Assembly (NCBI RefSeq): GCF_011682145.1
Contig: NZ_WHJH01000005.1
Location: forward strand, 186,001 to 250,000
DNA: 64,000 bases
From: Massilia mucilaginosa
Lineage (GTDB): Bacteria; Pseudomonadota; Gammaproteobacteria; Burkholderiales; Burkholderiaceae_D
Reading direction: 5' to 3'
Under the pieces are notes generated by a model, which worked only from the letters and a program-made list of their open reading frames with translations, searched no databases and was not told the DNA's origin. Each line of letters begins with the position of its first letter. Position 1 is the stretch's first letter. Position numbers and translations under genes: made by a program. This document shows, in pieces, positions 1-64,000 of the stretch.

Positions 1-276
1 CAGCGGCGCGGTACCCTTGCCGTCGGCGTCCAGCGCGACGCTGACCGGCAGGACTTTTTCGCGCACCGATTTATCGGGCGAGACGGCGCGCACGCCGCTG
101 ATCGAGACGGCCAGGCGGCGCGGCGAGGCGTAGGCGGTGGCGACGCTGTCGTCGGACAGGAAGTCGCGCGATTTCAAGCCATTGTTGATGCCGGCGGCGA
201 AAGCGGCGCCCAGTTTGGCCAGCGCTTTCGGCGGCAGTTCTTCGGTCAGCAGTTCGACGAGGAGAGTTTGAGTCAT
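1..276 (-). CDS. glyS: glycine--tRNA ligase beta subunit (N-terminal part)
   Basis: This is the first 92 codons of the beta subunit of the tetrameric (alpha2beta2) bacterial glycyl-tRNA synthetase; the rest lies beyond the left edge of the window. The N-terminus MTQTLLVELLTEELPPKAL is the family signature. Two ATG codons stand in tandem (279 and 276). I chose the second because it gives the usual start, and a GAAAGA Shine-Dalgarno-like stretch lies upstream of both. It begins 18 bases after glyQ ends, on the same strand, so the two subunits are made from one message. Confidence 0.95.
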   Translation of the reverse strand, partial: MTQTLLVELLTEELPPKALAKLGAAFAAGINNGLKSRDFLSDDSVATAYASPRRLAVSISGVRAVSPDKSVREKVLPVSVALDADGKGTAPL

Positions 277-293
277 CATTCTGTTTTTATCTT

Positions 294-1205
294 TCAGGCG
301 GCGAGCGGCGCTTTGGGAGCCATCGGGAATCCCAGCTTTTCGCGCGAGTCGTAATAGGCTTGTGCGACCAGGCGCGACAGCGTGCGCACGCGCCCGATGT
401 AGGCGGCGCGTTCGGTGACCGAAATGGCGCCACGGGCGTCGAGCATGTTGAAGCTGTGCGAGGCCTTCATGATCTGCTCGTAGGCCGGCAGGGTCAGTTC
501 GAGTTCGATCAGGCGCTTGGCTTCCGATTCGTGGTTGGCGAACTGGGTGAACAGCAGGTCGGTGTTGGCGTGCTCGAAGTTATAGGTCGATTGCTCGACC
601 TCGTTCTGATGGAACACGTCGCCGTAGCTGAGCGACTTTTTGACACCGTTCTCTTCCCACTCGGTCCAGACCAGGTCGTAGACGTTTTCGACGCCCTGCA
701 GGTACATGGCCAGGCGTTCGATGCCGTAGGTGATTTCGCCGAGTACCGGTTTGCAGTCGAGGCCGCCAACTTGCTGGAAATAGGTGAATTGCGTCACTTC
801 CATGCCGTTCAGCCACACTTCCCAGCCGAGGCCCCAGGCGCCCAATGTCGGGCTTTCCCAGTCGTCTTCGACGAAGCGCACATCGTTCTTTTGCAGGTCG
901 AGGCCGAGCGCCTTGAGCGAGCCCAGGTACAGGTCGAGGATGTTTTCCGGCGCCGGTTTCAAGACCACCTGATACTGATAGTAGTGCTGCATGCGGTTCG
1001 GGTTTTCGCCGTAACGGCCATCTTTCGGGCGGCGCGACGGCTGCACGTAGGCGGCACGCCAGGGTTCCGGTCCGATTGCGCGCAGGAAGGTGCCTGTGTG
1101 AAAGGTGCCCGCGCCGACTTCCATATCGTATGGCTGGAGCAAGGCGCAGCCCTGCTTGTCCCAGTAGGTTTGCAAGGTCAGGATAATTTGTTGAAATGTG
1201 AGCAT
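294..1205 (-). CDS. glyQ: glycine--tRNA ligase alpha subunit
   Basis: This is the catalytic class II subunit that charges tRNA-Gly with glycine in the cytoplasm, working with GlyS encoded just downstream. The 303-aa product has the expected length and conserved blocks such as [15 protein letters not shown] at the start, [17 protein letters not shown] and [16 protein letters not shown]. The open frame runs on upstream to 1262, but the family's N-terminus corresponds to the ATG at 1205, so that start is used. The gene follows lnt in the same direction. Confidence 0.97.
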
Positions 1206-1309
1206 CTTGGTGGCTGTCGCGCGGCTGACGGCGCGAACGAATGAGTTTGCTAAAACGACCAATTTTAGCGGGTTTTAGCGGGACGCTGGGGGGCAAGTGA
1301 TTGACAACG

Positions 1310-2869
1310 TCATGTTTGCTGCGTTTTTGCAAAGTTACGGCCCGAGAAGCAGGCAACGCCGAACGCCAGCGCCGACAGTAGCAGGAACAAATAATTGCCC
1401 ATGCGGATGAATGGCGTCATGCCGCCCATCCCCTGCACCTGGGCCGCCAGGATGCCGTGGGTGTACATCGGCAAGGAATTGACGATCTTGCCGCGGCCAT
1501 CGATCACGACCGTCGCGCCGGTGTTGGTGGCGCGCAGCATCGGACGCCCGGTTTCGAGCGAACGCATCTGGGACATCTGCACATGCTGGGGAATCGCCAC
1601 CGATTCGCCGAACCAGGCCAGGTTCGACACGTTCAGCAGCATGGTGGCGGGGCGCGGCATGTTGCGCAGCTGCATGGCGATTTCTTCGCCGAACACGTCT
1701 TCGTAGCAGACATTCGGCAGCACCAGCTGGTCCTTGACGGCAAACGCCGGCTGGACTTCGGCGCCACGGCTCATGTCGCCCAGCGGAATGCGCATCATGT
1801 CGACGAACCAGCGAAAGCCGGCCGGGACGAACTCGCCGAACGGCACCAGGTGATGCTTGTCGTAGCGGTAGGCCTGGCCGGACGGGCTGAAACCGATCAC
1901 GCTGTTGGCATAGCTGCCGGGGCCGTCGGACATGGGAATACCGGACAGAACATGGCTGCCGCTGGCGGCGGCGTATTTCTGGATCGAAGGCAGGTAATCG
2001 GGCGGCAGGTACTGGGGCAGGCTGGCGATGGCGGTTTCCGGCAGGGCGATCAGGTCGGCCGGCTGGGCGGTGATCATGCCGCGATACATCTCCAGCGCAC
2101 GCAGTACGTGATCCGGATCAAACTTCTTCTGTTGCTCGACGTTGCCCTGGAGCAGGCGCACGCTGATCGGCATGCCTTGCGGCGTGGTCCAGGCCACGAA
2201 AGTGAGCCCGTAGCCGAGGCCGAGGATGGCGCCCAGCAATCCGAGGCCGGGCCAGCGCGCGCGCTGGGTCAGCATGACGATGCAACTGGCGCACACGGCG
2301 GCGATCACGCCGATGCCGTACACGCCGACGATGGGAGCAAAGCCGCCGAGCGGGCTGGCGTTATGGGCGTAGCCGGTGGCAACCCAGGGGAAGCCGGTCA
2401 AAATCCAGCCGCGCATCCAGTCCGACAAGCCCCACATGAAGGGCACTATCAGGAGCAAAAAACTGCTGACCGGCAACGACCAGCGCTTGCGCAGCCAGGT
2501 CGAGAAACCGCTGGCAAACGCCCCGAACAAGCCCATGTAGGCGCCCAGCAGGCACACTGCCGCCACCGCCATCGGCCCCGGAATGTTGCCGAAGCGATTC
2601 ATGGTGATGTACAGCCAGTGCATGCCGGCAACCGACCAGCCGAAGCCGAAGGCCCAGCCGATCAAGCTGCTGCGGCGCACATTGGTGTCCATGCCGATCT
2701 GGTAGAACAGGAAGGCGAGCGCGAGGATTTGCAGCGGCCACCAGCTGATTGGCGCGAACGCCAGCACGCTGGATCCTCCCGCGAGGGCGGCGAACAGCAT
2801 GGGCAGCAGCGTGGTGCGGGGTGCGCGCAGCGCCGGATCGAGCGGAACGGTCGTGCGGCGCAGCATCAA
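1310..2869 (-). CDS. lnt: apolipoprotein N-acyltransferase
   Basis: This inner-membrane enzyme adds the third acyl chain to the N-terminal cysteine of lipoproteins, the last step of lipoprotein maturation. The 519-aa protein has a hydrophobic multi-pass N-terminal half (to about residue 225) followed by a nitrilase-like domain. The catalytic Glu-Lys-Cys triad is visible as E278 (ALPETAI), K338 (YDKHHLVPFGEF) and C388 (NVCYEDVFGE). Its ATG overlaps the corC stop codon (ATGA), so the two are translationally coupled. corC-lnt adjacency is typical of proteobacteria. Confidence 0.96.
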   Translation of the reverse strand: MMLRRTTVPLDPALRAPRTTLLPMLFAALAGGSSVLAFAPISWWPLQILALAFLFYQIGMDTNVRRSSLIGWAFGFGWSVAGMHWLYITMNRFGNIPGPMAVAAVCLLGAYMGLFGAFASGFSTWLRKRWSLPVSSFLLLIVPFMWGLSDWMRGWILTGFPWVATGYAHNASPLGGFAPIVGVYGIGVIAAVCASCIVMLTQRARWPGLGLLGAILGLGYGLTFVAWTTPQGMPISVRLLQGNVEQQKKFDPDHVLRALEMYRGMITAQPADLIALPETAIASLPQYLPPDYLPSIQKYAAASGSHVLSGIPMSDGPGSYANSVIGFSPSGQAYRYDKHHLVPFGEFVPAGFRWFVDMMRIPLGDMSRGAEVQPAFAVKDQLVLPNVCYEDVFGEEIAMQLRNMPRPATMLLNVSNLAWFGESVAIPQHVQMSQMRSLETGRPMLRATNTGATVVIDGRGKIVNSLPMYTHGILAAQVQGMGGMTPFIRMGNYLFLLLSALAFGVACFSGRNFAKTQQT

Positions 2870-3744
2870 TCGTGTTCGTCTTCGGGCAGCGGCAGTTTTT
2901 CCACCAGCAAGACGTGCACCTGGCGGGCGTCGGCGCGCAGTACTTCGAAGCGCATATTGGCGACATCGAAGGTGTCGCCCTTGTGCGGCATGCGGCCGAG
3001 GTGGCTCGCCACGAGGCCGCCGACGGTGTCGACATCGTCTTCGGGCAGGCTGGTGCCGAGTTCTTCGTTGAACTGGCTGATCTCGGTCAGCGCCTTGATG
3101 CGCCAGCGCGGGCCGAACTGGCCTTCCTTGATCGACAGAATGTTGTCTTCTTCTTCATCGAAATCGTATTCGTCCTCGATGTCGCCGACGATCTGCTCGA
3201 GCACGTCTTCAATCGTGATCAGGCCGGCAACGCCGCTGTATTCGTCGACGACGATGGCCATATGATTGTGATTGGCGCGGAAATCGCGCAGCAGCACATT
3301 CAGGCGTTTCGATTCGGGAATGAAGATGGCGGGACGCAGCATCTCGCGCACGTCGAAAGTTTCTTCGGCGTAATAGCGGAGCAAGTCCTTGGCCAGCAGG
3401 ATGCCGATCACCTTGTCGCGTTCGCCTTCGATGGCAGGGAAGCGCGAGTGGGCTGTTTCCAGCACCTGCGGCATCCATTCCTCGATCGGCTTGCCGATGT
3501 CGATGACGTCCATCTGCGAGCGCGGGACCATGATGTCGCGCGCGGACAGGTCCGAGACCTGGAACACCCCTTCGATCATGGACAGCGCATCGGCGTCGAT
3601 CAGGTTGCGTTCGTGGGCGTCGTGCAGGACTTCCAGCAGCTCGGCGCGGTTTTCGGGCTCGGGAGAGATCAGTGCGGTCAGGCGTTCAAACAGTGACCGG
3701 TGGGTCTTGGCGTCCGTGCGGACGTCATTAGGGTGCTCTGGCAT
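2866..3744 (-). CDS. corC: CorC/HlyC-type CBS-domain protein
   Basis: This is a 292-aa cytosolic member of the HlyC/CorC family, often called a magnesium and cobalt efflux protein. Two CBS motifs follow the segment RDIMVPRSQMDVIDI (about residues 70-200), and a C-terminal CorC_HlyC transporter-associated domain ends the protein. It lacks the DUF21 membrane domain of longer relatives, as is normal for CorC. The open frame extends upstream, but the ATG at 3744 begins with the usual MPEHPND-type N-terminus. It overlaps lnt by 4 bases. The precise physiological role of the family is still debated. Confidence 0.92.
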   Translation of the reverse strand: MPEHPNDVRTDAKTHRSLFERLTALISPEPENRAELLEVLHDAHERNLIDADALSMIEGVFQVSDLSARDIMVPRSQMDVIDIGKPIEEWMPQVLETAHSRFPAIEGERDKVIGILLAKDLLRYYAEETFDVREMLRPAIFIPESKRLNVLLRDFRANHNHMAIVVDEYSGVAGLITIEDVLEQIVGDIEDEYDFDEEEDNILSIKEGQFGPRWRIKALTEISQFNEELGTSLPEDDVDTVGGLVASHLGRMPHKGDTFDVANMRFEVLRADARQVHVLLVEKLPLPEDEHD

Positions 3745-3843
3745 AGTTGGCGTGAGCCGTTGTTGCGATAGGCGTAGGATACACCAAAAGCGCGGTTGCC
3801 TGTTTTTTGAGCGGAACCGGCCACCATGGCACAACGTATCCTC

Positions 3844-3883
3844 CGTCTCCCCCGCGCCAAGGCGGCCCTTCGCGGGGGAGACG
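3844..3883. terminator. 13-bp perfect inverted repeat, likely terminator
   Basis: Two perfect 13-base arms, cgtctcccccgcg at 3844-3856 and its complement at 3871-3883, are separated by 14 bases. The structure begins 2 bases beyond the stop codon of the degraded oxidoreductase gene (read on the minus strand) and precedes corC. A strong GC stem is clear, but no long T-run follows, so a dispersed-repeat origin is also possible. Confidence 0.5.
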
Positions 3884-3885
3884 TT

Positions 3886-5254
3886 TCAGGTCCGGCGTTC
3901 TTGACCTGCTGCCGGATGCGCTCCTCCACTCTGGATGCCTTCCAGCGTGGCCGCCGCCAGCGCGCGTTTGGCCGGCCCGTGCAGCACCTCCCCATCGGGC
4001 GCGAACCTGGACCCGTGGCACGGGCAGTCCCACGACTTCCCGCCCGCGTTCCAGTGCACCGCGCAGCCCAGGTGCGTGCACGCCGCCGATACCGCCTGCA
4101 GCCCGCCATCCTCGCCCCGGTACACCGCCAGCAAGCGCCCGCCGTCGCGCAGCAGGGCGCCTTCGCCGCTCGCGATCGCGCCGGTTGCGGCCCAAAAAGG
4201 CGAGACCGTCGGACGGCTCCATCACCTCGCCCGACCAGCGGTACGCCACCTCGCCGGCGATCGGGAAGCGCCGACGCGTCCACGCCTCGATCTCGTCGTA
4301 GCGCTGCCGCGGATGCGCATCCTGGCCGGTCTTGTGATCCTGGCCGCCGACGATCAGCAGTTCATGGTCGGCGCCAGTGCCGGCCGGGGCCAGGCGCACG
4401 TAGTGGTAAGGATCTCCCGTATCCCACATCAGCACGCGCGGCAGCGCATCCTTGGGCACGCGCAGCGCCACCACGTAGGTGCGGTAGCCGGCCTGCCTGG
4501 CATGCATCGCCACGCGCTCGTTGAAGGGCGTGTTGCTCGCCACCACCACGGCGGCCGCATCGACCTGGCCATGTTCGGTCGCGACCACCTGGCGTCCCTG
4601 TTCGGCGCGCAGGCCGAGCGCGCGGGTGCGGTCGTGGATGCGCCCGCCCAGGCGTTCGATGGCGCGTGCCAGCCCGTCGAGATATTTCAATGGATGGAAC
4701 TGGCCCTGGCGCGAAAAACGCAGGCACGGGCCGGTGTCGAAGTGCAGGCCGGGCACGCGTTCGAAACGGCGCACGTTCAGGCCGAGGCGCGTGGTGATGG
4801 CGTATTCGCGTTCGAGGATGTCGTTCCAGGCGCCGTCGGGGTTGAACAGGTAGCCGTCGACGCGTTCGAATTCGCAGTCGATGCGTTCGGTGCGGATGAT
4901 GGCCTCGACGCAGTCGGTGGCCTTGCGGTAGGTGTCGGCCACCAGCGCGGCCTTGTCGCTGCCGAAGCTGCGTTCGATCTCGAAAAAGCGTTCGTCGGGC
5001 GGGAAGAAATGCGCGCTGGTGCGGCCGCTTTCGCCGGCGCCGACGCCGAGCGCGTCGAGCACCACCACCGATTTGCCTTCGCGCAGGAGCATGTAGGCGG
5101 TGGTCAGGCCCGCGATGCCGGCGCCGATCATGCACACGTCGGCGCGCTCGGTCGACATCAAGGGGGAGTAAGTGGGAAGGCTTGCGGTGGCGAGCCATGC
5201 GGATGTGGTGCCGTGCTGCGCGGGTACTGCGCTTGCCTGGTTTGTTGCTGTCAT
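3886..5254 (-). pseudogene. FAD-dependent oxidoreductase with Rieske domain, internally deleted and frameshifted
   Basis: The N-terminal 357 codons encode a DadA-like FAD oxidoreductase with the dinucleotide motif GAGIAGLTTAYMLL near residue 55 and run in frame to SDGLAFLGRN at about 4184. Sequence then continues in another frame as ASGEGALLRDG and a complete Rieske [2Fe-2S] domain (CTHLGC ... CPCHGSRF), ending at 3886. Intact members of this FAD-Rieske family carry further FAD-domain sequence between these points. The roughly 60-90 codons that should lie there are missing and the frame has shifted. Translated as it stands, the protein loses its Rieske domain. The start at 5254 has a good AGGAG site. 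A sequencing error cannot explain the missing segment. Confidence 0.8.
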
Positions 5255-5434
5255 TGGCAGGTTGCTCCTGTCTTGGTTTTCCTCTTGCTGAGAATGCCGA
5301 GTAGACCCGAAGGTGCCGCATGCCACAGTGCGATGGCATACAAATGGGGGTGAGCGGCGTCGCCTGTTCATGTAGGCCCGCAAGCCGCGTGCGCGTGCGA
5401 AAAGTACGACGACGATCTGGCCAGCCCTTGCCGG

Positions 5435-5590
5435 CTAGTCCTTCTTTTTGTCAAGGTGATGACCGAAGGCGTTCAACAGCAAGTACGGGACGAAGGACAG
5501 GGGGAACCAGAACCACTGAAGGCTACGGGCTGTCCAGGCCCAGCATCCCCAGGCCCACAGAAGAACAGTAATCTTGAGTGCTTTGTGCAT
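5435..5590 (-). CDS. 51-aa hydrophobic small protein
   Basis: A short frame encodes MHKALKITVLLWAWGCWAW followed by a second hydrophobic, aromatic-rich stretch (WFWFPLSFVPYLLLNAFG) and a basic/acidic tail (HHLDKKKD). It starts at an ATG preceded at optimal spacing by GGAG (GGAGATGCTTG). Seven tryptophans/aromatics and one or two membrane-length hydrophobic runs suggest an inner-membrane peptide. It lies between the unknown 747-aa gene and the oxidoreductase pseudogene, on the same strand. I do not recognise the family; the ribosome-binding site and composition are the support. Confidence 0.6.
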   Translation of the reverse strand: MHKALKITVLLWAWGCWAWTARSLQWFWFPLSFVPYLLLNAFGHHLDKKKD

Positions 5591-5660
5591 CAAGCATCTC
5601 CTTCAAGGAAGAACAGCCGGCGCCAGGCCAGTGGCCGGAATCAGGCGCAGGCAGCCGCGC

Positions 5661-7904
5661 CTACGCCATCGCGCCCGACTTCCACGCGTTGACCAGTTCC
5701 GGCGGCCAGAACTTGTGCGGCGCGATCATCAGGCACAGCGTGTCGGGGTGGGTCAGCAGCGGGAACCAGGCGCCGTGCAGCACGTCGGCCGGCAAATGCT
5801 TGCGGATCGCCAGGAAGGAGGAAATCATCACGCGCCGGCGCGTGAGCACGGCGGGCACCGCCAGGTCCTGCGGGCGTTGCTGTTCGCTGGCCAGGCTGCC
5901 GACGATGTGCTGCAGCGCGGCTGGCGCCTCTTTGCCCTTGTATCCGAACAGCTCCACGGCGACGCGGTGCAGCGCTTGCGGGCGCGCTTCGAAATGGCGC
6001 TCGAGGCTGTACGCCAGCAGCGCCGGCATGTCGTGCGGACCCTCGGAAAACAGGGCCTTGTTGGCCTGGACCAGCGAGGCCCACACCACCATGCCTTTTT
6101 CCAGCAGCAGGTGCTGGCGGCGGTAGATCTCGGTCAGGCTGTCGCTGCCCATCCAGGCCGGGTTGTCGGCGCAGGTGGCCGCGTATTCTTCCGGCGTGGC
6201 CGAGCGGCGCCACTTCATGATGGCGTTGCGGACCTGTTCGAGCGCCTGCTCCATCGTGGCGTCGGCCGGCCAGTCTTCGATCTGGCCTGGCTCCAGCGGG
6301 CCTGCGCGCTCGTCGGCGGCCTGCGGCAGCAGCTTGCGCGCGTAGTCCAGCAGCGATTCGGCGCGCGCATCGGCCAGCAGCGTGCCGACGGTGGCCAGCG
6401 GGTAGGTGGTGTGCTCCACGCTGTCGAGAAAAGCCATGTAGCCGCGCGCGCGCGCACGCTGGCGCGCAAAGGCCGGGTGGGCGCGCACCATGTCGTCGTA
6501 GTTCATCCACTGCCACTGGCTGGGGTCGGGCGTGGCGCCGCGCACGACTTCACCCAGATAGGCGCCGGCCGCCTCGGTCGCGTGCGCCAGTTCTTGCGCG
6601 GGGATGGCGGCGCCCTGCTGGCGCACCTGGGCCAGCCAGGCGTCGAGATGGCGCAGCGAGGCGACGCTGTAATCGAGCTGCTCGCGCGCCAGTTGCGCGG
6701 CCAGCGGCAGGGCGGACTCGCCGCTCCCGAGCAGCAGCGCGCACAGGCGCGGAATGCGGCAGGCGATATCGTCGGCGCGCGCGCAGGCGCTGGCGTCGCT
6801 CACGGCCAGCTGCGCATACCAGCGCGCCACGCTGTCATGGGCGCCGTTGACGATGTGGTCGAGCACCTGCAGGTGCGGATGGCAGACGCGCCCGCGATGG
6901 GTGCGCACCACCGTCAGGCGGCGCTGGCCGCGCGTGACGTAGCCCCACTGGCCGCCGATCTGGCTGGCGAGCACGGAGCCGAGGTAGCAGCCGGCGCGCA
7001 GCGCCCAGCTGGAGGCGACCGGACTGGCGAAGGCGGTATTGGCCGGCTGCTTCGCGCGTTCGAGCACATACCAGGCGTGCAGCTTGTCGAGCAGGGCGGA
7101 CAGCGCGTTGATGCTGGCGCCGCCGCCGTCGAGCGCGATGCCGTATTTGTCCCGCGCCAGCGCCACCAGCTTGCGCTGTTCGACGTCGGCGCTGGCATCG
7201 ATCTCGCGCGCGGCGATAAAGCCGGGACGGTGCGCGGACAGCCCCGGGCCCGGGCTGACCATGGCGGCGCTGTGCGCCAGCGGGCCCAGTGGCTCCGATG
7301 CGAGGAACAGCTGCGCGCTGGCGTCGTGCACGAAACGGTAGGACGGGTGGTAGCCGGGATTGACGCCGACGGCGGCATCGACGCGCGCGGCGAGGTTGCG
7401 CAGCACGCGCAGGGTGGCGGCGTTGCAGGCTTCGGGCCGCAGCGCCAGGTCGATCGTCATTTCCCTGGCGCTGAAATCGGCCTCGTCGAACAGCTGCAGG
7501 CCATTCGCGCAGGGCAGGCCGGGAGGCACCTCGTCGGGCAAGCGCGTTTCGAGCTGGTCGGGCCAGAGCTGCTGGGCGCTGTCGACGCGGCGCACGCCGT
7601 TGGCGCAGGCGGCGCTCAACGCCGGCGGCAGGCCGGTGGCGCCGCGCAGCGGGGTATAGACCATCTCGAGCGCGTCGTCGAACACGGCGCAGCCGAGCTC
7701 GCGCATGCACTCCCACACCAGCGCGCGCAGCGGCGCGTCGAAGCGCGGGCGCTCGAAGCCGACGCACAGGGCGCCGCCGGTGCGCCCGCCGATCAGGGTG
7801 GCGCCGGCCGCCAGGCCGTTGGCGAAGGTGATCTCGGTGTCGTGCGCGCCGCGTCCGGGTTTGCCATGGCGCGCGAGGATGGAAAGCAGTACATCGAAAG
7901 GCAT
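5661..7904 (-). CDS. 747-aa protein of unknown family with an internal duplication
   Basis: This long frame shows no motif I recognise, no signal peptide and no membrane segment. Two stretches resemble each other. Around residues 275-350 is a block with AGCYLGSVLASQIGGQW followed by HLQVLDH. Around residues 417-500 is AGAYLGEVV ... SQWQWMNYD followed by YMAFLDSVEH. This suggests a duplicated domain about 140 residues apart. The N-terminal 190 residues look like a separate domain. The start is the ATG at 7904; an in-frame GTG at 7982 would add 26 residues. It lies downstream of ybeY and interrupts an otherwise conserved gene cluster. Confidence 0.85.
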   Translation of the reverse strand: MPFDVLLSILARHGKPGRGAHDTEITFANGLAAGATLIGGRTGGALCVGFERPRFDAPLRALVWECMRELGCAVFDDALEMVYTPLRGATGLPPALSAACANGVRRVDSAQQLWPDQLETRLPDEVPPGLPCANGLQLFDEADFSAREMTIDLALRPEACNAATLRVLRNLAARVDAAVGVNPGYHPSYRFVHDASAQLFLASEPLGPLAHSAAMVSPGPGLSAHRPGFIAAREIDASADVEQRKLVALARDKYGIALDGGGASINALSALLDKLHAWYVLERAKQPANTAFASPVASSWALRAGCYLGSVLASQIGGQWGYVTRGQRRLTVVRTHRGRVCHPHLQVLDHIVNGAHDSVARWYAQLAVSDASACARADDIACRIPRLCALLLGSGESALPLAAQLAREQLDYSVASLRHLDAWLAQVRQQGAAIPAQELAHATEAAGAYLGEVVRGATPDPSQWQWMNYDDMVRAHPAFARQRARARGYMAFLDSVEHTTYPLATVGTLLADARAESLLDYARKLLPQAADERAGPLEPGQIEDWPADATMEQALEQVRNAIMKWRRSATPEEYAATCADNPAWMGSDSLTEIYRRQHLLLEKGMVVWASLVQANKALFSEGPHDMPALLAYSLERHFEARPQALHRVAVELFGYKGKEAPAALQHIVGSLASEQQRPQDLAVPAVLTRRRVMISSFLAIRKHLPADVLHGAWFPLLTHPDTLCLMIAPHKFWPPELVNAWKSGAMA

Positions 7905-7997
7905 GACAGCGCTCTCGCCGTTGACGAAGCGCTGCAAGTAAAGAAATGTGGTCACGAAAATCCCGGAAAGGTGCAAAGGCACGTCAACGCGCCACCG

Positions 7998-8028
7998 TAC
8001 ATACGATTTATATATTTGCCGTATGGTA
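7998..8028. promoter_or_regulatory. AT-rich inverted repeat, candidate operator
   Basis: The arms catacg (8000-8005) and cgtatg (8020-8025) flank an AT-rich core, in an otherwise GC-rich region between ybeY and the unknown 747-aa gene. The flanks extend the symmetry with one gap (gtac on both sides). The site lies about 95 bases upstream of the 7904 start, which suits a promoter/operator for that gene. The protein binding it is unknown. Confidence 0.35.
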
Positions 8029-8106
8029 CTTCAGAGCCCCGTTCCGGGTCCATCAAAGCGTTAGCATTGTGGAAAGAAAGTGACAGGCGCGCATGGCGCC
8101 CGGCGC

Positions 8107-8571
8107 TCAGGACGCGTAGGGATCGGGGTAGCCCAGCACGGCGAGGATGTCGCGTTCGAGCTGCTCCATTTCGGTCGCTTCGTCGTCGTCGTTGTGGTCG
8201 TAGCCTTGCGCGTGCAGCACGCCGTGCACGATCAGGTGGGCGCTGTGCTCTTCCACGGTCTTTTTCTGTTCGAGCGCTTCTTTTTCGAGCACGTCGGTGC
8301 AGAGGATGATGTCGGCGCGGGTCGGTTCATCCTCGGCGATGTCTTCGCCTTCGTTGTAGGCGAAGGTGAGCACGTTGGTGGCGTAGTCCTTTTCGCGGTA
8401 GTCGCGATTGAGCACGCGGCCTTCTTCGGCGTCGACGAAGCGGATGGTCAGTTCGGCCGGCGCGAACAGCGCCGCCTGCACCCAGCGCCGTACTTTCGGG
8501 CGCGTGATCGATTCCTGCAGGCGGGGGTCGGGATACTGGACCGACAGCGACAGCTTATTTTTTGCGGACAT
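8107..8571 (-). CDS. ybeY: endoribonuclease YbeY, 16S rRNA maturation
   Basis: This is a 154-aa single-strand endoribonuclease of the UPF0054 family, acting in 16S rRNA 3'-end maturation and ribosome quality control. The zinc-binding signature [11 protein letters not shown] supplies H116, H120 and H126. The frame runs upstream into phoH, but the ATG at 8571 yields the normal N-terminus; it overlaps the phoH end by 17 bases. It is co-transcribed with phoH and miaB, the standard arrangement. Confidence 0.95.
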
Positions 8572-9604
8572 TTTTAGCGATAACAGGTTTCGGCAGGGCG
8601 GCCAGGTCGTCGACCGAGGCGGCCGATTCGTAGGCGTCGACAATGCGCGCCACCAGCGGATGGCGCACCACGTCGGCGCTGGAGAACTGGGTGAACGCGA
8701 TGCCGCGCACGTCCTTGAGCACATGCACGGCGTCGCTCAAGCCGCTCTTTTGCGTCTTGTGCAGGTCGACCTGGGTGACGTCGCCGGTGACCACGGCCTT
8801 GCTGCCGAAGCCGATCCGGGTCAGGAACATCTTCATCTGTTCGACGGTGGTGTTCTGCGCTTCGTCGAGGATCACGAACGCGTGGTTCAGGGTGCGTCCG
8901 CGCATGTAGGCCAGCGGGGCGATCTCGATCACCTGTTTCTCGAACATCTTCTGGGTGCGGTCGAAACCGAGCAGGTCGTACAGCGCGTCGTACAAAGGGC
9001 GCAGGTACGGGTCGATCTTTTGCGTCAGGTCGCCCGGCAGGAAGCCCAGGCGCTCGCCCGCTTCCACCGCGGGACGGGTCAGGATGATGCGCTTGACGGC
9101 GTCGCGCTCAAGGGCGTCGACCGCGCACGCCACCGCCAGGTAGGTCTTGCCGGTACCGGCGGGACCGACGCCGAAGCTGATGTCGTGCTCCAGGATCGAG
9201 CGCAGGTACTGGATCTGGTGCGGCGTGCGTCCGCGCAGGTCGTGGCGGCGCGTCTTGAGCGTGGGGCTGTTGATCTCGATGTCGGGCAGCGCTTCGGTCG
9301 GGGTGCTGTCCGGGCTTTGCTGGCTGTGCAGGCCGGAGCGCTGTTCGACCAGCGCCAGTTGCACTTCCTCGATCGGGACAATCTTGTTGGCGACCGCGTA
9401 GAAGCGTTCCAGGATCTGGACCGCGTGTTCGGCGTTATGGCCGCTGACGATGAATTTTTCGCCGCGCCGGAAAATGGTCACGTCGAGCGCCGACGAGATC
9501 TGGCGCAGGTTCTCGTCGAGCGGTCCGCACAGGTGGGCAAGCCGCGTGTTGTCGAGCGGTTCGGGGATGAAGTAATGAGGCTGGATAGGTGTCTTGGTTT
9601 TCAA
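8555..9604 (-). CDS. PhoH-like ATPase
   Basis: This is a 349-aa cytosolic P-loop protein of the PhoH/YbeZ family, thought to act with YbeY in RNA metabolism. Walker A GPAGTGKT lies at residues 147-154 and the Walker B region is FVILDEAQN. The only credible start is TTG at 9604, which overlaps the miaB stop codon (TTGA). The downstream residues ([22 protein letters not shown]) match the family N-terminus and no ATG occurs before the middle of the protein. Translation is probably coupled to miaB. Confidence 0.94.
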
Positions 9605-10962
9605 CTGGCGCAGGCTAAAGTGTCACCGCGCGCAACGAGTTCGCCGCGCAGGGTGTAGTTAAAACTCTCGGTGATGCGCACGTCGGCCATCTGGCCGATC
9701 AGCGCGCTCGCATTCATGCCGGGCTCGAAATTGACGACCCGGTTGTTTTCGGTGCGGCCCTGCAGTTCGGCGGCGTTCTTGACCGACGGACCTTCGACCA
9801 GGATGCGCTGCACGGTGCCGACCATGGCGGCGCTGTACTTGCGCGTGTTGGCGTCGATCGCGGCCTGCAGCTGCTGCAGGCGCGCCAGCTTGACCTCGTG
9901 CGCCGTGTCGTCGGCCAGGTTGGCGGCCGGGGTGCCGGGGCGCTTGCTGAAGATGAAGCTGTAGCTGGTGTCGAAACCGACGTCCGCGATCAGTTTCATC
10001 ATGGCGTCGAAGTCGGCCTGGGTCTCGCCCGGGAAGCCGACGATGAAGTCGGACGAAATCGACATGTTCGGACGCACCGCGCGGATGCGGCGGATGATCG
10101 ACTTGTATTCGAGGCCGGTGTAGCCGCGCTTCATGGCGGCGAGTACATTGTCGGCGCCATGCTGGGCCGGCAGGTACAGATGGTCGACCAGCTGCGGGAT
10201 CTTGGCGTAGGCGTCGATCAGGCGCTGGGTGAATTCTTTCGGATGGCTGGTGACGAAGCGGATCCGTTCGATGCCGGGAATGTCGGCCACGTATTCGAGC
10301 AGCAGGGCGAAGTCGGCGATCTCGCCGCCTTCCATCACGCCGCGGAAGGCGTTCACGTTCTGGCCGAGCAGGGTGATTTCTTTCACGCCCTGGGCGGCCA
10401 GGCCGGCGACTTCGGTCAGCACGTCTTCAAAGCGGCGCGAGACTTCTTCGCCGCGCGTGTACGGCACCACGCAGTAGCTGCAGTATTTGCTGCAGCCTTC
10501 CATGATCGACACGAAGGCCGAGGCGCCGTCGACCTTGGCCGGCGGCAGGTGGTCGAATTTTTCGATTTCGGGGAAGCTGATGTCGACCTGGGCGTCGCCG
10601 CTGGCGCGCCGTTCGCGCATCATCTGCGGCAGGCGGTGCAGGGTTTGCGGGCCGAACACCATGTCGACATACGGGGCGCGCTTGACGATGGCTGCGCCTT
10701 CTTGTGAGGCAACACAACCGCCGACGCCGATCAGCAGGTCGGGGCGCGCCAGCTTGAGCTCGCGCAGGCGGCCAAGGTCGGAAAAGACTTTTTCTTGCGC
10801 TTTTTCACGGACCGAGCAGGTGTTGAGCAAAATCACATCGGCGTCTTCCGGCGTGTCGGTGCGAACCAGACCGTCGGAGGCGCCGAGCACGTCGGCCATC
10901 TTGTCCGAGTCGTACTCGTTCATTTGGCAACCGAAGGTTTTGATGAAGACTTTTTTCTGCAT
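9601..10962 (-). CDS. miaB: tRNA-2-methylthio-N6-dimethylallyladenosine synthase
   Basis: This is a 453-aa radical-SAM methylthiotransferase that converts i6A37 to ms2i6A37 in tRNAs. The N-terminal UPF0004 domain carries three cluster cysteines ([27 protein letters not shown]). The radical-SAM motif is CSKYCSYC, and a C-terminal TRAM domain is present. The ATG at 10962 gives the standard start [15 protein letters not shown]; the open frame extends upstream without support. The prenyl substrate is made by MiaA, encoded at 28925-29869. Confidence 0.97.
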
Positions 10963-11116
10963 GGAATGATCAACGTGGCGCTGCAGCCTGGTTTCAGGCG
11001 GGGTTGCCAGTTTATCGTAAATCAGCGGGTGCGGCCATGTTCGCGACGGCAGGCGCCACGGGACGCATGTTGCACTCCCGCCATTGCGGCGTGTCAACGG
11101 TCGAACTAGCCGTCCG

Positions 11117-11338
11117 TCACTCTTCCATGTAGTCCGGAAAAGTTTCCGTCAGAAATGTTTCACAATTGCTTAATTGCACACCACCTATTTCTTCTTGTAA
11201 ATCAATGAGTTCCGAGGGAATTCTGTGGCCGGACTGAGGACAATAAATGTTCTTGCGTGCGCCACAATTTATCTCGCTGTGTTGAAATGACGATGTGACA
11301 AGCTTTCTGGCGGTTAGCTTGATTTCAAACAATGTCAC
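11117..11338 (-). CDS. possible 73-aa hypothetical protein
   Basis: A 73-codon frame with a GTG start encodes a small acidic-tailed protein with four cysteines ([14 protein letters not shown]). Its base composition is clearly more AT-rich than its neighbours. No good ribosome-binding site precedes it and I recognise no family. It may be a recently acquired gene, a fragment, or non-coding. The support is only the uninterrupted frame and protein-like composition. Confidence 0.3.
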
Positions 11339-11581
11339 TTATGTAAAGATAAGTTGTACTTATTGCATATGAGTCTAATAATGTGTTTGGAGTTTCAAGT
11401 GCGTTGGAAGTGAGTAGCGCAGAGCGCATACGATCCGGAAGCGCGCTTTTAAGCCAGTTATCAGATTTGTTCTGTTTAATCACGCTCAAGGGCGATTTTC
11501 CGGGAACTTATTAAGACGCGTATGGGTCTTTAACATAGTTCGTAACGGCATTATTTCAACCACTCACCACGAGGTAAAATC

Positions 11582-11923
11582 ATGGCACACCATGCTCTGG
11601 CATCACAGGAAAGTTACAACCCCAACCACCTGCTCGACATTCTGCTTGGCAAAATGCAGCTGAAAAACGATGCAGCGCTGTCGCGCATGCTCGAAGTCGC
11701 GCCACCGGTCATCAGCAAGATCCGCCACCACCGCCTGCCGGTCGGCGCCTCGCTGCTGATCCGCATGCACGAAGTGACCGGCATGAGCATCCGCGACCTG
11801 CGCGACCTGATGGGCGACCGCCGCACCAAGTATCGCCTGTCGGACGCCCAGGGCCGTCCAAAAGCGACCGAGGAAAAGCCGGCGGCACCAGACGCATCGA
11901 CGTCCGGAAACTATGCGCACTAA
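11582..11923 (+). CDS. small Cro/CI-like DNA-binding protein
   Basis: This 113-aa protein has a central helix-turn-helix-like region (about residues 30-80: AALSRMLEVAPPVISKIRH ... TGMSIRDLRDLMGDRR) resembling the XRE/Cro fold, and a disordered Pro/Ala tail. The ATG follows ACGAGGTAAAATC, a good Shine-Dalgarno site. It is transcribed alone from an AT-rich upstream region (11339-11581). It is probably a transcription regulator; its targets are unknown. Confidence 0.8.
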   Translation: MAHHALASQESYNPNHLLDILLGKMQLKNDAALSRMLEVAPPVISKIRHHRLPVGASLLIRMHEVTGMSIRDLRDLMGDRRTKYRLSDAQGRPKATEEKPAAPDASTSGNYAH

Positions 11924-12004
11924 GTCCTCCGGCATGGCGGTGTCAGCTGTCATGCCAGCGGAACGGGGCGCCTGATTCCGCCTCTGCATGCAGAGGCGGG
12001 TCGG

Positions 12005-12847
12005 TCAGCCCATCAGGATCATCGTGATTTCTTCGTACTGCAGTTCGGTTTCGCGGAACACCTGCAGGTAGCATTCTTCGTTCAGTCCCAGTGCGGTCCA
12101 CGCGACCGGTGACACGGCGGGCACCAGATCGTCGCTTTCGCGCCCCAGGTCGAGCGCATGCACGATGGCGTTGGCCACATGCACAATGGTGGCCAGCAAG
12201 CCTGCGTCGGGCGCGCCCGGATCATGGTGGAAGGCGATCGCCATCTTCATCGTATCCGAAAAATTCCAGTGTTCGGCCAGCGCCACGCCGGCCAGCACAT
12301 GGTCCACACCCATCACCGCCAGTTCGGCATCTTGTACGTACGTATCGTTGGCCGCGCGGTATTCCATCACTTGTTGATACAGATCAGGGTAGCTGCTGAC
12401 CAGCACCAGGCGCCCGATATCGTGCAGCAATCCTGCCGTGAAGGCGTAATCCTGGTTGAAGCGCACGCGCCGCGCCAGCACCTTGGCGCAGCAGGCGGTG
12501 CCGATCGAGTGGCGCCAGAAAGCCTTGTGGTCGAAGGCGGCGCAGCGGCCCTCGGCGAAGCAGCCGGTCAGGGCCGAGGCCGTGATCAGGTTGCGGGTGG
12601 TCTGGAAACCGAGGTAGGTGATCGCCTGCTGGATGGTGGTCACGCGCACCTGCAGGCCGTACAGCGAGGAATTGGCCAGGCGCAGGGTCTTGGCGGTCAG
12701 GGCCTGGTCGTGCGAGACTTTTTTGGCCAGCACCGTGATGTCGATGTCTTCCTGGTCGATGCTGGTGAGCAGTTCCATCACCACCGCCGGCAGCGAGGGC
12801 AGGTCGGCCAGGCGCTTGAGGACGTCGTCGAGCACGATGGCGCTCAT
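12005..12847 (-). CDS. HDOD domain protein
   Basis: This 280-aa protein is a single HDOD domain (an HD-related output domain) spanning most of its length, with the typical opening LPSLPAVVMELL and the segments LRLANSSLYG and FTAGLLHDIGRLVL. HDOD proteins act in cytosolic signalling, often linked to cyclic-di-GMP, motility or stress. No catalytic GYP signature is seen. The start ATG overlaps the stop of the small upstream gene by 4 bases, so the two are expressed together. Confidence 0.9.
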   Translation of the reverse strand: MSAIVLDDVLKRLADLPSLPAVVMELLTSIDQEDIDITVLAKKVSHDQALTAKTLRLANSSLYGLQVRVTTIQQAITYLGFQTTRNLITASALTGCFAEGRCAAFDHKAFWRHSIGTACCAKVLARRVRFNQDYAFTAGLLHDIGRLVLVSSYPDLYQQVMEYRAANDTYVQDAELAVMGVDHVLAGVALAEHWNFSDTMKMAIAFHHDPGAPDAGLLATIVHVANAIVHALDLGRESDDLVPAVSPVAWTALGLNEECYLQVFRETELQYEEITMILMG

Positions 12848-13185
12848 AAGGCGGCCTCGCGCGCGGCGCGGTAGTCTTCTATATAGCGGCGCAGCGCGCT
12901 GGTGGCCCAGTCGTGCGGTTCGTCGGGCTTGTGCTTGCGGAACAGCTGTGCCAGGCGCTGCCCGCTGGCGGCGTGGTCGGGCCGGGGACTGGCGGCCGGC
13001 GCGGCGCCGCTGCGCAGCACGGGAACGGCGTCGATGCCGTGGCTGGGCAGCAAGGCGATGGTGCGGTCGGTCAGGATCGCGCCCTTGGGCAAGAGGATCT
13101 GTCCCTGGCGGTCGAGCAGATCGTCGGACAAGACCATTCCCGGCTCCACCTCGGCCAGTGCCAGGTGCTGGTAAGCTGCGCTCAT
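12844..13185 (-). CDS. small partner protein upstream of the HDOD gene
   Basis: This is a 113-aa protein starting MSAAYQHLALAEVEPGMVLSDDLLDRQGQILLPKG. The segment PGMVLSDDL...GQILLPKGAILTDRTI resembles the short beta-rich module found before HD-GYP domains in c-di-GMP phosphodiesterases. The C-terminus is helical and charged. ATG codons stand at 13191 and 13185; GGAGG immediately abuts the first and is ideally spaced for the second, which I use. It overlaps the HDOD gene (ATGA). The two together resemble a split HD-type signalling protein. Confidence 0.8.
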   Translation of the reverse strand: MSAAYQHLALAEVEPGMVLSDDLLDRQGQILLPKGAILTDRTIALLPSHGIDAVPVLRSGAAPAASPRPDHAASGQRLAQLFRKHKPDEPHDWATSALRRYIEDYRAAREAAL

Positions 13186-13240
13186 AGGCATCCTCCCTCG
13201 TAAGGCTACGATCTTACCATTGCTGTCCGAGCCTGTGCGC

Positions 13241-13267
13241 CACGCAAAAAGCTTTACTTTTTGCGTG
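13241..13267. promoter_or_regulatory. perfect 11-bp inverted repeat in a divergent promoter region
   Basis: The arms cacgcaaaaag (13241-13251) and ctttttgcgtg (13257-13267) are perfectly complementary with a 5-base loop. The repeat lies between two divergent units, the HDOD pair and the histidine kinase. It does not follow any gene end, so a terminator role is unlikely. An operator or a 5'-leader hairpin is more plausible. Confidence 0.5.
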
Positions 13268-13363
13268 CCCACGTACGGCAATTTCTTGCCAAGGAGAAGG
13301 GCTTACCGTACATTCGGAGATGCATCGCGCACGCTGGTTGTCGGAAGGAGCTCAGTGTTGGCT

Positions 13364-13395
13364 GGAGCTGCTTATCGGACGGAGCTGCTTATCGG
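13364..13395 (+). repeat. tandem 15-bp direct repeat in the histidine kinase leader
   Basis: The 15-base unit ggagctgcttatcgg occurs at 13364-13378 and again at 13381-13395, a 17-base period. It ends just before the kinase Shine-Dalgarno sequence (GGGAGGA) and could affect leader folding or be a slippage product. Confidence 0.7.
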
Positions 13396-13405
13396 GAGGA
13401 ATCGG

Positions 13406-14971
13406 ATGTTCGGTATTCAAAGCCGGCTGAAACTGCTGTTCGTGGTGATCGTCACCCTGGTGCTGACCATTTCGGGCAGTTACACCCAGTATTCGCTGGG
13501 CAAGGCGCTCGAGGAGAGCAACCTGCGCCTGCGCAAGGGCGTGATCACGCGTTTGCAGATCAGCCTGCCGTCGGCGCTGTGGGACCTGGACAAGTCCAAG
13601 GTCGACAGCATCGTCGAGGCCGAGATGCTGCCGCCCGAAGTGGTGGCGATCCGCGTCTACGACAGCTCGGTCGGCCTGTTCGCCGGCAAGCTGCGCGCGG
13701 CCGACGGCAAGCTGGTCGGGGTCGATGGCGCGTCCGAGCCGGGCGGCCAGGCGGTCGACGCCCCGCTGGTGTTCCATGAAGGCGGCACGGCCAGCGCCTC
13801 GATCAAGCCGGTCTCGGTGGGCCGGGTGGTGATCAATTTCAGCCGCGCCCAGATCGACAAGGCGCTCGCTTCCGAACTGATGCGCAAGGTGATCGAAGTG
13901 CTGCTGCTCGACCTGATCCTGGTGGCGGCGCTGTCGCTGTCGCTGCGGGTGGTGTTCGAGCCGCTCAAGCAATTGCGCGACGGCTTGTTCGACCTGGCCA
14001 CGCGCGGCACCGACGAGGTGGAGGAATTGCCCGAGAACCGGCGCGACGAGCTCGGCGAGGTGATCCGCGGCTTCAACCAGATCCAGCGCCGCCTGAAATC
14101 GACCATCGGGCGCATCCGCGAAGCCGAGGATGCGGCGCGCCGCTCGGCCCAGCAGACCGCCCAGGCGATGCACGACTTGCGCCAGACCCAGGAATCGCTG
14201 CTCCAGGCTGAACGGCTGGCCTCGCTCGGGAGCCTGGTGGCCGGGGTCGCGCACGAAATCAACACCCCGGTCGGGATCGCCCTGACCAGCGCCTCGGTGC
14301 TCAAAGCCGCCACCGACGAGCTGGAAATCGCCGTCAACGGCGCCGGCCTGAAAAAATCCGACATCCTGCGCTATGTCGAGACCGCCAGTGAAAGCGCGCG
14401 CCTGATCATGAACAACGCCTACCGCGCGGCCCACCTGATCCACAGCTTCAAGCAGATCGCGGTCGACCAGACCAGCGAGGCGCGCCGTCCCTTCGGCCTG
14501 CACGAGTACATCGAGGAAATCGTTTCCAGCCTCCAGCCCAAGCTCAAGAAAACCCCGATCTCGCTGGTGCTGAACTGCCCGGACGACATTGTGCTCGACA
14601 GCTACCCCGGCGCGTTCGCCCAGGTCATCACCAACCTGACCCTCAACTGCGTGGAGCACGCCTTCGAAGTCGATACCGCCGGCGAAATCATGATCAGCGC
14701 CCGGCTCGACGGCGAGGTGGTCGAACTGCACGTCAAGGATGACGGCAGGGGTATCGCGCCGGACGTGCTCGACCGCATTTTCGACCCGTTTTTCACGACC
14801 CGGCGCGGGCAGGGCGGCACCGGGCTGGGCCTCAATATCGTGTACAACCTGATCGTCAAGCAATTTCTCGGCACCATCGCCGTGAGCAGCACCCTGGGGC
14901 AGGGCACCCATTTCACCTTGCGCATCCCGCGCGTGACGCCGGTCGAGGGCGCTGCCGAGGGCGCGCCATAG
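13406..14971 (+). CDS. membrane sensor histidine kinase
   Basis: This 521-aa kinase has an N-terminal membrane segment (residues 8-26), a periplasmic sensor of about 130 residues and a second membrane segment near 165-185. A HAMP-like linker, a coiled region and the phospho-acceptor box VAGVAHEINTPVG (H283) follow. The ATPase domain has NLTLNCVEHAF, DDGRGIAPDVL and GGTGLGLNIV. The upstream open frame is ignored because the ATG at 13406 has an excellent GGGAGGAATCGG site. No response regulator is adjacent, so it is an orphan kinase; its signal is unknown. Confidence 0.9.
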   Translation: MFGIQSRLKLLFVVIVTLVLTISGSYTQYSLGKALEESNLRLRKGVITRLQISLPSALWDLDKSKVDSIVEAEMLPPEVVAIRVYDSSVGLFAGKLRAADGKLVGVDGASEPGGQAVDAPLVFHEGGTASASIKPVSVGRVVINFSRAQIDKALASELMRKVIEVLLLDLILVAALSLSLRVVFEPLKQLRDGLFDLATRGTDEVEELPENRRDELGEVIRGFNQIQRRLKSTIGRIREAEDAARRSAQQTAQAMHDLRQTQESLLQAERLASLGSLVAGVAHEINTPVGIALTSASVLKAATDELEIAVNGAGLKKSDILRYVETASESARLIMNNAYRAAHLIHSFKQIAVDQTSEARRPFGLHEYIEEIVSSLQPKLKKTPISLVLNCPDDIVLDSYPGAFAQVITNLTLNCVEHAFEVDTAGEIMISARLDGEVVELHVKDDGRGIAPDVLDRIFDPFFTTRRGQGGTGLGLNIVYNLIVKQFLGTIAVSSTLGQGTHFTLRIPRVTPVEGAAEGAP

Positions 14972-15121
14972 TCACGCTGCTTGCGTGCGCCCAAGCGCGA
15001 GCGCTCGTTTTATTGTACGCTGGCCATTCTTGAAACGCGCCGCCCTCAAGCGCGCGTATCGCCCCGGCGCCCCGGCGATGCATTGCCAGCGGCTGCGCCC
15101 CTTCCATCTCAAAGGACCATC

Positions 15122-15730
15122 ATGAAACTGTATTTCAGTCCCGGTGCTTGTTCCCTTTCTCCGCACATCGTCCTGCTCGAAGCAGGGCTGGCATTTACGA
15201 CCGAAGCGGTCGATCTGCGCAAGAAGGTCACTGCCAGCGGGGCCGATTTCAGCGCCATCAATCCCAAGGGCTACGTGCCGGCGCTGGAAACCGGGCAGGG
15301 CGTCCTGCTGACCGAAGGCCCTGCCATCGTGCAATACCTGGCCGACCTGGCCCCCGAGAAAAACCTGGCGCCCGCCGCCGGCACCCCGGAGCGTTATGTG
15401 CTGGTCGAGTGGCTCAACTTCATCTCGACCGAACTGCACAAGAACTTTGCCCCGCTGTTCCGCCCGAATGCCGGCGCCGACCTGGTGAACTATGCGCACA
15501 GCAACCTGGCCTTGCGCCTGGGCTATGTCGAACGCAAGCTCGACGGGCGCGACTACCTGACCGGATCGCAGTTCACGGTGGCCGACGCCTATCTGTTTAC
15601 GGTGCTCAACTGGGCGGGCGTGCTCAAGTTCGATCTCTCCAGCTTTCCGTTGGTACAAGCCTTTCACAAGCGCGTGAGCGAGCGGCCGATGGTGCGGCAG
15701 GCCATGCGCGACGAAGGCTTGCTCAAATAA
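15122..15730 (+). CDS. gstA: glutathione S-transferase GstA
   Basis: This 202-aa cytosolic enzyme conjugates glutathione to electrophiles. The thioredoxin-like N-terminal domain begins MKLYFSPGACSLSPHIVL, with the catalytic-site cysteine and serine of beta-class bacterial GSTs. The all-helical C-terminal domain includes LTGSQFTVADAYLF. The ATG follows an AAAGGA site. It is followed 12 bases later by the DUF1697 gene, probably on the same transcript. Confidence 0.93.
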   Translation: MKLYFSPGACSLSPHIVLLEAGLAFTTEAVDLRKKVTASGADFSAINPKGYVPALETGQGVLLTEGPAIVQYLADLAPEKNLAPAAGTPERYVLVEWLNFISTELHKNFAPLFRPNAGADLVNYAHSNLALRLGYVERKLDGRDYLTGSQFTVADAYLFTVLNWAGVLKFDLSSFPLVQAFHKRVSERPMVRQAMRDEGLLK

Positions 15731-15742
15731 GCGCCGCGCTCG

Positions 15743-16321
15743 ATGACCGGACAACGCTGTATCGCGCTGCTGCGCGGCATTAACGTCGGGCGCGCCAAAC
15801 GGATCGCCATGGCCGACCTGCGCCAGCTTGTCGGCGAACTGGGCTGCACGGACGTACGGACCTTGCTCAACAGCGGGAATGTGGTGTTCAGTGCGCCACC
15901 TGGTGCGCCACGTAGTGCGCCGCCCCGGGCGCGCGCCAGGATCGCCGCGCGCATCCAGGATGCGATGGTGGTCAAGCTGGGCGTGGTGGCCAGGGTAATC
16001 GTGCTCGGCAGCGACGAACTCGAGCGCGTGATCGCCGCCAATCCGCTGCTGGAGGTGGCGACCGACCATGCGCGCCTGCTGGTGTTCGTCTTCAGCGACC
16101 CGGACGCGCCGGCCTTGCTGGCGCCCCTGGCCGCTACCGACTGGGGGCTGGAGGTGTTGTCCGTGGGCGAACATGCCGCTTACCTGTGGTGTCCGGCTGG
16201 CGTGCTGGAAAGCAAGGCGATGGCCGCGATGAGCAAGCTGCTCGGCGACGGGCTGACCTCGCGCAACTGGAATACGATGTGCAAGCTGCAGGCGCTGTGC
16301 GCCGAGCCGGCCAAAGGCTGA
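15743..16321 (+). CDS. DUF1697 family protein
   Basis: This 192-aa protein opens with QRCIALLRGINVGRAKRIAMADLR and has RTLLNSGNVVF, the signature of the DUF1697 family, followed by a DUF1697-type C-terminus (LTSRNWNTM). Family members are cytosolic and of unknown biochemical function. It lies in an apparent operon with gstA and ends before a strong bidirectional terminator. A short run of repeats (gtgcgcca/cgtagtgcg) near codon 52 inserts a few extra residues. Confidence 0.88.
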   Translation: MTGQRCIALLRGINVGRAKRIAMADLRQLVGELGCTDVRTLLNSGNVVFSAPPGAPRSAPPRARARIAARIQDAMVVKLGVVARVIVLGSDELERVIAANPLLEVATDHARLLVFVFSDPDAPALLAPLAATDWGLEVLSVGEHAAYLWCPAGVLESKAMAAMSKLLGDGLTSRNWNTMCKLQALCAEPAKG

Positions 16322-16353
16322 CGCGACTGGTAGTGCGGCCGCCGGCAGGCAAA

Positions 16354-16380
16354 AAAAATCCCGCGGCCAGCGGGATTTTT
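16354..16380. terminator. bidirectional rho-independent terminator
   Basis: The stem aaaaatcccgc / gcgggattttt has an 11-base perfect match and a 5-base loop, with an A-run on one side and a T-run on the other. It serves both the DUF1697 gene (plus strand) and the convergent PEP-CTERM gene (minus strand). Confidence 0.9.
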
Positions 16381-16394
16381 ATGCAATTCTATGA

Positions 16395-16658
16395 TTACTG
16401 GAACTTCTCGCCACTTTCGCGGCGGGCGCGGTAACCGATCAGCACCAGGCCGAGCAGCATCATGGCGAAGACTTCAGGCTCGGGCAATTCCGACATGTGC
16501 GGGGCGGGCATCGTGGCCATCTGCATGGCGTTCATCCGCGGCTGGCTGTCCACATGGGCGGCGGCCGCCTGATGGTTGTCCAATACCTCGATAGCGCTCG
16601 CTGGTGCGGCGGCGACCAGGGCAAGCATGAAAGCTGCTGCGACTGCGTATTTTTTCAC
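16395..16658 (-). CDS. PEP-CTERM domain protein
   Basis: This 87-aa secreted protein has a signal peptide (KKYAVAAAFMLALVAAAPASA) and a C-terminal sorting signal: LPEPEVF, a hydrophobic stretch AMMLLGLVLIGY and a basic RARR cluster, the PEP-CTERM pattern recognised by exosortase EpsH/XrtA. The start is a GTG at 16658 with GAGGAAACACC upstream; the frame to 16694 lacks support. The mature part is only about 45 residues, rich in Ala, Met and His. No exosortase is in this window. The protein is likely an exported surface or exopolysaccharide-associated peptide. Confidence 0.8.
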   Translation of the reverse strand: MKKYAVAAAFMLALVAAAPASAIEVLDNHQAAAAHVDSQPRMNAMQMATMPAPHMSELPEPEVFAMMLLGLVLIGYRARRESGEKFQ

Positions 16659-16907
16659 GGTGTTTCCTCTTCTTTTTGGTTTCCGCAAGAGCATGATGAC
16701 TCATGCTGCATTGCAACCAGATGAGCACTAAATGCGAATCACCCGGGTATGTATTTAACCACGCTCACCACCGATTTCAAAGCCATTCCGCTCTAAACGT
16801 CGTTTTTTTGATGTTTTATTGACCAGAGGAATTAACATTTCTCGGCAAATGCTGCGCTGCGGCAAAACGCAAGGAAACTGTCAAGAAGACACGAGGATTG
16901 CCCCGTG

Positions 16908-17045
16908 TTACAGCTCGCTGTCGCGCGACAGCAATCCGTGGCAGTAAGCGGTATCGGACAGGTCGACCGCGCCGGTCAGATGGTCTTCTTCGGCGGCGCG
17001 GCGGGCGCCGAACAGGCTGGCGAAATAGGCGAAGAGACGACGCAT
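16908..17045 (-). CDS. 45-aa small protein
   Basis: A short frame encodes MRRLFAYFASLFGARRAAEEDHLTGA and a tail with VDLSDTAYCHGLLSRD. The amphipathic hydrophobic start followed by an acidic EED and a VDL-containing segment loosely resembles DUF3563-type small proteins of Burkholderiales, but the match is weak. A second in-frame ATG at 17078 would add 11 residues. The ribosome-binding site is poor (GGA). Its GC content and codon use agree with the genome, unlike the flanking AT-rich DNA, which is the main reason to believe it. Confidence 0.5.
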   Translation of the reverse strand: MRRLFAYFASLFGARRAAEEDHLTGAVDLSDTAYCHGLLSRDSEL

Positions 17046-17498
17046 GTGACTAATCCATTCGTGGGTTTTAAGGATCATCTAATGATCGCGATTTACCATC
17101 AAGGGCTGATACGAAATGTTACGAACATACCTGCATTTCCCAAGCGGGCCTTGATGTTGCTCAGGTCCACCACAAGACGCATTGTCGAGTTGATCAGAGG
17201 TGTTGCGTCGCAAAATTTTTTCAGCAGATCAAGGTATACCTGGCATTTTTTTGGCGGTATAGTCTCCCTAATCCTATTGCTTCCAGGCATCAAACTGATG
17301 GCATAGGGGCACGCATGGGCCACATCGCCCGTCGTGCGGATGTACCGTCAGGCGACATCGATTGGCCACATGGTTTGCGGAAATTGTCATGGTCACATAT
17401 CGAACGTCGCTGTCACTGCCGCTCCCCATCATTGCGCGGCAGAAGAACGATGTTTGCATAGAAATTCCGTCCGCAGCCACCATTCATAGAGTAACCAC
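17046..17498. other. AT-rich intergenic region upstream of the FtsH-like gene
   Basis: This stretch of about 450 bases holds no convincing gene on either strand. It includes a palindrome, GATCAT-cta-ATGATC (17073-17087), near the start of the small minus-strand gene. The rest presumably contains the promoters of the small gene and of the FtsH-like gene. Confidence 0.5.
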
Positions 17499-19463
17499 AT
17501 GCCCAATCTTGCCAAGCTTCAGCTCGCCCTCAAGAATGTCTACGTGCGCATCGGCGCCGGACTCCTGTTCGTCCTGCTTGTCGGTTTGGTCATCTATAAC
17601 GCCGATGTGGAGCAGGACACCAGCCCGCTGGTCCATTCGCAGGACATTTCGCGCATCACCGCGCTGGCCTCGCAGAAGGACAAGCTGGAATACCTGATGG
17701 TGGCCAAGCCGCTGTCCGAGTCGCCGCGCTACATCTTCAAATTCAAGGATGCGCCCCAGCTGCACGTGATCAAGGTGCCGAGCACCTCGCACCTGAGCCT
17801 GGAGCGCGAAGTCCTGCTCAAGAACGCGATTCCGTACTCGATCGCCAAGGAAGACTACCTGGCCTCGCACAAGGCGGTCCTGCTCGACGAAGGCCAGAAC
17901 GCCGCCAGCGCCGAAGCGGTCGCTTTTCTGAAGCGCCACGCGCTCGATATCTTCCTGATCCTGCTGATTCTCTACGCGATCAAGTTCGGCATCCCCGGCA
18001 TGGGCATGAGCGCCGCCGTCATCATGCCGGACAAGCTCAAAGGCAGCATGGATGACCTGATCGGCATGGACGACATCAAGCAGGAAGTGCTGCACCTGGA
18101 AGACATGATCCGCAACCGCAGCGAATACAAGTCGCACAACATCGACAAGCCGTTCAACGTGATGCTGACCGGCCCCGCCGGCACCGGCAAGACCAAGCTG
18201 GTTGGCTACCTGGCCAAGAAACTCAACGTGCCGCTGATCCAGGCCTCCGGCTCGGCGCTCGAATCGGGCTACGTGGGCGGCGGCTCCAAGGCCTTGAATG
18301 CCCTGTACCGCAAGGCCTGCGCGCGCGGCAGCTGCATCATCTTCCTGGACGAAGCGCAAACCCTGTTCATGCCGCGTGGCCGCGGCGAAAAGAAGTGGGA
18401 AGACGACACCGCCAACACGCTTCTTGGTTTGCTCGACGGCGTCAAGAGCGACAAGGGCGCCGGCGTGATCTGGGTGGTGGCCTCGAACTTCGACGATGCC
18501 TCGGTCGAGATGGACGACGCGATGCTGCGCCGTTTCTCGGTCAAGATCAACTTCCGCCTGCCGAACAAGGGTGAGCGCGGCCAGCTGCTCAAGAGCTTTT
18601 TGGGCCGCAAGAAGGACGGCCTGGTCGACTGGAACGACCTCGATCTGGGCCAGGTCGCCGAAATGACCGCCAACCTCAGTCCCGCGCTGCTCGAAACCGT
18701 GGTCGAACGCGCCAGCATGATCTCGATCCAGGAAAAGGCGATCATCAACACCGATCTGATGTTCCGCGCTTTCGAGCGCGCCACCCTGGGGCTGACCGAT
18801 CGCGCCACCACGGCCGAAAAGCACAAGCAGCGCGAGCGCGTGGCGCTGCACGAACTGGGCCACTTCTTTATGCAGATCGATCCGTACCTGCGCCAGGGCC
18901 TGTCGCTGGCCGAGGTGAAGGAAAAATCGCACCTGCTCAAGATCAGTACCGAGTCGGTGTCGAAACTGGGTGCGCTGGGGTATGTGCTGCAGTCGGGCGA
19001 TGACGTGTCGCTGCGCACGCTGGAAGAACTCGAGCAGGACGTGATCCAGCTGTACGGCGGCGTGGCGGCCGAGGAGCTGTTTTACGGAGCGCGCGGGATT
19101 TCGGTCGGCAGCCAGAACGACATCGAAAAAGCGACCAAGATGCTCAATCTGATGGTCAACCGCCTGTCGATGTATTCGCGCTCGAAGATCGACTACACGC
19201 AGCTGAAGAACGAAGGCGGCGGCGAGCACACGATCCGCCAGGTGGAACAGAAGTCCGATGAGCTGTACACCTACACCCTGGGCGCGATCCGCGATTACAA
19301 GGCGGTGATCGAGTCGCTCAAGGATACTTTGCTGGACCAGTACGTGCTGTCGAAGGATGCCGTCTTCGCGCTGCTGGAAGAGCGCCGCGATCTGCTGGCG
19401 TTCCACGTGGCCGGCCAGCGTTTGGGTAACCTGAAACTGTGTACCGAGGCCGCTGCGGTTTAA
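17499..19463 (+). CDS. FtsH-like membrane AAA+ zinc metalloprotease, divergent
   Basis: This 654-aa protein has two membrane segments (about residues 17-35 and 146-165) around a periplasmic loop, then an AAA+ domain with Walker A GPAGTGKT (from residue 225) and Walker B IIFLDEAQ. A peptidase domain with HELGH (H451) follows, and a distal GSQNDIEKATKM segment supplies the likely third zinc ligand. The layout is that of FtsH, but several hallmarks differ. The zinc motif is HELGH rather than HEAGH. Walker B continues EAQ rather than EID. The usual RPGR before the arginine finger is replaced by MLRRF. It is probably a specialised paralogue, not the housekeeping FtsH. Confidence 0.85.
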   Translation: MPNLAKLQLALKNVYVRIGAGLLFVLLVGLVIYNADVEQDTSPLVHSQDISRITALASQKDKLEYLMVAKPLSESPRYIFKFKDAPQLHVIKVPSTSHLSLEREVLLKNAIPYSIAKEDYLASHKAVLLDEGQNAASAEAVAFLKRHALDIFLILLILYAIKFGIPGMGMSAAVIMPDKLKGSMDDLIGMDDIKQEVLHLEDMIRNRSEYKSHNIDKPFNVMLTGPAGTGKTKLVGYLAKKLNVPLIQASGSALESGYVGGGSKALNALYRKACARGSCIIFLDEAQTLFMPRGRGEKKWEDDTANTLLGLLDGVKSDKGAGVIWVVASNFDDASVEMDDAMLRRFSVKINFRLPNKGERGQLLKSFLGRKKDGLVDWNDLDLGQVAEMTANLSPALLETVVERASMISIQEKAIINTDLMFRAFERATLGLTDRATTAEKHKQRERVALHELGHFFMQIDPYLRQGLSLAEVKEKSHLLKISTESVSKLGALGYVLQSGDDVSLRTLEELEQDVIQLYGGVAAEELFYGARGISVGSQNDIEKATKMLNLMVNRLSMYSRSKIDYTQLKNEGGGEHTIRQVEQKSDELYTYTLGAIRDYKAVIESLKDTLLDQYVLSKDAVFALLEERRDLLAFHVAGQRLGNLKLCTEAAAV

Positions 19464-19500
19464 GCATCGACTGTAAAGGTTAGTACCAGCTAAATATGCT

Positions 19501-19530
19501 TCGTCGTTCCCGCGCAGGCGGGAACGACGA
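19501..19530. repeat. REP-like palindrome
   Basis: The arms tcgtcgttcccgc and gcgggaacgacga (13 bases, perfect) flank a 4-base loop. The core is shared with the larger palindrome at 40155-40198. It sits between the convergent FtsH-like and antiporter genes, where it could also terminate transcription. Confidence 0.85.
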
Positions 19531-19538
19531 TTTGGTGG

Positions 19539-21251
19539 TTAGTGCGGCTTCGCCGCCGCCAGATCCAGGCTGATTCTCTCCGCCATGCTGCGCGCCAGCT
19601 CCCGCTCTCCGACGAACACCTGGCTGCCGGTCTCCTTGCGCAGCAACTCCGCCTCTTCCTCGTTATGCGTGCGCACCAGCGTACGAATCCCCGGATTGAG
19701 CGCGCGCGCCGTCTCGATCATGGCGCGCACATGGAAGGTATCCGGCGTGGCGATCACCAGCAAGGCCGCGCGCGCGATGTGCGCCTGGATCAGCACCGCC
19801 GGTTCGGCCGCATTGCCCACCACCGCCGCAATATCGCGGCGGCGCAGCTGGTCGACCAGCTCGCGGTTCTGCTCCGCCACCACGATGTGCACGCCCTGGG
19901 CCGTGAGCGAGTCCGCAATCATGCGCCCGACCCGCCCGTACCCGACCAGCACCACCTGTCCGCTCAAACGTTCCTGCGGCACCGACATCGGCAGTTCGGC
20001 CAGCGGATCGGTCGAGCGTTCCACCTTGCGCGCCGCGCCCGATCGTTCGCGCAGCGCGCGCTGCAGCGGTTCGATCAGCTTGAACAGCAGGGGATTGAGC
20101 GCGATCGAGATGATCGCCCCGGCCAGAATCAGGCTCTGGCCTTCTTTCGGCAGCAAGCCGAGCGACATGCCGAGCGCCGCCAGGATGAACGAAAACTCGC
20201 CGATCTGCGCCAGGCTGGCAGACACCGTCAGCGCCGTATTGAGCGGATAGCGCAGCGCGATCACCAGCGCAAAGGCCACCAGCGACTTGCCGAACATGAC
20301 CACGGCCACCACCGCCAGTACGCGCAGCGGGCTTTCGACCAGCACCATCGGATCGGCCAGCATGCCGACCGACACAAAAAACAGCACCGAAAACGCATCG
20401 CGCAGCGGCAGCGATTCTTCGGCCGCGCGGTGGCTCAGGGGCGACTCGCGCAGCACCATCCCGGCAAAGAAGGCGCCCAGCGCGAACGACACACCGAACA
20501 ATTCCGATGAACCGTAGGCGATCCCCACGGCGGTAGCGACGACGGCCAGCGTAAACAACTCGCGCGAACCGGTGCGCGCCACGCGCCACAGGAACCACGG
20601 GAACAGCTTGCGCCCGACCACCAGCATGAACACGATGAAGGCGGCCACCTGGCCCAGGGTCAGCCCCAGGGTTTTCCAGATGTTCGCGTCCGGCCCGGCG
20701 GCGCCGCCGTCCGGGCCTGTTCCGCCCAGCGCGCCGGCCAGCGCCGGCAGCATCACCAGCATCAGCACCGTGACCAGGTCCTCGACCACCAGCCAGCCGA
20801 CCGCGATGCGGCCGTTGATCGAATCGAGTATGCCCAGGTCCTCCAGCGCCCGCAGCAGCACCACCGTGCTGGCCACCGACAGCGCCAGTCCGAACACCAG
20901 GCCCGCGCCCAGGCTCCAGCCCCACAAATACGCCATGCCGATCCCCATGCCGGTGGCCGCGCCGATCTGCAGCACCGCGCCAGGCACGGCGATGCCGCGT
21001 ACTTCCATCAGGTCGTCCAGCGAAAAGTGCAGGCCCACGCCGAACATCAGCAGCATCACGCCGATTTCTGCCAGTTGCCCGGCCAGCGCCACATCGGCCA
21101 CGAAGCCCGGCGTGGCCGGGCCGATCACGATCCCCGCAGCCAGGTAGCCGACCAGCGCCGGCAATTTGAAGCGCACGGCGATCATGCCGAATATGAGGCC
21201 GAAGCCCAATGCGGCGGCGATGGTGGTAATCAGGCTGATGTTGTGGTGCAT
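19539..21251 (-). CDS. CPA2-family cation/proton antiporter with TrkA-N domain (YbaL type)
   Basis: This 570-aa inner-membrane antiporter of the KefB/YbaL/RosB type exchanges K+ (or Na+) for protons. About 12 hydrophobic segments fill residues 1-390, including GYLAAGIVIGP and GWLVVEDLVTV. A cytosolic TrkA-N (RCK) domain follows with the nucleotide motif VVLVGYGRVGRMIADSL near residue 435. A TrkA-C domain is absent, as in YbaL. The start ATG has GAGGAGAGCG upstream. It is a single-gene unit. Confidence 0.92.
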   Translation of the reverse strand: MHHNISLITTIAAALGFGLIFGMIAVRFKLPALVGYLAAGIVIGPATPGFVADVALAGQLAEIGVMLLMFGVGLHFSLDDLMEVRGIAVPGAVLQIGAATGMGIGMAYLWGWSLGAGLVFGLALSVASTVVLLRALEDLGILDSINGRIAVGWLVVEDLVTVLMLVMLPALAGALGGTGPDGGAAGPDANIWKTLGLTLGQVAAFIVFMLVVGRKLFPWFLWRVARTGSRELFTLAVVATAVGIAYGSSELFGVSFALGAFFAGMVLRESPLSHRAAEESLPLRDAFSVLFFVSVGMLADPMVLVESPLRVLAVVAVVMFGKSLVAFALVIALRYPLNTALTVSASLAQIGEFSFILAALGMSLGLLPKEGQSLILAGAIISIALNPLLFKLIEPLQRALRERSGAARKVERSTDPLAELPMSVPQERLSGQVVLVGYGRVGRMIADSLTAQGVHIVVAEQNRELVDQLRRRDIAAVVGNAAEPAVLIQAHIARAALLVIATPDTFHVRAMIETARALNPGIRTLVRTHNEEEAELLRKETGSQVFVGERELARSMAERISLDLAAAKPH

Positions 21252-21314
21252 ACGGACGCTCTCCTCGTGATGGGCGGAGCCCCCAGTATAGTTTACATCG
21301 CCCTGTACAGATGC

Positions 21315-21950
21315 TTACGGAATGGTGGCCAGCGCCAGCAACACCTTGCGCACCGAGGCGCGTACGGCCAGAAATTCGTCGCGCCGCCCGCTTTTATCGA
21401 GCCGGAACAGCATCAGGCCCTCGATCTGCGCCACCATCAGGATGGCGCGCTGGCGGTATTCGTCGTCGCCGATGGCGGGATTGAGGCCGCGAATGAGCTT
21501 GAAGATGGCCTTGCGCTCGCGCGCCATCATGATATCCATCAGGTTCGATGCGAAGGCGTTGCGCGAGGCCAGTGCCCAGATCTCGAAAAAGATCGCGTGC
21601 GTCACCGGGTCGGTGATCTCGTCCAAAAACATGTCGCAGGTCGAGAAAAACTGGTCCAGGCGCGGGGCGCCCGCCATGGCCGCCGAAATCGAATCCATCT
21701 TCGACTGGAACAGGTCCATGGTATAGAGCAGCAGCGCTTCGAGCAGCGCATCTTTGCTCTGGTAGTAGTGCTGCACGTTCGACAGGCTGATGCCCACATC
21801 GGCCGCCACGCGCCGCATCGACAGTCCGGCATACCCCTCGGCCGCCAGCAAGGTGCGCGCCGCGCGCAAAATGTCGTGGGCCCGCCCCAATCCTTTTTCG
21901 GTGGTGACGGAGGACTTGTGTCTGAGGGCGCTGGCGAGGGTAGGGGACAT
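21315..21950 (-). CDS. TetR family transcriptional regulator
   Basis: This 211-aa regulator has an N-terminal TetR helix-turn-helix (about residues 22-68: RILRAARTLLAAEGYAGLS-type helix, then RRVAADVGISLSNVQHYY) and a C-terminal ligand-binding domain. It is divergent from the thiolase/acyl-CoA dehydrogenase/CoA-transferase operon and separated from it by about 100 bases with two palindromes. It most likely represses that operon and is relieved by an acyl-CoA. Confidence 0.92.
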   Translation of the reverse strand: MSPTLASALRHKSSVTTEKGLGRAHDILRAARTLLAAEGYAGLSMRRVAADVGISLSNVQHYYQSKDALLEALLLYTMDLFQSKMDSISAAMAGAPRLDQFFSTCDMFLDEITDPVTHAIFFEIWALASRNAFASNLMDIMMARERKAIFKLIRGLNPAIGDDEYRQRAILMVAQIEGLMLFRLDKSGRRDEFLAVRASVRKVLLALATIP

Positions 21951-21982
21951 GGGCGCGATTATCGCATGGCGCTATGCAAAGC

Positions 21983-22026
21983 AGGTCGGCTGACCTATAA
22001 TCGGCGCACTAGGTCGAGCGACCTAG
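21983..22026 (+). promoter_or_regulatory. promoter with two TetR-type operators
   Basis: A perfect -10 box TATAAT lies at 21996-22001. A palindrome aggtc-ggct-gacct (21983-21996) fills the spacer between -35 and -10. A second, ctaggtcg-ag-cgacctag (22009-22026), lies just downstream of the start point. Both share the half-site aggtc. This is the layout of a tightly repressed promoter for the downstream thiolase operon, with the divergent TetR as the obvious repressor. Confidence 0.7.
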
Positions 22027-22052
22027 TTCATAAAAATATCCAGGAGACGCGC

Positions 22053-23237
22053 ATGAGCCGCAAAGTTTTTGTCACTGGCGTGGGCATGATCCCCTTCGCC
22101 AAGCCGGGCGCCAGCGCGCCGTACGACCAGATGGGCGCCCTGGCCGCGCGCCAGGCGCTCGACGATGCCGGCGTGGCTTACGACGACATCGAGCAGGCCT
22201 ACGCCGGCTATGTGTACGGCGACTCGACCAGCGGCCAGAAGGCGCTGTACCAGGTCGGCATGAGCGGCATCCCGATTGTCAACGTCAACAACAACTGTTC
22301 CACCGGATCGACCGCCCTGTTCCTGGCGCGCCAGGCGATTGCCAGCGGCGCCGCCGAATGCGTGCTGGTGCTCGGCTTCGAGCAAATGAGCCCGGGCGCG
22401 CTCGGCTCCGTGTTCGCCGACCGTCCCAGCCCGTTCGAACCGTTCGACCGTGTGACCGATGAACTGGTCGGCATGCCCGACATGCCGCTGGCGCTGCGCT
22501 ACTTCGGCGGCGCCGGCCTGGCCCACATGAAAAAGTACGGCACCCCGTTCGACGCCTTTGCCAAAATCCGCGCCAAGGCCAGCCGCCACGCCGCCAACAA
22601 TCCGCTGGCGCTGTTGCGCAAGGAGGTGAGCATCCAGGACGTGCTGGACGCGCCCATGATCTGGCCGGGCGTGATGACGCGCCTGATGGCCTGCCCGCCG
22701 ACTTGCGGAGCCGCTTGCGCCGTACTGGTATCGGAAGACTTCGCGAAAAAGCATGGCCTCAGGGCCGACGTCTACATCGCCGCGCAAGCCATGACCACCG
22801 ACCGCCCCAGCACGTTTGAGTCGGGCGACATGATGCGCCTGGTCGGCTACGACATGAGCCGGGTTGCCGCCGCCAAGGTGTACGCGCAGGCCGGCATCGG
22901 CCCCGACGAACTCGATGTCGTCGAACTGCACGACTGCTTCGCCCACAATGAGCTGATCACCTACGAAGCGCTGGGCCTGTGCCCCGAGGGCGGCGCCGAC
23001 AAATTCATCAGCGATGGCGACAACACCTACGGCGGCAAGGTCGTCACCAACCCGTCCGGCGGCCTGCTCTCGAAAGGGCACCCGCTGGGCGCGACCGGCC
23101 TGGCCCAGTGCTTTGAGCTGACCCACCAGCTGCGCGGCAGCGCCGGCGCGCGCCAAGTGGACGGCGCCCGCGTCGCCCTGCAGCACAACCTGGGCCTGGG
23201 CGGCGCCTGCGTGGTCACCATGTATCGAGCCGCGTGA
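22053..23237 (+). CDS. thiolase-family protein, SCP2/lipid-transfer type
   Basis: This 394-aa member of the thiolase superfamily has the nucleophile motif NNNCSTGSTALFLA (Cys near residue 82), the ELHDCFAHNELI block and GHPLGATGLAQ. This pattern is that of the SCP2-thiolase/non-specific lipid-transfer branch, which cleaves branched 3-ketoacyl-CoAs. The ATG follows CAGGAGACGCGC. It is the first gene of an operon with an acyl-CoA dehydrogenase and an AMACR-like protein, which suggests degradation of methyl-branched or sterol-like acyl chains. Confidence 0.9.
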   Translation: MSRKVFVTGVGMIPFAKPGASAPYDQMGALAARQALDDAGVAYDDIEQAYAGYVYGDSTSGQKALYQVGMSGIPIVNVNNNCSTGSTALFLARQAIASGAAECVLVLGFEQMSPGALGSVFADRPSPFEPFDRVTDELVGMPDMPLALRYFGGAGLAHMKKYGTPFDAFAKIRAKASRHAANNPLALLRKEVSIQDVLDAPMIWPGVMTRLMACPPTCGAACAVLVSEDFAKKHGLRADVYIAAQAMTTDRPSTFESGDMMRLVGYDMSRVAAAKVYAQAGIGPDELDVVELHDCFAHNELITYEALGLCPEGGADKFISDGDNTYGGKVVTNPSGGLLSKGHPLGATGLAQCFELTHQLRGSAGARQVDGARVALQHNLGLGGACVVTMYRAA

Positions 23238-23250
23238 ATCGGGCCGCATC

Positions 23251-24405
23251 ATGGAGATGAACGTGTGCGGTACCTCGCCCTGGATGACGGCCGAACTGGA
23301 AGGCTTTCGCGATAGCGTGCGGCGTTTTGTCGCCAGCGAAGTCGCGCCGCACCAGCAGCGCTGGCGCGAGCAGCAGCACGTCGACCGCGCGCTGTGGCAC
23401 AAGGGCGGCGCCATGGGCATCCTGTGCGCCGACATTCCCGAGCAGTACGGCGGATCGGACGGCAGCTTTGCGCACCAGGCCATCGTGTTCGAAGAACTGG
23501 GCTACGTGGGCGACATGGCCTTCGGCATCCACGTGCATGCCATCGTCGCCCACTACCTGCTGAACCAGGGTACCGAAGCGCAAAAACTCAAATACCTGCC
23601 CAGGCTGGCCAGCGGCGAAATGGTGGCGGCGATCGCCATGTCGGAACCCGGCGCCGGCTCCGACCTGAAAGGCATCCGCACCAGCGCCGTCAAAACGGCG
23701 GACGGCTACAAGGTCAACGGCTCCAAGACCTTCATCTCGAACGGCTACCTGGCCGACCTGGTCGTGGTCGTGGTCAAGACCGATGCCGAGGCGGGCGCGA
23801 AGGGCGTCTCGCTGCTGCTGATGGAAACGAAGGACAACCCCGGCTTTCGGGTCGGCCGCATCCTGGAAAAGGTCGGGCAAAAGGGGCAGGACACCTGCGA
23901 ACTGTTTTTCGATGATGCCCATGTCGCGCTCGACAATGTACTCGGCGGCGTCGAAGGCCAGGGCTTCGCCCAGCTGATGACCGAGCTGCCCTACGAGCGC
24001 ACCATTCTCGGCGTGGCCGGCGTGGCCGCGATCGAACGCGCATTGCGCCTGACGGTCGACCATACGCGCGAGCGGCGCGCCTTCGGCCAGGCCCTGATCG
24101 AGATGCAGAATACCCGCTTCGTGCTGGCCGAGATCAAGACCGAGGCCACCATTGCGCGCGTCTTCATCGACCGCTGCATCATTGATACCATCAAGGGCCG
24201 CATGGATACGGTCACCGCCTCGATGGCCAAATACTGGATCTCGGACCTGCAATGCAAGGTGATCGACCAGTGCGTGCAGCTCTTTGGCGGCTACGGCTAC
24301 ATGCTCGAATACCCGATCGCCCAGATGTACGTGGACGCGCGCGTGCAGCGCATCTACGGCGGCGCCAATGAGATCATGAAGGAAATCATCGCCCGTTCAC
24401 TGTAG
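23251..24405 (+). CDS. acyl-CoA dehydrogenase
   Basis: This 384-aa FAD enzyme introduces the alpha-beta double bond into acyl-CoAs. It shows the family motifs AIAMSEPGAGSDL (FAD-binding), FISNGYLADL, QLFGGYGYMLEYP and RIYGGANEIMKEIIARSL, where the glutamate of ANE is the usual assignment region for the base. Two nearby ATGs (23251, 23257) are possible starts; I keep the first. It follows the thiolase by 13 bases and precedes the CoA-transferase family gene by 9. Confidence 0.93.
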   Translation: MEMNVCGTSPWMTAELEGFRDSVRRFVASEVAPHQQRWREQQHVDRALWHKGGAMGILCADIPEQYGGSDGSFAHQAIVFEELGYVGDMAFGIHVHAIVAHYLLNQGTEAQKLKYLPRLASGEMVAAIAMSEPGAGSDLKGIRTSAVKTADGYKVNGSKTFISNGYLADLVVVVVKTDAEAGAKGVSLLLMETKDNPGFRVGRILEKVGQKGQDTCELFFDDAHVALDNVLGGVEGQGFAQLMTELPYERTILGVAGVAAIERALRLTVDHTRERRAFGQALIEMQNTRFVLAEIKTEATIARVFIDRCIIDTIKGRMDTVTASMAKYWISDLQCKVIDQCVQLFGGYGYMLEYPIAQMYVDARVQRIYGGANEIMKEIIARSL

Positions 24406-24414
24406 GAGAAGCGC

Positions 24415-25566
24415 ATGGCAGGACCGCTGGCAGGAATCAAAGTGATCGAAATGGCCGGCCTCGGACCTTGTCCGTTCTGCGCCATGATGTTGGCCGACAT
24501 GGGCGCTGAAGTGATCCGCATCGAGCGCAAGAGCGCGCCCGGCGCGGCCACGCCGTTCCCCATGCTGGGCACCAAGTACGACGTGCTCGCGCGCGGACGG
24601 CGCTCGCTGGCGCTGGACCTCAAGCAGCCGGCCGCCCAGGCAATCGCGCTGGACCTGATCGCCAGGGCCGACGTGGTGCTGGAAGGCTTTCGTCCCGGCG
24701 TGATGGAGCGTCTCGGGCTCGGGCCGGACGCCTGCCAGGCGCGCAACGCCGCGCTGGTGTACGGGCGCGTGACCGGCTGGGGCCAGAGCGGTCCGCTGGC
24801 GCAGGCGGCGGGGCACGACATCAACTACATCGCGCTCACCGGCATGCTGCACGCGATGGGCCGCGCCGATGCGCCGCCGGCCCCGCCTCTGAACCTGGTG
24901 GGCGACTTTGGCGGGGGGGGAATGATGCTCGCCTTCGGCGTCGTCTGCGCGGTGCTGGAAGCGCGCAGCTCGGGCAAGGGCCAGGTGATCGACGCCGCCA
25001 TGACCGATGGCGCTGCGCTCTTGGGAGCCATGCTGTACGGCCTGCGCGCGCAGGGTGGCTGGAGCGGCGGGCGCGAAGCCAACCTGCTCGACGGCGGCGC
25101 CCATTTCTACGACACCTACGCCTGCGTCGACGGCAAATTCGTCTCGGTCGGCGCGATCGAACCGCAGTTCTACGCGCTGCTGCTCAGGCTCGCCGGGGCG
25201 GAAGATCCGGCCTTCGACGCGCAGATGGACCCGGCCGGCTGGCCCCTGCTCAGCGAGAAGCTGGCGGCCTTGTTTGCGCGGCGCACGCGCGATGAGTGGT
25301 GCGCGCTGCTGGAAGGGAGCGATGCCTGCTTCGCGCCAGTGTTGGACATCGGCGAAGCGCCGCGCCATCCGCACAACGTTGCCCGTGGTACGTTCGTGGA
25401 CGTCGACGGCGTGCTGCAGCCGGCGCCGGCGCCGCGTTTTTCGCGCACCGTGCCGGAGCTCGGTAGCGCACCGGCGTACCCCGGCCAGCACAGCGCGGCG
25501 GTGCTGAAAGACTGGGGCTGGGATGACGCTGCGATTGCCGGCCTGGCCGCGCAGGGAGTCATTTAA
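24415..25566 (+). CDS. CaiB/BaiF CoA-transferase family protein, AMACR-like
   Basis: This 383-aa family III CoA-transferase homologue opens [19 protein letters not shown] and has [13 protein letters not shown], carrying the aspartate-containing motif characteristic of alpha-methylacyl-CoA racemases. The racemase interconverts R and S 2-methylacyl-CoAs so that acyl-CoA dehydrogenase can use them, which fits the operon. The ATG follows TAGGAGAAGCGC. A simple CoA-transferase function cannot be ruled out from sequence. Confidence 0.88.
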
Positions 25567-25666
25567 GGTGCGTTTTTATCGATATGGCGCAAGTGTGGCC
25601 CGATTAACCAGCGCCTGGGGCGATCAGGAGTAAGATCGGTACAGTCAAACACCATGCGGAGGCACT

Positions 25667-26014
25667 ATGCAAGATACCCTGAGCGGCCCTGAGTCCTTCC
25701 CGGACGACGGCGCGGCCGATGGCACGGCCGAAGTAGAAGCGGTTCCGGGGCGCGACCTGTTCATCGTCGCCAAATTCTTCACGCCGACCGAAGCGCACCT
25801 GGCGCGCAGCTTCCTGGTCGCTTCCGGCATTCCTGCGGTGGTGGCCGATGTGAACCACGCCCAGGCCGACCAGTTCCTGCTGCCCGCGATGGGCGGGGTG
25901 CGCGTGCTGGCGCCCGAAGAATACCTGGAACAGGCGCAGCAACTGCTGGCCGCGCGCGAGCATGGCGACTTTGCCCTGAGCGACGATGCCGACGTCGGCC
26001 AGCCTGAAACCTAG
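25667..26014 (+). CDS. DUF2007 domain protein
   Basis: This 115-aa cytosolic protein has an acidic N-terminus and a DUF2007 domain (FIVAKFFTPTEAHLARSFLVASGIPAVVADVNH ... GGVRVLAPEEYLEQAQQLL, residues 31-97, shown here in two parts). DUF2007 is described as a putative signal-transducing module; its biochemical role is unknown. GGAGG precedes the ATG. The stop codon TAG is part of the CTAG at the left end of the inverted-repeat element. Confidence 0.85.
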   Translation: MQDTLSGPESFPDDGAADGTAEVEAVPGRDLFIVAKFFTPTEAHLARSFLVASGIPAVVADVNHAQADQFLLPAMGGVRVLAPEEYLEQAQQLLAAREHGDFALSDDADVGQPET

Positions 26015-26172
26015 TGTCCCGAGTCAGAAATTCGTTGAATAAATATGGCGATAATCGCGCCGATACCGCGTCACAAATGCTCGCCAGGCATTGCCTGTCT
26101 GCGCTTTGTTCCTTGTCTCGGTGCGATTTCGCCATATTTAATCATCAACGAATTTCTGACTCGGGACACTAG
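26011..26172. mobile_element. 162-bp fold-back (MITE-like) element with CTAG ends
   Basis: The ends are a perfect 28-base inverted repeat (26011-26038 and 26145-26172) beginning CTAGTGTCCCGAGTCAGAAA. After a small indel the match continues with TAAATATGGCGA and AATCGC-CCGA, giving arms of about 55-60 bases. The centre is a small palindrome (caggca-t-tgcctg). No protein is encoded. CTAG at both ends looks like a 4-base target duplication, as made by some IS5-group elements. Each CTAG provides the stop codon of a flanking convergent gene. Confidence 0.85.
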
Positions 26173-27080
26173 GCCGGCATCGTCGCCCATCCTGGCAGCG
26201 TGCCGATGCGCGCTGCCAGGAAGTCCATGAACAGGCGCGTCCGCGCCGGCTGGTAGCGCCTGGACGGATACACCAGTGCCACTTGCTGCGGCGTGCCGCT
26301 CCACGCGGGCAGCACGCGCGCCAGTTGGCCCGCTTGCACCAGGTCGTGCACCAGCCACTGCGGGCACAGGCCGATTCCGGCGCCCGCCAGCAGGCTGTCG
26401 CGAATCGCCAGTGCGCTATTGACCCGATAGCGCCCGCGCGTCGTCACCTTCACCACCTGCGCACCCCGCTGCAATGCCAGCGCGTCGCCGTCCGCCAGCC
26501 ACGCGAAGCGAATGAAAGCGTGCCGCGCCAGGTCGTCCGGCCGCTTCAGGCGCGCATGCGGCGCCAGGTACATTGGTGCTGCGACCAGCCAGCGCGGTGA
26601 TACCGCAATCGTGCGCGCCACCGCATCGGGCGGCAACGGCCCGCCCAGGCGCACCGCCACGTCCACGCCATCGCCGACCAGGTCGACGAAGCGGTCATTC
26701 AAAATCAGCTCGATCTCGATGTCCGGATGCAGCGCCAGGAACTCCTGCGCCAGCGCATTCAGGTGAAACTGACCCAGCGCCACCGGCGCATTCACGCGCA
26801 GCAGGCCCGTTGCCTGGCGCGCGTGGCCGCGTACATCGGCCAGCGCATCGTCGTATTCGTCGAGCAGGCGGCGCGCGCGCTCATGAAAGCGCACGCCTTC
26901 GGCCGTCGCCAGCAGGCCGGTGGTGCTGCGTTCGAGCAGGCGCACGCCAAGGTGCGCCTCCAGGGCGTTGATCGCCTTGCTGACCGTCGGCTGCGTGGTG
27001 CCGGCCTCGCGCGCCGCCGCCGACAGGCTGCCCAGGTCGACCGCGCGGGTGAACAGGTGCATCAAGCGCAGGGTATCCAT
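26169..27080 (-). CDS. LysR family transcriptional regulator
   Basis: This 303-aa regulator has a winged helix-turn-helix at residues 1-60 (LGSLSAAAREAGTTQPTVSK) and a LysR substrate-binding domain of the type found in CrgA-like repressors. GGAG precedes the ATG. It is divergent from the secreted GDSL esterase, the usual position for its target. Its TAG stop comes from the right CTAG of the fold-back element, which lies immediately downstream. Confidence 0.93.
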   Translation of the reverse strand: MDTLRLMHLFTRAVDLGSLSAAAREAGTTQPTVSKAINALEAHLGVRLLERSTTGLLATAEGVRFHERARRLLDEYDDALADVRGHARQATGLLRVNAPVALGQFHLNALAQEFLALHPDIEIELILNDRFVDLVGDGVDVAVRLGGPLPPDAVARTIAVSPRWLVAAPMYLAPHARLKRPDDLARHAFIRFAWLADGDALALQRGAQVVKVTTRGRYRVNSALAIRDSLLAGAGIGLCPQWLVHDLVQAGQLARVLPAWSGTPQQVALVYPSRRYQPARTRLFMDFLAARIGTLPGWATMPA

Positions 27081-27091
27081 CGTCGCTCCTT

Positions 27092-27106
27092 ATTCCAGAT
27101 TGGAAT
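27092..27106. promoter_or_regulatory. LysR-type T-N11-A palindrome
   Basis: The 15-base sequence ATTCCAGATTGGAAT is a perfect 6-3-6 inverted repeat that fits the LysR consensus T-N11-A. It lies 12 bases upstream of the LysR start and 83 bases before the esterase start, well placed for autoregulation and control of the divergent gene. Confidence 0.6.
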
Positions 27107-27188
27107 GGATGATAGTCGATCCGGCCCGCTACCAGCGCAATGCGGAATGATCTACCTTGTGCCTTCACTTCATTCAAGGGGAAATGCC

Positions 27189-28466
27189 ATGTCGGGATTA
27201 CGCGCGCTGCCGGTCTTGTTATTGTTTTCAGTGCAGGCTGCCGCCGCCAGTCCACCGCACTGGGTGGCCAGCTGGGGCGCCAGTCCGCAGGCGCGCTGGG
27301 ACCAGAGTTTTGTCCTGCCGGTGGGCGTTCCGGCGTCGTTCGAACAGCAGTCGGTGCGCGACGTGGTGCGCCTGAGCGTGGGCGGCAAGCGGATGCGCAT
27401 CGTGCTGTCGAACCGCTATGGCGCCACGCCGCTGCAGGTCGGCGAGATGCGCGTTGCGCTGGCCGGCGACGGGGCCGCAGTGATGGGCAGGAGTCGGGCG
27501 GTCACCTTCGGCGGCAGTGCCAACGCCAGCGCGGCACCCGGTGCGGTGATGGTCAGCGATCCGGTCGACCTGCCGGCCGGCGCGCTGGCGCGGCTGGCTA
27601 TTACCACTTACTACCCGGCGCATACGCCGGTGTCGACCTTTCACTGGGGCGGCCAGCAAACGCCGTATCTGGCGAACGGCAATGCCACGGCGGCGCCCGA
27701 CCTGCCGGCGGCCGTGCGCTTTCCGGGGCGCGCATTTTTGACGGCGGTGCTGGTCGACGCGCCTGCCGCGACGCGCAGCGTGGTGGTGCTGGGCGACTCG
27801 ATCACCGACGGTAACGGCTCATCGCCCGACCGGGACCGGCGCTGGACCGACGCGCTGGCGCGGCGGCTTGCCCCAAGCGGCGTGGGCGTCGTCAATGCAG
27901 GCATTTCGGGCGCGCGCCTGCTGGGGGACCGCATGGGAGCCAATGCATTGGCGCGCTTCGACCAGGATGTGCTGGCGCAGCCCGGCGTGGCCAGCGTGAT
28001 CGTCATGATGGGGATTAACGACATCGGCTGGCCAGGCAGCCCGTTCGCGCCGCGCGATGCCGCCGTCAGCGCGGAGCAGGTCATCGCCGCCTATCGCCAG
28101 CTGATCGCGCGCGCCCGCTCGCATAATCTGCGCATCGTCGGCGCCACGCTGCTGCCGTTCGAAGGCGCGCTGGCCGGCACGCCCTTCGAAGGCCATTACA
28201 GTCCCGCCAAGGAAGCGGTGCGCCAGCATGTGAACCGCTGGATTGTGGGCAGCGGCGAGTTCGATGCGGTATTCGATGCCGATGCGGTGCTGCGCGATCC
28301 GGCGCGGCCGTCGCGCATGCGGGCCGATTACGATTCGGGCGATCATCTGCATCCGGGCGACGCCGGTTACCGCGCCCTGGCGCAGGCGCTCGATGTGAGC
28401 GCGCTGATGGGAAATAGCGGACGCGGCATTGAACCAGATGGCGCCCGGCGGCGTCCAAGGAGGTGA
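27189..28466 (+). CDS. secreted SGNH/GDSL-type esterase
   Basis: This 425-aa exported hydrolase has a signal peptide of about 20 residues (LPVLLLFSVQAAAAS). The family N-terminal segment begins HWVASWGASPQ, followed by the SGNH blocks: GDSITDG with nucleophile S204, the block III segment MMGINDIGW with its conserved Asn, and DHLHPGDAGY with the catalytic Asp-His. It acts outside the cytoplasm on an ester substrate that cannot be named from sequence. AAGGGG precedes the ATG. Likely controlled by the divergent LysR protein. Confidence 0.9.
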   Translation: MSGLRALPVLLLFSVQAAAASPPHWVASWGASPQARWDQSFVLPVGVPASFEQQSVRDVVRLSVGGKRMRIVLSNRYGATPLQVGEMRVALAGDGAAVMGRSRAVTFGGSANASAAPGAVMVSDPVDLPAGALARLAITTYYPAHTPVSTFHWGGQQTPYLANGNATAAPDLPAAVRFPGRAFLTAVLVDAPAATRSVVVLGDSITDGNGSSPDRDRRWTDALARRLAPSGVGVVNAGISGARLLGDRMGANALARFDQDVLAQPGVASVIVMMGINDIGWPGSPFAPRDAAVSAEQVIAAYRQLIARARSHNLRIVGATLLPFEGALAGTPFEGHYSPAKEAVRQHVNRWIVGSGEFDAVFDADAVLRDPARPSRMRADYDSGDHLHPGDAGYRALAQALDVSALMGNSGRGIEPDGARRRPRR

Positions 28467-28489
28467 GATCACCTGCCAAGGAGTTGCCC

Positions 28490-28702
28490 ATGAACGATTT
28501 TTTTGACGCGCGCAACAAAAAGCTGATGCGCGACCTGCAAACCGCCGCGCTCAATGTGCTCGACCATAACCAGACTGAAGCGCTGTGCCTGCCGATCGAC
28601 GGCACCGATCCGGTGCTGTACGTGTTCGTCGGCGACGCCGCCGCCCTGGCGCGCGTGTGCGCGATTCTCGACAGCGGGGGCGGGCCGATGAATTTTTCCT
28701 AA
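28490..28702 (+). CDS. 70-aa conserved-looking hypothetical protein
   Basis: This small cytosolic protein reads MNDFFDARNKKLMRDLQTAA and ends with a segment LYVFVGDAAALARVCAILDS. Helix-strand-helix character and GC-rich codon use support a real gene, and CAAGGAGTTGCCC is a strong ribosome-binding site. It lies 23 bases after the esterase stop and before a strong terminator, probably as the last gene of that unit. No family is recognised. Confidence 0.75.
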   Translation: MNDFFDARNKKLMRDLQTAALNVLDHNQTEALCLPIDGTDPVLYVFVGDAAALARVCAILDSGGGPMNFS

Positions 28703-28736
28703 CAAGCCAGATGGCGTCAGGGGCGCAAACGTAAAA

Positions 28737-28768
28737 AAACCCCTGAGCGCTTGAGGTCTCAGGGGTTT
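28737..28768. terminator. rho-independent terminator between convergent units
   Basis: The arms aaacccctgag and ctcaggggttt (11 bases, perfect) flank a 10-base loop; an A-run precedes and a T-run follows. It can end both the plus-strand 70-aa gene and the minus-strand tRNA transcript. Confidence 0.88.
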
Positions 28769-28796
28769 CAAGGCAAATTGATAGTTGCCGTATTCT

Positions 28797-28873
28797 TGGT
28801 GGTGATAGGTGGACTTGAACCACCGACCCCAGCATTATGAATGCTGTGCTCTAACCAACTGAGCTATATCACC
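28797..28873 (-). tRNA. tRNA-Met (anticodon CAT)
   Basis: On the minus strand the 77-base sequence folds as a cloverleaf: acceptor GGTGATA/TATCACC, D-arm GCTC...GAGC, anticodon stem CAGCA/TGCTG with loop TTCATAA (anticodon CAT), T-arm GGTGG/CCACC with loop TTCAAGT. CCA is encoded. The sequence resembles elongator Met tRNA; a CAT-anticodon tRNA-Ile modified by TilS is a less likely alternative. A consensus promoter lies just upstream. Confidence 0.93.
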
Positions 28874-28885
28874 CGACAGACCAAG

Positions 28886-28914
28886 ATTATAGAGATCTGT
28901 TTTTTGCGTGTCAA
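28886..28914 (-). promoter_or_regulatory. consensus sigma-70 promoter of tRNA-Met
   Basis: Read on the minus strand, TTGACA (28914-28909) and TATAAT (28891-28886) are separated by exactly 17 bases. Both hexamers are perfect matches to consensus and the tRNA begins 12 bases after the -10 box. The promoter lies in the gap after the miaA stop codon. Confidence 0.92.
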
Positions 28915-28924
28915 GGCCGTCTGA

Positions 28925-29869
28925 TTATTTTTGCTGTCGGGACACGATCAACTCCAGCATCTGCCCGGCAGGGTTGTCACTCAGGCAATCAATCACCACC
29001 CGATCCGGCATCGAACGCAGCCAGGTCAGCTGGCGCTTGGCCAACTGGCGGGTGGCGATGATGCCGGTTTCGCGCAGGGCGGCGCGGTCGATCTTGCCAT
29101 CGAGATAATCCCACGCCTGGCGATAGCCCACGCAGCGCATCGACGGCAGGCCCGCATGCAGGTCGCCGCGCGCGCGCAGGCCCGCCACTTCGGCCACGAT
29201 GCCCGCATCGTCGCGCGTGCCCAGCATCTGGTCGAAGCGGGTCGCGATGCGCGCGTGCAGCACGCCGCGATCAAGCGGCTCCAGCCCGAACGAGAGCAGG
29301 TCGAACGGCAGTTCGGTCTTTTCGCGCCTGGCCAGCAGTTCCGACATTGGTTTACCCGAGAGGGCGATGATTTCGAGCGCGCGGTTGATGCGCTGGGCGT
29401 CGTTGGGCGCGAGGCGGTCGGCCGTGGCGGGATCGAGCGCGCGCAGCTTGTCGTGCATGCCGGGCCAGCCGATGATGGCCGCTTCGGCGTCGAGCCGCAC
29501 GCGCAGGGCCGGATCGGCCACCGGCAGGTCGTCCAGGCCATCGGCCAGGCCCTTGAAGTACATCATGGTCCCGCCGACCAGCAGCGCCAGTTTGCCGCGC
29601 GCGCTGATCTCGGCCACCAGGCGCAAGGTATCGTCGCGGAACTGGGCCACCGAATACGATTCGGCCGGGTCGATGATGTCGATCAGGTGGTGCGGCGCGC
29701 TGGCCAGTTCCTCTTGTGTCGGCTTGGCGGTGCCGATATCCATCTGGCGGTACACCAGCGCCGAATCGACGGAGATGATTTCGGCGGGGATGGCGCGCGC
29801 AATCGCCAGCGCGGCGGCGGTCTTGCCCGACGCGGTCGGCCCCATGATGGCAACGGCGAATGGTTTCAT
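28925..29869 (-). CDS. miaA: tRNA dimethylallyltransferase
   Basis: This 314-aa cytosolic enzyme transfers the dimethylallyl group to A37 of tRNAs reading UNN codons, providing the substrate of MiaB. The P-loop GPTASGKT is at residues 10-17; [18 protein letters not shown] and the [14 protein letters not shown] block are family hallmarks. It ends just before the tRNA-Met promoter and follows the bcr-type exporter gene by 16 bases. Confidence 0.96.
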
Positions 29870-29885
29870 GGCGTGACCCTCGGTT

Positions 29886-31112
29886 TCATTGCGTGACTCC
29901 CAGTGGCGTGGCGGTCAGGCGCACCGACGCGAATACGGCCAGGCCGAGCGCGCACGAGACCAGCGCCAGCGGATACAGCGTGCCGTCGAAGCTCGCGCCG
30001 ACCACGCTGCCGACCGCGAACGCGACGCACATATACAGGGCGCCCATCAAACCGGCGGCGGTGCCGGCCTGCTGCGGGAAGGGAGTGACCGAACCCGATT
30101 GCGACACCGGAAAATTGACGCCATGCGCGCCCATCGTCATGAACAGGGCCAGCACCACCACGCTCCAATGCGCCAGTCCCGCGCCGACGGCGGCCAGGAA
30201 CGCGGCGCCGGCGGCCAGCGAGGCGGTGCTGCCGATGCGCAGCGTGACGGCCGCGCCGAACAAGGGCAGCAGGCGGCGGCACACGATGGTGCCGGCCAGG
30301 TAGCCCGATACGCCAATCGCGAAGCAGTAGCCGAACCACTCGGTCGGCACGCCCAGCACGCGGATCAGCACCAGCGAGGAACCGGAAATGAAGGCGAAGA
30401 TCGATCCGAACGACAGTGCGCCGGGCAGTGCGTGAGCCCAGAATTTGCGCGAACCGAGCACCAGCCGGTAGTTTTGCGCGAGGCCGCTCCACTCGGTCGC
30501 CCTGGGGTTTTTATGCATGTTCGTCTCGGGCAGGCGCAGCACCACCGCCGCCAGCAGCAGTACCGACAGGACCGACAGCGCCACGAAGGCGGCGCGCCAG
30601 CCGAAGGCCACCTGCAGGTAGGAGCCGAGAATCGGCCCGGTCAGCGGCGCGAGCGAAATCCAGGAGCTGGCGCGCGCGATCACGCGCACGCTGTCGGCCG
30701 GCGGGTAGGCGTCGCGCACGATCGCGCGCGCGACGATCACGCCCGAGCAGCAGCCCAGCGCCTGCAGGAAGCGCGCCACGATCAGCAAGGTGATATCGGG
30801 CGCGGCCGCGCACAGCAGGCTCGCCACCACGTACAAGGACAGGCCCCAGATCAGCACCGGGCGGCGTCCGAAGCGGTCCGACAGCGGGCCGACGATCAGC
30901 TGCGCGCCACCGAAGCCGATCACGAACATCGACAAGGTCAGTTGCACGGTGGCGGCGGGCGCGCCGAAGCCGCTGGCCAGGCTGGGGAGCGAGGCCAGGT
31001 ACAAGTCGGTGGACAGGGGCTGCAGCATCAGCAGGCCGATGATCAGCAGAAGAACAGGGGCGTGCGCGTACGGCGCCAGCGGAGCGATGGTGTCGGGCTG
31101 GCGCATCGTCAT
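29886..31112 (-). CDS. Bcr/CflA family MFS drug exporter
   Basis: This 408-aa inner-membrane transporter has 12 hydrophobic segments. The MFS motif [16 protein letters not shown] lies between helices 2 and 3, and the Bcr/CflA signature [19 protein letters not shown] is present. It should export small toxic compounds using the proton gradient. The ATG at 31112 overlaps the mutL stop (ATGA), coupling translation; a second ATG at 31106 is possible. miaA follows. Confidence 0.92.
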
Positions 31113-32977
31113 TGACCGCGCAGGAACAGCTTGTCGAGCGAGGAGATGTCGAGCTGCACCCAGGTCGGGCGTCCGTGATTGCACTGGTCGGCGCGTTCGG
31201 TGCTTTCCATCTGGCGCAGCAGGGCGTTCATTTCGGGCTGGTTCAGGATGCGGTTAGCGCGCACCGCGGTGTGGCACGCCAGGGTGCCGAGCAGTTCGTT
31301 GCGGCGCTCGATCAGCACGCGCGAGCCGCCGAATTCGCGCACATCGCGCAGCACGTCGCGCGCCAGCGTCTGGGCGTCGGCGTTCTTGAGCAGGGCCGGC
31401 ACCGAGCGCACCGCCAGGGTGGTGGGCGAGAGCGCGGCGATGTCGAAGCCGAGCGCCTGCAAGGTGTCGCGGTTTTCCTGTGCGGTGCCCACTTCGACCG
31501 CGTCGGCGAAAAAGGTGACCGGGATCAGGAGCGCCTGCACCTGCATCTCCTGGCCGCCGACCTGCGCGTCGAGCGCGTTTTTCAGCTGCTCGTACAAGAT
31601 GCGTTCGTGCGCGGCGTGCATGTCGACCAGCACCAGGCCCTTGGTGTTCTGGGCCAGGATATAGATACCGTGCAGCTGGGCCAGGGCGAAGCCGAGCGGG
31701 TATTCGTCGTTCGACGTCGTCTGCGCCGGCGCGGTGTAGGGCGTGACCGGGGCGCTGGCCGCGTTCGAGGCGCCGGCGAACAGTGCGCCGTAGCTGTCCA
31801 TGCTCTGCGCCACGCCGGGGCCGTCGTAGCGGCTGCCGGGCGGGTAGGGCGAGGGCGAATAGGTGGCCGAGAGCTGGGCGCCGAAACTGGTCTGCTCATG
31901 CTCGCGGCGCCACGACGATGTGCCGCCCACTTCGGCGGCCATCTGCGGCGCCGGCACGCTGCCGTGGTCCGTGGCCGAGGTTTTGGCGAGCGCGCGCTGG
32001 ACCGCGTGGAAGACAAACTGGTGAACCGCGCGGCTGTCGCGGAAGCGCACTTCGATTTTCGACGGATGCACGTTGACGTCGACCAGGGCCGGGTCGAGGT
32101 CGAGCGCCAGCACATAGGACGGAAAGCGGTCGCCGTGCAGCACGTCCTGGTAGGCGGCGCGCACCGCGTGCACCAGCAGCTTGTCGCGCACGTAGCGCCC
32201 GTTCACATAGAAAAACTGGCCGTCGGCGCGCGCCTTGGAGGCGGTCGGCAGGCCGGCGTAGCCGTGCACGCGCAGGGGGCCGGCGCTTTCATCGATGGCC
32301 AGGCGCGCCTCGGCGAAGTCGTTGCCGAGGATATGGGCGCTGCGGCGCGCCATCTCGCTCACGTTCCAGTGATCGATGGTGCGGCCGTTATGCGACAGCG
32401 AAAAAGCCACGTCCGGACGCGCCAGGGCGATGCGGCGCACCACTTCCGCGCAATGGCCGTATTCGGTCTGTTCCGATTTCAGGAATTTGCGCCGCGCCGG
32501 GGTATTGAAGTACAGGTCCTGGACATCGATCGTGGTGCCGTGCGCGCCGGACGAGGGCGCGACGGTGCCGTGATGCGAGCCGACGATTTCCCAGGCATGC
32601 GGGGAATCGGCCGTGCGCGAGGTGACCGAGACGGCGGCCACGGCCGCGATGGAAGCGAGTGCCTCGCCGCGAAAGCCGAGGGTGGCCACGTTTTCCAGGT
32701 CGGTCAGGGACGCGATTTTCGAGGTGGCGTGGCGGGCCAGGGCGAGCGGCAACTGCTCGGGGGCAATGCCGCGGCCGTTATCGGTAATGGCGATGCGTTT
32801 CACGCCGCCCTCTTCCAGGCGCACGGTGATCTGGGTGGCGCCGGCGTCGAGCGCGTTTTCGAGCAGCTCCTTGACCACGGCGGACGGCCGCTCGACCACC
32901 TCGCCGGCGGCAATTTGCGAAATCAGCTGGTCTGGGAGTGCCTGGATCGGGCGGTGCGCGGAAATAGGAGCATTCAT
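31109..32977 (-). CDS. mutL: DNA mismatch repair protein MutL
   Basis: This 622-aa GHKL ATPase links MutS to downstream repair. N-terminal motifs are ENALDAGA, DNGRGI and GFRGEALASI. The C-terminal dimerisation domain holds VDMHAAHERILYE, which fits the endonuclease signature DQHA(X)2E(X)4E with Met for Gln, plus ACHTAVRA and QCNHGRPTW. These indicate a nicking-type MutL, unlike that of E. coli. The middle linker is long, Pro/Ser/Ala-rich and presumably disordered. Start at the ATG at 32977. Confidence 0.96.
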   Translation of the reverse strand: MNAPISAHRPIQALPDQLISQIAAGEVVERPSAVVKELLENALDAGATQITVRLEEGGVKRIAITDNGRGIAPEQLPLALARHATSKIASLTDLENVATLGFRGEALASIAAVAAVSVTSRTADSPHAWEIVGSHHGTVAPSSGAHGTTIDVQDLYFNTPARRKFLKSEQTEYGHCAEVVRRIALARPDVAFSLSHNGRTIDHWNVSEMARRSAHILGNDFAEARLAIDESAGPLRVHGYAGLPTASKARADGQFFYVNGRYVRDKLLVHAVRAAYQDVLHGDRFPSYVLALDLDPALVDVNVHPSKIEVRFRDSRAVHQFVFHAVQRALAKTSATDHGSVPAPQMAAEVGGTSSWRREHEQTSFGAQLSATYSPSPYPPGSRYDGPGVAQSMDSYGALFAGASNAASAPVTPYTAPAQTTSNDEYPLGFALAQLHGIYILAQNTKGLVLVDMHAAHERILYEQLKNALDAQVGGQEMQVQALLIPVTFFADAVEVGTAQENRDTLQALGFDIAALSPTTLAVRSVPALLKNADAQTLARDVLRDVREFGGSRVLIERRNELLGTLACHTAVRANRILNQPEMNALLRQMESTERADQCNHGRPTWVQLDISSLDKLFLRGQ

Positions 32978-33055
32978 GCGCGAATTATATCCCCAGCGCC
33001 CGCGAATGCCGCAGCGCGCCCCCAACTTCCCAGATTCCTACAACCCTACAACCGG

Positions 33056-33273
33056 AGTCAGAGCTCTAAATCGAAATATTGTGAAACCCGGAGCCGGGAA
33101 ACTGTGAACAGACCCTGATTGAAGATATTTGTAAGACTGACTGGCGAATTGTGGCGCAGATGCTGCAAAACTGACATCGGTGCCCAGTTTCGCAACTGAA
33201 AAGTTTCGAGTCAGAGCTCTGACCCCGGTTGACCGGTTGAAAAAAATGCTAGTCAGAGCTCTGACCCCGGTTG
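33056..33273. repeat. dispersed palindromic repeats gtcagagctctgac
   Basis: The gene-free stretch 32978-33278 carries the 23-base unit starting agtcagagctctgacccc twice (33209-33231 and 33251-33273) and a truncated copy, agtcagagctct, at 33056-33067. The core gtcagagctctgac is a perfect 14-base palindrome. Nothing else is visible apart from the ends of mutL and the cyclophilin gene. The units look like dispersed REP-type repeats. Confidence 0.75.
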
Positions 33274-33278
33274 GGGAG

Positions 33279-34211
33279 TTATTGCTGTTCGCGCACGGGG
33301 ATGGGGGCGTTGCAGAGGTCGACGTGGCCGGCGGCGACTTTGGTCCAGGGGCCGCCGCGGTTGCGCTGGGCTTCGACCGCCGCTTTGTAGGCGGCGCTGT
33401 CGGTGCGCATCACTTCGAATTTGCTGCGCTCGGCCTCCGGCACATCGGCCGCCACTTTGAACGAGGCGATCGGGACGTGCTGCTCCTTCTTTTCGTAGAA
33501 ACCCATCGGCGCCGGTCCGCGCGGCAGGGTCGACAGCAGCGGCATGCCGGCGACGACCCGCCCGACCACGGTGATGTTGCGGTCCAGGTGGCGCGGGGCG
33601 TGCCCGATCACCACGTACAGCGAGGAGCCGCCGCCGCTGTCGGCGCCATTGTCGCGCCCGACACCGACCATGCCGTAGCAGTGGGTCAGCCAGGCTTGCC
33701 CGGTCCTGGGGTCGCGCGCCGACGGGAAGCCGTTCGAGTGCCCGACCTGGCGCGCGTAGCCGTCGCGGTCGGGCAGGCGCGTGAAGCGGCTGTCGTTTTT
33801 CATCGGGACCGTGAATTCGCCAGGCAGGGTGGCCTTGGCGGTTTTCATCGGACGCGGGTTCTTTTCGTCCGCATCGCCCCATTGCACTACCCAGTTGTCT
33901 TGCGAGCGGATGATCGCCAGGCCATCGAAATAGTTTTCGCGGGCTAGCATTTTGATGTTCACGGCGTGTCGTGGAGCAAATCCGGGCGCCAGTTCGATCA
34001 CCACCCGTCCGCCGGGCACCTCCATATACAGGGTATTCTCGGGGTCGAGCGCGCGCCAGTCCGTTGGCTTGGAATCCTTGATCACGTCGGCCACGGTGGG
34101 CTTGGAGGGCAGTTCCCTGGCCGCCCCGGCGCTGTGCGCGGGCAAGGCCAGGCTGCCTGCAAGCACGGCCGCCACAATGCTGGCCTTGTTTATCCGGTGT
34201 TGTACTTCCAT
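33279..34211 (-). CDS. exported cyclophilin-type peptidyl-prolyl isomerase
   Basis: This 310-aa protein has a signal peptide ([21 protein letters not shown]) and a cyclophilin domain starting at about residue 55, with [20 protein letters not shown] and a later [25 protein letters not shown], corresponding to the PPIase core. Insertions make it longer than typical bacterial PpiA (about 165-190 aa). It should act in the periplasm on proline bonds. CCTGGAGACAACAG precedes the ATG. Confidence 0.88.
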
Positions 34212-34394
34212 CTGTTGTCTCCAGGTCGGTTGGCTAGCATGGCGTCGTGCGCCGCTCGACACAATTGTAAACCGCAAGATAGCTAGTCAGGAAACTTCTG
34301 ACTCAGCGCAAATTTTCTTGCGGAACCCCCTGTGGCGGATACAAATTTTCGGTCCGAGTGATGTTATTATGCGGCGCTACCTTTTAGGATATCT

Positions 34395-35039
34395 ATGGAT
34401 CTGATGCAATTCTTCGACATGATTTTGCATGTCGATAAGACGCTGGGGGTGTTGCTGGCCCAATATGGTGTCTATGTTTACGCCGTCCTGTTTGCCATCG
34501 TGTTCTGCGAAACCGGCCTGGTCGTGTTGTTCTTCTTTCCTGGCGATACTCTTCTATTCATTGCGGGTGCGGCCTGCGCCACCGGCCAGCTCGATCCATG
34601 GATCCTGATGGCCCTTCTGATCACGGCGGCGGTCACCGGCAATACAGTCAATTACTGGATCGGCGAAAAAATCGGCCAGCGCGTGTTCACCCATAATTAC
34701 CGCTGGATCAACAAGGATGCGCTGCACCGCACCCACGATTTCTTTGAAAAACACGGCGGCAAGACCATCATCCTGGCGCGCTTCGTGCCGGTGGTGCGCA
34801 CCTTCGCGCCGTTCGTGGCGGGCGTGTCGGACATGACCCATGCGCGGTTCCAGTTCTATAACTTTGCCGGCGCAATCCTGTGGGTGGTCAGCCTCGTGAC
34901 TGCCGGATATTTCTTCGGCAACTTGCCAATCGTGCGCGATAACCTGACCATCATCGTGATGATCGGCGTGGGCGCGGCGGTCATCCCGCTGGCACTCGGC
35001 GGTTTGTATAAAGTCAGCCGCAAGATGCTCAGCCGTTAA
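34395..35039 (+). CDS. DedA family membrane protein
   Basis: This 214-aa inner-membrane protein of the DedA/VTT superfamily carries the reentrant motif FFFPGDTLLFIAG and the conserved block ILARFVPVVRTFAPFVAG. Family members transport lipids such as undecaprenyl phosphate or phosphatidylethanolamine; which applies here is unknown. It is a single gene ending before a stem-loop. Confidence 0.92.
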   Translation: MDLMQFFDMILHVDKTLGVLLAQYGVYVYAVLFAIVFCETGLVVLFFFPGDTLLFIAGAACATGQLDPWILMALLITAAVTGNTVNYWIGEKIGQRVFTHNYRWINKDALHRTHDFFEKHGGKTIILARFVPVVRTFAPFVAGVSDMTHARFQFYNFAGAILWVVSLVTAGYFFGNLPIVRDNLTIIVMIGVGAAVIPLALGGLYKVSRKMLSR

Positions 35040-35050
35040 GCAGTTCCCCC

Positions 35051-35077
35051 CATCGGCGCGACATTTTCGCGCCGATG
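35051..35077 (+). terminator. stem-loop terminator after the DedA gene
   Basis: Arms catcggcgcg and cgcgccgatg (10 bases, perfect) flank the loop acatttt, 11 bases after the stop codon. Only a short T-rich stretch follows, so the terminator may be weak. Confidence 0.65.
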
Positions 35078-35149
35078 TTGCTTCGTGGACTCAAGTTTCA
35101 CGAGACAGGTGCCGATAACCAGACTGTATTTCTAACTTTCTGGAACATC

Positions 35150-36205
35150 ATGCGCAACCTGATCGCCTTCTTTGCTTGCAGTCTGGCCATCTCGACGGCA
35201 AGCGCCAACGATCCTCCCGCAGCCGCCAAGACGGCCCCCGCCGCCCCTTCGTCGGCCAAGCCTGGCGCGTCCAAGGCCGAGCCGGTCAAGCTGGCGGCGC
35301 TCGATACGCCCAAGCCGGCCGCGCCGTCGGCCAAGGCCGCTGCCGCCCAGGCCCTGAGCGAAGCGGATGCCGAAGCCGAGCTGTCGGCCAAGATCGCGGC
35401 GCGCCTGGCCCTCATGCGCGCCAACCAGGCAGCCCGCCTGGCTGCTGCCGCCAAGGCCAAAAAGGCCTCCGTGACGCGGCGCGAAGCCGTCGCCGCGATC
35501 ACCCAGCCGCCGCCGGCGCGCCCCATCCACAGCGATACCTGGTCGTACGAGGGCGAGACCGGCCCGGCCAACTGGGGCAAGATCAACGCCGCCTGGACCA
35601 AATGCGGGACCGGCACGCGCCAGTCGCCGATCGACCTGCGCGATGGCATGAAGGTCGACCTCGAACAGATCAGTTTCGATTACAAGCCGTCCGGTTTCAA
35701 TGTGGTCGATAACGGCCACACCGTGCAGGTGAATGTCGGCGGCGGCAATTTTCTCACGGTGCAGAACCGCTCGTACGAGCTGATTCAGTTCCACTTCCAT
35801 CGCCCGTCCGAAGAGCGCGTCAACGGCAAGGGCTTCGAGATGGTGGTGCACATGCTGCACAAGGATCCGGAAGGGCGCCTGGCGATGCTGGCGGTGCTGC
35901 TCGAACGCGGCAAGGGGAACAATATGATCCAGACGGTGTGGAACAACCTGCCGCTGGAAAAGCTCGATGTGGTCAGTCCCAACGTGGTGCTGGACGTGGC
36001 CGAGATGCTGCCGCAGCGCCGCGACTATTTCACGTTCATGGGGTCGATGACCACGCCGCCCTGCAACGAGGGCGTGCTGTGGCTGGTGATGAAACAGCCG
36101 ATGCAGGCCTCGCCGGCCCAGATGGCGCTGTTCTCGCGCATGTATCCGCTCAACGCCCGGCCGGTGCAGGCCAGCTCGGGACGGATGATCAAGGAGTCGA
36201 ACTAG
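35150..36205 (+). CDS. alpha-type carbonic anhydrase with Ala-rich N-terminal extension
   Basis: This 351-aa exported enzyme hydrates CO2 in the periplasm. A signal peptide (LIAFFACSLAISTASAN) is followed by about 100 residues of Ala/Pro/Lys-rich, probably helical or disordered sequence. The alpha-CA domain then starts at WSYEGETGPANWG. Zinc ligands H215 and H217 (FHFHRPSE) and H234 (VVHMLHK) are in place, as is TTPPCNEGVLWLV. The extension is not part of the standard fold. It is convergent with the mutarotase gene, with only 3 bases between stop codons. Confidence 0.92.
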   Translation: MRNLIAFFACSLAISTASANDPPAAAKTAPAAPSSAKPGASKAEPVKLAALDTPKPAAPSAKAAAAQALSEADAEAELSAKIAARLALMRANQAARLAAAAKAKKASVTRREAVAAITQPPPARPIHSDTWSYEGETGPANWGKINAAWTKCGTGTRQSPIDLRDGMKVDLEQISFDYKPSGFNVVDNGHTVQVNVGGGNFLTVQNRSYELIQFHFHRPSEERVNGKGFEMVVHMLHKDPEGRLAMLAVLLERGKGNNMIQTVWNNLPLEKLDVVSPNVVLDVAEMLPQRRDYFTFMGSMTTPPCNEGVLWLVMKQPMQASPAQMALFSRMYPLNARPVQASSGRMIKESN

Positions 36206-36208
36206 GTT

Positions 36209-37018
36209 TTATGAGGCGGTGTCGATGCTGACCGTGTGCGCGCCGCGCCAGGCGGCGCCCGGGGCCAGGGTCAGCGGCGCGATCAGGGCCGGTTCGATGC
36301 ACACGAAGCGCCGGTACTCGGCCTCTTCCATGTCGGCCAGCGCGGCCGCGTCGAGCGCACCCGGGTTCCACACCACCGCGTCGGTAAAGCCGCTTTGCGC
36401 AAGGCGCAGGGTGGCGCCGCCGTCGGCGAGGGTGATGGCGCTTTTGACGCCGCGATAGATGGTGTCGAACTTGTCGTCGATCTGTAGCGCCCCTTCCTGC
36501 ACGCCGCCGATGCGCACGCGCGCCAGTTCGCTGACCAAAAAGTAGCTGTGCAGCGCGGCCGAAAACGCAAACGCATCGGCGCCCGTGTTGGTCACCTCGA
36601 ATGCCAGCGCCAGCGCGCCGCCGTTCACTTCCACCCGCAAGCGCAAGGCGAAGCCGTGCGGCCAGGCTTGCGCCAGCGCCGCGGGCAGGTCGCTGTGTTC
36701 CAGTGCGAACACGGCAAAGCCGGCGCCGGTTTCTTGCAAACGCCAGGTGGCCACGCGCGCAAAGCCGTGGCGCATGCCGGTGCCGCGTTCGGCGAACTGG
36801 GGAAAGATCAGCGGCACGCCGCCGCGAATCGCGCGGCTGCCGTCAAGTCTGGACGCGGCGCTGCAGAACAGCCGTTCGGCGCCATCGGCGCCCTGCCACG
36901 ACACCAGGTGCGCGCCGTACAAGGTGACGATGGCCTGGGCGCCGTCGGCGCCGCGGATGCGCACGGCCGGCAGTTGGCCGTAGTCGACCATCTCGATGGT
37001 GTTCATGGATTCAGTCAT
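36209..37018 (-). CDS. D-hexose-6-phosphate mutarotase (YeaD type)
   Basis: This 269-aa cytosolic aldose-1-epimerase-fold protein interconverts anomers of glucose-6-phosphate. The motifs GAHLVSWQ, RAIRGGVPLIFPQF and HGFARVATW are typical; the substrate-binding His of HGFAR and HSYF and the Glu in CIEPALIAPLTL are visible. Its ATG overlaps the amidase stop codon (ATGA), so it is the last gene of a tsaE-amiC-mutarotase cluster. Confidence 0.9.
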   Translation of the reverse strand: MTESMNTIEMVDYGQLPAVRIRGADGAQAIVTLYGAHLVSWQGADGAERLFCSAASRLDGSRAIRGGVPLIFPQFAERGTGMRHGFARVATWRLQETGAGFAVFALEHSDLPAALAQAWPHGFALRLRVEVNGGALALAFEVTNTGADAFAFSAALHSYFLVSELARVRIGGVQEGALQIDDKFDTIYRGVKSAITLADGGATLRLAQSGFTDAVVWNPGALDAAALADMEEAEYRRFVCIEPALIAPLTLAPGAAWRGAHTVSIDTAS

Positions 37019-38538
37019 GTCTGGCGGCCCTTGGCCAGCGGCGGATTGGCCGCGAAATAGCGCTTGATGCCCTTGGTGATGGCGGCTGCGATCTGGTCCT
37101 GGTAGCCGTTGTCGCGCAGCTTGGCTTCTTCTTCGGGATTCGAAATGAAGGCCGTCTCGATCAGGATCGAGGGGATATCGGGCGCTTTGAGCACCGCAAA
37201 GCCGGCCTGTTCGACCGAGCCTTTGTGCAGGCGCGCGATGCCGCTGATTTCGCCCAGCACCGCTTTGCCGAGCTTCATGGAGTCGTTGATCTGGGCCGTC
37301 GTCGACAGGTCCAGCAGCACGCTGGCGATCTGCTTGTCGTGGCTCTGGATGTTCACGCCGCCGATGGCGTCGGCCAGGTTTTCCTTGTTGGCGAGCCAGC
37401 GCGCGGCGGTGGAGGTGGCGCCTTTTTCGGACAGCACGAACACCGACGAGCCGCGCGCGGTCGGCAGCATGAAGGCGTCGGCGTGGATCGACACGAACAG
37501 GTCGGCCTGCACCTTGCGCGCTTTTTCGACGCGCACGCCGAGCGGCACGAAGTAGTCGCCGTCGCGGGTGAGCATGACGCGCATGTTGGGCTGCTCTTCC
37601 AGCTTGAACTTGAGCCGCTTGGCAATCGCCAGCACGATGTCTTTTTCGCGCGTGCCGGCCGAGCCGATCGCGCCCGGGTCTTCGCCACCGTGGCCGGGGT
37701 CGAGCGCGATGGTCATCATGCGCACCACCTTGCCGCCCTTGTCATTTTTTTGCGCGGTCACGCGCGGCGGCTCGGGACGGATCGGGGCCGGCTCGGGAAG
37801 CTCCGCTTTGGGCGCCGGCACGGCTGGCTGGGCCAGTACCGGGCCGGCCGGCGGCAAGGGCGCCGGCTGCTGCGCGGGCGGCACCACCACCACCACCGGC
37901 GGCGTGGCCACCGGCGGCAGCGCTGGCGTGGTGGCCGGCGGCGTCGCGACAACCGGTGGCGGCGTTGCGGCGACCGGCGGCTTGGGCGCGGGCGCCGGCA
38001 GTTCCGGGTTGCCGGCCGGCGCATCGGCGCGCGACCACTCGCCTTTTTCGATCATCACCGCGATCGGGTCGACCGCCTTGACCGGATACAGGTCGAAAAT
38101 CAGGCGGTGCTTGTAGCTGCCCACCGGCGCGAGCGTAAACACCTGCGGCTTGATTTCTTCTTTGAGGTCGAACACCAGGCGCACCACGTTGGGCCGGTTC
38201 TGGCCCACGCGCACCTGCTTGATGTACGGGTCGCCCGACTGGATCTTGGCGACCAGGCCTTTCAGGGTCGGATTGAGTTCGAGCCCTTCGATGTCGACCA
38301 CGAGGCGCTGCGGGTCGGGCACGGTGAAGTGCGTGACTTTGAGGTCGCTGTCGTTTTCGAGCGTGACGCGGGTGTAGTCGGCAGCCGGCCAGACGCGCAC
38401 CGCGAGAATTTGCGCGGCGCTGGCGGGCAGGACGGGAAATACGGAAAGCAGCAGGGTACCGCCAGCTTTCAGGATGGTGCGCCGGGTGACTGCTCCCGGA
38501 ATCAAAGGTTTGGTGCGAATGTAAGGCGGTCGAGGCAT
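37015..38538 (-). CDS. amiC: N-acetylmuramoyl-L-alanine amidase (AMIN + Amidase_3)
   Basis: This 507-aa periplasmic septal amidase cleaves the peptide side chain from murein during cell separation. The N-terminus has a twin-arginine-like signal (TRRTILKAGGTLLLS). An AMIN domain (about residues 45-150) is followed by a Pro/Val/Thr-rich linker of roughly 100 residues and an Amidase_3 domain with IALDPGHGGEDPGAIG, the zinc site and a final ILIETAFISNPEEE. The start overlaps the end of tsaE by 37 bases. Confidence 0.94.
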   Translation of the reverse strand: MPRPPYIRTKPLIPGAVTRRTILKAGGTLLLSVFPVLPASAAQILAVRVWPAADYTRVTLENDSDLKVTHFTVPDPQRLVVDIEGLELNPTLKGLVAKIQSGDPYIKQVRVGQNRPNVVRLVFDLKEEIKPQVFTLAPVGSYKHRLIFDLYPVKAVDPIAVMIEKGEWSRADAPAGNPELPAPAPKPPVAATPPPVVATPPATTPALPPVATPPVVVVVPPAQQPAPLPPAGPVLAQPAVPAPKAELPEPAPIRPEPPRVTAQKNDKGGKVVRMMTIALDPGHGGEDPGAIGSAGTREKDIVLAIAKRLKFKLEEQPNMRVMLTRDGDYFVPLGVRVEKARKVQADLFVSIHADAFMLPTARGSSVFVLSEKGATSTAARWLANKENLADAIGGVNIQSHDKQIASVLLDLSTTAQINDSMKLGKAVLGEISGIARLHKGSVEQAGFAVLKAPDIPSILIETAFISNPEEEAKLRDNGYQDQIAAAITKGIKRYFAANPPLAKGRQT

Positions 38539-38987
38539 AGCAAACCCAGGTCGGACAACGCTTGCAATTCTACATCACGGCCGAGCCCGGCAACGTGAAG
38601 GAATACACGCAAGTCGGGCGGCGGCAGCACCGGATCGGCTTTTTCGGGCCATTCGACAATGCAAATGTTGTCGCCGTTAAATTCTTCGCGGAAACCGGCA
38701 TCCAGGAATTCTTCGGGACTGGCCATCCGGTACAGGTCGAAATGGATGACATTGACCGTGCGTCCGCCGAGTTCGATGCGGTAGGGCTCGGACAGGGTGT
38801 AGGTCGGGCTCTTGACGGTGCCGGCGTGCCCGGCCGCGTGCAGCAGCGAGCGGGTGAGGGCGGTCTTGCCGGCGCCGAGGTCGCCGTGCAGGTGGATGGA
38901 CAGCCCCGGCAGCAGCGCGCGCGCCAGTGCGGCGCCCAGGGCGGCGGTGCCGGCTTCGTCATGGAGGTGGGCTTTGAAGTGCTGCAT
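38502..38987 (-). CDS. tsaE: tRNA threonylcarbamoyladenosine biosynthesis protein TsaE
   Basis: This 161-aa P-loop ATPase drives the TsaBDE complex that makes t6A37 in tRNA. Walker A GDLGAGKT is at residues 35-42, and KSPTYTLSEPY and HFDLYRMASPEEF are diagnostic. The open frame reaches 39134, but the ATG at 38987 gives the correct length. The gene is divergent from queG, another tRNA-modification gene, with only about 55 bases between starts. Confidence 0.95.
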   Translation of the reverse strand: MQHFKAHLHDEAGTAALGAALARALLPGLSIHLHGDLGAGKTALTRSLLHAAGHAGTVKSPTYTLSEPYRIELGGRTVNVIHFDLYRMASPEEFLDAGFREEFNGDNICIVEWPEKADPVLPPPDLRVFLHVAGLGRDVELQALSDLGLLCLDRLTFAPNL

Positions 38988-39042
38988 GGAATAGAATGTG
39001 ATCTGTGATGTTTGCCAGTCTCCGATTGTACTCCCGCCCAGC

Positions 39043-40140
39043 ATGCTTTCTTCCCCTAACGAATCCGATCTGTCCGCTTTGGCGCAGTCCATCAAGCAAT
39101 GGGGCCGCGAGCTCGGCTTTGGCGAGGTGCGCATCAGCGATGCCGACCTGTCGCACGCCGAAGCCGGCCTGCAAGCCTGGCTCGATGCCGGCCGCCATGG
39201 CGAGATGGATTACATGGCCAGCCATGGCATGAAGCGCGCCCGCCCGGCCGAGCTGGTGCCGGGCACGGTGCGGGTCATCAGTGCGCGCATGGACTATTTG
39301 CCGCCCGCCACGCCCGACGACTGGCGCGAGCGCGAGGCGGCGCGCCTGCGCGATCCGGGCGCGGCCGTCATTTCGATCTATGCGCGCGGCCGCGACTACC
39401 ATAAGGTGCTGCGCAGCCGCCTGCAGCAGCTGGCCGAGCGCATCGAGCGCGAGACCGGGCAGCTGGGTTTTAGAGTGTTTACCGATTCGGCGCCGGTGAT
39501 GGAGCTGCCGCTGGCCGAAAAAGCCGGGATCGGCTGGCGCGGCAAGCACACCTTGATCCTGAATCGCGATGCGGGCTCGATGTTTTTCATTGGCGAAATC
39601 CTGGTGGACGTGGCGCTGCCGGTCGATGCGCCGGCCAGCGCCCACTGCGGCCAGTGCAGTGCGTGCATCACGGCGTGCCCGACCCAGGCGATTCTGGGGC
39701 CGGGGCGGCTCGATGCGCGCCGCTGCATTTCGTACCTGACCATTGAGTTGAAAAACAGCATCCCGGAAGAGCTGCGCCCGCTGATCGGCAACCGGGTGTA
39801 CGGCTGCGACGATTGTCAGACAGCGTGCCCGTGGAATAAGTTCGCGCAAAGGGCGGTGGTGCCGGATTTTGATGAACGCAATGCGCTCGGGAGCGCGGAC
39901 ATGGTCAGTTTGTTCGGCTGGAGCGAGGAGGAGTTCGGGCGCAGGATGGAAGGCAGCCCGATCCGGCGCATCGGGCACGAGCGCTGGCTGCGCAATCTGG
40001 CGGTGGGATTGGGCAATGCGGCCGAGGGACGCAAGGGCGATGCGCTTATCGTGGCGGCCTTGCAGGCGCGCGCCGACCACGACTCGCCCATGGTGCGCGA
40101 GCATGTGGCGTGGGCGCTGGGGCGGCATGATAAGGGTTGA
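39043..40140 (+). CDS. queG: epoxyqueuosine reductase
   Basis: This 365-aa cobalamin-dependent iron-sulfur enzyme performs the last step of queuosine synthesis on tRNA. Two [4Fe-4S] motifs, CGQCSACITACP and CDDCQTACPWN, are present, with the ISDADLSHAEAGLQ-type N-terminus and a C-terminal HEAT-like segment. The ATG at 39043 is chosen over the upstream frame start because it gives the family length. Confidence 0.95.
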   Translation: MLSSPNESDLSALAQSIKQWGRELGFGEVRISDADLSHAEAGLQAWLDAGRHGEMDYMASHGMKRARPAELVPGTVRVISARMDYLPPATPDDWREREAARLRDPGAAVISIYARGRDYHKVLRSRLQQLAERIERETGQLGFRVFTDSAPVMELPLAEKAGIGWRGKHTLILNRDAGSMFFIGEILVDVALPVDAPASAHCGQCSACITACPTQAILGPGRLDARRCISYLTIELKNSIPEELRPLIGNRVYGCDDCQTACPWNKFAQRAVVPDFDERNALGSADMVSLFGWSEEEFGRRMEGSPIRRIGHERWLRNLAVGLGNAAEGRKGDALIVAALQARADHDSPMVREHVAWALGRHDKG

Positions 40141-40154
40141 CGCGTACCGTTACC

Positions 40155-40198
40155 CTTCGCTCCGTCGTTCCCGCCTTCGCGGGAACGACGGAGCGAAG
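40155..40198. repeat. REP-like palindrome with 20-bp arms
   Basis: The arms cttcgctccgtcgttcccgc (40155-40174) and its perfect complement (40179-40198) flank a 4-base loop. The inner core cgtcgttcccgc-N4-gcgggaacgacg is the same as in the element at 19501-19530. It lies between the convergent queG and DUF3052 genes and may double as terminator. Confidence 0.88.
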
Positions 40199-40241
40199 TT
40201 AGTGGAAAGAAATGCGCGATGCACGCTTTGGACACCAATTC

Positions 40242-40616
40242 CTACAAGCGCTTCAACCTCACCGCCGACCAGTCGCTGTCCATCGACACCATCGCCACGC
40301 CCGTCACGCCGTGTTCCTTGGCCCAGGCAAAGATGCTATCCCTGCTCAGGTCGGTGGCCTTGGGCGCGCTCGGCTTGAGGTAGGCCACCCACAAGGAGCC
40401 TTTCTCGCCCAGCCGCTGCAATGCGGCGGGGAACCATTTCTCGAGCTCAGCCTGGTTCAGCGCGAATACCAGCACCACGTCCGCCGGCCCTTCTTCCTCG
40501 TTGATCAAGCTCTTCGGCAACTGTTCCATCATGGCCGGATGGACCCCGCCATTGAAGACCGCCAGCGACCTGGCCGTCTTCAGGTACATCTTGTCGGCTA
40601 TCGTTTTTTCACTCAT
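40242..40616 (-). CDS. DUF3052-like protein
   Basis: This 124-aa cytosolic protein has the pattern DVVLVFALNQAELEKWFPAA, a GSLWVAYLKPS strand and a TDLSRDSIFAWAKEHGV segment, similar to DUF3052 family members. No enzymatic motif is seen and the function is unknown. It is transcribed alone, convergent with queG. Confidence 0.75.
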   Translation of the reverse strand: MSEKTIADKMYLKTARSLAVFNGGVHPAMMEQLPKSLINEEEGPADVVLVFALNQAELEKWFPAALQRLGEKGSLWVAYLKPSAPKATDLSRDSIFAWAKEHGVTGVAMVSMDSDWSAVRLKRL

Positions 40617-40649
40617 CGGATAGTACCCAGATTGAATTAGGAAGCGAAA

Positions 40650-41117
40650 TTATGCTACCAGTGTTTGACCCTGGTACGCACCATTGCGTTCATTTTCATT
40701 TTGATTATGTTGTTCGATTTCTTTACGGACACCTTTGCCGAAGCGGTCCCACAGGCGGTCGTGGAAGGGCAGGACGATGACGTTGAGCACCGGTTCGATC
40801 AGCGCGGCCAGGCCGCCAAAGGCAAGCGAGCCGCTGGCCCAGGCCATCACGCCGAACGCCACCGCGATGTGCAGGCCGGTCTGGCTGAGCTTTTCCAGTG
40901 CCAGCGCCAGGATCCGCCCGCGTGCCGTGCGCGCCAGCCTGGCGAGCGCGTGCCAGGCTTTTTCGTGGAGCGGCAGCAGGGCCACGTTGATGATGGGCTC
41001 GATCACGGCGGCCAGCCCGCCCAGCGCGGCCGAGCCGGTCATCAGCCAGGTCAGCGCGAAGGCGATCCCCATGTGGGTGGCGATCCGGCTGGTGGTTTTT
41101 GCGGCGGTCCTGACCAT
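40650..41117 (-). CDS. DUF2061 membrane protein with two repeats
   Basis: This 155-aa protein contains two copies of a DUF2061-type unit, one around ATHMGIAFALTWLMTGSAALGG and one around LHIAVAFGVMAWASGSLAFGG. Each continues with a similar IEP-I/V-LN-V-LP-H segment. Each unit has one or two membrane-spanning stretches. The function is unknown. A Fur-like box lies just upstream, suggesting iron regulation. Confidence 0.85.
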   Translation of the reverse strand: MVRTAAKTTSRIATHMGIAFALTWLMTGSAALGGLAAVIEPIINVALLPLHEKAWHALARLARTARGRILALALEKLSQTGLHIAVAFGVMAWASGSLAFGGLAALIEPVLNVIVLPFHDRLWDRFGKGVRKEIEQHNQNENERNGAYQGQTLVA

Positions 41118-41148
41118 GGCGACCCTTCCAATGCGTGTTTGATCGGTA

Positions 41149-41167
41149 AATGATAATCGTTCGCATT
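41149..41167. promoter_or_regulatory. candidate Fur box
   Basis: The 19-base sequence aatgataatcgttcgcatt matches the Fur pattern of imperfect NATWAT repeats (AATGAT-AATCGT-TCGCAT) and closely resembles the stronger box at 63353-63371. It lies about 32 bases upstream of the DUF2061 start and could control it. Confidence 0.5.
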
Positions 41168-41235
41168 TGGAAAGGACAGTTGTTTGTGTATCTCGATCCG
41201 ATAGCCTGAGGCTATGCCCGGCGCGCCGCTGCCGT

Positions 41236-41820
41236 CTATTTCAGCAAGCCGGCCAGTTCGACCGCGGTTTTGACCTGCATCTTGTCGAAAATGTGGGCGC
41301 GGTGCACTTCCACCGTGCGCATGCTGATGCCGAGCTGGTCGGCGACGACCTTGTTCATCTTGCCTGCCAGGATCAGGTCGAGCACTTCGCGTTCGCGCGC
41401 CGACAGGCTGGCCAGGCGCGCCTGCACCAGGGCACTGGCGCCGGCCTGGCGCGACACGGCCAGCGCTTCTTCCACCCGGTCCATCAGGCGGTTGCCGTCG
41501 AACGGTTTTTCGAAGAAGTCGAAGGCGCCGCGTTTCAGGCTGTCGACCGCCATCGGCACGTCGCCGTGGCCGGTGAGGAAGATGACCGGCAGGCGCGCGG
41601 TCAAGCCGCGCGCGACCAGCTGGTCGAACACGGCCACGCCGTTCAGGTCGGGCATGCGCACGTCGAGCAGCAGGCAGTCGCCCTGGGCGTCGAAGCGGGC
41701 CGCGGCCTGGTCCAGGAAAAGTTGGGCGCTGGCGTGCCCGCAGGCTTCAATGCCGCGCGAGCGCGCCAGCCAGAGGAGGGAGTCGCGCAGGACGTCCTCG
41801 TCATCGACGATATGCAACAT
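41236..41820 (-). CDS. FixJ/NarL-type response regulator of the dicarboxylate system
   Basis: This 194-aa regulator has a receiver domain with phospho-acceptor D53 (LLLDVRMPDLNG), T/K switch residues (FLTGHGDVP, FFEKPF) and a C-terminal LuxR helix-turn-helix (LSAREREVLDLILAGKMNK). The true start is the ATG at 41820 with GGAG upstream. It is encoded directly downstream of a sensor kinase and next to a TRAP operon. It is FixJ-like, not the NtrC-like DctD used with sigma-54 in many bacteria. Confidence 0.92.
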   Translation of the reverse strand: MLHIVDDEDVLRDSLLWLARSRGIEACGHASAQLFLDQAAARFDAQGDCLLLDVRMPDLNGVAVFDQLVARGLTARLPVIFLTGHGDVPMAVDSLKRGAFDFFEKPFDGNRLMDRVEEALAVSRQAGASALVQARLASLSAREREVLDLILAGKMNKVVADQLGISMRTVEVHRAHIFDKMQVKTAVELAGLLK

Positions 41821-41846
41821 GGGGAGTCTCCGGTTTTTCGCGTAGT

Positions 41847-43835
41847 CTACCCCAGCGGCGCCGCTTGCGCCGGCAAGCTGAAGCTGAAGATGGTGCCGCC
41901 GTCCGGATTGGCGGCGTGTTTCAGGCTGCCGCCGTGAAATTCGACGGCGCTGCGGCACACCGACAAGCCCATCCCCATGCCTTCGGCCTTGGTCGAGAAA
42001 AACGGCGAAAACAGGCGTTCGGCCACGTCCGGCGCAATCCCGTGGCCCTGGTCGATCACGGCCACGCACACCTGGCCCTGCTCGCAGGTGGCGGCGATGC
42101 GCAGCAGGCGCCGTCCGGGGGCGATGTCTTGCATGGCTTCGATGCCGTTGCGTGTCAGGTTGAGCAAGACTTGTTCGAGCATCATGCGGTCGGCGCTCAC
42201 GCACGGCAGGTCGGGCGCGATGCTGGTCTCGACCAGCACGTAAAACTTGCGCGCCTGTAGTTCGATCAGGGCGTGGATGCCGTCGACCAGCGCCTGCACG
42301 CCGATCCGCTGGCGCTGCGGTTCGCGCTTTTTGACGAACTCGTGCACGCTGCGGATGATCTGGCCGGCGCGCTGGGCTTGCAGGCTGGCCTGTTCCAGCG
42401 CCGGCCGCAGCAGGCCGGCGTCGACGCTTTGTCCTTGGTCGCGCGCCCGTCCCAGTACGTTCAGGGCGCCGGTGGTGTAGCTGGCAATCGCCGCCAGCGG
42501 CTGGTTCAGTTCGTGCGCCAGCATCGAGGAAATCTCGCCCATGGTGGCCAGGCGCGCGCTGGCCTGCAACTTTTCCTGTTGTTGGCGGTTCAGTTCTTCC
42601 ACCCGTTTCAGGTCGGAGATATCGAGAATCGAGCTCATCCAGCCGGTCTGGCGGCCGTCGCTGTCGACCAGCGGTGCTTCAAAAATGAGCACCGGCACGC
42701 GCACGCCGTCGCTGCGCTGGAAGATGGTTTCGAACTGCTGGGTCGCTTCGCCCGCCAGCACCGAGGCGAAGCGCTGCTGGTAGACCGCCATCGCTTCCGG
42801 CGCCCAGTAGGGCATGGGCGGCGCCTTGCCCAGCAGTTCCTCGGGCGGCAAGCCGACCATCCGGCAAAACGCCGGGTTGACGTAGGTGACGCGCCCTTCC
42901 AGGTCGCGCGCGCGCAGGCCGGTGACCAGCGAATTTTCCATGGCGGTGCGAAACGCCATCTGCTGGCGCAGCGCGCCTTCGGCCGCCAGGCGGCGCGCGA
43001 TGTGGCGCCACAGCGCCATCAGGCTGATCAGGAGGCCGAGGGCCAGCAGCACCACCGAGCCGACCAGCAGGTTGGGCAGCAGGCGCGGTTCGCTCTTGAC
43101 GCTGTCGGTGGCCAGCATGACCGTGGCGCCGGCCAGGTCGAGTGCGCGCTTGTGGGTGTACACGCCGCGCCCGGGACCGGCGGCGGCGCGCTTGGCCAGC
43201 ACGCTGTCGTCGCGGTCGACCAGGGAAATGGCGTTGTCCTGCGCGAACCACCAGGGCACGGTTTCGTCGAGCAGGATCTTGAGGTCGACCGTGGCCACCA
43301 GGCTGCCCACGTAGGCGCCGTCGCGAAACAGCGGCAGGTGGTAGTCGAGCAGGCGCTGGCCGGGCGCCGCGCCCGGGTACGGTTCGGCGTAGCGGCCGAC
43401 CCGGCCGGCGCGCGCCATCTCGGCCGTATCTTGCGCGGGCGCGCGCAGCGAGGGCGCGCCCGGCGCCGCGCTGGCCGCTTGCAGGCGCAGGCCGGGATCG
43501 AACCAGCGCACCTGCTCCAGCTCGTGGCTGAGTTTCAACATCTGGGCCAGGCGCGCCCGCAGCGCCGCCTCGTCCAGCTTGCCCCCGGCCACTTCGGCGC
43601 CGAGCGCTGCCAGCGCTTCTTCGTTGCGGGTCAATTCGAAACGAATAGTTTGTTCGACCCACAGGGTGTCGGCAATTAATTGTTCCTGGCGCTCGGTGGT
43701 TTCCATCTGGCGCGCCTGCCACGGCAGCCAGAACAGCACCGCCAAAAACAACAGTACCAGAAACACCGGCAACAGCCAGCGCCAGGGGCCGCCGAGGACG
43801 ATACGGGGACGGCTGCGTGTAGATGAGGAATTCAT
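41847..43835 (-). CDS. sensor histidine kinase of the dicarboxylate system (DctB/DctS-like)
   Basis: This 662-aa inner-membrane kinase has a first membrane segment at about 18-38 and a large periplasmic sensor to about residue 265, followed by a second segment. A PAS domain (VTYVNPAFCRMVGLPPEELLG) comes next. The HisKA box is MLAHELNQPLAAIASY, and the ATPase domain has LTRNGIEAM, DQGHGIAPDV and GMGMGLSVCRS. The double extracellular-sensor architecture is that of DctB/DctS. It partners with the response regulator 26 bases downstream and presumably senses C4-dicarboxylates. Confidence 0.92.
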   Translation of the reverse strand: MNSSSTRSRPRIVLGGPWRWLLPVFLVLLFLAVLFWLPWQARQMETTERQEQLIADTLWVEQTIRFELTRNEEALAALGAEVAGGKLDEAALRARLAQMLKLSHELEQVRWFDPGLRLQAASAAPGAPSLRAPAQDTAEMARAGRVGRYAEPYPGAAPGQRLLDYHLPLFRDGAYVGSLVATVDLKILLDETVPWWFAQDNAISLVDRDDSVLAKRAAAGPGRGVYTHKRALDLAGATVMLATDSVKSEPRLLPNLLVGSVVLLALGLLISLMALWRHIARRLAAEGALRQQMAFRTAMENSLVTGLRARDLEGRVTYVNPAFCRMVGLPPEELLGKAPPMPYWAPEAMAVYQQRFASVLAGEATQQFETIFQRSDGVRVPVLIFEAPLVDSDGRQTGWMSSILDISDLKRVEELNRQQQEKLQASARLATMGEISSMLAHELNQPLAAIASYTTGALNVLGRARDQGQSVDAGLLRPALEQASLQAQRAGQIIRSVHEFVKKREPQRQRIGVQALVDGIHALIELQARKFYVLVETSIAPDLPCVSADRMMLEQVLLNLTRNGIEAMQDIAPGRRLLRIAATCEQGQVCVAVIDQGHGIAPDVAERLFSPFFSTKAEGMGMGLSVCRSAVEFHGGSLKHAANPDGGTIFSFSLPAQAAPLG

Positions 43836-43910
43836 CGCCCAAAGTGTCCGTTTTTATGTCTCATGGCTATTGTGGTTATCCACAGTTGCAGTGCAGAATG
43901 GTGGTCGGCA

Positions 43911-43925
43911 GACTGCCTTGCAGTC
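43911..43925. promoter_or_regulatory. palindrome in the divergent dct promoter region
   Basis: GACTGC-ctt-GCAGTC is a perfect 6-3-6 inverted repeat, 36 bases upstream of dctP and between it and the divergent kinase gene. It is a candidate binding site for the FixJ-type regulator. I found no convincing sigma-54 -24/-12 element here. Confidence 0.45.
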
Positions 43926-43960
43926 AAGAAATGTTGGTTATCATTAACAAGGAGACAAGT

Positions 43961-44953
43961 ATGCAGATTAAATCGCTCGTCGTCGCGCTCGCCGCAACGG
44001 TTAGTTTCAGTGCGTGGGCGCAAGCGCCGATCGTGATCAAATTCAGCCATGTTGTGGCAACCGACACACCGAAAGGGCAGGCCGCCGAACGCTTCAAGGA
44101 GCTGGCCGAGAAAGCCACCAAAGGCCGCGTCAAGGTGGAAGTCTACCCGAACAGCCAGCTGTACAAGGACAAGGAAGAGCTCGAAGCCTTGCAACTGGGC
44201 GCGGTGCAGATGCTGGCCCCGTCGCTGGCCAAATTCGGTCCGCTGGGCGTGAAAGAATTCGAAGCGTTTGATCTGCCTTACATTTTCCCGACCAAGGCCG
44301 CGCTGTACAGCGTGACCGAAGGCCCGATCGGCAAGAGCCTGCTGCAAAAGCTCGAGCCGAAGGGCATTACCGGCCTGGCGTACTGGGATAACGGCTTCAA
44401 GGTGATGTCGGCCAACAAGCAGTTGCGCGTGCCTGCCGATTTCCGTGGCCAGAAGCTGCGCATCCAGTCGTCCAAGGTGCTCGACGCGCAGATGCGCGCA
44501 CTGGGCGCCAACCCGCAGGTGCTGGCCTTCTCCGAGGTGTACCAGGCGCTGCAGACCGGCGTGGTCGACGGCACCGAAAATCCGCCATCGAATATGTACA
44601 CCCAGAAAATGCACGAAGTGCAAAAGCACGTGACCCTGTCGAACCACGGTTACCTGGGCTATGCGGTGATCGTCAACAAGAAGTTCTGGGATGGCTTGCC
44701 GGCCGATATCCGCACCAGCCTGACGACGGCCATGCGCGAGGCCACCACGTTCGAAAAAGCCATCGCCCAGCGCGATAACGACATGGCGCTGGAAGCGATC
44801 AAGAAAACCGGCAAGACCGCCATCTACACCCCAACCGCGGCCGAACAGGCCGAATGGCGCAAGATGCTGCTGCCAGTGCATAAACAGATGGAAAGCCGCA
44901 TCGGCGCCGAGCTGATCGCCACGATCAACAAGACCGCCGCAGCCGCGAAGTAA
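43961..44953 (+). CDS. dctP: TRAP transporter substrate-binding protein DctP
   Basis: This 330-aa periplasmic binding protein captures C4-dicarboxylates (malate, succinate, fumarate) for the TRAP permease. The signal peptide (LVVALAATVSFSAWAQA) is followed by a DctP-family domain with VVATDTPKGQAAERFKELAE, the conserved arginine region RIQSSKVLDAQMRALGANP and VVDGTENPPSN. AAGGAG precedes the ATG. dctQ and dctM follow. Confidence 0.94.
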   Translation: MQIKSLVVALAATVSFSAWAQAPIVIKFSHVVATDTPKGQAAERFKELAEKATKGRVKVEVYPNSQLYKDKEELEALQLGAVQMLAPSLAKFGPLGVKEFEAFDLPYIFPTKAALYSVTEGPIGKSLLQKLEPKGITGLAYWDNGFKVMSANKQLRVPADFRGQKLRIQSSKVLDAQMRALGANPQVLAFSEVYQALQTGVVDGTENPPSNMYTQKMHEVQKHVTLSNHGYLGYAVIVNKKFWDGLPADIRTSLTTAMREATTFEKAIAQRDNDMALEAIKKTGKTAIYTPTAAEQAEWRKMLLPVHKQMESRIGAELIATINKTAAAAK

Positions 44954-45053
44954 ACACGCAGTTCCCCGGCGGGCGCTGCGCCATGCAGTGCCCGCCTTCA
45001 TGCATTTCCCCATTCCCCTTTCCTCGATTTACAGTTTCAACATAGGATTCGAT

Positions 45054-45623
45054 ATGAAATTTCTCGACCATCTGGAAGAGTGGATCATTGCGAGCCTGAT
45101 GGGCGCAGCCACGCTCGTTGTGTTCGTCGCGGTGGTCCACCGCTATCTGTCCGGCCTGCCGATTCCCGGCCTGCAGGACTGGCTCATTACCATTAACACG
45201 AGCTGGGCCCAGGAGCTGTGCATCTACATGTTCGTGTGGATGGCCAAGTTCGGCGCCGCCTACGGCGTGCGCACCGGCATCCACGTCGGCATCGATGTGA
45301 TCATCAACCGCCTGGACACCCCATGGCGCAACAAGTTCATCGTCTTCGGCCTGCTGGCCGGGGCGACGTTTACCGCCATCGTCGGCACCCTGGGCGCCAA
45401 TTTCGTGTGGCACATGGCGCAGACCGACCAGACCTCGTCCGACCTCGAAGTGCCGATGTGGCTGGTGTACCTGGCCGTGCCGCTCGGTTCCTACCTGATG
45501 TGCTTCCGCTTCATCCAGGTCGCCGTGCACTTCGTGCGCACCGGCGAATTGCCCAAGCATGACCATGGCCACGTGGAAGGTCTCGAAGACGAGATCGCCG
45601 CAGCGAAAGGCGGTGCCGCATGA
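45054..45623 (+). CDS. dctQ: TRAP transporter small membrane subunit DctQ
   Basis: This 189-aa inner-membrane protein has four hydrophobic segments and the DctQ block SWAQELCIYMFVWMAKFGAA. It joins DctM to form the membrane part of the Na+-driven TRAP transporter. The ATG at 45054 was chosen because the upstream extension is unlike the family. It overlaps dctM by 4 bases (ATGA). Confidence 0.93.
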   Translation: MKFLDHLEEWIIASLMGAATLVVFVAVVHRYLSGLPIPGLQDWLITINTSWAQELCIYMFVWMAKFGAAYGVRTGIHVGIDVIINRLDTPWRNKFIVFGLLAGATFTAIVGTLGANFVWHMAQTDQTSSDLEVPMWLVYLAVPLGSYLMCFRFIQVAVHFVRTGELPKHDHGHVEGLEDEIAAAKGGAA

Positions 45624-46900
45624 ACGCCCTCATCATCTTCGGCCTGCTGATCGTTCTGATGCTCACGGGCATGCCGATTTCGATCTCGCTCGGCCTGACG
45701 GTCCTCACTTTCCTGTTCACCATGACCGACGTGCCGATCCAGTCGGTGGCGCTGAAACTGTTCACCGGCATCGAGAAGTTCGAGATCATGGCGATTCCGT
45801 TCTTCATTTTGGCGGGCAATTTCCTCACGCACGGCGGGGTGGCGCGGCGCATGATCAACTTCGCCACGGCGATGGTCGGTCACTGGCACGGCGGCCTGGC
45901 GCTCGGCGGCGTGGTCGCCTGCGCGCTGTTCGCGGCGGTATCCGGTTCCAGCCCGGCCACGGTGGTGGCGATCGGCTCGATCATCCTGCCGGCCATGGTG
46001 CGCCAGGGCTATCCGCGCGGCTTCGGCGCCGGCGTGATCACCACCTCGGGCGCGCTCGGGATCCTGATTCCGCCATCGATCGTGATGGTGATGTATTCGG
46101 TCACCACCAACACCTCGGTTGGCCAGCTGTTCATGGCCGGCGTGGTGCCGGGCCTGATGCTGGCCAGCCTGCTGGGCCTGACCACCTGGTACCTGGCGCG
46201 CAAGCATAACTATCCGCGCATGCCGAAGGCGAGCTGGAGCGAGCGCTGGCACGCCTTCCGCAAGAGCGCCTGGGGCCTGCTGCTGATCGTCATCGTGATG
46301 GGCGGGATTTATTCGGGCAAGTTCACCCCGACCGAAGCGGCCGCGATGGCGGCGGTGTACGCCTTCATCATCGCCGTGTTCGTCTACAAGGATTTGAAGC
46401 TCAAGCAGGTCGCCAAGGTGCTGCTCGATTCGGCGTCGATGTCGGCCATGCTGCTGTACATCATCACCAATGCGATGCTGTTCTCGTTCCTGATGACCAG
46501 CGAAGGCATTCCGCAAGCGATGGCGGCCTGGATTACCGACCAGGGCCTGGGCGTGATCAGTTTCCTGCTGGTGGTGAACATCTTGCTGCTGCTGGCCGGC
46601 AACGTGATGGAACCGTCCTCGATCGTCCTGATCATGGCGCCGATCCTGTTCCCGGTGGCGATGAAACTGGGCATCGATCCGGTCCACTTCGGCATCCTGA
46701 TCATCGTCAACATGGAAGTCGGCATGTGCCATCCGCCGGTCGGGCTGAACCTGTACGTGGCCTCGGGCATTACCAAGATGGGCATCTCGGAACTGACAGT
46801 GGCGGTGATGCCGTGGCTGCTGACGATGCTGGCCTTCCTGGTGGTGGTGACGTACGTACCACAGATCTCGCTGTGGCTGCCAAATTTAATTTACAAGTGA
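45620..46900 (+). CDS. dctM: TRAP transporter large permease DctM
   Basis: This 426-aa permease has about 12 membrane segments and the family motifs GMPISISLGL, AVSGSSPATVVAIGSI and TTSGALGILIPPSI, which form the transport core. Translation is coupled to dctQ. This is the terminal gene of the dctPQM operon. Confidence 0.95.
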   Translation: MNALIIFGLLIVLMLTGMPISISLGLTVLTFLFTMTDVPIQSVALKLFTGIEKFEIMAIPFFILAGNFLTHGGVARRMINFATAMVGHWHGGLALGGVVACALFAAVSGSSPATVVAIGSIILPAMVRQGYPRGFGAGVITTSGALGILIPPSIVMVMYSVTTNTSVGQLFMAGVVPGLMLASLLGLTTWYLARKHNYPRMPKASWSERWHAFRKSAWGLLLIVIVMGGIYSGKFTPTEAAAMAAVYAFIIAVFVYKDLKLKQVAKVLLDSASMSAMLLYIITNAMLFSFLMTSEGIPQAMAAWITDQGLGVISFLLVVNILLLLAGNVMEPSSIVLIMAPILFPVAMKLGIDPVHFGILIIVNMEVGMCHPPVGLNLYVASGITKMGISELTVAVMPWLLTMLAFLVVVTYVPQISLWLPNLIYK

Positions 46901-46967
46901 AATATATTTTCCCCCACCGTGAAAAAAAAGCCACATTTTCTTAAATCAAATAAGTTATGATGGGCAC

Positions 46968-47158
46968 CGATCCAGCACCATACTGGTGCGGATGGGGGCG
47001 AACGGATTGCAGGTTGGGGGAGTGGGAAGATAGAAGAAACGGTAGTCCATACCGGAGAAATATCGAGGAGACACGCGTTTTACAGAATGCTGTTGGCACG
47101 ACCAAACAGCCGGGAACGTGAACAAAATTTGGAACGCACCGCGAGGTGCGTTTTTTTT
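46968..47158 (+). ncRNA. candidate small RNA with promoter and terminator
   Basis: An AT-rich promoter-like region with TATGAT at 46956-46961 precedes about 190 bases without a protein frame. The stretch contains a hairpin at 46970-46993 (GCACCA-tac-TGGTGC with flanking ATCC/GGAT pairing), a second at CGGTA-gtcca-TACCG, and a third near CTGTTGG...CCAAACAG. It ends in a strong terminator (aacgcacc-gcga-ggtgcgtt followed by a T-run, 47133-47158). It is therefore a discrete, structured transcript between dctM and ogt. The RNA family is not recognised; 6S RNA-like size was considered but its hallmark pairing was not found. Confidence 0.5.
47133..47158 (+). terminator. rho-independent terminator
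   Basis: The stem aacgcacc / ggtgcgtt (8 bases, 4-base loop gcga) is followed immediately by eight T residues. It lies 59 bases upstream of ogt, so it ends the preceding small RNA (or read-through from dctM), not a coding gene. Confidence 0.85.
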
Positions 47159-47216
47159 CGTCCGTGCGAAACGGCGGCGGACCGGTTTGGCGCCGTCCGG
47201 GCCTATACTCTCGTGT

Positions 47217-47738
47217 ATGAACAATCAAGCAGAGAACATTTTTTCGGCCATCGTGGCGGCGCCCTTCGGTGCGGTCGGCATCCGCACCGACGCCGGGCGC
47301 GTGCGCGAACTGGTTTACCTGCCGCCCCATTTTGGTGAGAAAGAGGCGACGGACCCGGTCGCCGAACTGGCTGCGCAGCAAGTCGCACAGTACCTGCTCG
47401 ACCCCGATTTCCGCTTCACCTTGCCGCTGCTGGACGCCGGCAGCGTGTTCCAGCGCAAGGTGTGGGACGCGATTTCCGCGATCCCGCGCGGCACGGTGCG
47501 GACCTACGGCCAGGTCGCCAAGCACATCGGCTCGGCCCCGCGCGCGGTGGGGCAGGCCTGCGGTGCCAACTGGTTTCCGATCATCATTCCGTGCCACCGG
47601 GTCACCGCCGCCGGCGGGCTGGGCGGCTTTTCGAACCATGACGATGAAAATGGTTTCCACCTGAGCGTCAAGCGCTGGCTGCTCGCGCATGAAGGGGCGG
47701 GCAAGGCACCATGGCAACAGCAGTCAATCTTCAACTGA
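47217..47738 (+). CDS. ogt: methylated-DNA--protein-cysteine methyltransferase
   Basis: This 173-aa suicide repair protein removes O6-alkyl groups from guanine. The active-site motif IIIPCHRV carries the acceptor cysteine, preceded by the helix-turn-helix block GTVRTYGQVAKHIG and GACGAN-type QACGANW. The start ATG at 47217 gives a normal N-terminus; the upstream frame crosses the terminator. It overlaps xerD by 28 bases. Confidence 0.94.
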   Translation: MNNQAENIFSAIVAAPFGAVGIRTDAGRVRELVYLPPHFGEKEATDPVAELAAQQVAQYLLDPDFRFTLPLLDAGSVFQRKVWDAISAIPRGTVRTYGQVAKHIGSAPRAVGQACGANWFPIIIPCHRVTAAGGLGGFSNHDDENGFHLSVKRWLLAHEGAGKAPWQQQSIFN

Positions 47739-48616
47739 TCGACGCCTTCTGCGACCAGCTGTGGCTCGAGCAAGGCTTGGCCAGGAATTCGATCGACGCC
47801 TACCGGCGCGACCTGCGCCTGTTCGCGCGCTGGCTGGAAGTGACGCGCCCGGCTTGCGCCAGCCTGCACGCGGTCGGCGCGCCCGAGCTGGAAGCGTATT
47901 TTTCCGACCGCCATGCCGAGTCCAAGCCGAGCACGGCCAACCGGCGCCTGTCCGTGCTCAAGCGCTTTTACCAGCTGGCGCTGCGCAACAAGGAGGTGAC
48001 CGTCGATCCCTGCCTGCGGATGGCCTCGGCCAAGCAGCCGCAGCGTTTCGTGCATACCCTGACCGAAGCGCAGGTGGAAGCCTTGCTGCAGGCGCCCGAC
48101 GTGAGTACGCCGCTGGGACTGCGCGAGCGCACCATGCTGGAAGTGATGTATGCGAGCGGGCTGCGGGTGTCGGAGCTGGTGACGCTCAAGATGATGGAGC
48201 TGAGCCTGAACGATGGGGTGCTGCGCATCACCGGCAAGGGCAGTAAAACGCGGCTGGTGCCGTTTGGCCAGGAAGCGCGCCAGTGGATCGAACGCTACCT
48301 GAAAGACGCGCGTGGGCTCATCCTGAACGGCCAGATGGACGATGCGCTGTTCGTGACCGGGCGCGGCGGGCCGATGACGCGCCAGATGTTCTGGATATTG
48401 ATCAAAAAGCATGCGGGCACGGCGGGGATCACGGCGCCCTTGTCGCCGCACACCCTGCGCCATGCCTTCGCCACGCACTTGCTCAATCACGGGGCCGACT
48501 TGCGCGTTGTGCAACTTCTGCTGGGACACGCGGATATTTCGACTACACAAATTTACACGCATGTTGCGCGCGAGCGCATGAAGCGACTGCATGCCGAGCA
48601 TCACCCACGTGGTTAA
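47711..48616 (+). CDS. xerD: site-specific tyrosine recombinase XerD
   Basis: This 301-aa recombinase resolves chromosome dimers at dif with XerC. The SAM-like core-binding domain (residues 1-95) is followed by the catalytic domain with ASGLRVSELV (Arg), GKGSKTR (Lys), HTLRHAFATHLL (His-Arg), LLGHADIST (His) and the nucleophile in TTQIYTHV. The ATG lies inside the end of ogt. The length and complete catalytic set mark it as the housekeeping XerD. Confidence 0.95.
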   Translation: MATAVNLQLIDAFCDQLWLEQGLARNSIDAYRRDLRLFARWLEVTRPACASLHAVGAPELEAYFSDRHAESKPSTANRRLSVLKRFYQLALRNKEVTVDPCLRMASAKQPQRFVHTLTEAQVEALLQAPDVSTPLGLRERTMLEVMYASGLRVSELVTLKMMELSLNDGVLRITGKGSKTRLVPFGQEARQWIERYLKDARGLILNGQMDDALFVTGRGGPMTRQMFWILIKKHAGTAGITAPLSPHTLRHAFATHLLNHGADLRVVQLLLGHADISTTQIYTHVARERMKRLHAEHHPRG

Positions 48617-48693
48617 TTCAAATGCCGAACGCATAACTGGGTCATAATGCTGTTTTACTACCCCCCTTTCTTTTATAACCCAAGAGGTGATCC

Positions 48694-48858
48694 ATGGCTA
48701 AAACTAATTTCCAGTACGAAAAGCGGCAGAGGGAATTAGAAAAAAAGAAAAAGGCGGACGAGAAGGCCAAGCGCAAGCTTGAAGCCAAGACCACGCCTGG
48801 CGGTGAAGACAATGAGACGCCGGACGAGGATGACGCCGAGGAAGCGAAGCCGGAATAG
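48694..48858 (+). CDS. 54-aa highly charged small protein
   Basis: The frame begins MAKTNFQYEKRQRELEKKKK, continues with Lys/Glu/Ala-rich helix-forming sequence and ends in an acidic tail (DEDDAEEAKPE). Such short charged proteins beginning MAKTNFQYEKRQ recur in Burkholderiales as hypothetical proteins. AGAGGTGATCC is a good ribosome-binding site and the frame is uninterrupted. Function unknown; nucleic-acid or protein binding is possible. Confidence 0.8.
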   Translation: MAKTNFQYEKRQRELEKKKKADEKAKRKLEAKTTPGGEDNETPDEDDAEEAKPE

Positions 48859-48876
48859 GCAACTCGGCAACTGAGC

Positions 48877-48923
48877 ATCCCGGCCGCTGGCGCAGGCAAG
48901 CCGCGCCAGCCTGGCGCCGGGAT
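48877..48923. terminator. two-part GC-rich hairpin
   Basis: Nested inverted repeats atcccggc/gccgggat and gctggcgc/gcgccagc form an extended stem between the 54-aa gene and the convergent NTF2-like gene. No T-run follows, so it is best called a probable intergenic stem-loop. Confidence 0.45.
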
Positions 48924-48962
48924 TGCCCGCCGGCGCATCGGGCCGGCGAGCGGCCGGCAACC

Positions 48963-49421
48963 CTACTTTTTGTTCACCTGGCGTGCCGTGTCATGGTACT
49001 GCCACAGCACATTGACGATCTTCCACTCGCTGCGCTGGTTCTTATACAGATGCATGTAGTCGATCCACTCGTCAGCGCTCAGCTTGACGGTTGCCACGCG
49101 CTGGTCGACATCGAGGATCTTGATGTCCACCCGTGGCTGGGCCGGGAACTTGCCGCCGTCCTTGTTGTAGGTCCGCGCCACCTTGACCATCGTGTCGTAG
49201 TCGGTATGCATGATGAATTCGGAACCGTCGGCCGCCTGCCAGTAGGTGCGCTTGGCGAGTTTGGGATCGAGGCCGCGTTCCATGCGCGCCGGATCGGCCT
49301 TGTGTTGCGACTCGATGTAGTCGCGCACTGCGCGTTCGATCAACTGATTATCGGTGGCGTCGCCCGCCTGCGCCATCAACGGCGCCACGGCGCATAACAG
49401 AAACAGTAAAGAGCGTTGCAT
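48963..49421 (-). CDS. exported NTF2-like protein
   Basis: This 152-aa protein has a signal peptide (LLFLLCAVAPLMAQA) and a Lumazine_bd/NTF2-like domain of the putative scaffold type (RAVRDYIESQHKADPARMER ... IKILDVDQRVATVKLSADEW). These proteins form a cone-shaped pocket with unknown ligands. It is located between the 54-aa gene and the RND pump, on the minus strand, as a single gene. Confidence 0.75.
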   Translation of the reverse strand: MQRSLLFLLCAVAPLMAQAGDATDNQLIERAVRDYIESQHKADPARMERGLDPKLAKRTYWQAADGSEFIMHTDYDTMVKVARTYNKDGGKFPAQPRVDIKILDVDQRVATVKLSADEWIDYMHLYKNQRSEWKIVNVLWQYHDTARQVNKK

Positions 49422-49511
49422 GGATACCCTTCAGTGGTCAGTGACTTGACTTGAGCACGGGAACAGACCAGCCGTTCCCATGCAGTTTGTGCTCCTTGGA
49501 CATCAGGGCGG

Positions 49512-52500
49512 TCAGGCGCCGACAGCGATCTTTTCCTCCTCGTGATCCTGATCCTTGTCGCTTCCCTTGAACCAGCGCGCCGCGCGCTTGCCCAGGCTGT
49601 CCAGGTAGGTGTACGCCACCGGCACCACCACCAGGGTCAGCAAGGTTGAGGTAATCACCCCGCCGATCACCGCGCGTCCCATCGGCGCCTGCGATTCGCC
49701 GCCGTCGCCCATGCCGATCGCCATCGGCAGCATCCCGAAGATCATCGCCAGGGTCGTCATCAAAATCGGACGCAGGCGCACCTGGCCCGCTTCCAGGATC
49801 GCATCGTGCTGGTTCTTGCCCTCGCGCTGGCCGTGGTTGGTAAAGTCGACCAGCAAGATCGCGTTCTTGGTCACCAGTCCCATCAGCATCACGATCCCGA
49901 TCACCGAGAAGATATTCAAGGTGCTGCCCGTCACCAGCAGGGCAATCAGCACCCCGATCATCGACAGCGGCAAGGACACCATGATCGCGATCGGCTGCAG
50001 GAAGCTGCCGAACTGCGAGGCCAGCACCAGGTAGATGAAGATCACCGCGATCCCCAGCGCCGCGCCGGCCGCCCCCATGGTTTCGGCCATTTGCTCGGCG
50101 TCGCCGCCGACATCGAAACGCACGCCGTCGGGCAGGACGATGCTCTTCATGGCCAGCTTGACGTCGCCGTCGACGTCGCCGGTGGGACGCCCTTCGGCGC
50201 TGGCGTAGATCGCCACGCGCCGTTCCAGCGCCTGGCGCTTGAGCACCTGCGGGCTGGTCGAGGGCACGAATTCGACCACCTGGCGCAGCGGCACCATCAC
50301 CGGATTGCCTTCGGCATCGCGCTTGGTCGACGCCACCGACAGGTCGGCCAGGTCGGCCACCTTCTGGCGCCCCGATTTGGGCAGTTGCACGTTGACATCG
50401 TAGTTCTGCCCGTCCGGCGCCAGCCAGCGGCTGATCTGGTCGCCCGCCACGAAAGGCCGCAGCGCCAGCCCGATCTGCTGGGTCGACAGTCCCAGGTCGC
50501 TGGCCAGCTCGTTGTTGATCTTGACGATGGTGGCCGGGTTGGCGCCTTCCTGGCTGTATTCCAGGTCGGCGATGCCTTTGATGGCGCGCATCTTGTCCAT
50601 CAGCTGCTGCGCCACGGCGTCCAGCTTGGCTTCATCCTGGCCCAGGATCGCGATGAAGATCGGCTTCCAGCCGACCGACATGGTGATCCCGGCGATCGGT
50701 TCGAGGCGCGCGCGGATCAGGCGTTCGACTTCCTTCTGCGAGCGGCGCTTTGTCTGGTTCACATCGGTCAGTTTCAGGTTCATCTGGGCCGTGTGGCGGC
50801 CGTTGTCGGTGCCGACGGTGGTGATGGCGCTGTCGATTTCCTTGAATTCCTTGAGCGCCGCTTCGACCTGCTGCATCTTCTGGTCGGTGTATTCCAGGCT
50901 CGATCCGACCGGGGCCTTGAACTGCATGTGGATGTAGCCGTCGTCGGTTTCGGGGAACATCTCGCCGCCGATCATCGGCATCAGGGCCATGCTGCCGACG
51001 AACAGGGCCAGCGCCAGCGCCAGCGTGGCTTTGCGCCAGCGCAGCGCCAGTTCCAGCACCTGGCCGTACCAGACGTGCAGGCGTTCGATGCCGTGCTCGA
51101 TCTTCTCCATGCCGCGCCCCAGCCACGGCACGTACTTGAAGCGGTCCTTGACCGGATCGCGCCACACCGACGAGAGCATCGGGTCGAGCGTGAAGCTGAC
51201 GAACAGCGACACCATCACCGCCACCGCCACCGTGATCCCGAACTGCAGGAAGAAGCGCCCGATGATGCCTTCCATGAAAGCGACCGGCACGAACACGGCC
51301 ACGATCGCAAAGGTGGTGGCCATCACCGCCAGCCCGATTTCGTTGGTGCCGTCGTTGGCGGCCTGGGTGTGGCTCTTGCCCATGCCGAGGTGGCGCACGA
51401 TGTTTTCGCGCACCACGATGGCGTCGTCGATCAGCAGGCCGATGCACAGCGACAGCGCCATCAGGGTGAGGAAGTTGAGCGTGAAGCCGAAGAACTTCAT
51501 GGCGATGAAGCTGGCCAGCACCGAAATCGGCAACGTCAACCCGGTGATGATCGTGCTGCGCCACGAGTGCAGGAACAGGAACACGATCAGCATGGTCAGC
51601 ACGGCGCCTTCGATGATGGTGCGCTTGACGTTGTCGAGCTGCTTTTGCACGCGGTCGGACTGGTCTTCGATGATCTTGAGGTGGATATCGGCCGGCAGGG
51701 TGGTGCCGAGGGCGGTGATGGCCTGTTTGATGGCGGTGCCCACTTCGACCACGTTGGCATCCTGGACCTTGGTCACTTCGAGCGTGATGGCGCGCTTGCC
51801 GTTGATGCGCGAGATCGAGGTTTCTTCCTGCTCGCCGTCGATCACGTCGGCCACCTGGTCGAGGTACACCGGGCCGCTGGCGCGGCGCGCCACGATGATC
51901 TTGTTGAAACCGCGCGCATCCTTGATCTTGCCTTCGATGCGCACCAGGCGCTCGGCCGCGCCGTAAGCGATATTCCCGGCCGGCAGATTGGTGTTGGTGC
52001 TCTGGATCGCGCGCAGCACTTCGTCGACGCCGATGTTCTGGCTGGTCAGGCCGTCGGGCCGGATGTGCACCAGGATCTGGCGGTTGGTGGTGCCGTGCAC
52101 GCGCACCTGGCCCACGCCGGCCACGCCCTGCAGGCGCTTGCTGATGACCTGCTCGGTCAGGGTCGACAGTTCGCGCAGGTTGCGCGTGTCGGACATCAGC
52201 GACAGTTCGACGATGGCGCGGCTGTTGTCGCCTTCTTCACGGACGATGAACGGTTCCTTGGCTTCCTTCGGAAAGCCGGGGCGCGCCAGGCCGATCTTGT
52301 CGCGCATGTCGGTCATGGCCTTGTCCATGTTGGTCGACAGGTGGAATTCGACCTGCACGCCGGCCCGGCCCTCCCAGGAATTGCTGCGGATTTTCTTGAC
52401 GCCGCTGACGGTGTTGATGGCTTCTTCGAGCGGGCGGGTGACGTCGTTTTCCACCTGTTCGGGCGAGGCGCCGGGGTAGTTGACCTGCACCCAGGCGAAC

Positions 52501-52628
52501 GGAATCGAGACGTTGGGCATGCTTTCCAGGCCCAGGCCGCGGTACGAGAACACGCCGAGCACCACCAGCGCCACCATCACCATGGTGGCGAACACCGGAT
52601 TCTTGATACTGGTTGTTGTGATCCACAT
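49512..52628 (-). CDS. efflux RND transporter permease
   Basis: This 1038-aa inner-membrane RND permease of the HAE1/AcrB type has 12 membrane helices and two large periplasmic loops. It shows the opening NPVFATMVMVALVVLGVFSY and PGASPEQVENDVT, and conserved acidic residues in the central helices (DDAIVVRENI). It should export multiple substrates through a tripartite pump. The start is the ATG at 52628, 4 bases after the adaptor's stop codon. No outer-membrane factor is in the window. Confidence 0.94.
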   Translation of the reverse strand: MWITTTSIKNPVFATMVMVALVVLGVFSYRGLGLESMPNVSIPFAWVQVNYPGASPEQVENDVTRPLEEAINTVSGVKKIRSNSWEGRAGVQVEFHLSTNMDKAMTDMRDKIGLARPGFPKEAKEPFIVREEGDNSRAIVELSLMSDTRNLRELSTLTEQVISKRLQGVAGVGQVRVHGTTNRQILVHIRPDGLTSQNIGVDEVLRAIQSTNTNLPAGNIAYGAAERLVRIEGKIKDARGFNKIIVARRASGPVYLDQVADVIDGEQEETSISRINGKRAITLEVTKVQDANVVEVGTAIKQAITALGTTLPADIHLKIIEDQSDRVQKQLDNVKRTIIEGAVLTMLIVFLFLHSWRSTIITGLTLPISVLASFIAMKFFGFTLNFLTLMALSLCIGLLIDDAIVVRENIVRHLGMGKSHTQAANDGTNEIGLAVMATTFAIVAVFVPVAFMEGIIGRFFLQFGITVAVAVMVSLFVSFTLDPMLSSVWRDPVKDRFKYVPWLGRGMEKIEHGIERLHVWYGQVLELALRWRKATLALALALFVGSMALMPMIGGEMFPETDDGYIHMQFKAPVGSSLEYTDQKMQQVEAALKEFKEIDSAITTVGTDNGRHTAQMNLKLTDVNQTKRRSQKEVERLIRARLEPIAGITMSVGWKPIFIAILGQDEAKLDAVAQQLMDKMRAIKGIADLEYSQEGANPATIVKINNELASDLGLSTQQIGLALRPFVAGDQISRWLAPDGQNYDVNVQLPKSGRQKVADLADLSVASTKRDAEGNPVMVPLRQVVEFVPSTSPQVLKRQALERRVAIYASAEGRPTGDVDGDVKLAMKSIVLPDGVRFDVGGDAEQMAETMGAAGAALGIAVIFIYLVLASQFGSFLQPIAIMVSLPLSMIGVLIALLVTGSTLNIFSVIGIVMLMGLVTKNAILLVDFTNHGQREGKNQHDAILEAGQVRLRPILMTTLAMIFGMLPMAIGMGDGGESQAPMGRAVIGGVITSTLLTLVVVPVAYTYLDSLGKRAARWFKGSDKDQDHEEEKIAVGA

Positions 52629-52632
52629 GGCG

Positions 52633-53847
52633 TCAGCCTTTCGGGGCGGCGGTGGCGGACGGCGCGGCCACGGTGGCGGGCGGCTCGCTGAGCTTGACCT
52701 GGCTGCCGGGCTTGACCGCATCCAGCTTGGCGGTGATCACGCGCGCACCGGGTTCGAGCCCCTCGGTGACTTCGACCATGCCGTCATCTTCGTTGCGCAG
52801 GCCCAGGGTGACCGGGCGCGCGACCACCTTGCCGGATTCGACCACGTAGACCACATCCTTCTGCTGGTCCTTGCGCAGGGCCGCGAACGGCAGCAGCGGG
52901 CGCACGGCGGACTTTTGCGTGGTGATCGATCCCTTGGCGAACATGCCGCCGCGCAGGGCGCTGTCGGCATTGTCGACACTGATATAGACCAGCATCGCGC
53001 GCGAGCCGGTTTCGGTGGTCGGATTGATGCGCGCCACCTTGCCGAGGAAGCTGCGGGCCGGGTAGCCGTCGACCCGGAACCTGACTTCCTGCCCGATCTT
53101 GACGCGCGGGATGTCGGAGGCCGGCACCTGGGCTTCCAGGGTCAATTGTTGCAGGTTGACGATGGAAAACGCCGCCATGTCGGGCGAGAGCTTGTCGCCG
53201 GCCTGCACATGGCGCTTGCTGACCACGCCCGCCAGCGGGGCCCGGATCACCGTGTCGTTCAAGGCGATGCGCGCCAGGTCGAGCTGGGCCTGGGCCGCGC
53301 GCACGCTGGCGCGCGCCAGCGCCACGCTGTTGTCGGTGGTGTCGTAGGCATTCTGCGAAATGTACTTTTGCGCCAGCAAAGCGCCGCTGTTGGCGTTGTT
53401 CTTGGTGGCCATCGACAGGCGCGCAGTCGCTTCGTCGAGCGCGGCCTGCTGCTGCGCCAGGCGCGCCTTGTGGTCGGCCTGGTCGAGCCGCGCCAGCACT
53501 TGCCCGGCCGCCACGGTCATGCCTTCCTGCACGGTTGTCTCCAGCACCTGGCCCGAGACCTTGGACTTGACGGTGGCCTGGGTCAGCGGCGCCAGCGAGC
53601 CCGACAGCGGCATGTTGATGCTCAGGGCGCCGGCGGCGACCGCCGCCACATCGGCGCGCGCCAGTTCATATACCGGCTCCGCCTTGGCGGCAGCCTTGGC
53701 ATCGGCCGCGGCCGGCTTGGGAGCGGCCAGGGCGAACCAGGCGCCGGCGCCCACGGCGACGATCGCCACGCCGAGCGCGGGGGCGCGCCAGCGAGGCTTC
53801 TTGAGGATGGGCTGGGCCGGCGCGCTGGGCAAGGTCTCGAGTTTCAT
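52633..53847 (-). CDS. efflux RND transporter periplasmic adaptor
   Basis: This 404-aa membrane fusion protein links the RND permease to an outer-membrane channel. It has an N-terminal membrane anchor (ALGVAIVAVGAGAWFALAA), a lipoyl-like segment, a long coiled coil (AQQQAALDEATARLSMATK) and beta-barrel domains with TVIRAPLAGVVSKRHVQAGD. The ATG at 53847 is chosen by homology of the N-terminus. It is the first gene of the two-gene efflux operon. Confidence 0.92.
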   Translation of the reverse strand: MKLETLPSAPAQPILKKPRWRAPALGVAIVAVGAGAWFALAAPKPAAADAKAAAKAEPVYELARADVAAVAAGALSINMPLSGSLAPLTQATVKSKVSGQVLETTVQEGMTVAAGQVLARLDQADHKARLAQQQAALDEATARLSMATKNNANSGALLAQKYISQNAYDTTDNSVALARASVRAAQAQLDLARIALNDTVIRAPLAGVVSKRHVQAGDKLSPDMAAFSIVNLQQLTLEAQVPASDIPRVKIGQEVRFRVDGYPARSFLGKVARINPTTETGSRAMLVYISVDNADSALRGGMFAKGSITTQKSAVRPLLPFAALRKDQQKDVVYVVESGKVVARPVTLGLRNEDDGMVEVTEGLEPGARVITAKLDAVKPGSQVKLSEPPATVAAPSATAAPKG

Positions 53848-54189
53848 GGTGGCTTGGTCTTCTTCTGGTCGGTCGGGCGGGTGGCTGGTTCGGGAGCGCG
53901 GCCGCTCCGTCCTGGGGGCAGGATGGAGGCAGGTGCGCATGTTGTCACTATAGAAAATCGGCGTCCCGGCCGCACGCCGAATGCGACAGACCGCCGTTCC
54001 GGCACGACAAACTGCAAAAAAACCCGACAAAGCGCAAATTTTGCTGATAAGAAACAATTCTGCCGGCCTTCGCTTTGCGTGCGCGCAAACGGAACCGAAC
54101 CGGCGTGGTCAGAATGGGTCTAACCATTGATTCAAGATAGGGGCCGGCCTTGGCACCGGTCTTGGCCACAACGAGATGAAGGGATTATC
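53848..54189. other. divergent intergenic region between efflux and GGDEF-EAL genes
   Basis: The roughly 340 bases hold no supported gene. Stretches are AT-richer around 54000-54060. The regulatory signals for the two divergent units presumably lie here, but I recognise none with confidence. Confidence 0.5.
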
Positions 54190-56670
54190 GTGAGTGCTGA
54201 CACCCCTGCCCAAACGGGCAGTTTCGAGCCGGAAGGACCGGGACGCGAAGCGCTCGACGTCCTGTACCGCTTCGTCGCTGCCCTGGAACTGGCGCCGACG
54301 GTGGCTGTTCACAGCACCGACCGCAACGGCATCGTGCGCTACTGGAACCATACCTGCGCCGACGTGTTCGGCGTTTCGGCCGAGGAGGCGGTCGGGCGGC
54401 CCCTGACCAGCCTGGCCTCGCACCTGGACCGCGAGGAAGATTTCAAGAACACCCTCGAATCGGTCTGGAAGACCGGCCGCACGGCCCCGCCGCGCGACTG
54501 GCACATCCGGCGCCTGGACGGCGCCGATCGCTGGCTGTACTCGACCCACTTCCCGGTGCTGCGCGACGGTGTGCCGCAGCAACTGTTCTGCATGGAAGTC
54601 GACATCAGCAGGCGCAAGGTCGATGAGGCCGAACTGATCGAAGCGGGCAGCAACTTCCGCCAGCTGTTCGAGCGCTCGACCGACGCCATCGTGCTGATCG
54701 AGGGCAACAACATCATCGACGCCAATCCGGCCGCGCTGGTACTGTTCCACTGCGCCGGCAAGCAAGACGTGGTCGGCAAGACCCTGCTCGATTTTTCGCC
54801 CGAGGTCCAGGCCACCGGCGAAACCTCGATCGTGGCCGACGCCGCCCTGACGGCGCGCGCCTTCATCGATGGCAATCACCGCTACGAGTGGGAATACGCG
54901 CTGCCCGACGGCACCCATTTCTGGGCCGAGGTGCTGCTCACCTCGGTGACGCTGGACCATGAATTCCTGTCTTACGCGGTGCTGCGCGACATTTCCCCGC
55001 GCAAGGCGGCCGAGCACGCGCTGGCCATGGCGGCGCGGGTGTTCGAAAAATCGCGCGACGCCATCCTGCTCACCGACCGCCACTACCGGGTGATCGCGGT
55101 CAACCAGGCGTTCAGCGTGCTGACCGGCATCGGGGCGGACGAAGTCATGGGCGGCGAAGTGCCGGGTTTGCATTCGGGCATGCACGAACCCTCGTTCTAC
55201 CAGCAGATCTGGGACTTCGTGGCGGTGCACGACCACTGGGAAGGCGAGGTCTGCTGCGTGCGGCGCGAGGATGAGGATGTGCCGGTGTGGGTCGCGGTCA
55301 CGGCGATCCGCGACAGCGCCGAGCAGGTCTCGAACTACATGGCGATCATGACCGACATCACCGAGCGCAAGCGCGCCGAGGAGCAGACCCGCCATCTGGC
55401 CGAGCACGACTTCCTGACCGACCTGCCGAACCGCGTGCTGTTTCTCGACCGCCTGCAGCAGGCGCTGGTATCGGCGCGGCGCCAGCACAGCAAGGTGGCG
55501 GTCATGTTCCTCGACCTCGACCGCTTCAAGGGCATCAACGACAGTTTCGGCCACCACGTGGGCGACGCCGTGCTCAAGGAAGTGGCCACGCGCCTGACCG
55601 GCTGCGTGCGCGGGGTCGATACGGTCAGCCGCCAGGGCGGCGACGAGTTCGTTGTCATCCTGGCCGACATCGGCGGCGTCGACCAGGCCGCCCACGTGGC
55701 CACCAGCGTCATGCACGCGGTGGCGCAGCCTGTGCGCAGCAACGGCCACTCGATCAGCCTGTCGGTCTCGATCGGCATCGCCATCTGCCCGGAGGACGGG
55801 CTCGACGTCGACACCCTGCTGCAACATGCCGATGTGGCCATGTACCACGCCAAGCAGAACGGGCGCAACGCCTTCAGCTTCTTCAATGCCGACATGAACG
55901 CGCACGTCATCGAGCGGGTGCAGATCGAGAACGAACTGCGGCACGCGCTGTCGAACCAGGAGTTTTTCCTCGAATACCAGCCCGAAGTCAATATCGCGAC
56001 CGGTCTGACCATCGGCGTCGAAGCGCTGCTGCGCTGGCGCCATCCGCAGCGCGGGCTGCTCATGCCGCACCAGTTCATCCAGGTGGCCGAAGAATGCGGG
56101 CTGATGGTGCCGATCGGCGAGTGGGTGCTGCGCCAGGCCTGTTCGCAGGCGCGCGCGTGGCGCGATGAAGGCTGCCCGGTGGGGGTGGCGGTCAATTTGT
56201 CGGGGGCGCAATTCCTGCATGGCGGGCTGGTGCACAGCGTCGATGAAGCCCTGCGCCTGTCCGGGCTGGCGCCCGAATTTCTCGACCTCGAGATCACCGA
56301 AAGCGTCATCATGCGCGGCGACGACGCCACCGTGGCCACGGTGGCCGCCTTGCGCGAACGCGGGGTGCAGCTGACGATCGACGACTTCGGCACCGGGTAT
56401 TCGAGCCTGAGCTTCCTGCGCCGCTATCCGCTGACCAAGCTGAAGATCGACCGCTCGTTCGTGGACGAAATCCCGGAGCACGACACCACGGCCAATCTGA
56501 TTCCGGCCATCATCGCGGTGGCGCGCAGCCTCAAGCTGCGCGTGATCGCCGAGGGGGTCGAAACAGCCGAGCAGCTGATGTTTTTACAGCAGCACGGCTG
56601 CGACGATTACCAGGGCTATTACGCCAGCATGGCCTCGACCGAGCCCGACCTCAAGCCCCGCCCTCGCTAG
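54190..56670 (+). CDS. PAS-GGDEF-EAL cyclic-di-GMP protein
   Basis: This 826-aa cytosolic protein has three PAS-type sensor modules (about residues 30-150, 150-290 and 290-430) followed by a diguanylate cyclase domain with intact GGDEF (483-487) and a phosphodiesterase domain with intact EAL (611-613) and DDFGTG. It could make and break c-di-GMP in response to a cytosolic signal. The GTG at 54190 with GAAGGG upstream is the start; the longer TTG start is rejected. The C-terminus departs from the family after GYY (ASMASTEPDLKPRPR), so the last helix is altered. Confidence 0.92.
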   Translation: MSADTPAQTGSFEPEGPGREALDVLYRFVAALELAPTVAVHSTDRNGIVRYWNHTCADVFGVSAEEAVGRPLTSLASHLDREEDFKNTLESVWKTGRTAPPRDWHIRRLDGADRWLYSTHFPVLRDGVPQQLFCMEVDISRRKVDEAELIEAGSNFRQLFERSTDAIVLIEGNNIIDANPAALVLFHCAGKQDVVGKTLLDFSPEVQATGETSIVADAALTARAFIDGNHRYEWEYALPDGTHFWAEVLLTSVTLDHEFLSYAVLRDISPRKAAEHALAMAARVFEKSRDAILLTDRHYRVIAVNQAFSVLTGIGADEVMGGEVPGLHSGMHEPSFYQQIWDFVAVHDHWEGEVCCVRREDEDVPVWVAVTAIRDSAEQVSNYMAIMTDITERKRAEEQTRHLAEHDFLTDLPNRVLFLDRLQQALVSARRQHSKVAVMFLDLDRFKGINDSFGHHVGDAVLKEVATRLTGCVRGVDTVSRQGGDEFVVILADIGGVDQAAHVATSVMHAVAQPVRSNGHSISLSVSIGIAICPEDGLDVDTLLQHADVAMYHAKQNGRNAFSFFNADMNAHVIERVQIENELRHALSNQEFFLEYQPEVNIATGLTIGVEALLRWRHPQRGLLMPHQFIQVAEECGLMVPIGEWVLRQACSQARAWRDEGCPVGVAVNLSGAQFLHGGLVHSVDEALRLSGLAPEFLDLEITESVIMRGDDATVATVAALRERGVQLTIDDFGTGYSSLSFLRRYPLTKLKIDRSFVDEIPEHDTTANLIPAIIAVARSLKLRVIAEGVETAEQLMFLQQHGCDDYQGYYASMASTEPDLKPRPR

Positions 56671-56824
56671 AGCCTGCCTTAGCAGATCGGAGTCGCTGCT
56701 GGCGCGCCTGTCACGCGGGGGCGGCGTTGTTCGTCGTTGCATGGCTGGCCATGCGGCCTCCTCACGCCTTGCCCGCGCGTGCCAGGCATCACCATCCGCT
56801 TCCCCCGATCTGCTAAGCCAGGCT
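56671..56824. mobile_element. 154-bp fold-back element with 20-bp inverted ends
   Basis: The terminal sequences AGCCTGCCTTAGCAGATCGG (56671-56690) and the complement of AGCCTGGCTTAGCAGATCGG (56805-56824) match at 19 of 20 positions. The centre holds another small palindrome (GCATGG-ctgg-CCATGC). The element has no coding content and starts immediately after the stop codon of the GGDEF-EAL gene. Its right end encodes the last residues and stop of the convergent EEP gene. It could be a MITE or a large bidirectional terminator. Confidence 0.7.
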
Positions 56825-57781
56825 CAGCCTGCGCGGTCCGTCGAACAGGCGGACCCGCGCCAGCACCTGCCCGTGGTCGGAGGCCTCGGGCAGTTCCAGC
56901 ACCACGTGGTCGTTCAGGTACACCACGTCGACCACCTCGCCGATGGCGTTCGGCAGGGCGGCGTTGAATTCTTCGGACACCAGAATGTGGTCGATGGTCG
57001 TGTAATGGCTGTCGTGCACGATAGAAAAACCCACGTGGCGCAGATGGTCCTGGCGCTGCTGCAACTGGTAGGCGTCGAACATGCGGTCGCCCAGGGTGTT
57101 GCCGTTGCCCAGCACGAGCATGGTGGTGACCGCATCGGCCACGTCGTTGAAGTCGCCCAGCACCACGCGCGGGCGCTGGTTTTCCTTGGCCAGCTGGCTT
57201 AAAAACACGCGCAGGGCCGCCGCTTCGGTGCCGCGCCGGATCAGCGAACGCAGGCAGGCCAGCGCGTACAGCTGCGGGTCTTCGCTGCTGTCGCCGTTGC
57301 GGTAGTCGGGCCGCTTGGACTTGAGGTGCACCACCACCACATCGACCGTGCAGTCGGGCGAGACCATCACCGGCGCATGGATCACGGCGCGCGAAAAGCG
57401 GTCGGCCTCGCGGCTGCCGGGCGGCAGCGCCACGCCCTCGGGGAAGTGCAGGTGCGCCACGCCGGGCGCGGCCAGCGGCAGGCGCGACACCAGCGCCACG
57501 CTCGGCGTGAGGCGTTCGGCGGCCGGATCGGGATCGAAGCCGACGTGCAAGGCGTCGCGGTAGTTGCGGGTGCGCGCCAGCGCGTCAAGCAGGGCGGCCT
57601 GCGAAAAAATCTCCTGGAAACCGATCACGTCGGCGTAGAGCAGGTCGATCTGGCGCGCGGTCCAGTTCAGCTTGGCCTCGTATTGCTCCGGCGTGGAGGG
57701 CAACAGATTGTCGTACAGCTGCACGCCCGGCGGGGCGAGGTTGTACAGGTTAAACGTGGCAAAGCGAATTTCTTGCTGCAT
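56813..57781 (-). CDS. endonuclease/exonuclease/phosphatase family protein
   Basis: This 322-aa protein has the EEP (exonuclease III-like) core: RFATFNLYNL (Asn), DVIGFQEIF (Glu), VVVHLKSKR, VVLGDFNDVAD (Asp/Asn), TTIDHILV and EASDHGQV (Asp-His). Metal-dependent cleavage of nucleic acid or phosphoester substrates is expected; the exact substrate is unclear. There is no signal peptide. The final residues S-L-A and the stop fall within the right arm of the fold-back element. Confidence 0.88.
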   Translation of the reverse strand: MQQEIRFATFNLYNLAPPGVQLYDNLLPSTPEQYEAKLNWTARQIDLLYADVIGFQEIFSQAALLDALARTRNYRDALHVGFDPDPAAERLTPSVALVSRLPLAAPGVAHLHFPEGVALPPGSREADRFSRAVIHAPVMVSPDCTVDVVVVHLKSKRPDYRNGDSSEDPQLYALACLRSLIRRGTEAAALRVFLSQLAKENQRPRVVLGDFNDVADAVTTMLVLGNGNTLGDRMFDAYQLQQRQDHLRHVGFSIVHDSHYTTIDHILVSEEFNAALPNAIGEVVDVVYLNDHVVLELPEASDHGQVLARVRLFDGPRRLSLA

Positions 57782-57819
57782 AATAAGAAACTCCTCAATG
57801 AACGTTTAGCGTATCACGC

Positions 57820-58311
57820 ATGGCCAAGAAAGAGCACATTTCCGAAACACCGGCGACGCAGTTCCTGCGCAAGCACCGGGTCGATTTCTCGGAACACCCG
57901 TATCCGTATGAAGAACATGGCGGCACCGCGGTCTCCGCGCGCGAGCTCGGCGTGCCCGAACATACGGTCGTCAAGACCCTGGTGATGCAGGACGAGGCGG
58001 CCAAGCCGCTGATCGTGCTGATGCACGGCGACTGCAAGGTCTCGACCAAGAACCTGGCGCGCGCGATTGCCTGCAAGTCGGTCGAACCGTGCAAGCCGGA
58101 GGTGGCGCAGCGCCATTCCGGGTACCAGATCGGCGGCACCTCGCCGTTCGGCACCCGGAAGGCCTTGCCGGTGTATGTGGAAGAAGGCATCCTGGCGCTG
58201 GACAAGATCTACATCAATGGCGGCCGGCGCGGCTATCTGGTCGGCATCGCGCCGCAGGTGCTGGTGGCGCTGCTGGCGGCGCGGCCGGTGATGTGCGCGC
58301 TGGAAGAGTAG
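57820..58311 (+). CDS. ybaK: YbaK/EbsC-type aminoacyl-tRNA deacylase
   Basis: This 163-aa protein hydrolyses mischarged Cys-tRNA-Pro (YbaK family). Recognisable motifs are HPYPYEEHGGTAVSARELGV, KTLVMQDE, the catalytic lysine in DCKVSTKNLARAI and GGTSPFGTRKALPVYVEE, which form the substrate pocket. It is divergent from the EEP gene. A degenerate second copy of its coding sequence lies at 61039-61137. Confidence 0.93.
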   Translation: MAKKEHISETPATQFLRKHRVDFSEHPYPYEEHGGTAVSARELGVPEHTVVKTLVMQDEAAKPLIVLMHGDCKVSTKNLARAIACKSVEPCKPEVAQRHSGYQIGGTSPFGTRKALPVYVEEGILALDKIYINGGRRGYLVGIAPQVLVALLAARPVMCALEE

Positions 58312-58325
58312 GCCGATGCTCCGTC

Positions 58326-58551
58326 ATGGTCGGCCGCACCCGGCAATGGAATACTTTCATTATTGAAAATACTCGCCGCCATCATCGTTCTGAAAATGTC
58401 ATATTTTCACAAAAATACGTCATATTATTGCAAATAATGCATGAAAATGTGAGAAATCACGTGCTCAAAAGTTAGCTCGGTCCAGTCCGGCAGGATAATA
58501 TGCACCCAAGATGCATATGTATGGATCCTGAAACGCTGAACCGGAGTTGAT
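58326..58551 (+). promoter_or_regulatory. AT-rich upstream region of the metallopeptidase gene
   Basis: This is clearly AT-richer than its surroundings. It contains the inverted repeat gaaaat-gtcat-attttc and, nearer the start, tatgca-cccaaga-tgcata, together with the repeated words tgaaaatgt. It probably holds the promoter and operator sites of the gene starting at 58552. The base composition suggests transferred DNA. Confidence 0.4.
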
Positions 58552-60996
58552 ATGAGACGTCTGTTGAACTACCTGGCAATCCTTGCCCTCACCAGCGGGG
58601 TGTTGACCGCATGCGGCGATAACACCGGCGCATCCGGCCCTGGCCGCGCAGCCGGGGCGGACACGCCGCCGCCTGTCGTCAGCGCCCCTGCCGCCGATGC
58701 GGCAGGGGCCGGCGTGATGAGCGGAGGCGGCGCCAACGTCGCCGACAGCGCTGCCACCGCCAACGCCACCACGGCCGAGCCTGGCGCCGCCCCGATCGCC
58801 AACGCCACCACCATGGGCGTGGCCGCCGCTGCCTCGACCACGCAATGGACATTTTGCGCCAACGAAAACAGCAGTTGCGTTTTCAATGGCAACCAGAGCG
58901 TGCGCTATGGCGCGGGCGAGCGCTTCGTCAGCAAGACGCTTGGCTGGGGTGCCGCGTGCAACAGCGCCACCTTCGGCGATCCGGCGCCGGGCGTGGCCAA
59001 GCATTGCGAAGTCACCAGCACCTGGAAAGCATGCGGCGTCGAGGGCGCCCAGTGCGCCTTTACCGATACGCGCACCGTGCGCTTCGGTTCCGGCACCAGC
59101 TTCATGAGCAAGACGGCGACCGGCGGCCTGGCTTGCAACAGCAATGTCTTCGGCGATCCGACGCCAGGCATCGCCAAGCGCTGCGACAGCGCCCCTGTCA
59201 CATGGACCTTGTGCGCCACCGAAGGCGGCCGCTGCAATTTCAGCGGCACCAATGCGGTGCTGTTCGGGGCGGAGGGCAGGTATTACACCTATACCAAGAC
59301 CGATGGCGTCGATTGCGCCGTGGGTCCCGCCATGGCCAACCCGGCCCCGGGTCTGGTGAAAAACTGCTATATCCCCGGCGCACCGATTGCCGACGCCACG
59401 CCACCGCTTGCCGGCGATCCGCGCATCGGCAGCATCCAGCTGGCGCAATCGCAGTTGTTCGACAGCGGCGACAGCGCCCTGATCCTGATTAACAGCAAGG
59501 CGGTGATGGTCAAGGTCAACGCCCTGAGCAACAATCCAGCGGTGGCCAAGCCGGACGGCAAAATCCAGGTCAAGGATGCGAACGGCAATCTGCTGCGCGA
59601 GATCGCCTTGAGCAAACCTGCCGGTGCGCTGCCTGCCAGCGTACCCGTCGTGCCCGACAGGAACACCTCGTACATCGGCATCGTGCCCGCCGACCTGGTG
59701 CGTCCCGGCCTGCGCCTGAGCGTGGTCCTGTCGAATGGCCAGAGCATGACCATCAATCCAAGGGTGGGCGGCGGCGTGCCGATGGACCTGGTCGTGATTC
59801 CGGTCCAGATCGGTAGCTCGGTCGGCAAGGTCGTCAGCAATCTGCGCGACTTCGTGCAGGACCGCATTCCGGTGTCGGCCGTGAACCAGACCGGCCGCGC
59901 GCCGTATGTCTCGTCGCGCGTGACCCGCCTGCCTGCCACCGAGGCGGAATGGAGTACCGCGTTTGGCAAGATCCTGGGCGAAATCGGCGATTTGCACCGT
60001 CTGGAAGGCGCCAACAATCGCCAGCATTATTTCGGCATCATTCCGAAAGCCAGTTACGGCCTGGCCGGCCTGGCCTATGTGCCGGGCACCGCCGGCGTGG
60101 CCGCCGATATTCCGTCGATGAACGAAGACGGCTTGCGCGGCATCGTCGTCCACGAACTGGGCCACAACTACCGCCTGAACCATGCCGCTTGCGGCGGCGC
60201 CGGCTCGCCGGACCCGAAGTATCCCTACCCGAACGCGCAACTGGGCACGGGCAACCATTACACCTGGGGCTATCTGTTCAGCCGTGGGGCATTCTTCGAT
60301 CCGCGCAGCACGAAAATCCATGACATCATGAGTTATTGCGGAGGCAGCACCTTTTCGGACTACAACACCCATCTGATGCAGGCATTCTTGACCCCGGCTG
60401 ACGCGCTCAGAATGTCGGCGGCGAGCGCCGCAGCGCAGGACCTGGTGCTGATCAGCGGCCAGATCAGCGGCGACAAGGCCAGCCTGTCGCCACTGAAATC
60501 GTTCGTCGGCCGTGCCAGCCTGCCGGCCAGGGGCGAGTACACCTTGCGCATCGTTACTGGCAAAGGTACGCTCGAGTATCCGTTCGCCACCTTGGTGGTC
60601 GACCATGCCGACCAAGCGACAGCGCACAACTTCAGCTTCGCGATTCCGAATCCGGGGCCGATCGTCGGTATCTCGGTGCTCAAGGGCATGGCCAAGCTGA
60701 TGCAGGCGAGCGCCCGTCCGGTTCCGGAGAACAATGTCCAGGGCCAGGCAGCGGTGGTGCAGGTGCGCGAGCAAGCCGGCACGGTTCAACTGAACTGGGA
60801 TCGCGCGAGCTATCCGTACCTGACCGTGACCGTGGTGAACGATGCCGGGCGCTCGACCCTGGCGCAGGATCTGCAAGGGGGGAGCGCGGTCTTGTCGCTC
60901 GGTCCCTTGCCGGCCGGTGGCGCGTTCGAATTGAGCCTGTCCGATGGCGTCAATTCGGTGCTCGTCAAGCAGCCGCGCGCAAGCGCGGCCGAGTAA
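58552..60996 (+). CDS. secreted lipoprotein zinc metallopeptidase with three Cys-rich repeats
   Basis: This 814-aa lipoprotein has a signal peptide ending in the lipobox LTAC-G. It then has a Gly/Ala-rich linker and three repeats of about 60 residues (about 99-155, 158-213, 218-272). Each begins W-x-x-C and contains G-x-x-C-x-F, a GDP/NP-PG motif and a final K-x-C. A metallopeptidase domain follows with HELGHNYRLNH (H534, E535, H538, H544). M66/gametolysin-like enzymes have such motifs. The C-terminal part (from about 640) is beta-rich. Likely an outer-surface protease that binds a matrix through its repeats. Confidence 0.85.
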   Translation: MRRLLNYLAILALTSGVLTACGDNTGASGPGRAAGADTPPPVVSAPAADAAGAGVMSGGGANVADSAATANATTAEPGAAPIANATTMGVAAAASTTQWTFCANENSSCVFNGNQSVRYGAGERFVSKTLGWGAACNSATFGDPAPGVAKHCEVTSTWKACGVEGAQCAFTDTRTVRFGSGTSFMSKTATGGLACNSNVFGDPTPGIAKRCDSAPVTWTLCATEGGRCNFSGTNAVLFGAEGRYYTYTKTDGVDCAVGPAMANPAPGLVKNCYIPGAPIADATPPLAGDPRIGSIQLAQSQLFDSGDSALILINSKAVMVKVNALSNNPAVAKPDGKIQVKDANGNLLREIALSKPAGALPASVPVVPDRNTSYIGIVPADLVRPGLRLSVVLSNGQSMTINPRVGGGVPMDLVVIPVQIGSSVGKVVSNLRDFVQDRIPVSAVNQTGRAPYVSSRVTRLPATEAEWSTAFGKILGEIGDLHRLEGANNRQHYFGIIPKASYGLAGLAYVPGTAGVAADIPSMNEDGLRGIVVHELGHNYRLNHAACGGAGSPDPKYPYPNAQLGTGNHYTWGYLFSRGAFFDPRSTKIHDIMSYCGGSTFSDYNTHLMQAFLTPADALRMSAASAAAQDLVLISGQISGDKASLSPLKSFVGRASLPARGEYTLRIVTGKGTLEYPFATLVVDHADQATAHNFSFAIPNPGPIVGISVLKGMAKLMQASARPVPENNVQGQAAVVQVREQAGTVQLNWDRASYPYLTVTVVNDAGRSTLAQDLQGGSAVLSLGPLPAGGAFELSLSDGVNSVLVKQPRASAAE

Positions 60997-61038
60997 GCCG
61001 GGCGATTAACCCGTCGTAACAGAAAACGGCCCACAACC

Positions 61039-61137
61039 GAGAACCTGGCGCGCGCGATTGCCTGCAAGTCGGTCGAGCCATGCACGCTGGTGGCGCTGCT
61101 GGACGCGCGCGCGGTCAGTTGCGCGCTGGAAGACCAG
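61039..61137 (+). pseudogene. remnant of a second ybaK copy
   Basis: The stretch GAGAACCTGGCGCGCGCGAT... matches codons 76-90 of ybaK (NLARAIACKSVEPC) and then jumps directly to the final ybaK codons (LVALLDARAVSCALED), leaving out the middle of the gene, in frame. Several substitutions separate it from the intact copy at 57820-58311. It has no start and cannot be functional. It lies right behind the metallopeptidase gene, which therefore sits between an intact ybaK and this remnant. Confidence 0.8.
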
Positions 61138-61161
61138 GGCGCCGGTGAGCGGCGGCCCTGG

Positions 61162-61935
61162 TCAGGCGCTTGGTGCGAACGCGGCGCGCATCGTGCCTAA
61201 CCACTGACTGGTCCACTCCAGCGCAAGCGCGGAAAACTGGTTGTTTTCCGGCGTGCCGCCCAGGACGATACCCATGAAAAAGCATTCGGCAGGGCGCATG
61301 CAGTCGGGTTTCAAGGTGCCGAGCTCGCCGATCGGCACGCGGCGCGCGGCGGCGATCGTGCCGAGCAGGCCGGTGGCTCTGTCGGCGTAGGTCGAGCCAT
61401 CCACCCGTCCCGCCTTGAGCGCCGCGATCAGCGCCGGTACTTCGCGCGGCGCGGATGACAGGACTGCCCAGAGATCGTCACGAATGGGCAGCAGGTTGGC
61501 GCCGCCCAGCCTGGCGCCGCGCAGGATGGCGCCGCAGACATCGGCGCTGCGCAGGTCGGCGCGGCTGAGGTCGGCGTTGCTCAGATTGGCATCGCTCAGG
61601 TCGGCGCCGCGCAAGTTGGCATCGCTCAGGTTGGCGCCGTCCAGGTTGGCGCCGCTGAGGTCCGCTCCGCTCAGGTCTGCGCCGCTCAGGTTGACGCCGC
61701 TCAGGTTGGCGTCGCGCAAGTCGACGCTGGTGAGCTCGGCGTAGTACATGGTGGGGTCGCGCAGCGGGTCCCCGCTCAGATCGGCGCCGCGCAGGTCGGT
61801 CTCGCGCAGGTCGGCGCCGCGCAGGGCGGCGTCGTTCGCGCGCGCCGCGGCCAGTGCCTCGGCCATCGTGGCGCCATCGACCGCATGGGTAAACACCACG
61901 ACGCGCGACCAGCGATTATATATCTCGATTGTCAT
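61162..61935 (-). CDS. pentapeptide-repeat protein
   Basis: This 257-aa protein has a short N-terminal segment (IEIYNRWSRVVVF) and about 20 pentapeptide repeats of A(D/N)LxX type between residues 36 and 138, forming a right-handed beta-helix. The C-terminal part is a globular domain. Such proteins may shield DNA gyrase or serve as scaffolds. It follows the TerD/TerA-like gene by 12 bases on the same strand and is likely co-expressed. Confidence 0.85.
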   Translation of the reverse strand: MTIEIYNRWSRVVVFTHAVDGATMAEALAAARANDAALRGADLRETDLRGADLSGDPLRDPTMYYAELTSVDLRDANLSGVNLSGADLSGADLSGANLDGANLSDANLRGADLSDANLSNADLSRADLRSADVCGAILRGARLGGANLLPIRDDLWAVLSSAPREVPALIAALKAGRVDGSTYADRATGLLGTIAAARRVPIGELGTLKPDCMRPAECFFMGIVLGGTPENNQFSALALEWTSQWLGTMRAAFAPSA

Positions 61936-61947
61936 TGGTACCGCCCG

Positions 61948-63204
61948 TCAGGAGTAGCGGTACGGGCTGCCGGTGAAGTCATCGTCGTCCTCATCGTCGT
62001 CATCGTCTCCCTTGAACACCATCGGGCCGTCCATGGTGACGCGCACGCGCTCGCCGTCCCACTGCATCCAGGGCGTATTTTCGCTGCCCGGCTCCGAGGT
62101 CTGGCCCGACGGCCCCAGCGAGATCTGGTCGCCGTCGATGATGGCCGTGCCGATCACGTAGGTGTACACGCTGCTATCCCTGGCCGCCTCGCTGCCGTTG
62201 AAGTCAAAGGCGCATTCGACCACTTGCTCGCCGTACTCCATGCGCATGACCGGCTTGAGCGAGGCCACCGAGACCGCGCCATTGCCCACCGCCGAGTAGA
62301 CGCTGAACACCAGCGCCACCCGTCCGCCCGAGAGCTGGGCCAGGGCCGGATTGACCTCGACCGTTTCGGTGGCCGGCTGCTTGGCCGAGGCCACCTTGAC
62401 GTCGCCCATGTGATGCACGAAAGGCGCGCTGTCGAAGGCGTCGGCGCGGTCGGGCGCGGTGATGAATTTCATGCGGCCGTCGGGCAGCAGCAGGCCGACG
62501 CGCAGGTCGAGGTCGTCGTTGTCGCTATTGCTGTCGCCGTTGTCCTGCCAGGTGGCGCGCACCACCAGCTTGTTGGGCGCGCCCGCGCCTTTGACCAGCG
62601 AGACCACATGGCGTTCGCCGGGCTTGGTCAGCGTGACCTTGGACAGCGACACCTTGGGCGCGGCCGCTGGCGCCGGTGCGGCCGGTGCCTTGGCGCCGGT
62701 ATCTTCCGCGCCGCCGTAATGGGCGAGCAGGGCCGACAGGCCGCCGGCAAAGCCCTGGCCAACGGCGCCGTAGCGCCAGGTGCCGTCGCGCAGGTACAGT
62801 TCGCCCACGATGACCGCTTTTTCGGTGTCGAAATCGGCCCCTGAAAAACCGAAGCGCGCCGAGCCCAGGGTCATCGCGCTGTGCCCGAGGCGCTTCATGT
62901 TGCCCTCGCCGTCGATGGAGGCGGCGAACACCAGGCGCTCGATGCTTGCCGGCAGCCGGGCCAGGTCGATCGCGAAGATGCTGGCGTCGCCGCGCGTGTC
63001 GTACTTGACGGCATCGGCGGGACTGGCCGTCTGGTTAAAGAAGATCATGAAGCGCTCGTCCGACAGGCGGCTGTCGGCGTCCAGTCCGAAGCAGGCCACG
63101 TCGATCACCAGCCCGGCCGGCGCCATTTCCACTGTCACGTTGAATGGTCCGGAGCAGCCAATGTCGGCCAGCTTCCCTTTTTGTCCGCGTCCTATCTCGT
63201 TCAT
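61948..63204 (-). CDS. TerD/TerA-like tellurite and stress protein
   Basis: This 418-aa protein has an N-terminal TerD domain (KLADIGCSGPFNVTVEMAPAG ... DERFMIFFNQ) and a C-terminal TerA-like half containing DNDDLDLRVGLLLPDGRM, a Ca2+-binding-type acidic loop. It ends in an acidic tail (GDDDDDEDDDD) before FTGSPYRYS. Ter proteins relate to tellurite, phage and stress resistance at the membrane. Two ATGs (63213, 63204) are possible; GAGG is better spaced for 63204. A full ter operon is not present. Confidence 0.85.
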   Translation of the reverse strand: MNEIGRGQKGKLADIGCSGPFNVTVEMAPAGLVIDVACFGLDADSRLSDERFMIFFNQTASPADAVKYDTRGDASIFAIDLARLPASIERLVFAASIDGEGNMKRLGHSAMTLGSARFGFSGADFDTEKAVIVGELYLRDGTWRYGAVGQGFAGGLSALLAHYGGAEDTGAKAPAAPAPAAAPKVSLSKVTLTKPGERHVVSLVKGAGAPNKLVVRATWQDNGDSNSDNDDLDLRVGLLLPDGRMKFITAPDRADAFDSAPFVHHMGDVKVASAKQPATETVEVNPALAQLSGGRVALVFSVYSAVGNGAVSVASLKPVMRMEYGEQVVECAFDFNGSEAARDSSVYTYVIGTAIIDGDQISLGPSGQTSEPGSENTPWMQWDGERVRVTMDGPMVFKGDDDDDEDDDDFTGSPYRYS

Positions 63205-63352
63205 CTGTTTCATCCTCGAAAGTGGGGGTAGCAGCTGCGATGCCGGGTGGCGCCGGCAGACGCCATAGCGGGAATTATAGCGTGCAAAGAAGCCAAGATT
63301 GCATACCGTCGTTGCTCCGATGCAATTGCCATGCTATATGAATACGTATTAT

Positions 63353-63371
63353 AATGATAATGATTCTCATT
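63353..63371 (+). promoter_or_regulatory. Fur box of the siderophore receptor
   Basis: The sequence aatgataatgattctcatt fits the Fur pattern of three NATWAT hexamers (AATGAT-AATGAT-TCTCAT). It lies about 35 bases upstream of the receptor ATG, in a position to block transcription when iron is sufficient. It resembles the site at 41149-41167. Confidence 0.85.
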
Positions 63372-63406
63372 TGCGTCAATACAGTAGCCACCTCCAGGAG
63401 TGATGT

Positions 63407-64000
63407 ATGTTTTGCCTCAGCGCCCAAGCCACCGCCCGCCCTCAATCCCTGTCTGTGCCATTGCACGGCATCGCGCGGGGCGCCCGGATCCTGTGCGCCA
63501 GCGCGCTCCTGTCGGCCGCGTTCGCGGCCCACGCGCAGCCGGCCGCGCCGGATGCCAGCACCACCATGCCGGTCATCACCGTCACCGGCGAGGCCGACAA
63601 CAGCAATACCGAGAACTCCGGCTCCTTCGCCGCCAAAAAGGCCAAGCTGTTCAAGGGCATCGACGCCATCCGCGACATTCCGCAGCCGGTCACCGTGATG
63701 ACCCGCCAGTTCCTCGACGAACGCGCCTTGCTCGACCTGCACGACGTGCTGCAGAACACCCCCGGCGTGACGGTCGATTACGTCGACAGCGAACGGGTCA
63801 CCTACTTTTCGCGCGGCTATTCAATTGACGCCCTGCAAGTGGACGGCCTGACCGTCAACCAGGCCGGCTCGGCCTTCATCCAGCCCGATACCGCCGTGCT
63901 CGACCGCGTCGAAGTGCTGCGCGGCGCATCGGGCATGCTGCGCGGCTCGGGCAACCCCTCGGCCACGGTCAATATGGTGCGCAAGCGCCCGAGCGCCGAA
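63407..64000 (+). CDS. TonB-dependent siderophore receptor (N-terminal part)
   Basis: The first 198 codons of an outer-membrane receptor are present; the gene continues beyond the right edge. After a long signal sequence ending near AFAAHAQP comes a TonB-box-like segment (PVITVTGEAD) and the plug domain: DIPQPVTVMTRQFLDERAL, HDVLQNTPGVTVDYVDSERV and RVEVLRGASGMLRGSGNPS. The DSERVTYFSRGYSID motif is like that of FhuE/FoxA-type hydroxamate siderophore receptors. CCAGGAGTGATGT precedes the ATG, and a Fur box lies upstream. Confidence 0.9.
   Translation, partial: MFCLSAQATARPQSLSVPLHGIARGARILCASALLSAAFAAHAQPAAPDASTTMPVITVTGEADNSNTENSGSFAAKKAKLFKGIDAIRDIPQPVTVMTRQFLDERALLDLHDVLQNTPGVTVDYVDSERVTYFSRGYSIDALQVDGLTVNQAGSAFIQPDTAVLDRVEVLRGASGMLRGSGNPSATVNMVRKRPSAE

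Follow-up and report, generated by a model that had tools for sequence, protein, structure and literature searches.

A probable IS630/IS870-type MITE that rebuilds the stop codons of two convergent genes in Massilia mucilaginosa

Background

How can a piece of DNA that folds back on itself lie exactly between two convergent genes and hold the stop codons of both without damaging either? The question is raised by one short locus in the window, by which we mean the whole 64 kb stretch of Massilia mucilaginosa DNA analysed here. A gene of the DUF2007 family (PF09413; 25667-26014, plus strand) and a gene for a lysR-type regulator (PF03466/PF00126; 26169-27080, minus strand) run towards each other and meet at a 162-base stretch, 26011-26172, which has CTAG at both termini and folds on itself across most of its length. 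An earlier note on this DNA argued for a fold-back element that entered a single CTAG shared by both genes as overlapping stops, duplicated those 4 bases, and was moved by a partner of the IS5 group. We believe most of this is right, with the exceptions of the partner and, probably, the duplication.

Several known systems bear on the question. A title in the reference list of PMC6471742 has the target CTAG supplying the stop codon of the IS870 transposase. The accessible part of PMC2170065 describes insertion of the IS630 family into TA with duplication of the TA (ISY100), and a title in its reference list gives a preference of IS630 for the TA within CTAG. RUP is an element for which mobilisation by IS630-Spn1 has been proposed, and the available part of the source (PMC2229807) describes RUP and the Correia/NEMIS elements as short, with long stem-loop potential and TA at their ends. 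These resemble our element by description, not by sequence, they live in other hosts, and that part of PMC2229807 mentions no sharing of host stop codons. MITEPsy1 of Pseudomonas syringae differs as well: it is related to ISPsy2 (given in a table as 'IS5?'), is 100 nt long and has other terminal repeats. In the open-licence literature we found no published description of a MITE restoring the stop of a host gene.

Results and Discussion

The fold-back is a mobile element

The fold-back exists at 26011-26172 as described, its coordinates are exact, and the stops of DUF2007 and lysR both lie inside its ends, as had been claimed. The arms at 26010-26038 and 26145-26173 are 29 nt long and 100% complementary. 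Folded as DNA, the region has a minimum free energy of -63.7 kcal/mol, whereas 200 shuffled sequences give -22.9 +/- 3.3 (z -12.5). Over the 64 kb, a scan for inverted pairs (arms of at least 22 nt, spacing up to 300) returned only this fold-back and one 22-nt, 86% overlapping palindrome. Within the stretch we place a MITE core of 156 bp at 26014-26169, which by arm pairing and folding folds back over its whole length and whose ends resemble those of IS630 elements. The terminal G (26014) and terminal C (26169) of this core complete the flanking stop codons; that the mobile unit runs from G to C is suggested by the IS630 family. By arm complementarity the left terminal inverted repeat is 26015-26038 (plus strand, joined by the G at 26014) and the right one 26145-26168 (minus strand, joined by the C at 26169). 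Outside the core lie what would be the two copies of the target TA, at 26012-26013 and 26170-26171, the duplication being indicated by IS630 membership and the accessible part of PMC2170065. Beyond these are the outer C (26011) and outer G (26172) of the target CTAG, identified from an empty site (L068). The DUF2007 stop, TAG at 26012-26014, would then be host TA plus element G, and so would the lysR stop, a TAG that reads CTA on the plus strand at 26169-26171.

This is not a chance palindrome because the genome (G000, 7.7 Mb) holds the element at 13 places, 12 as full copies and 1 truncated. Compared with the window copy, the full copies show 92-100% identity, 10 of the 12 reaching 95% or more, and their cores are 156-157 bp, too short for a transposase. 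Every one of the 24 matches to the terminal repeat in this genome (up to 3 mismatches) belongs to those 13 places. Elsewhere, 12 of the 100 genomes searched, the own genome included, match at E<=0.001, some of them weakly or partially. Full copies are present in G007, G011, G014, G015 and G016, and elements with the same ends in Herbaspirillum, Noviherbaspirillum and one betaproteobacterial MAG; a search of a plasmid collection found no copy of the MITE. The prediction of further copies was therefore borne out in the own genome, in other Massilia and in other Burkholderiales, and the window fold-back is an inserted mobile element that we place in a new family of IS630/IS870-type MITEs.

Some features of the copies are worth recording in their own right. 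L012 (G000) and L016 (G016) are a single insertion common to two species, each having TC in place of the left TA; it is an older copy in a set of recent ones. On visual inspection the hairpin tip seems better conserved across genera than the middle of the stem (L023, L024, L043, L049, L061), and it can be seen even in G074 (L024), where the ends are hardly recognisable. Core lengths are mostly 156-157 bp, about 15 helical turns, both in this family and in a second fold-back family described below (L001-L012, L185-L223); the relatives in G064 (L022-L175) have cores of 189 bp, about 18 turns, and L049 (160) and L061 (238) are exceptions to a rule of whole turns.

Empty sites at a shared CTAG

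The earlier note predicted that some relative would have an empty site where the DUF2007 and lysR genes meet at one CTAG. This is what G016 has (L068): the two homologues meet at a single CTAG, with TAG and the overlapping CTA as their stops. Compared with the window, both proteins finish at the homologous codon and differ in their last residues, for instance QPET versus QPEN. Both products keep their ends in the window, because the end letters of the element rebuild a stop on each side, so the proposed neutrality toward the protein ends holds. The same note would have counted against itself any relatives that lack the element and end these genes differently, and here the result is mixed. The comparison covered 6 relatives in which lysR adjoins DUF2007, and the exact shared CTAG occurs in G016 but not in the other five. 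In G014 the DUF2007 stop is a TAA directly before the CTAG of lysR, the genes end in other ways in G009, G012 and G003, and G007 has a different fold-back there.

Insertion at a shared stop is not unique to the window, because the own-genome copy L007 shows the same arrangement with empty sites in congeners: it is flanked by a DUF3224 gene and a different lysR gene, and in G016 and G007 (L130, L131) these two genes share one CTAG and the element is absent. In a related genus, copy L023 of G043 lies at the end of a gene that looks acetyltransferase-like from its translation, and three relatives (L139, L141, L144) have the empty site CTC TAG TCC. Among 13 genomes of that genus in which this locus is present, 2 have the element there, 3 the empty CTAG, 2 CTC TAA and 6 other endings.

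The probable partner is an IS630 element

Two loci in G009 (L083, L176) combine a closely similar end with an IS630-family transposase; the transposase model NF033545 gives 230 bits for the G009 protein and 291 bits for that of another IS630 element with similar ends, on a Myxococcales contig (L054). Both G009 copies are interrupted by extra DNA (about 1.2 and 1.8 kb) which by eye resembles other insertion sequences. G003 has a core of 1167 bp with similar ends between two CTAGs, and an IS630 element in G008 has the right end only. Relatives of the G009 transposase occur in 1940 plasmid records, mostly below 60% identity, and the best of them, at 93% protein identity, is on a conjugative Janthinobacterium plasmid. 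Among 8 plasmid elements fetched, the left end was found in 8 (1-3 mismatches) and the right end in 7 (0-2 mismatches), the probe being the 20 bases of the G009 right end, which differ from the window arm at 2 of 20. The MITE thus shares its terminal inverted repeats with IS630-family elements in G009, G003, G008, L054 and on plasmids. Since the elements found with these ends encode IS630 transposases (G009, G003, L054, plasmids), we abandon the proposed IS5-group origin.

These partners also close their own reading frame in the manner of IS870. In 10 of the 11 partner copies examined the transposase gene takes its stop from the target CTAG immediately beyond the element; the one exception, L231, has no recognisable right end. 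In the annotation of a Caballeronia plasmid, the transposase gene and a convergent hypothetical-protein gene share four bases where they stop, an arrangement that mirrors the ancestral one in the window. The likeness to IS870/IS630 is therefore in the CTAG/TA target and in a transposase frame that stays open to the last base and takes its stop from the target. The difference is that the window element has no transposase, and the stops affected belong to host genes.

The own genome has no relative of the partner transposase at E<=1e-60, and the 6 weaker IS630 matches in G000, G016 and G015 show no such ends within the flanks fetched. The MITE was probably moved by an IS that has been lost or was only visiting, because the searches found no transposase between matching ends in its own genome. 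A simple deletion derivative of the G009 element is unsupported, because the similarity between the two stops at the first 32 bases.

The bias toward gene ends

CTAG is scarce in this genome. In 784 kb there are 120, the window's two included, where base composition predicts 2536 and a second-order chain 462. The MITE and its relatives occupy gene ends more often than the available target sites predict. With a home-made gene caller and a simple Massilia codon model, 19 of 35 copies from six Massilia genomes fall at gene stops (5 of them at a double stop), 15 between genes and 1 inside, against 18 (2 double), 75 and 23 of 116 control CTAG sites, all from one genome (Fisher p = 1.1e-5, uncorrected). 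The excess of double stops gives p 0.008 (uncorrected), and the own genome alone, with 8 of 12 copies on stops, gives p 0.0003. The 35 copies are what is left of 43 after 8 partial or decayed ones are removed (L013, L036, L094, L097, L098, L099, L102, L106), and they are not all independent because at least one pair (L012, L016) is one shared insertion. An earlier and cruder form of the test, run on all 43 copies, placed 18 of them at stops, 4 at double stops, compared with 18 of the 116 control sites, 2 at double stops (p 0.001 and 0.046); in the own genome it placed 7 of 12 at stops (p 0.002). In the own genome, 7 of 8 checked proteins ending on own-genome copies have a Pfam family, the protein left of L006 having none. 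Outside Massilia, where the codon model is a borrowed one, 0 of 8 copies in G064 and 1 of 3 in other genera (Herbaspirillum L043) were flagged at a stop.

Conservation of the hairpin

The fold itself has been kept. Across 14 diverged copies, 93.9% of cells remain paired, and the inner stem is conserved in addition to the terminal arms (the Noviherbaspirillum row of this alignment has no right end). Changes on both sides that preserve pairing are found at 17 of 50 pairs over the 14 sequences, whereas shuffles give 7.1 +/- 1.6, with 0 of 500 as high, and slid controls give 1-6. There is no sign of selection on one transcript strand, because G-T cells are not clearly in excess over A-C cells: 12 versus 21 when one near-fixed G-T pair is omitted and 25 versus 21 when it is included. 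Rfam gave no match up to E 1 in 25600-26600, and a terminator scan gave one terminator-like match where 0.3 were expected. A function at the level of the transcript is supported by neither of these searches nor by the G-T/A-C balance.

Weighing the alternatives

The most direct challenge to our reading is that the same MITE duplicates the whole CTAG, by an IS5-like mechanism, and begins at TGTCC. The window copy alone is indecisive because the TA and 4-base models predict identical letters at a CTAG target. The rival gains something from the CTAG found on both flanks in 7 of the 12 full copies of the own genome; with all copies oriented uniformly, the right flank is CTAG in each of the 12. It gains also from the empty sites of copies with odd flanks, which read CTAG too (L125/L126 for L004, L130/L131 for L007, L139/L141/L144 for L023), so a 4-base duplication that later mutated has some room. 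However, the transposases found within such ends are IS630, a family that duplicates TA according to the accessible part of PMC2170065. The left and right four-mers also disagree wherever the outer bases differ: TTAG/CTAA in L023, ATAG/CTAG in L004 and L104, TTAG/CTAG in L007 and L175. Judged from these sequences, the unequal four-mers favour duplication of TA. All 35 aligned copies retain the inner G and the inner C; the flank departs from CTAG in 8 on the left side and in 3 on the right side, each time at the TA or the outer base. We therefore consider duplication of the whole CTAG, as the earlier note had it, very improbable. The G and C beside the TA most likely belong to the element, as its terminal bases, each stop being host TA plus element G. 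A directional reading of the IS200/IS605 kind, suggested by flank variation on one side, was dropped once the copies were uniformly oriented and the partner proved to be IS630.

The remaining alternatives leave the insertion as it is and ask why the element is found where it is and why it keeps its shape. Purifying selection, together with the rarity of CTAG inside genes, could account for part or all of the gene-end bias, with no special role for the stop codon. The scarcity of CTAG, the single copy of 35 called inside a gene and the lack of bias in G064 all suit this explanation. It is opposed by a bias that persists when copies and CTAG sites inside genes are both set aside, at 19 of 34 copies versus 18 of 93 sites (p = 1.3e-4, uncorrected, with one control genome and the home-made caller). 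We regard it as an even bet. The fold-back might instead be retained because it benefits the host through a transcript or a cruciform, for example as a two-way terminator between convergent genes. The compensatory changes at 17 of 50 pairs are what such a benefit would leave behind, but G-T is not in excess over A-C, the terminator-like match is a single one, Rfam is silent over the locus, and conversion from arm to arm or replication through the hairpin may match the arms without any gain to the host. Host use and arm-to-arm conversion are both possible causes of the kept pairing, and retention for the host's benefit seems to us unlikely.

Other fold-back families at the same kind of site

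A second, unrelated fold-back family is present in G000, G007, G016 and G014. Its core is mostly 157 bp, with ends AGTAAGTG... and TA flanks. In 35 chosen copies (G000, G007, G016) the flanks are CTAG-type in 16, TTAG/CTAA-type in 11 and altered in 8. Gene stops, read as TAA, coincide with 16 of the 35, compared with 62 of 510 control CTAG/TTAG/CTAA sites. One copy, L067:1843-2005 in G007, holds the same lysR end that the window element holds in G000. A third fold-back, with ends GAGCCTGTCTCGGTAGA, is at about 1340-1510 of L132 (G014), between homologues of the genes of the L007 locus and beside a TAA stop.

Conclusions

We believe that a non-autonomous MITE of the IS630/IS870 type was pasted into the TA of a CTAG forming the stops of both genes, that the TA was duplicated, and that both TAGs were rebuilt, and we give this a probability of roughly 0.92. 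The palindromic element of 156-157 bp would have been inserted by a transposase acting in trans; close relatives occur in congeners and on plasmids. The target would have been the TA of the CTAG that formed the overlapping stops of the two convergent genes, and at the window copy this TA, rather than the CTAG, was presumably duplicated. An element that starts with G and ends with C would make TAG again on each side and so preserve the ends of both proteins. Survival at gene ends would be favoured because an insertion there is probably harmless.

A wider idea is one we put forward only tentatively, and we would not yet wager on it. Stop codons may be a refuge for IS630/IS870-type elements and their MITEs, which may have evolved CTAG targeting together with a terminal G; a single insertion would then shut the transposase frame and also restore the TAG of the host gene, in some cases of two host genes together. 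Fold-back families unrelated to them would have converged on this niche, the second with a terminal A that rebuilds TAA, and with one copy, in a sister species, on the very same lysR end.

The kind of element is already known; the recurrent restoration of stops on the host side is the interesting part. A rare tetramer with TAG on both strands, joined to an element whose letter rebuilds the stop, would be a low-cost way into a compact genome. Annotators should bear in mind that mobile elements provide some stop codons and can land where convergent stops overlap. The published IS870 rule, that the target supplies the stop of the transposase, is linked here to a counterpart on the host side, open to counting across genomes.
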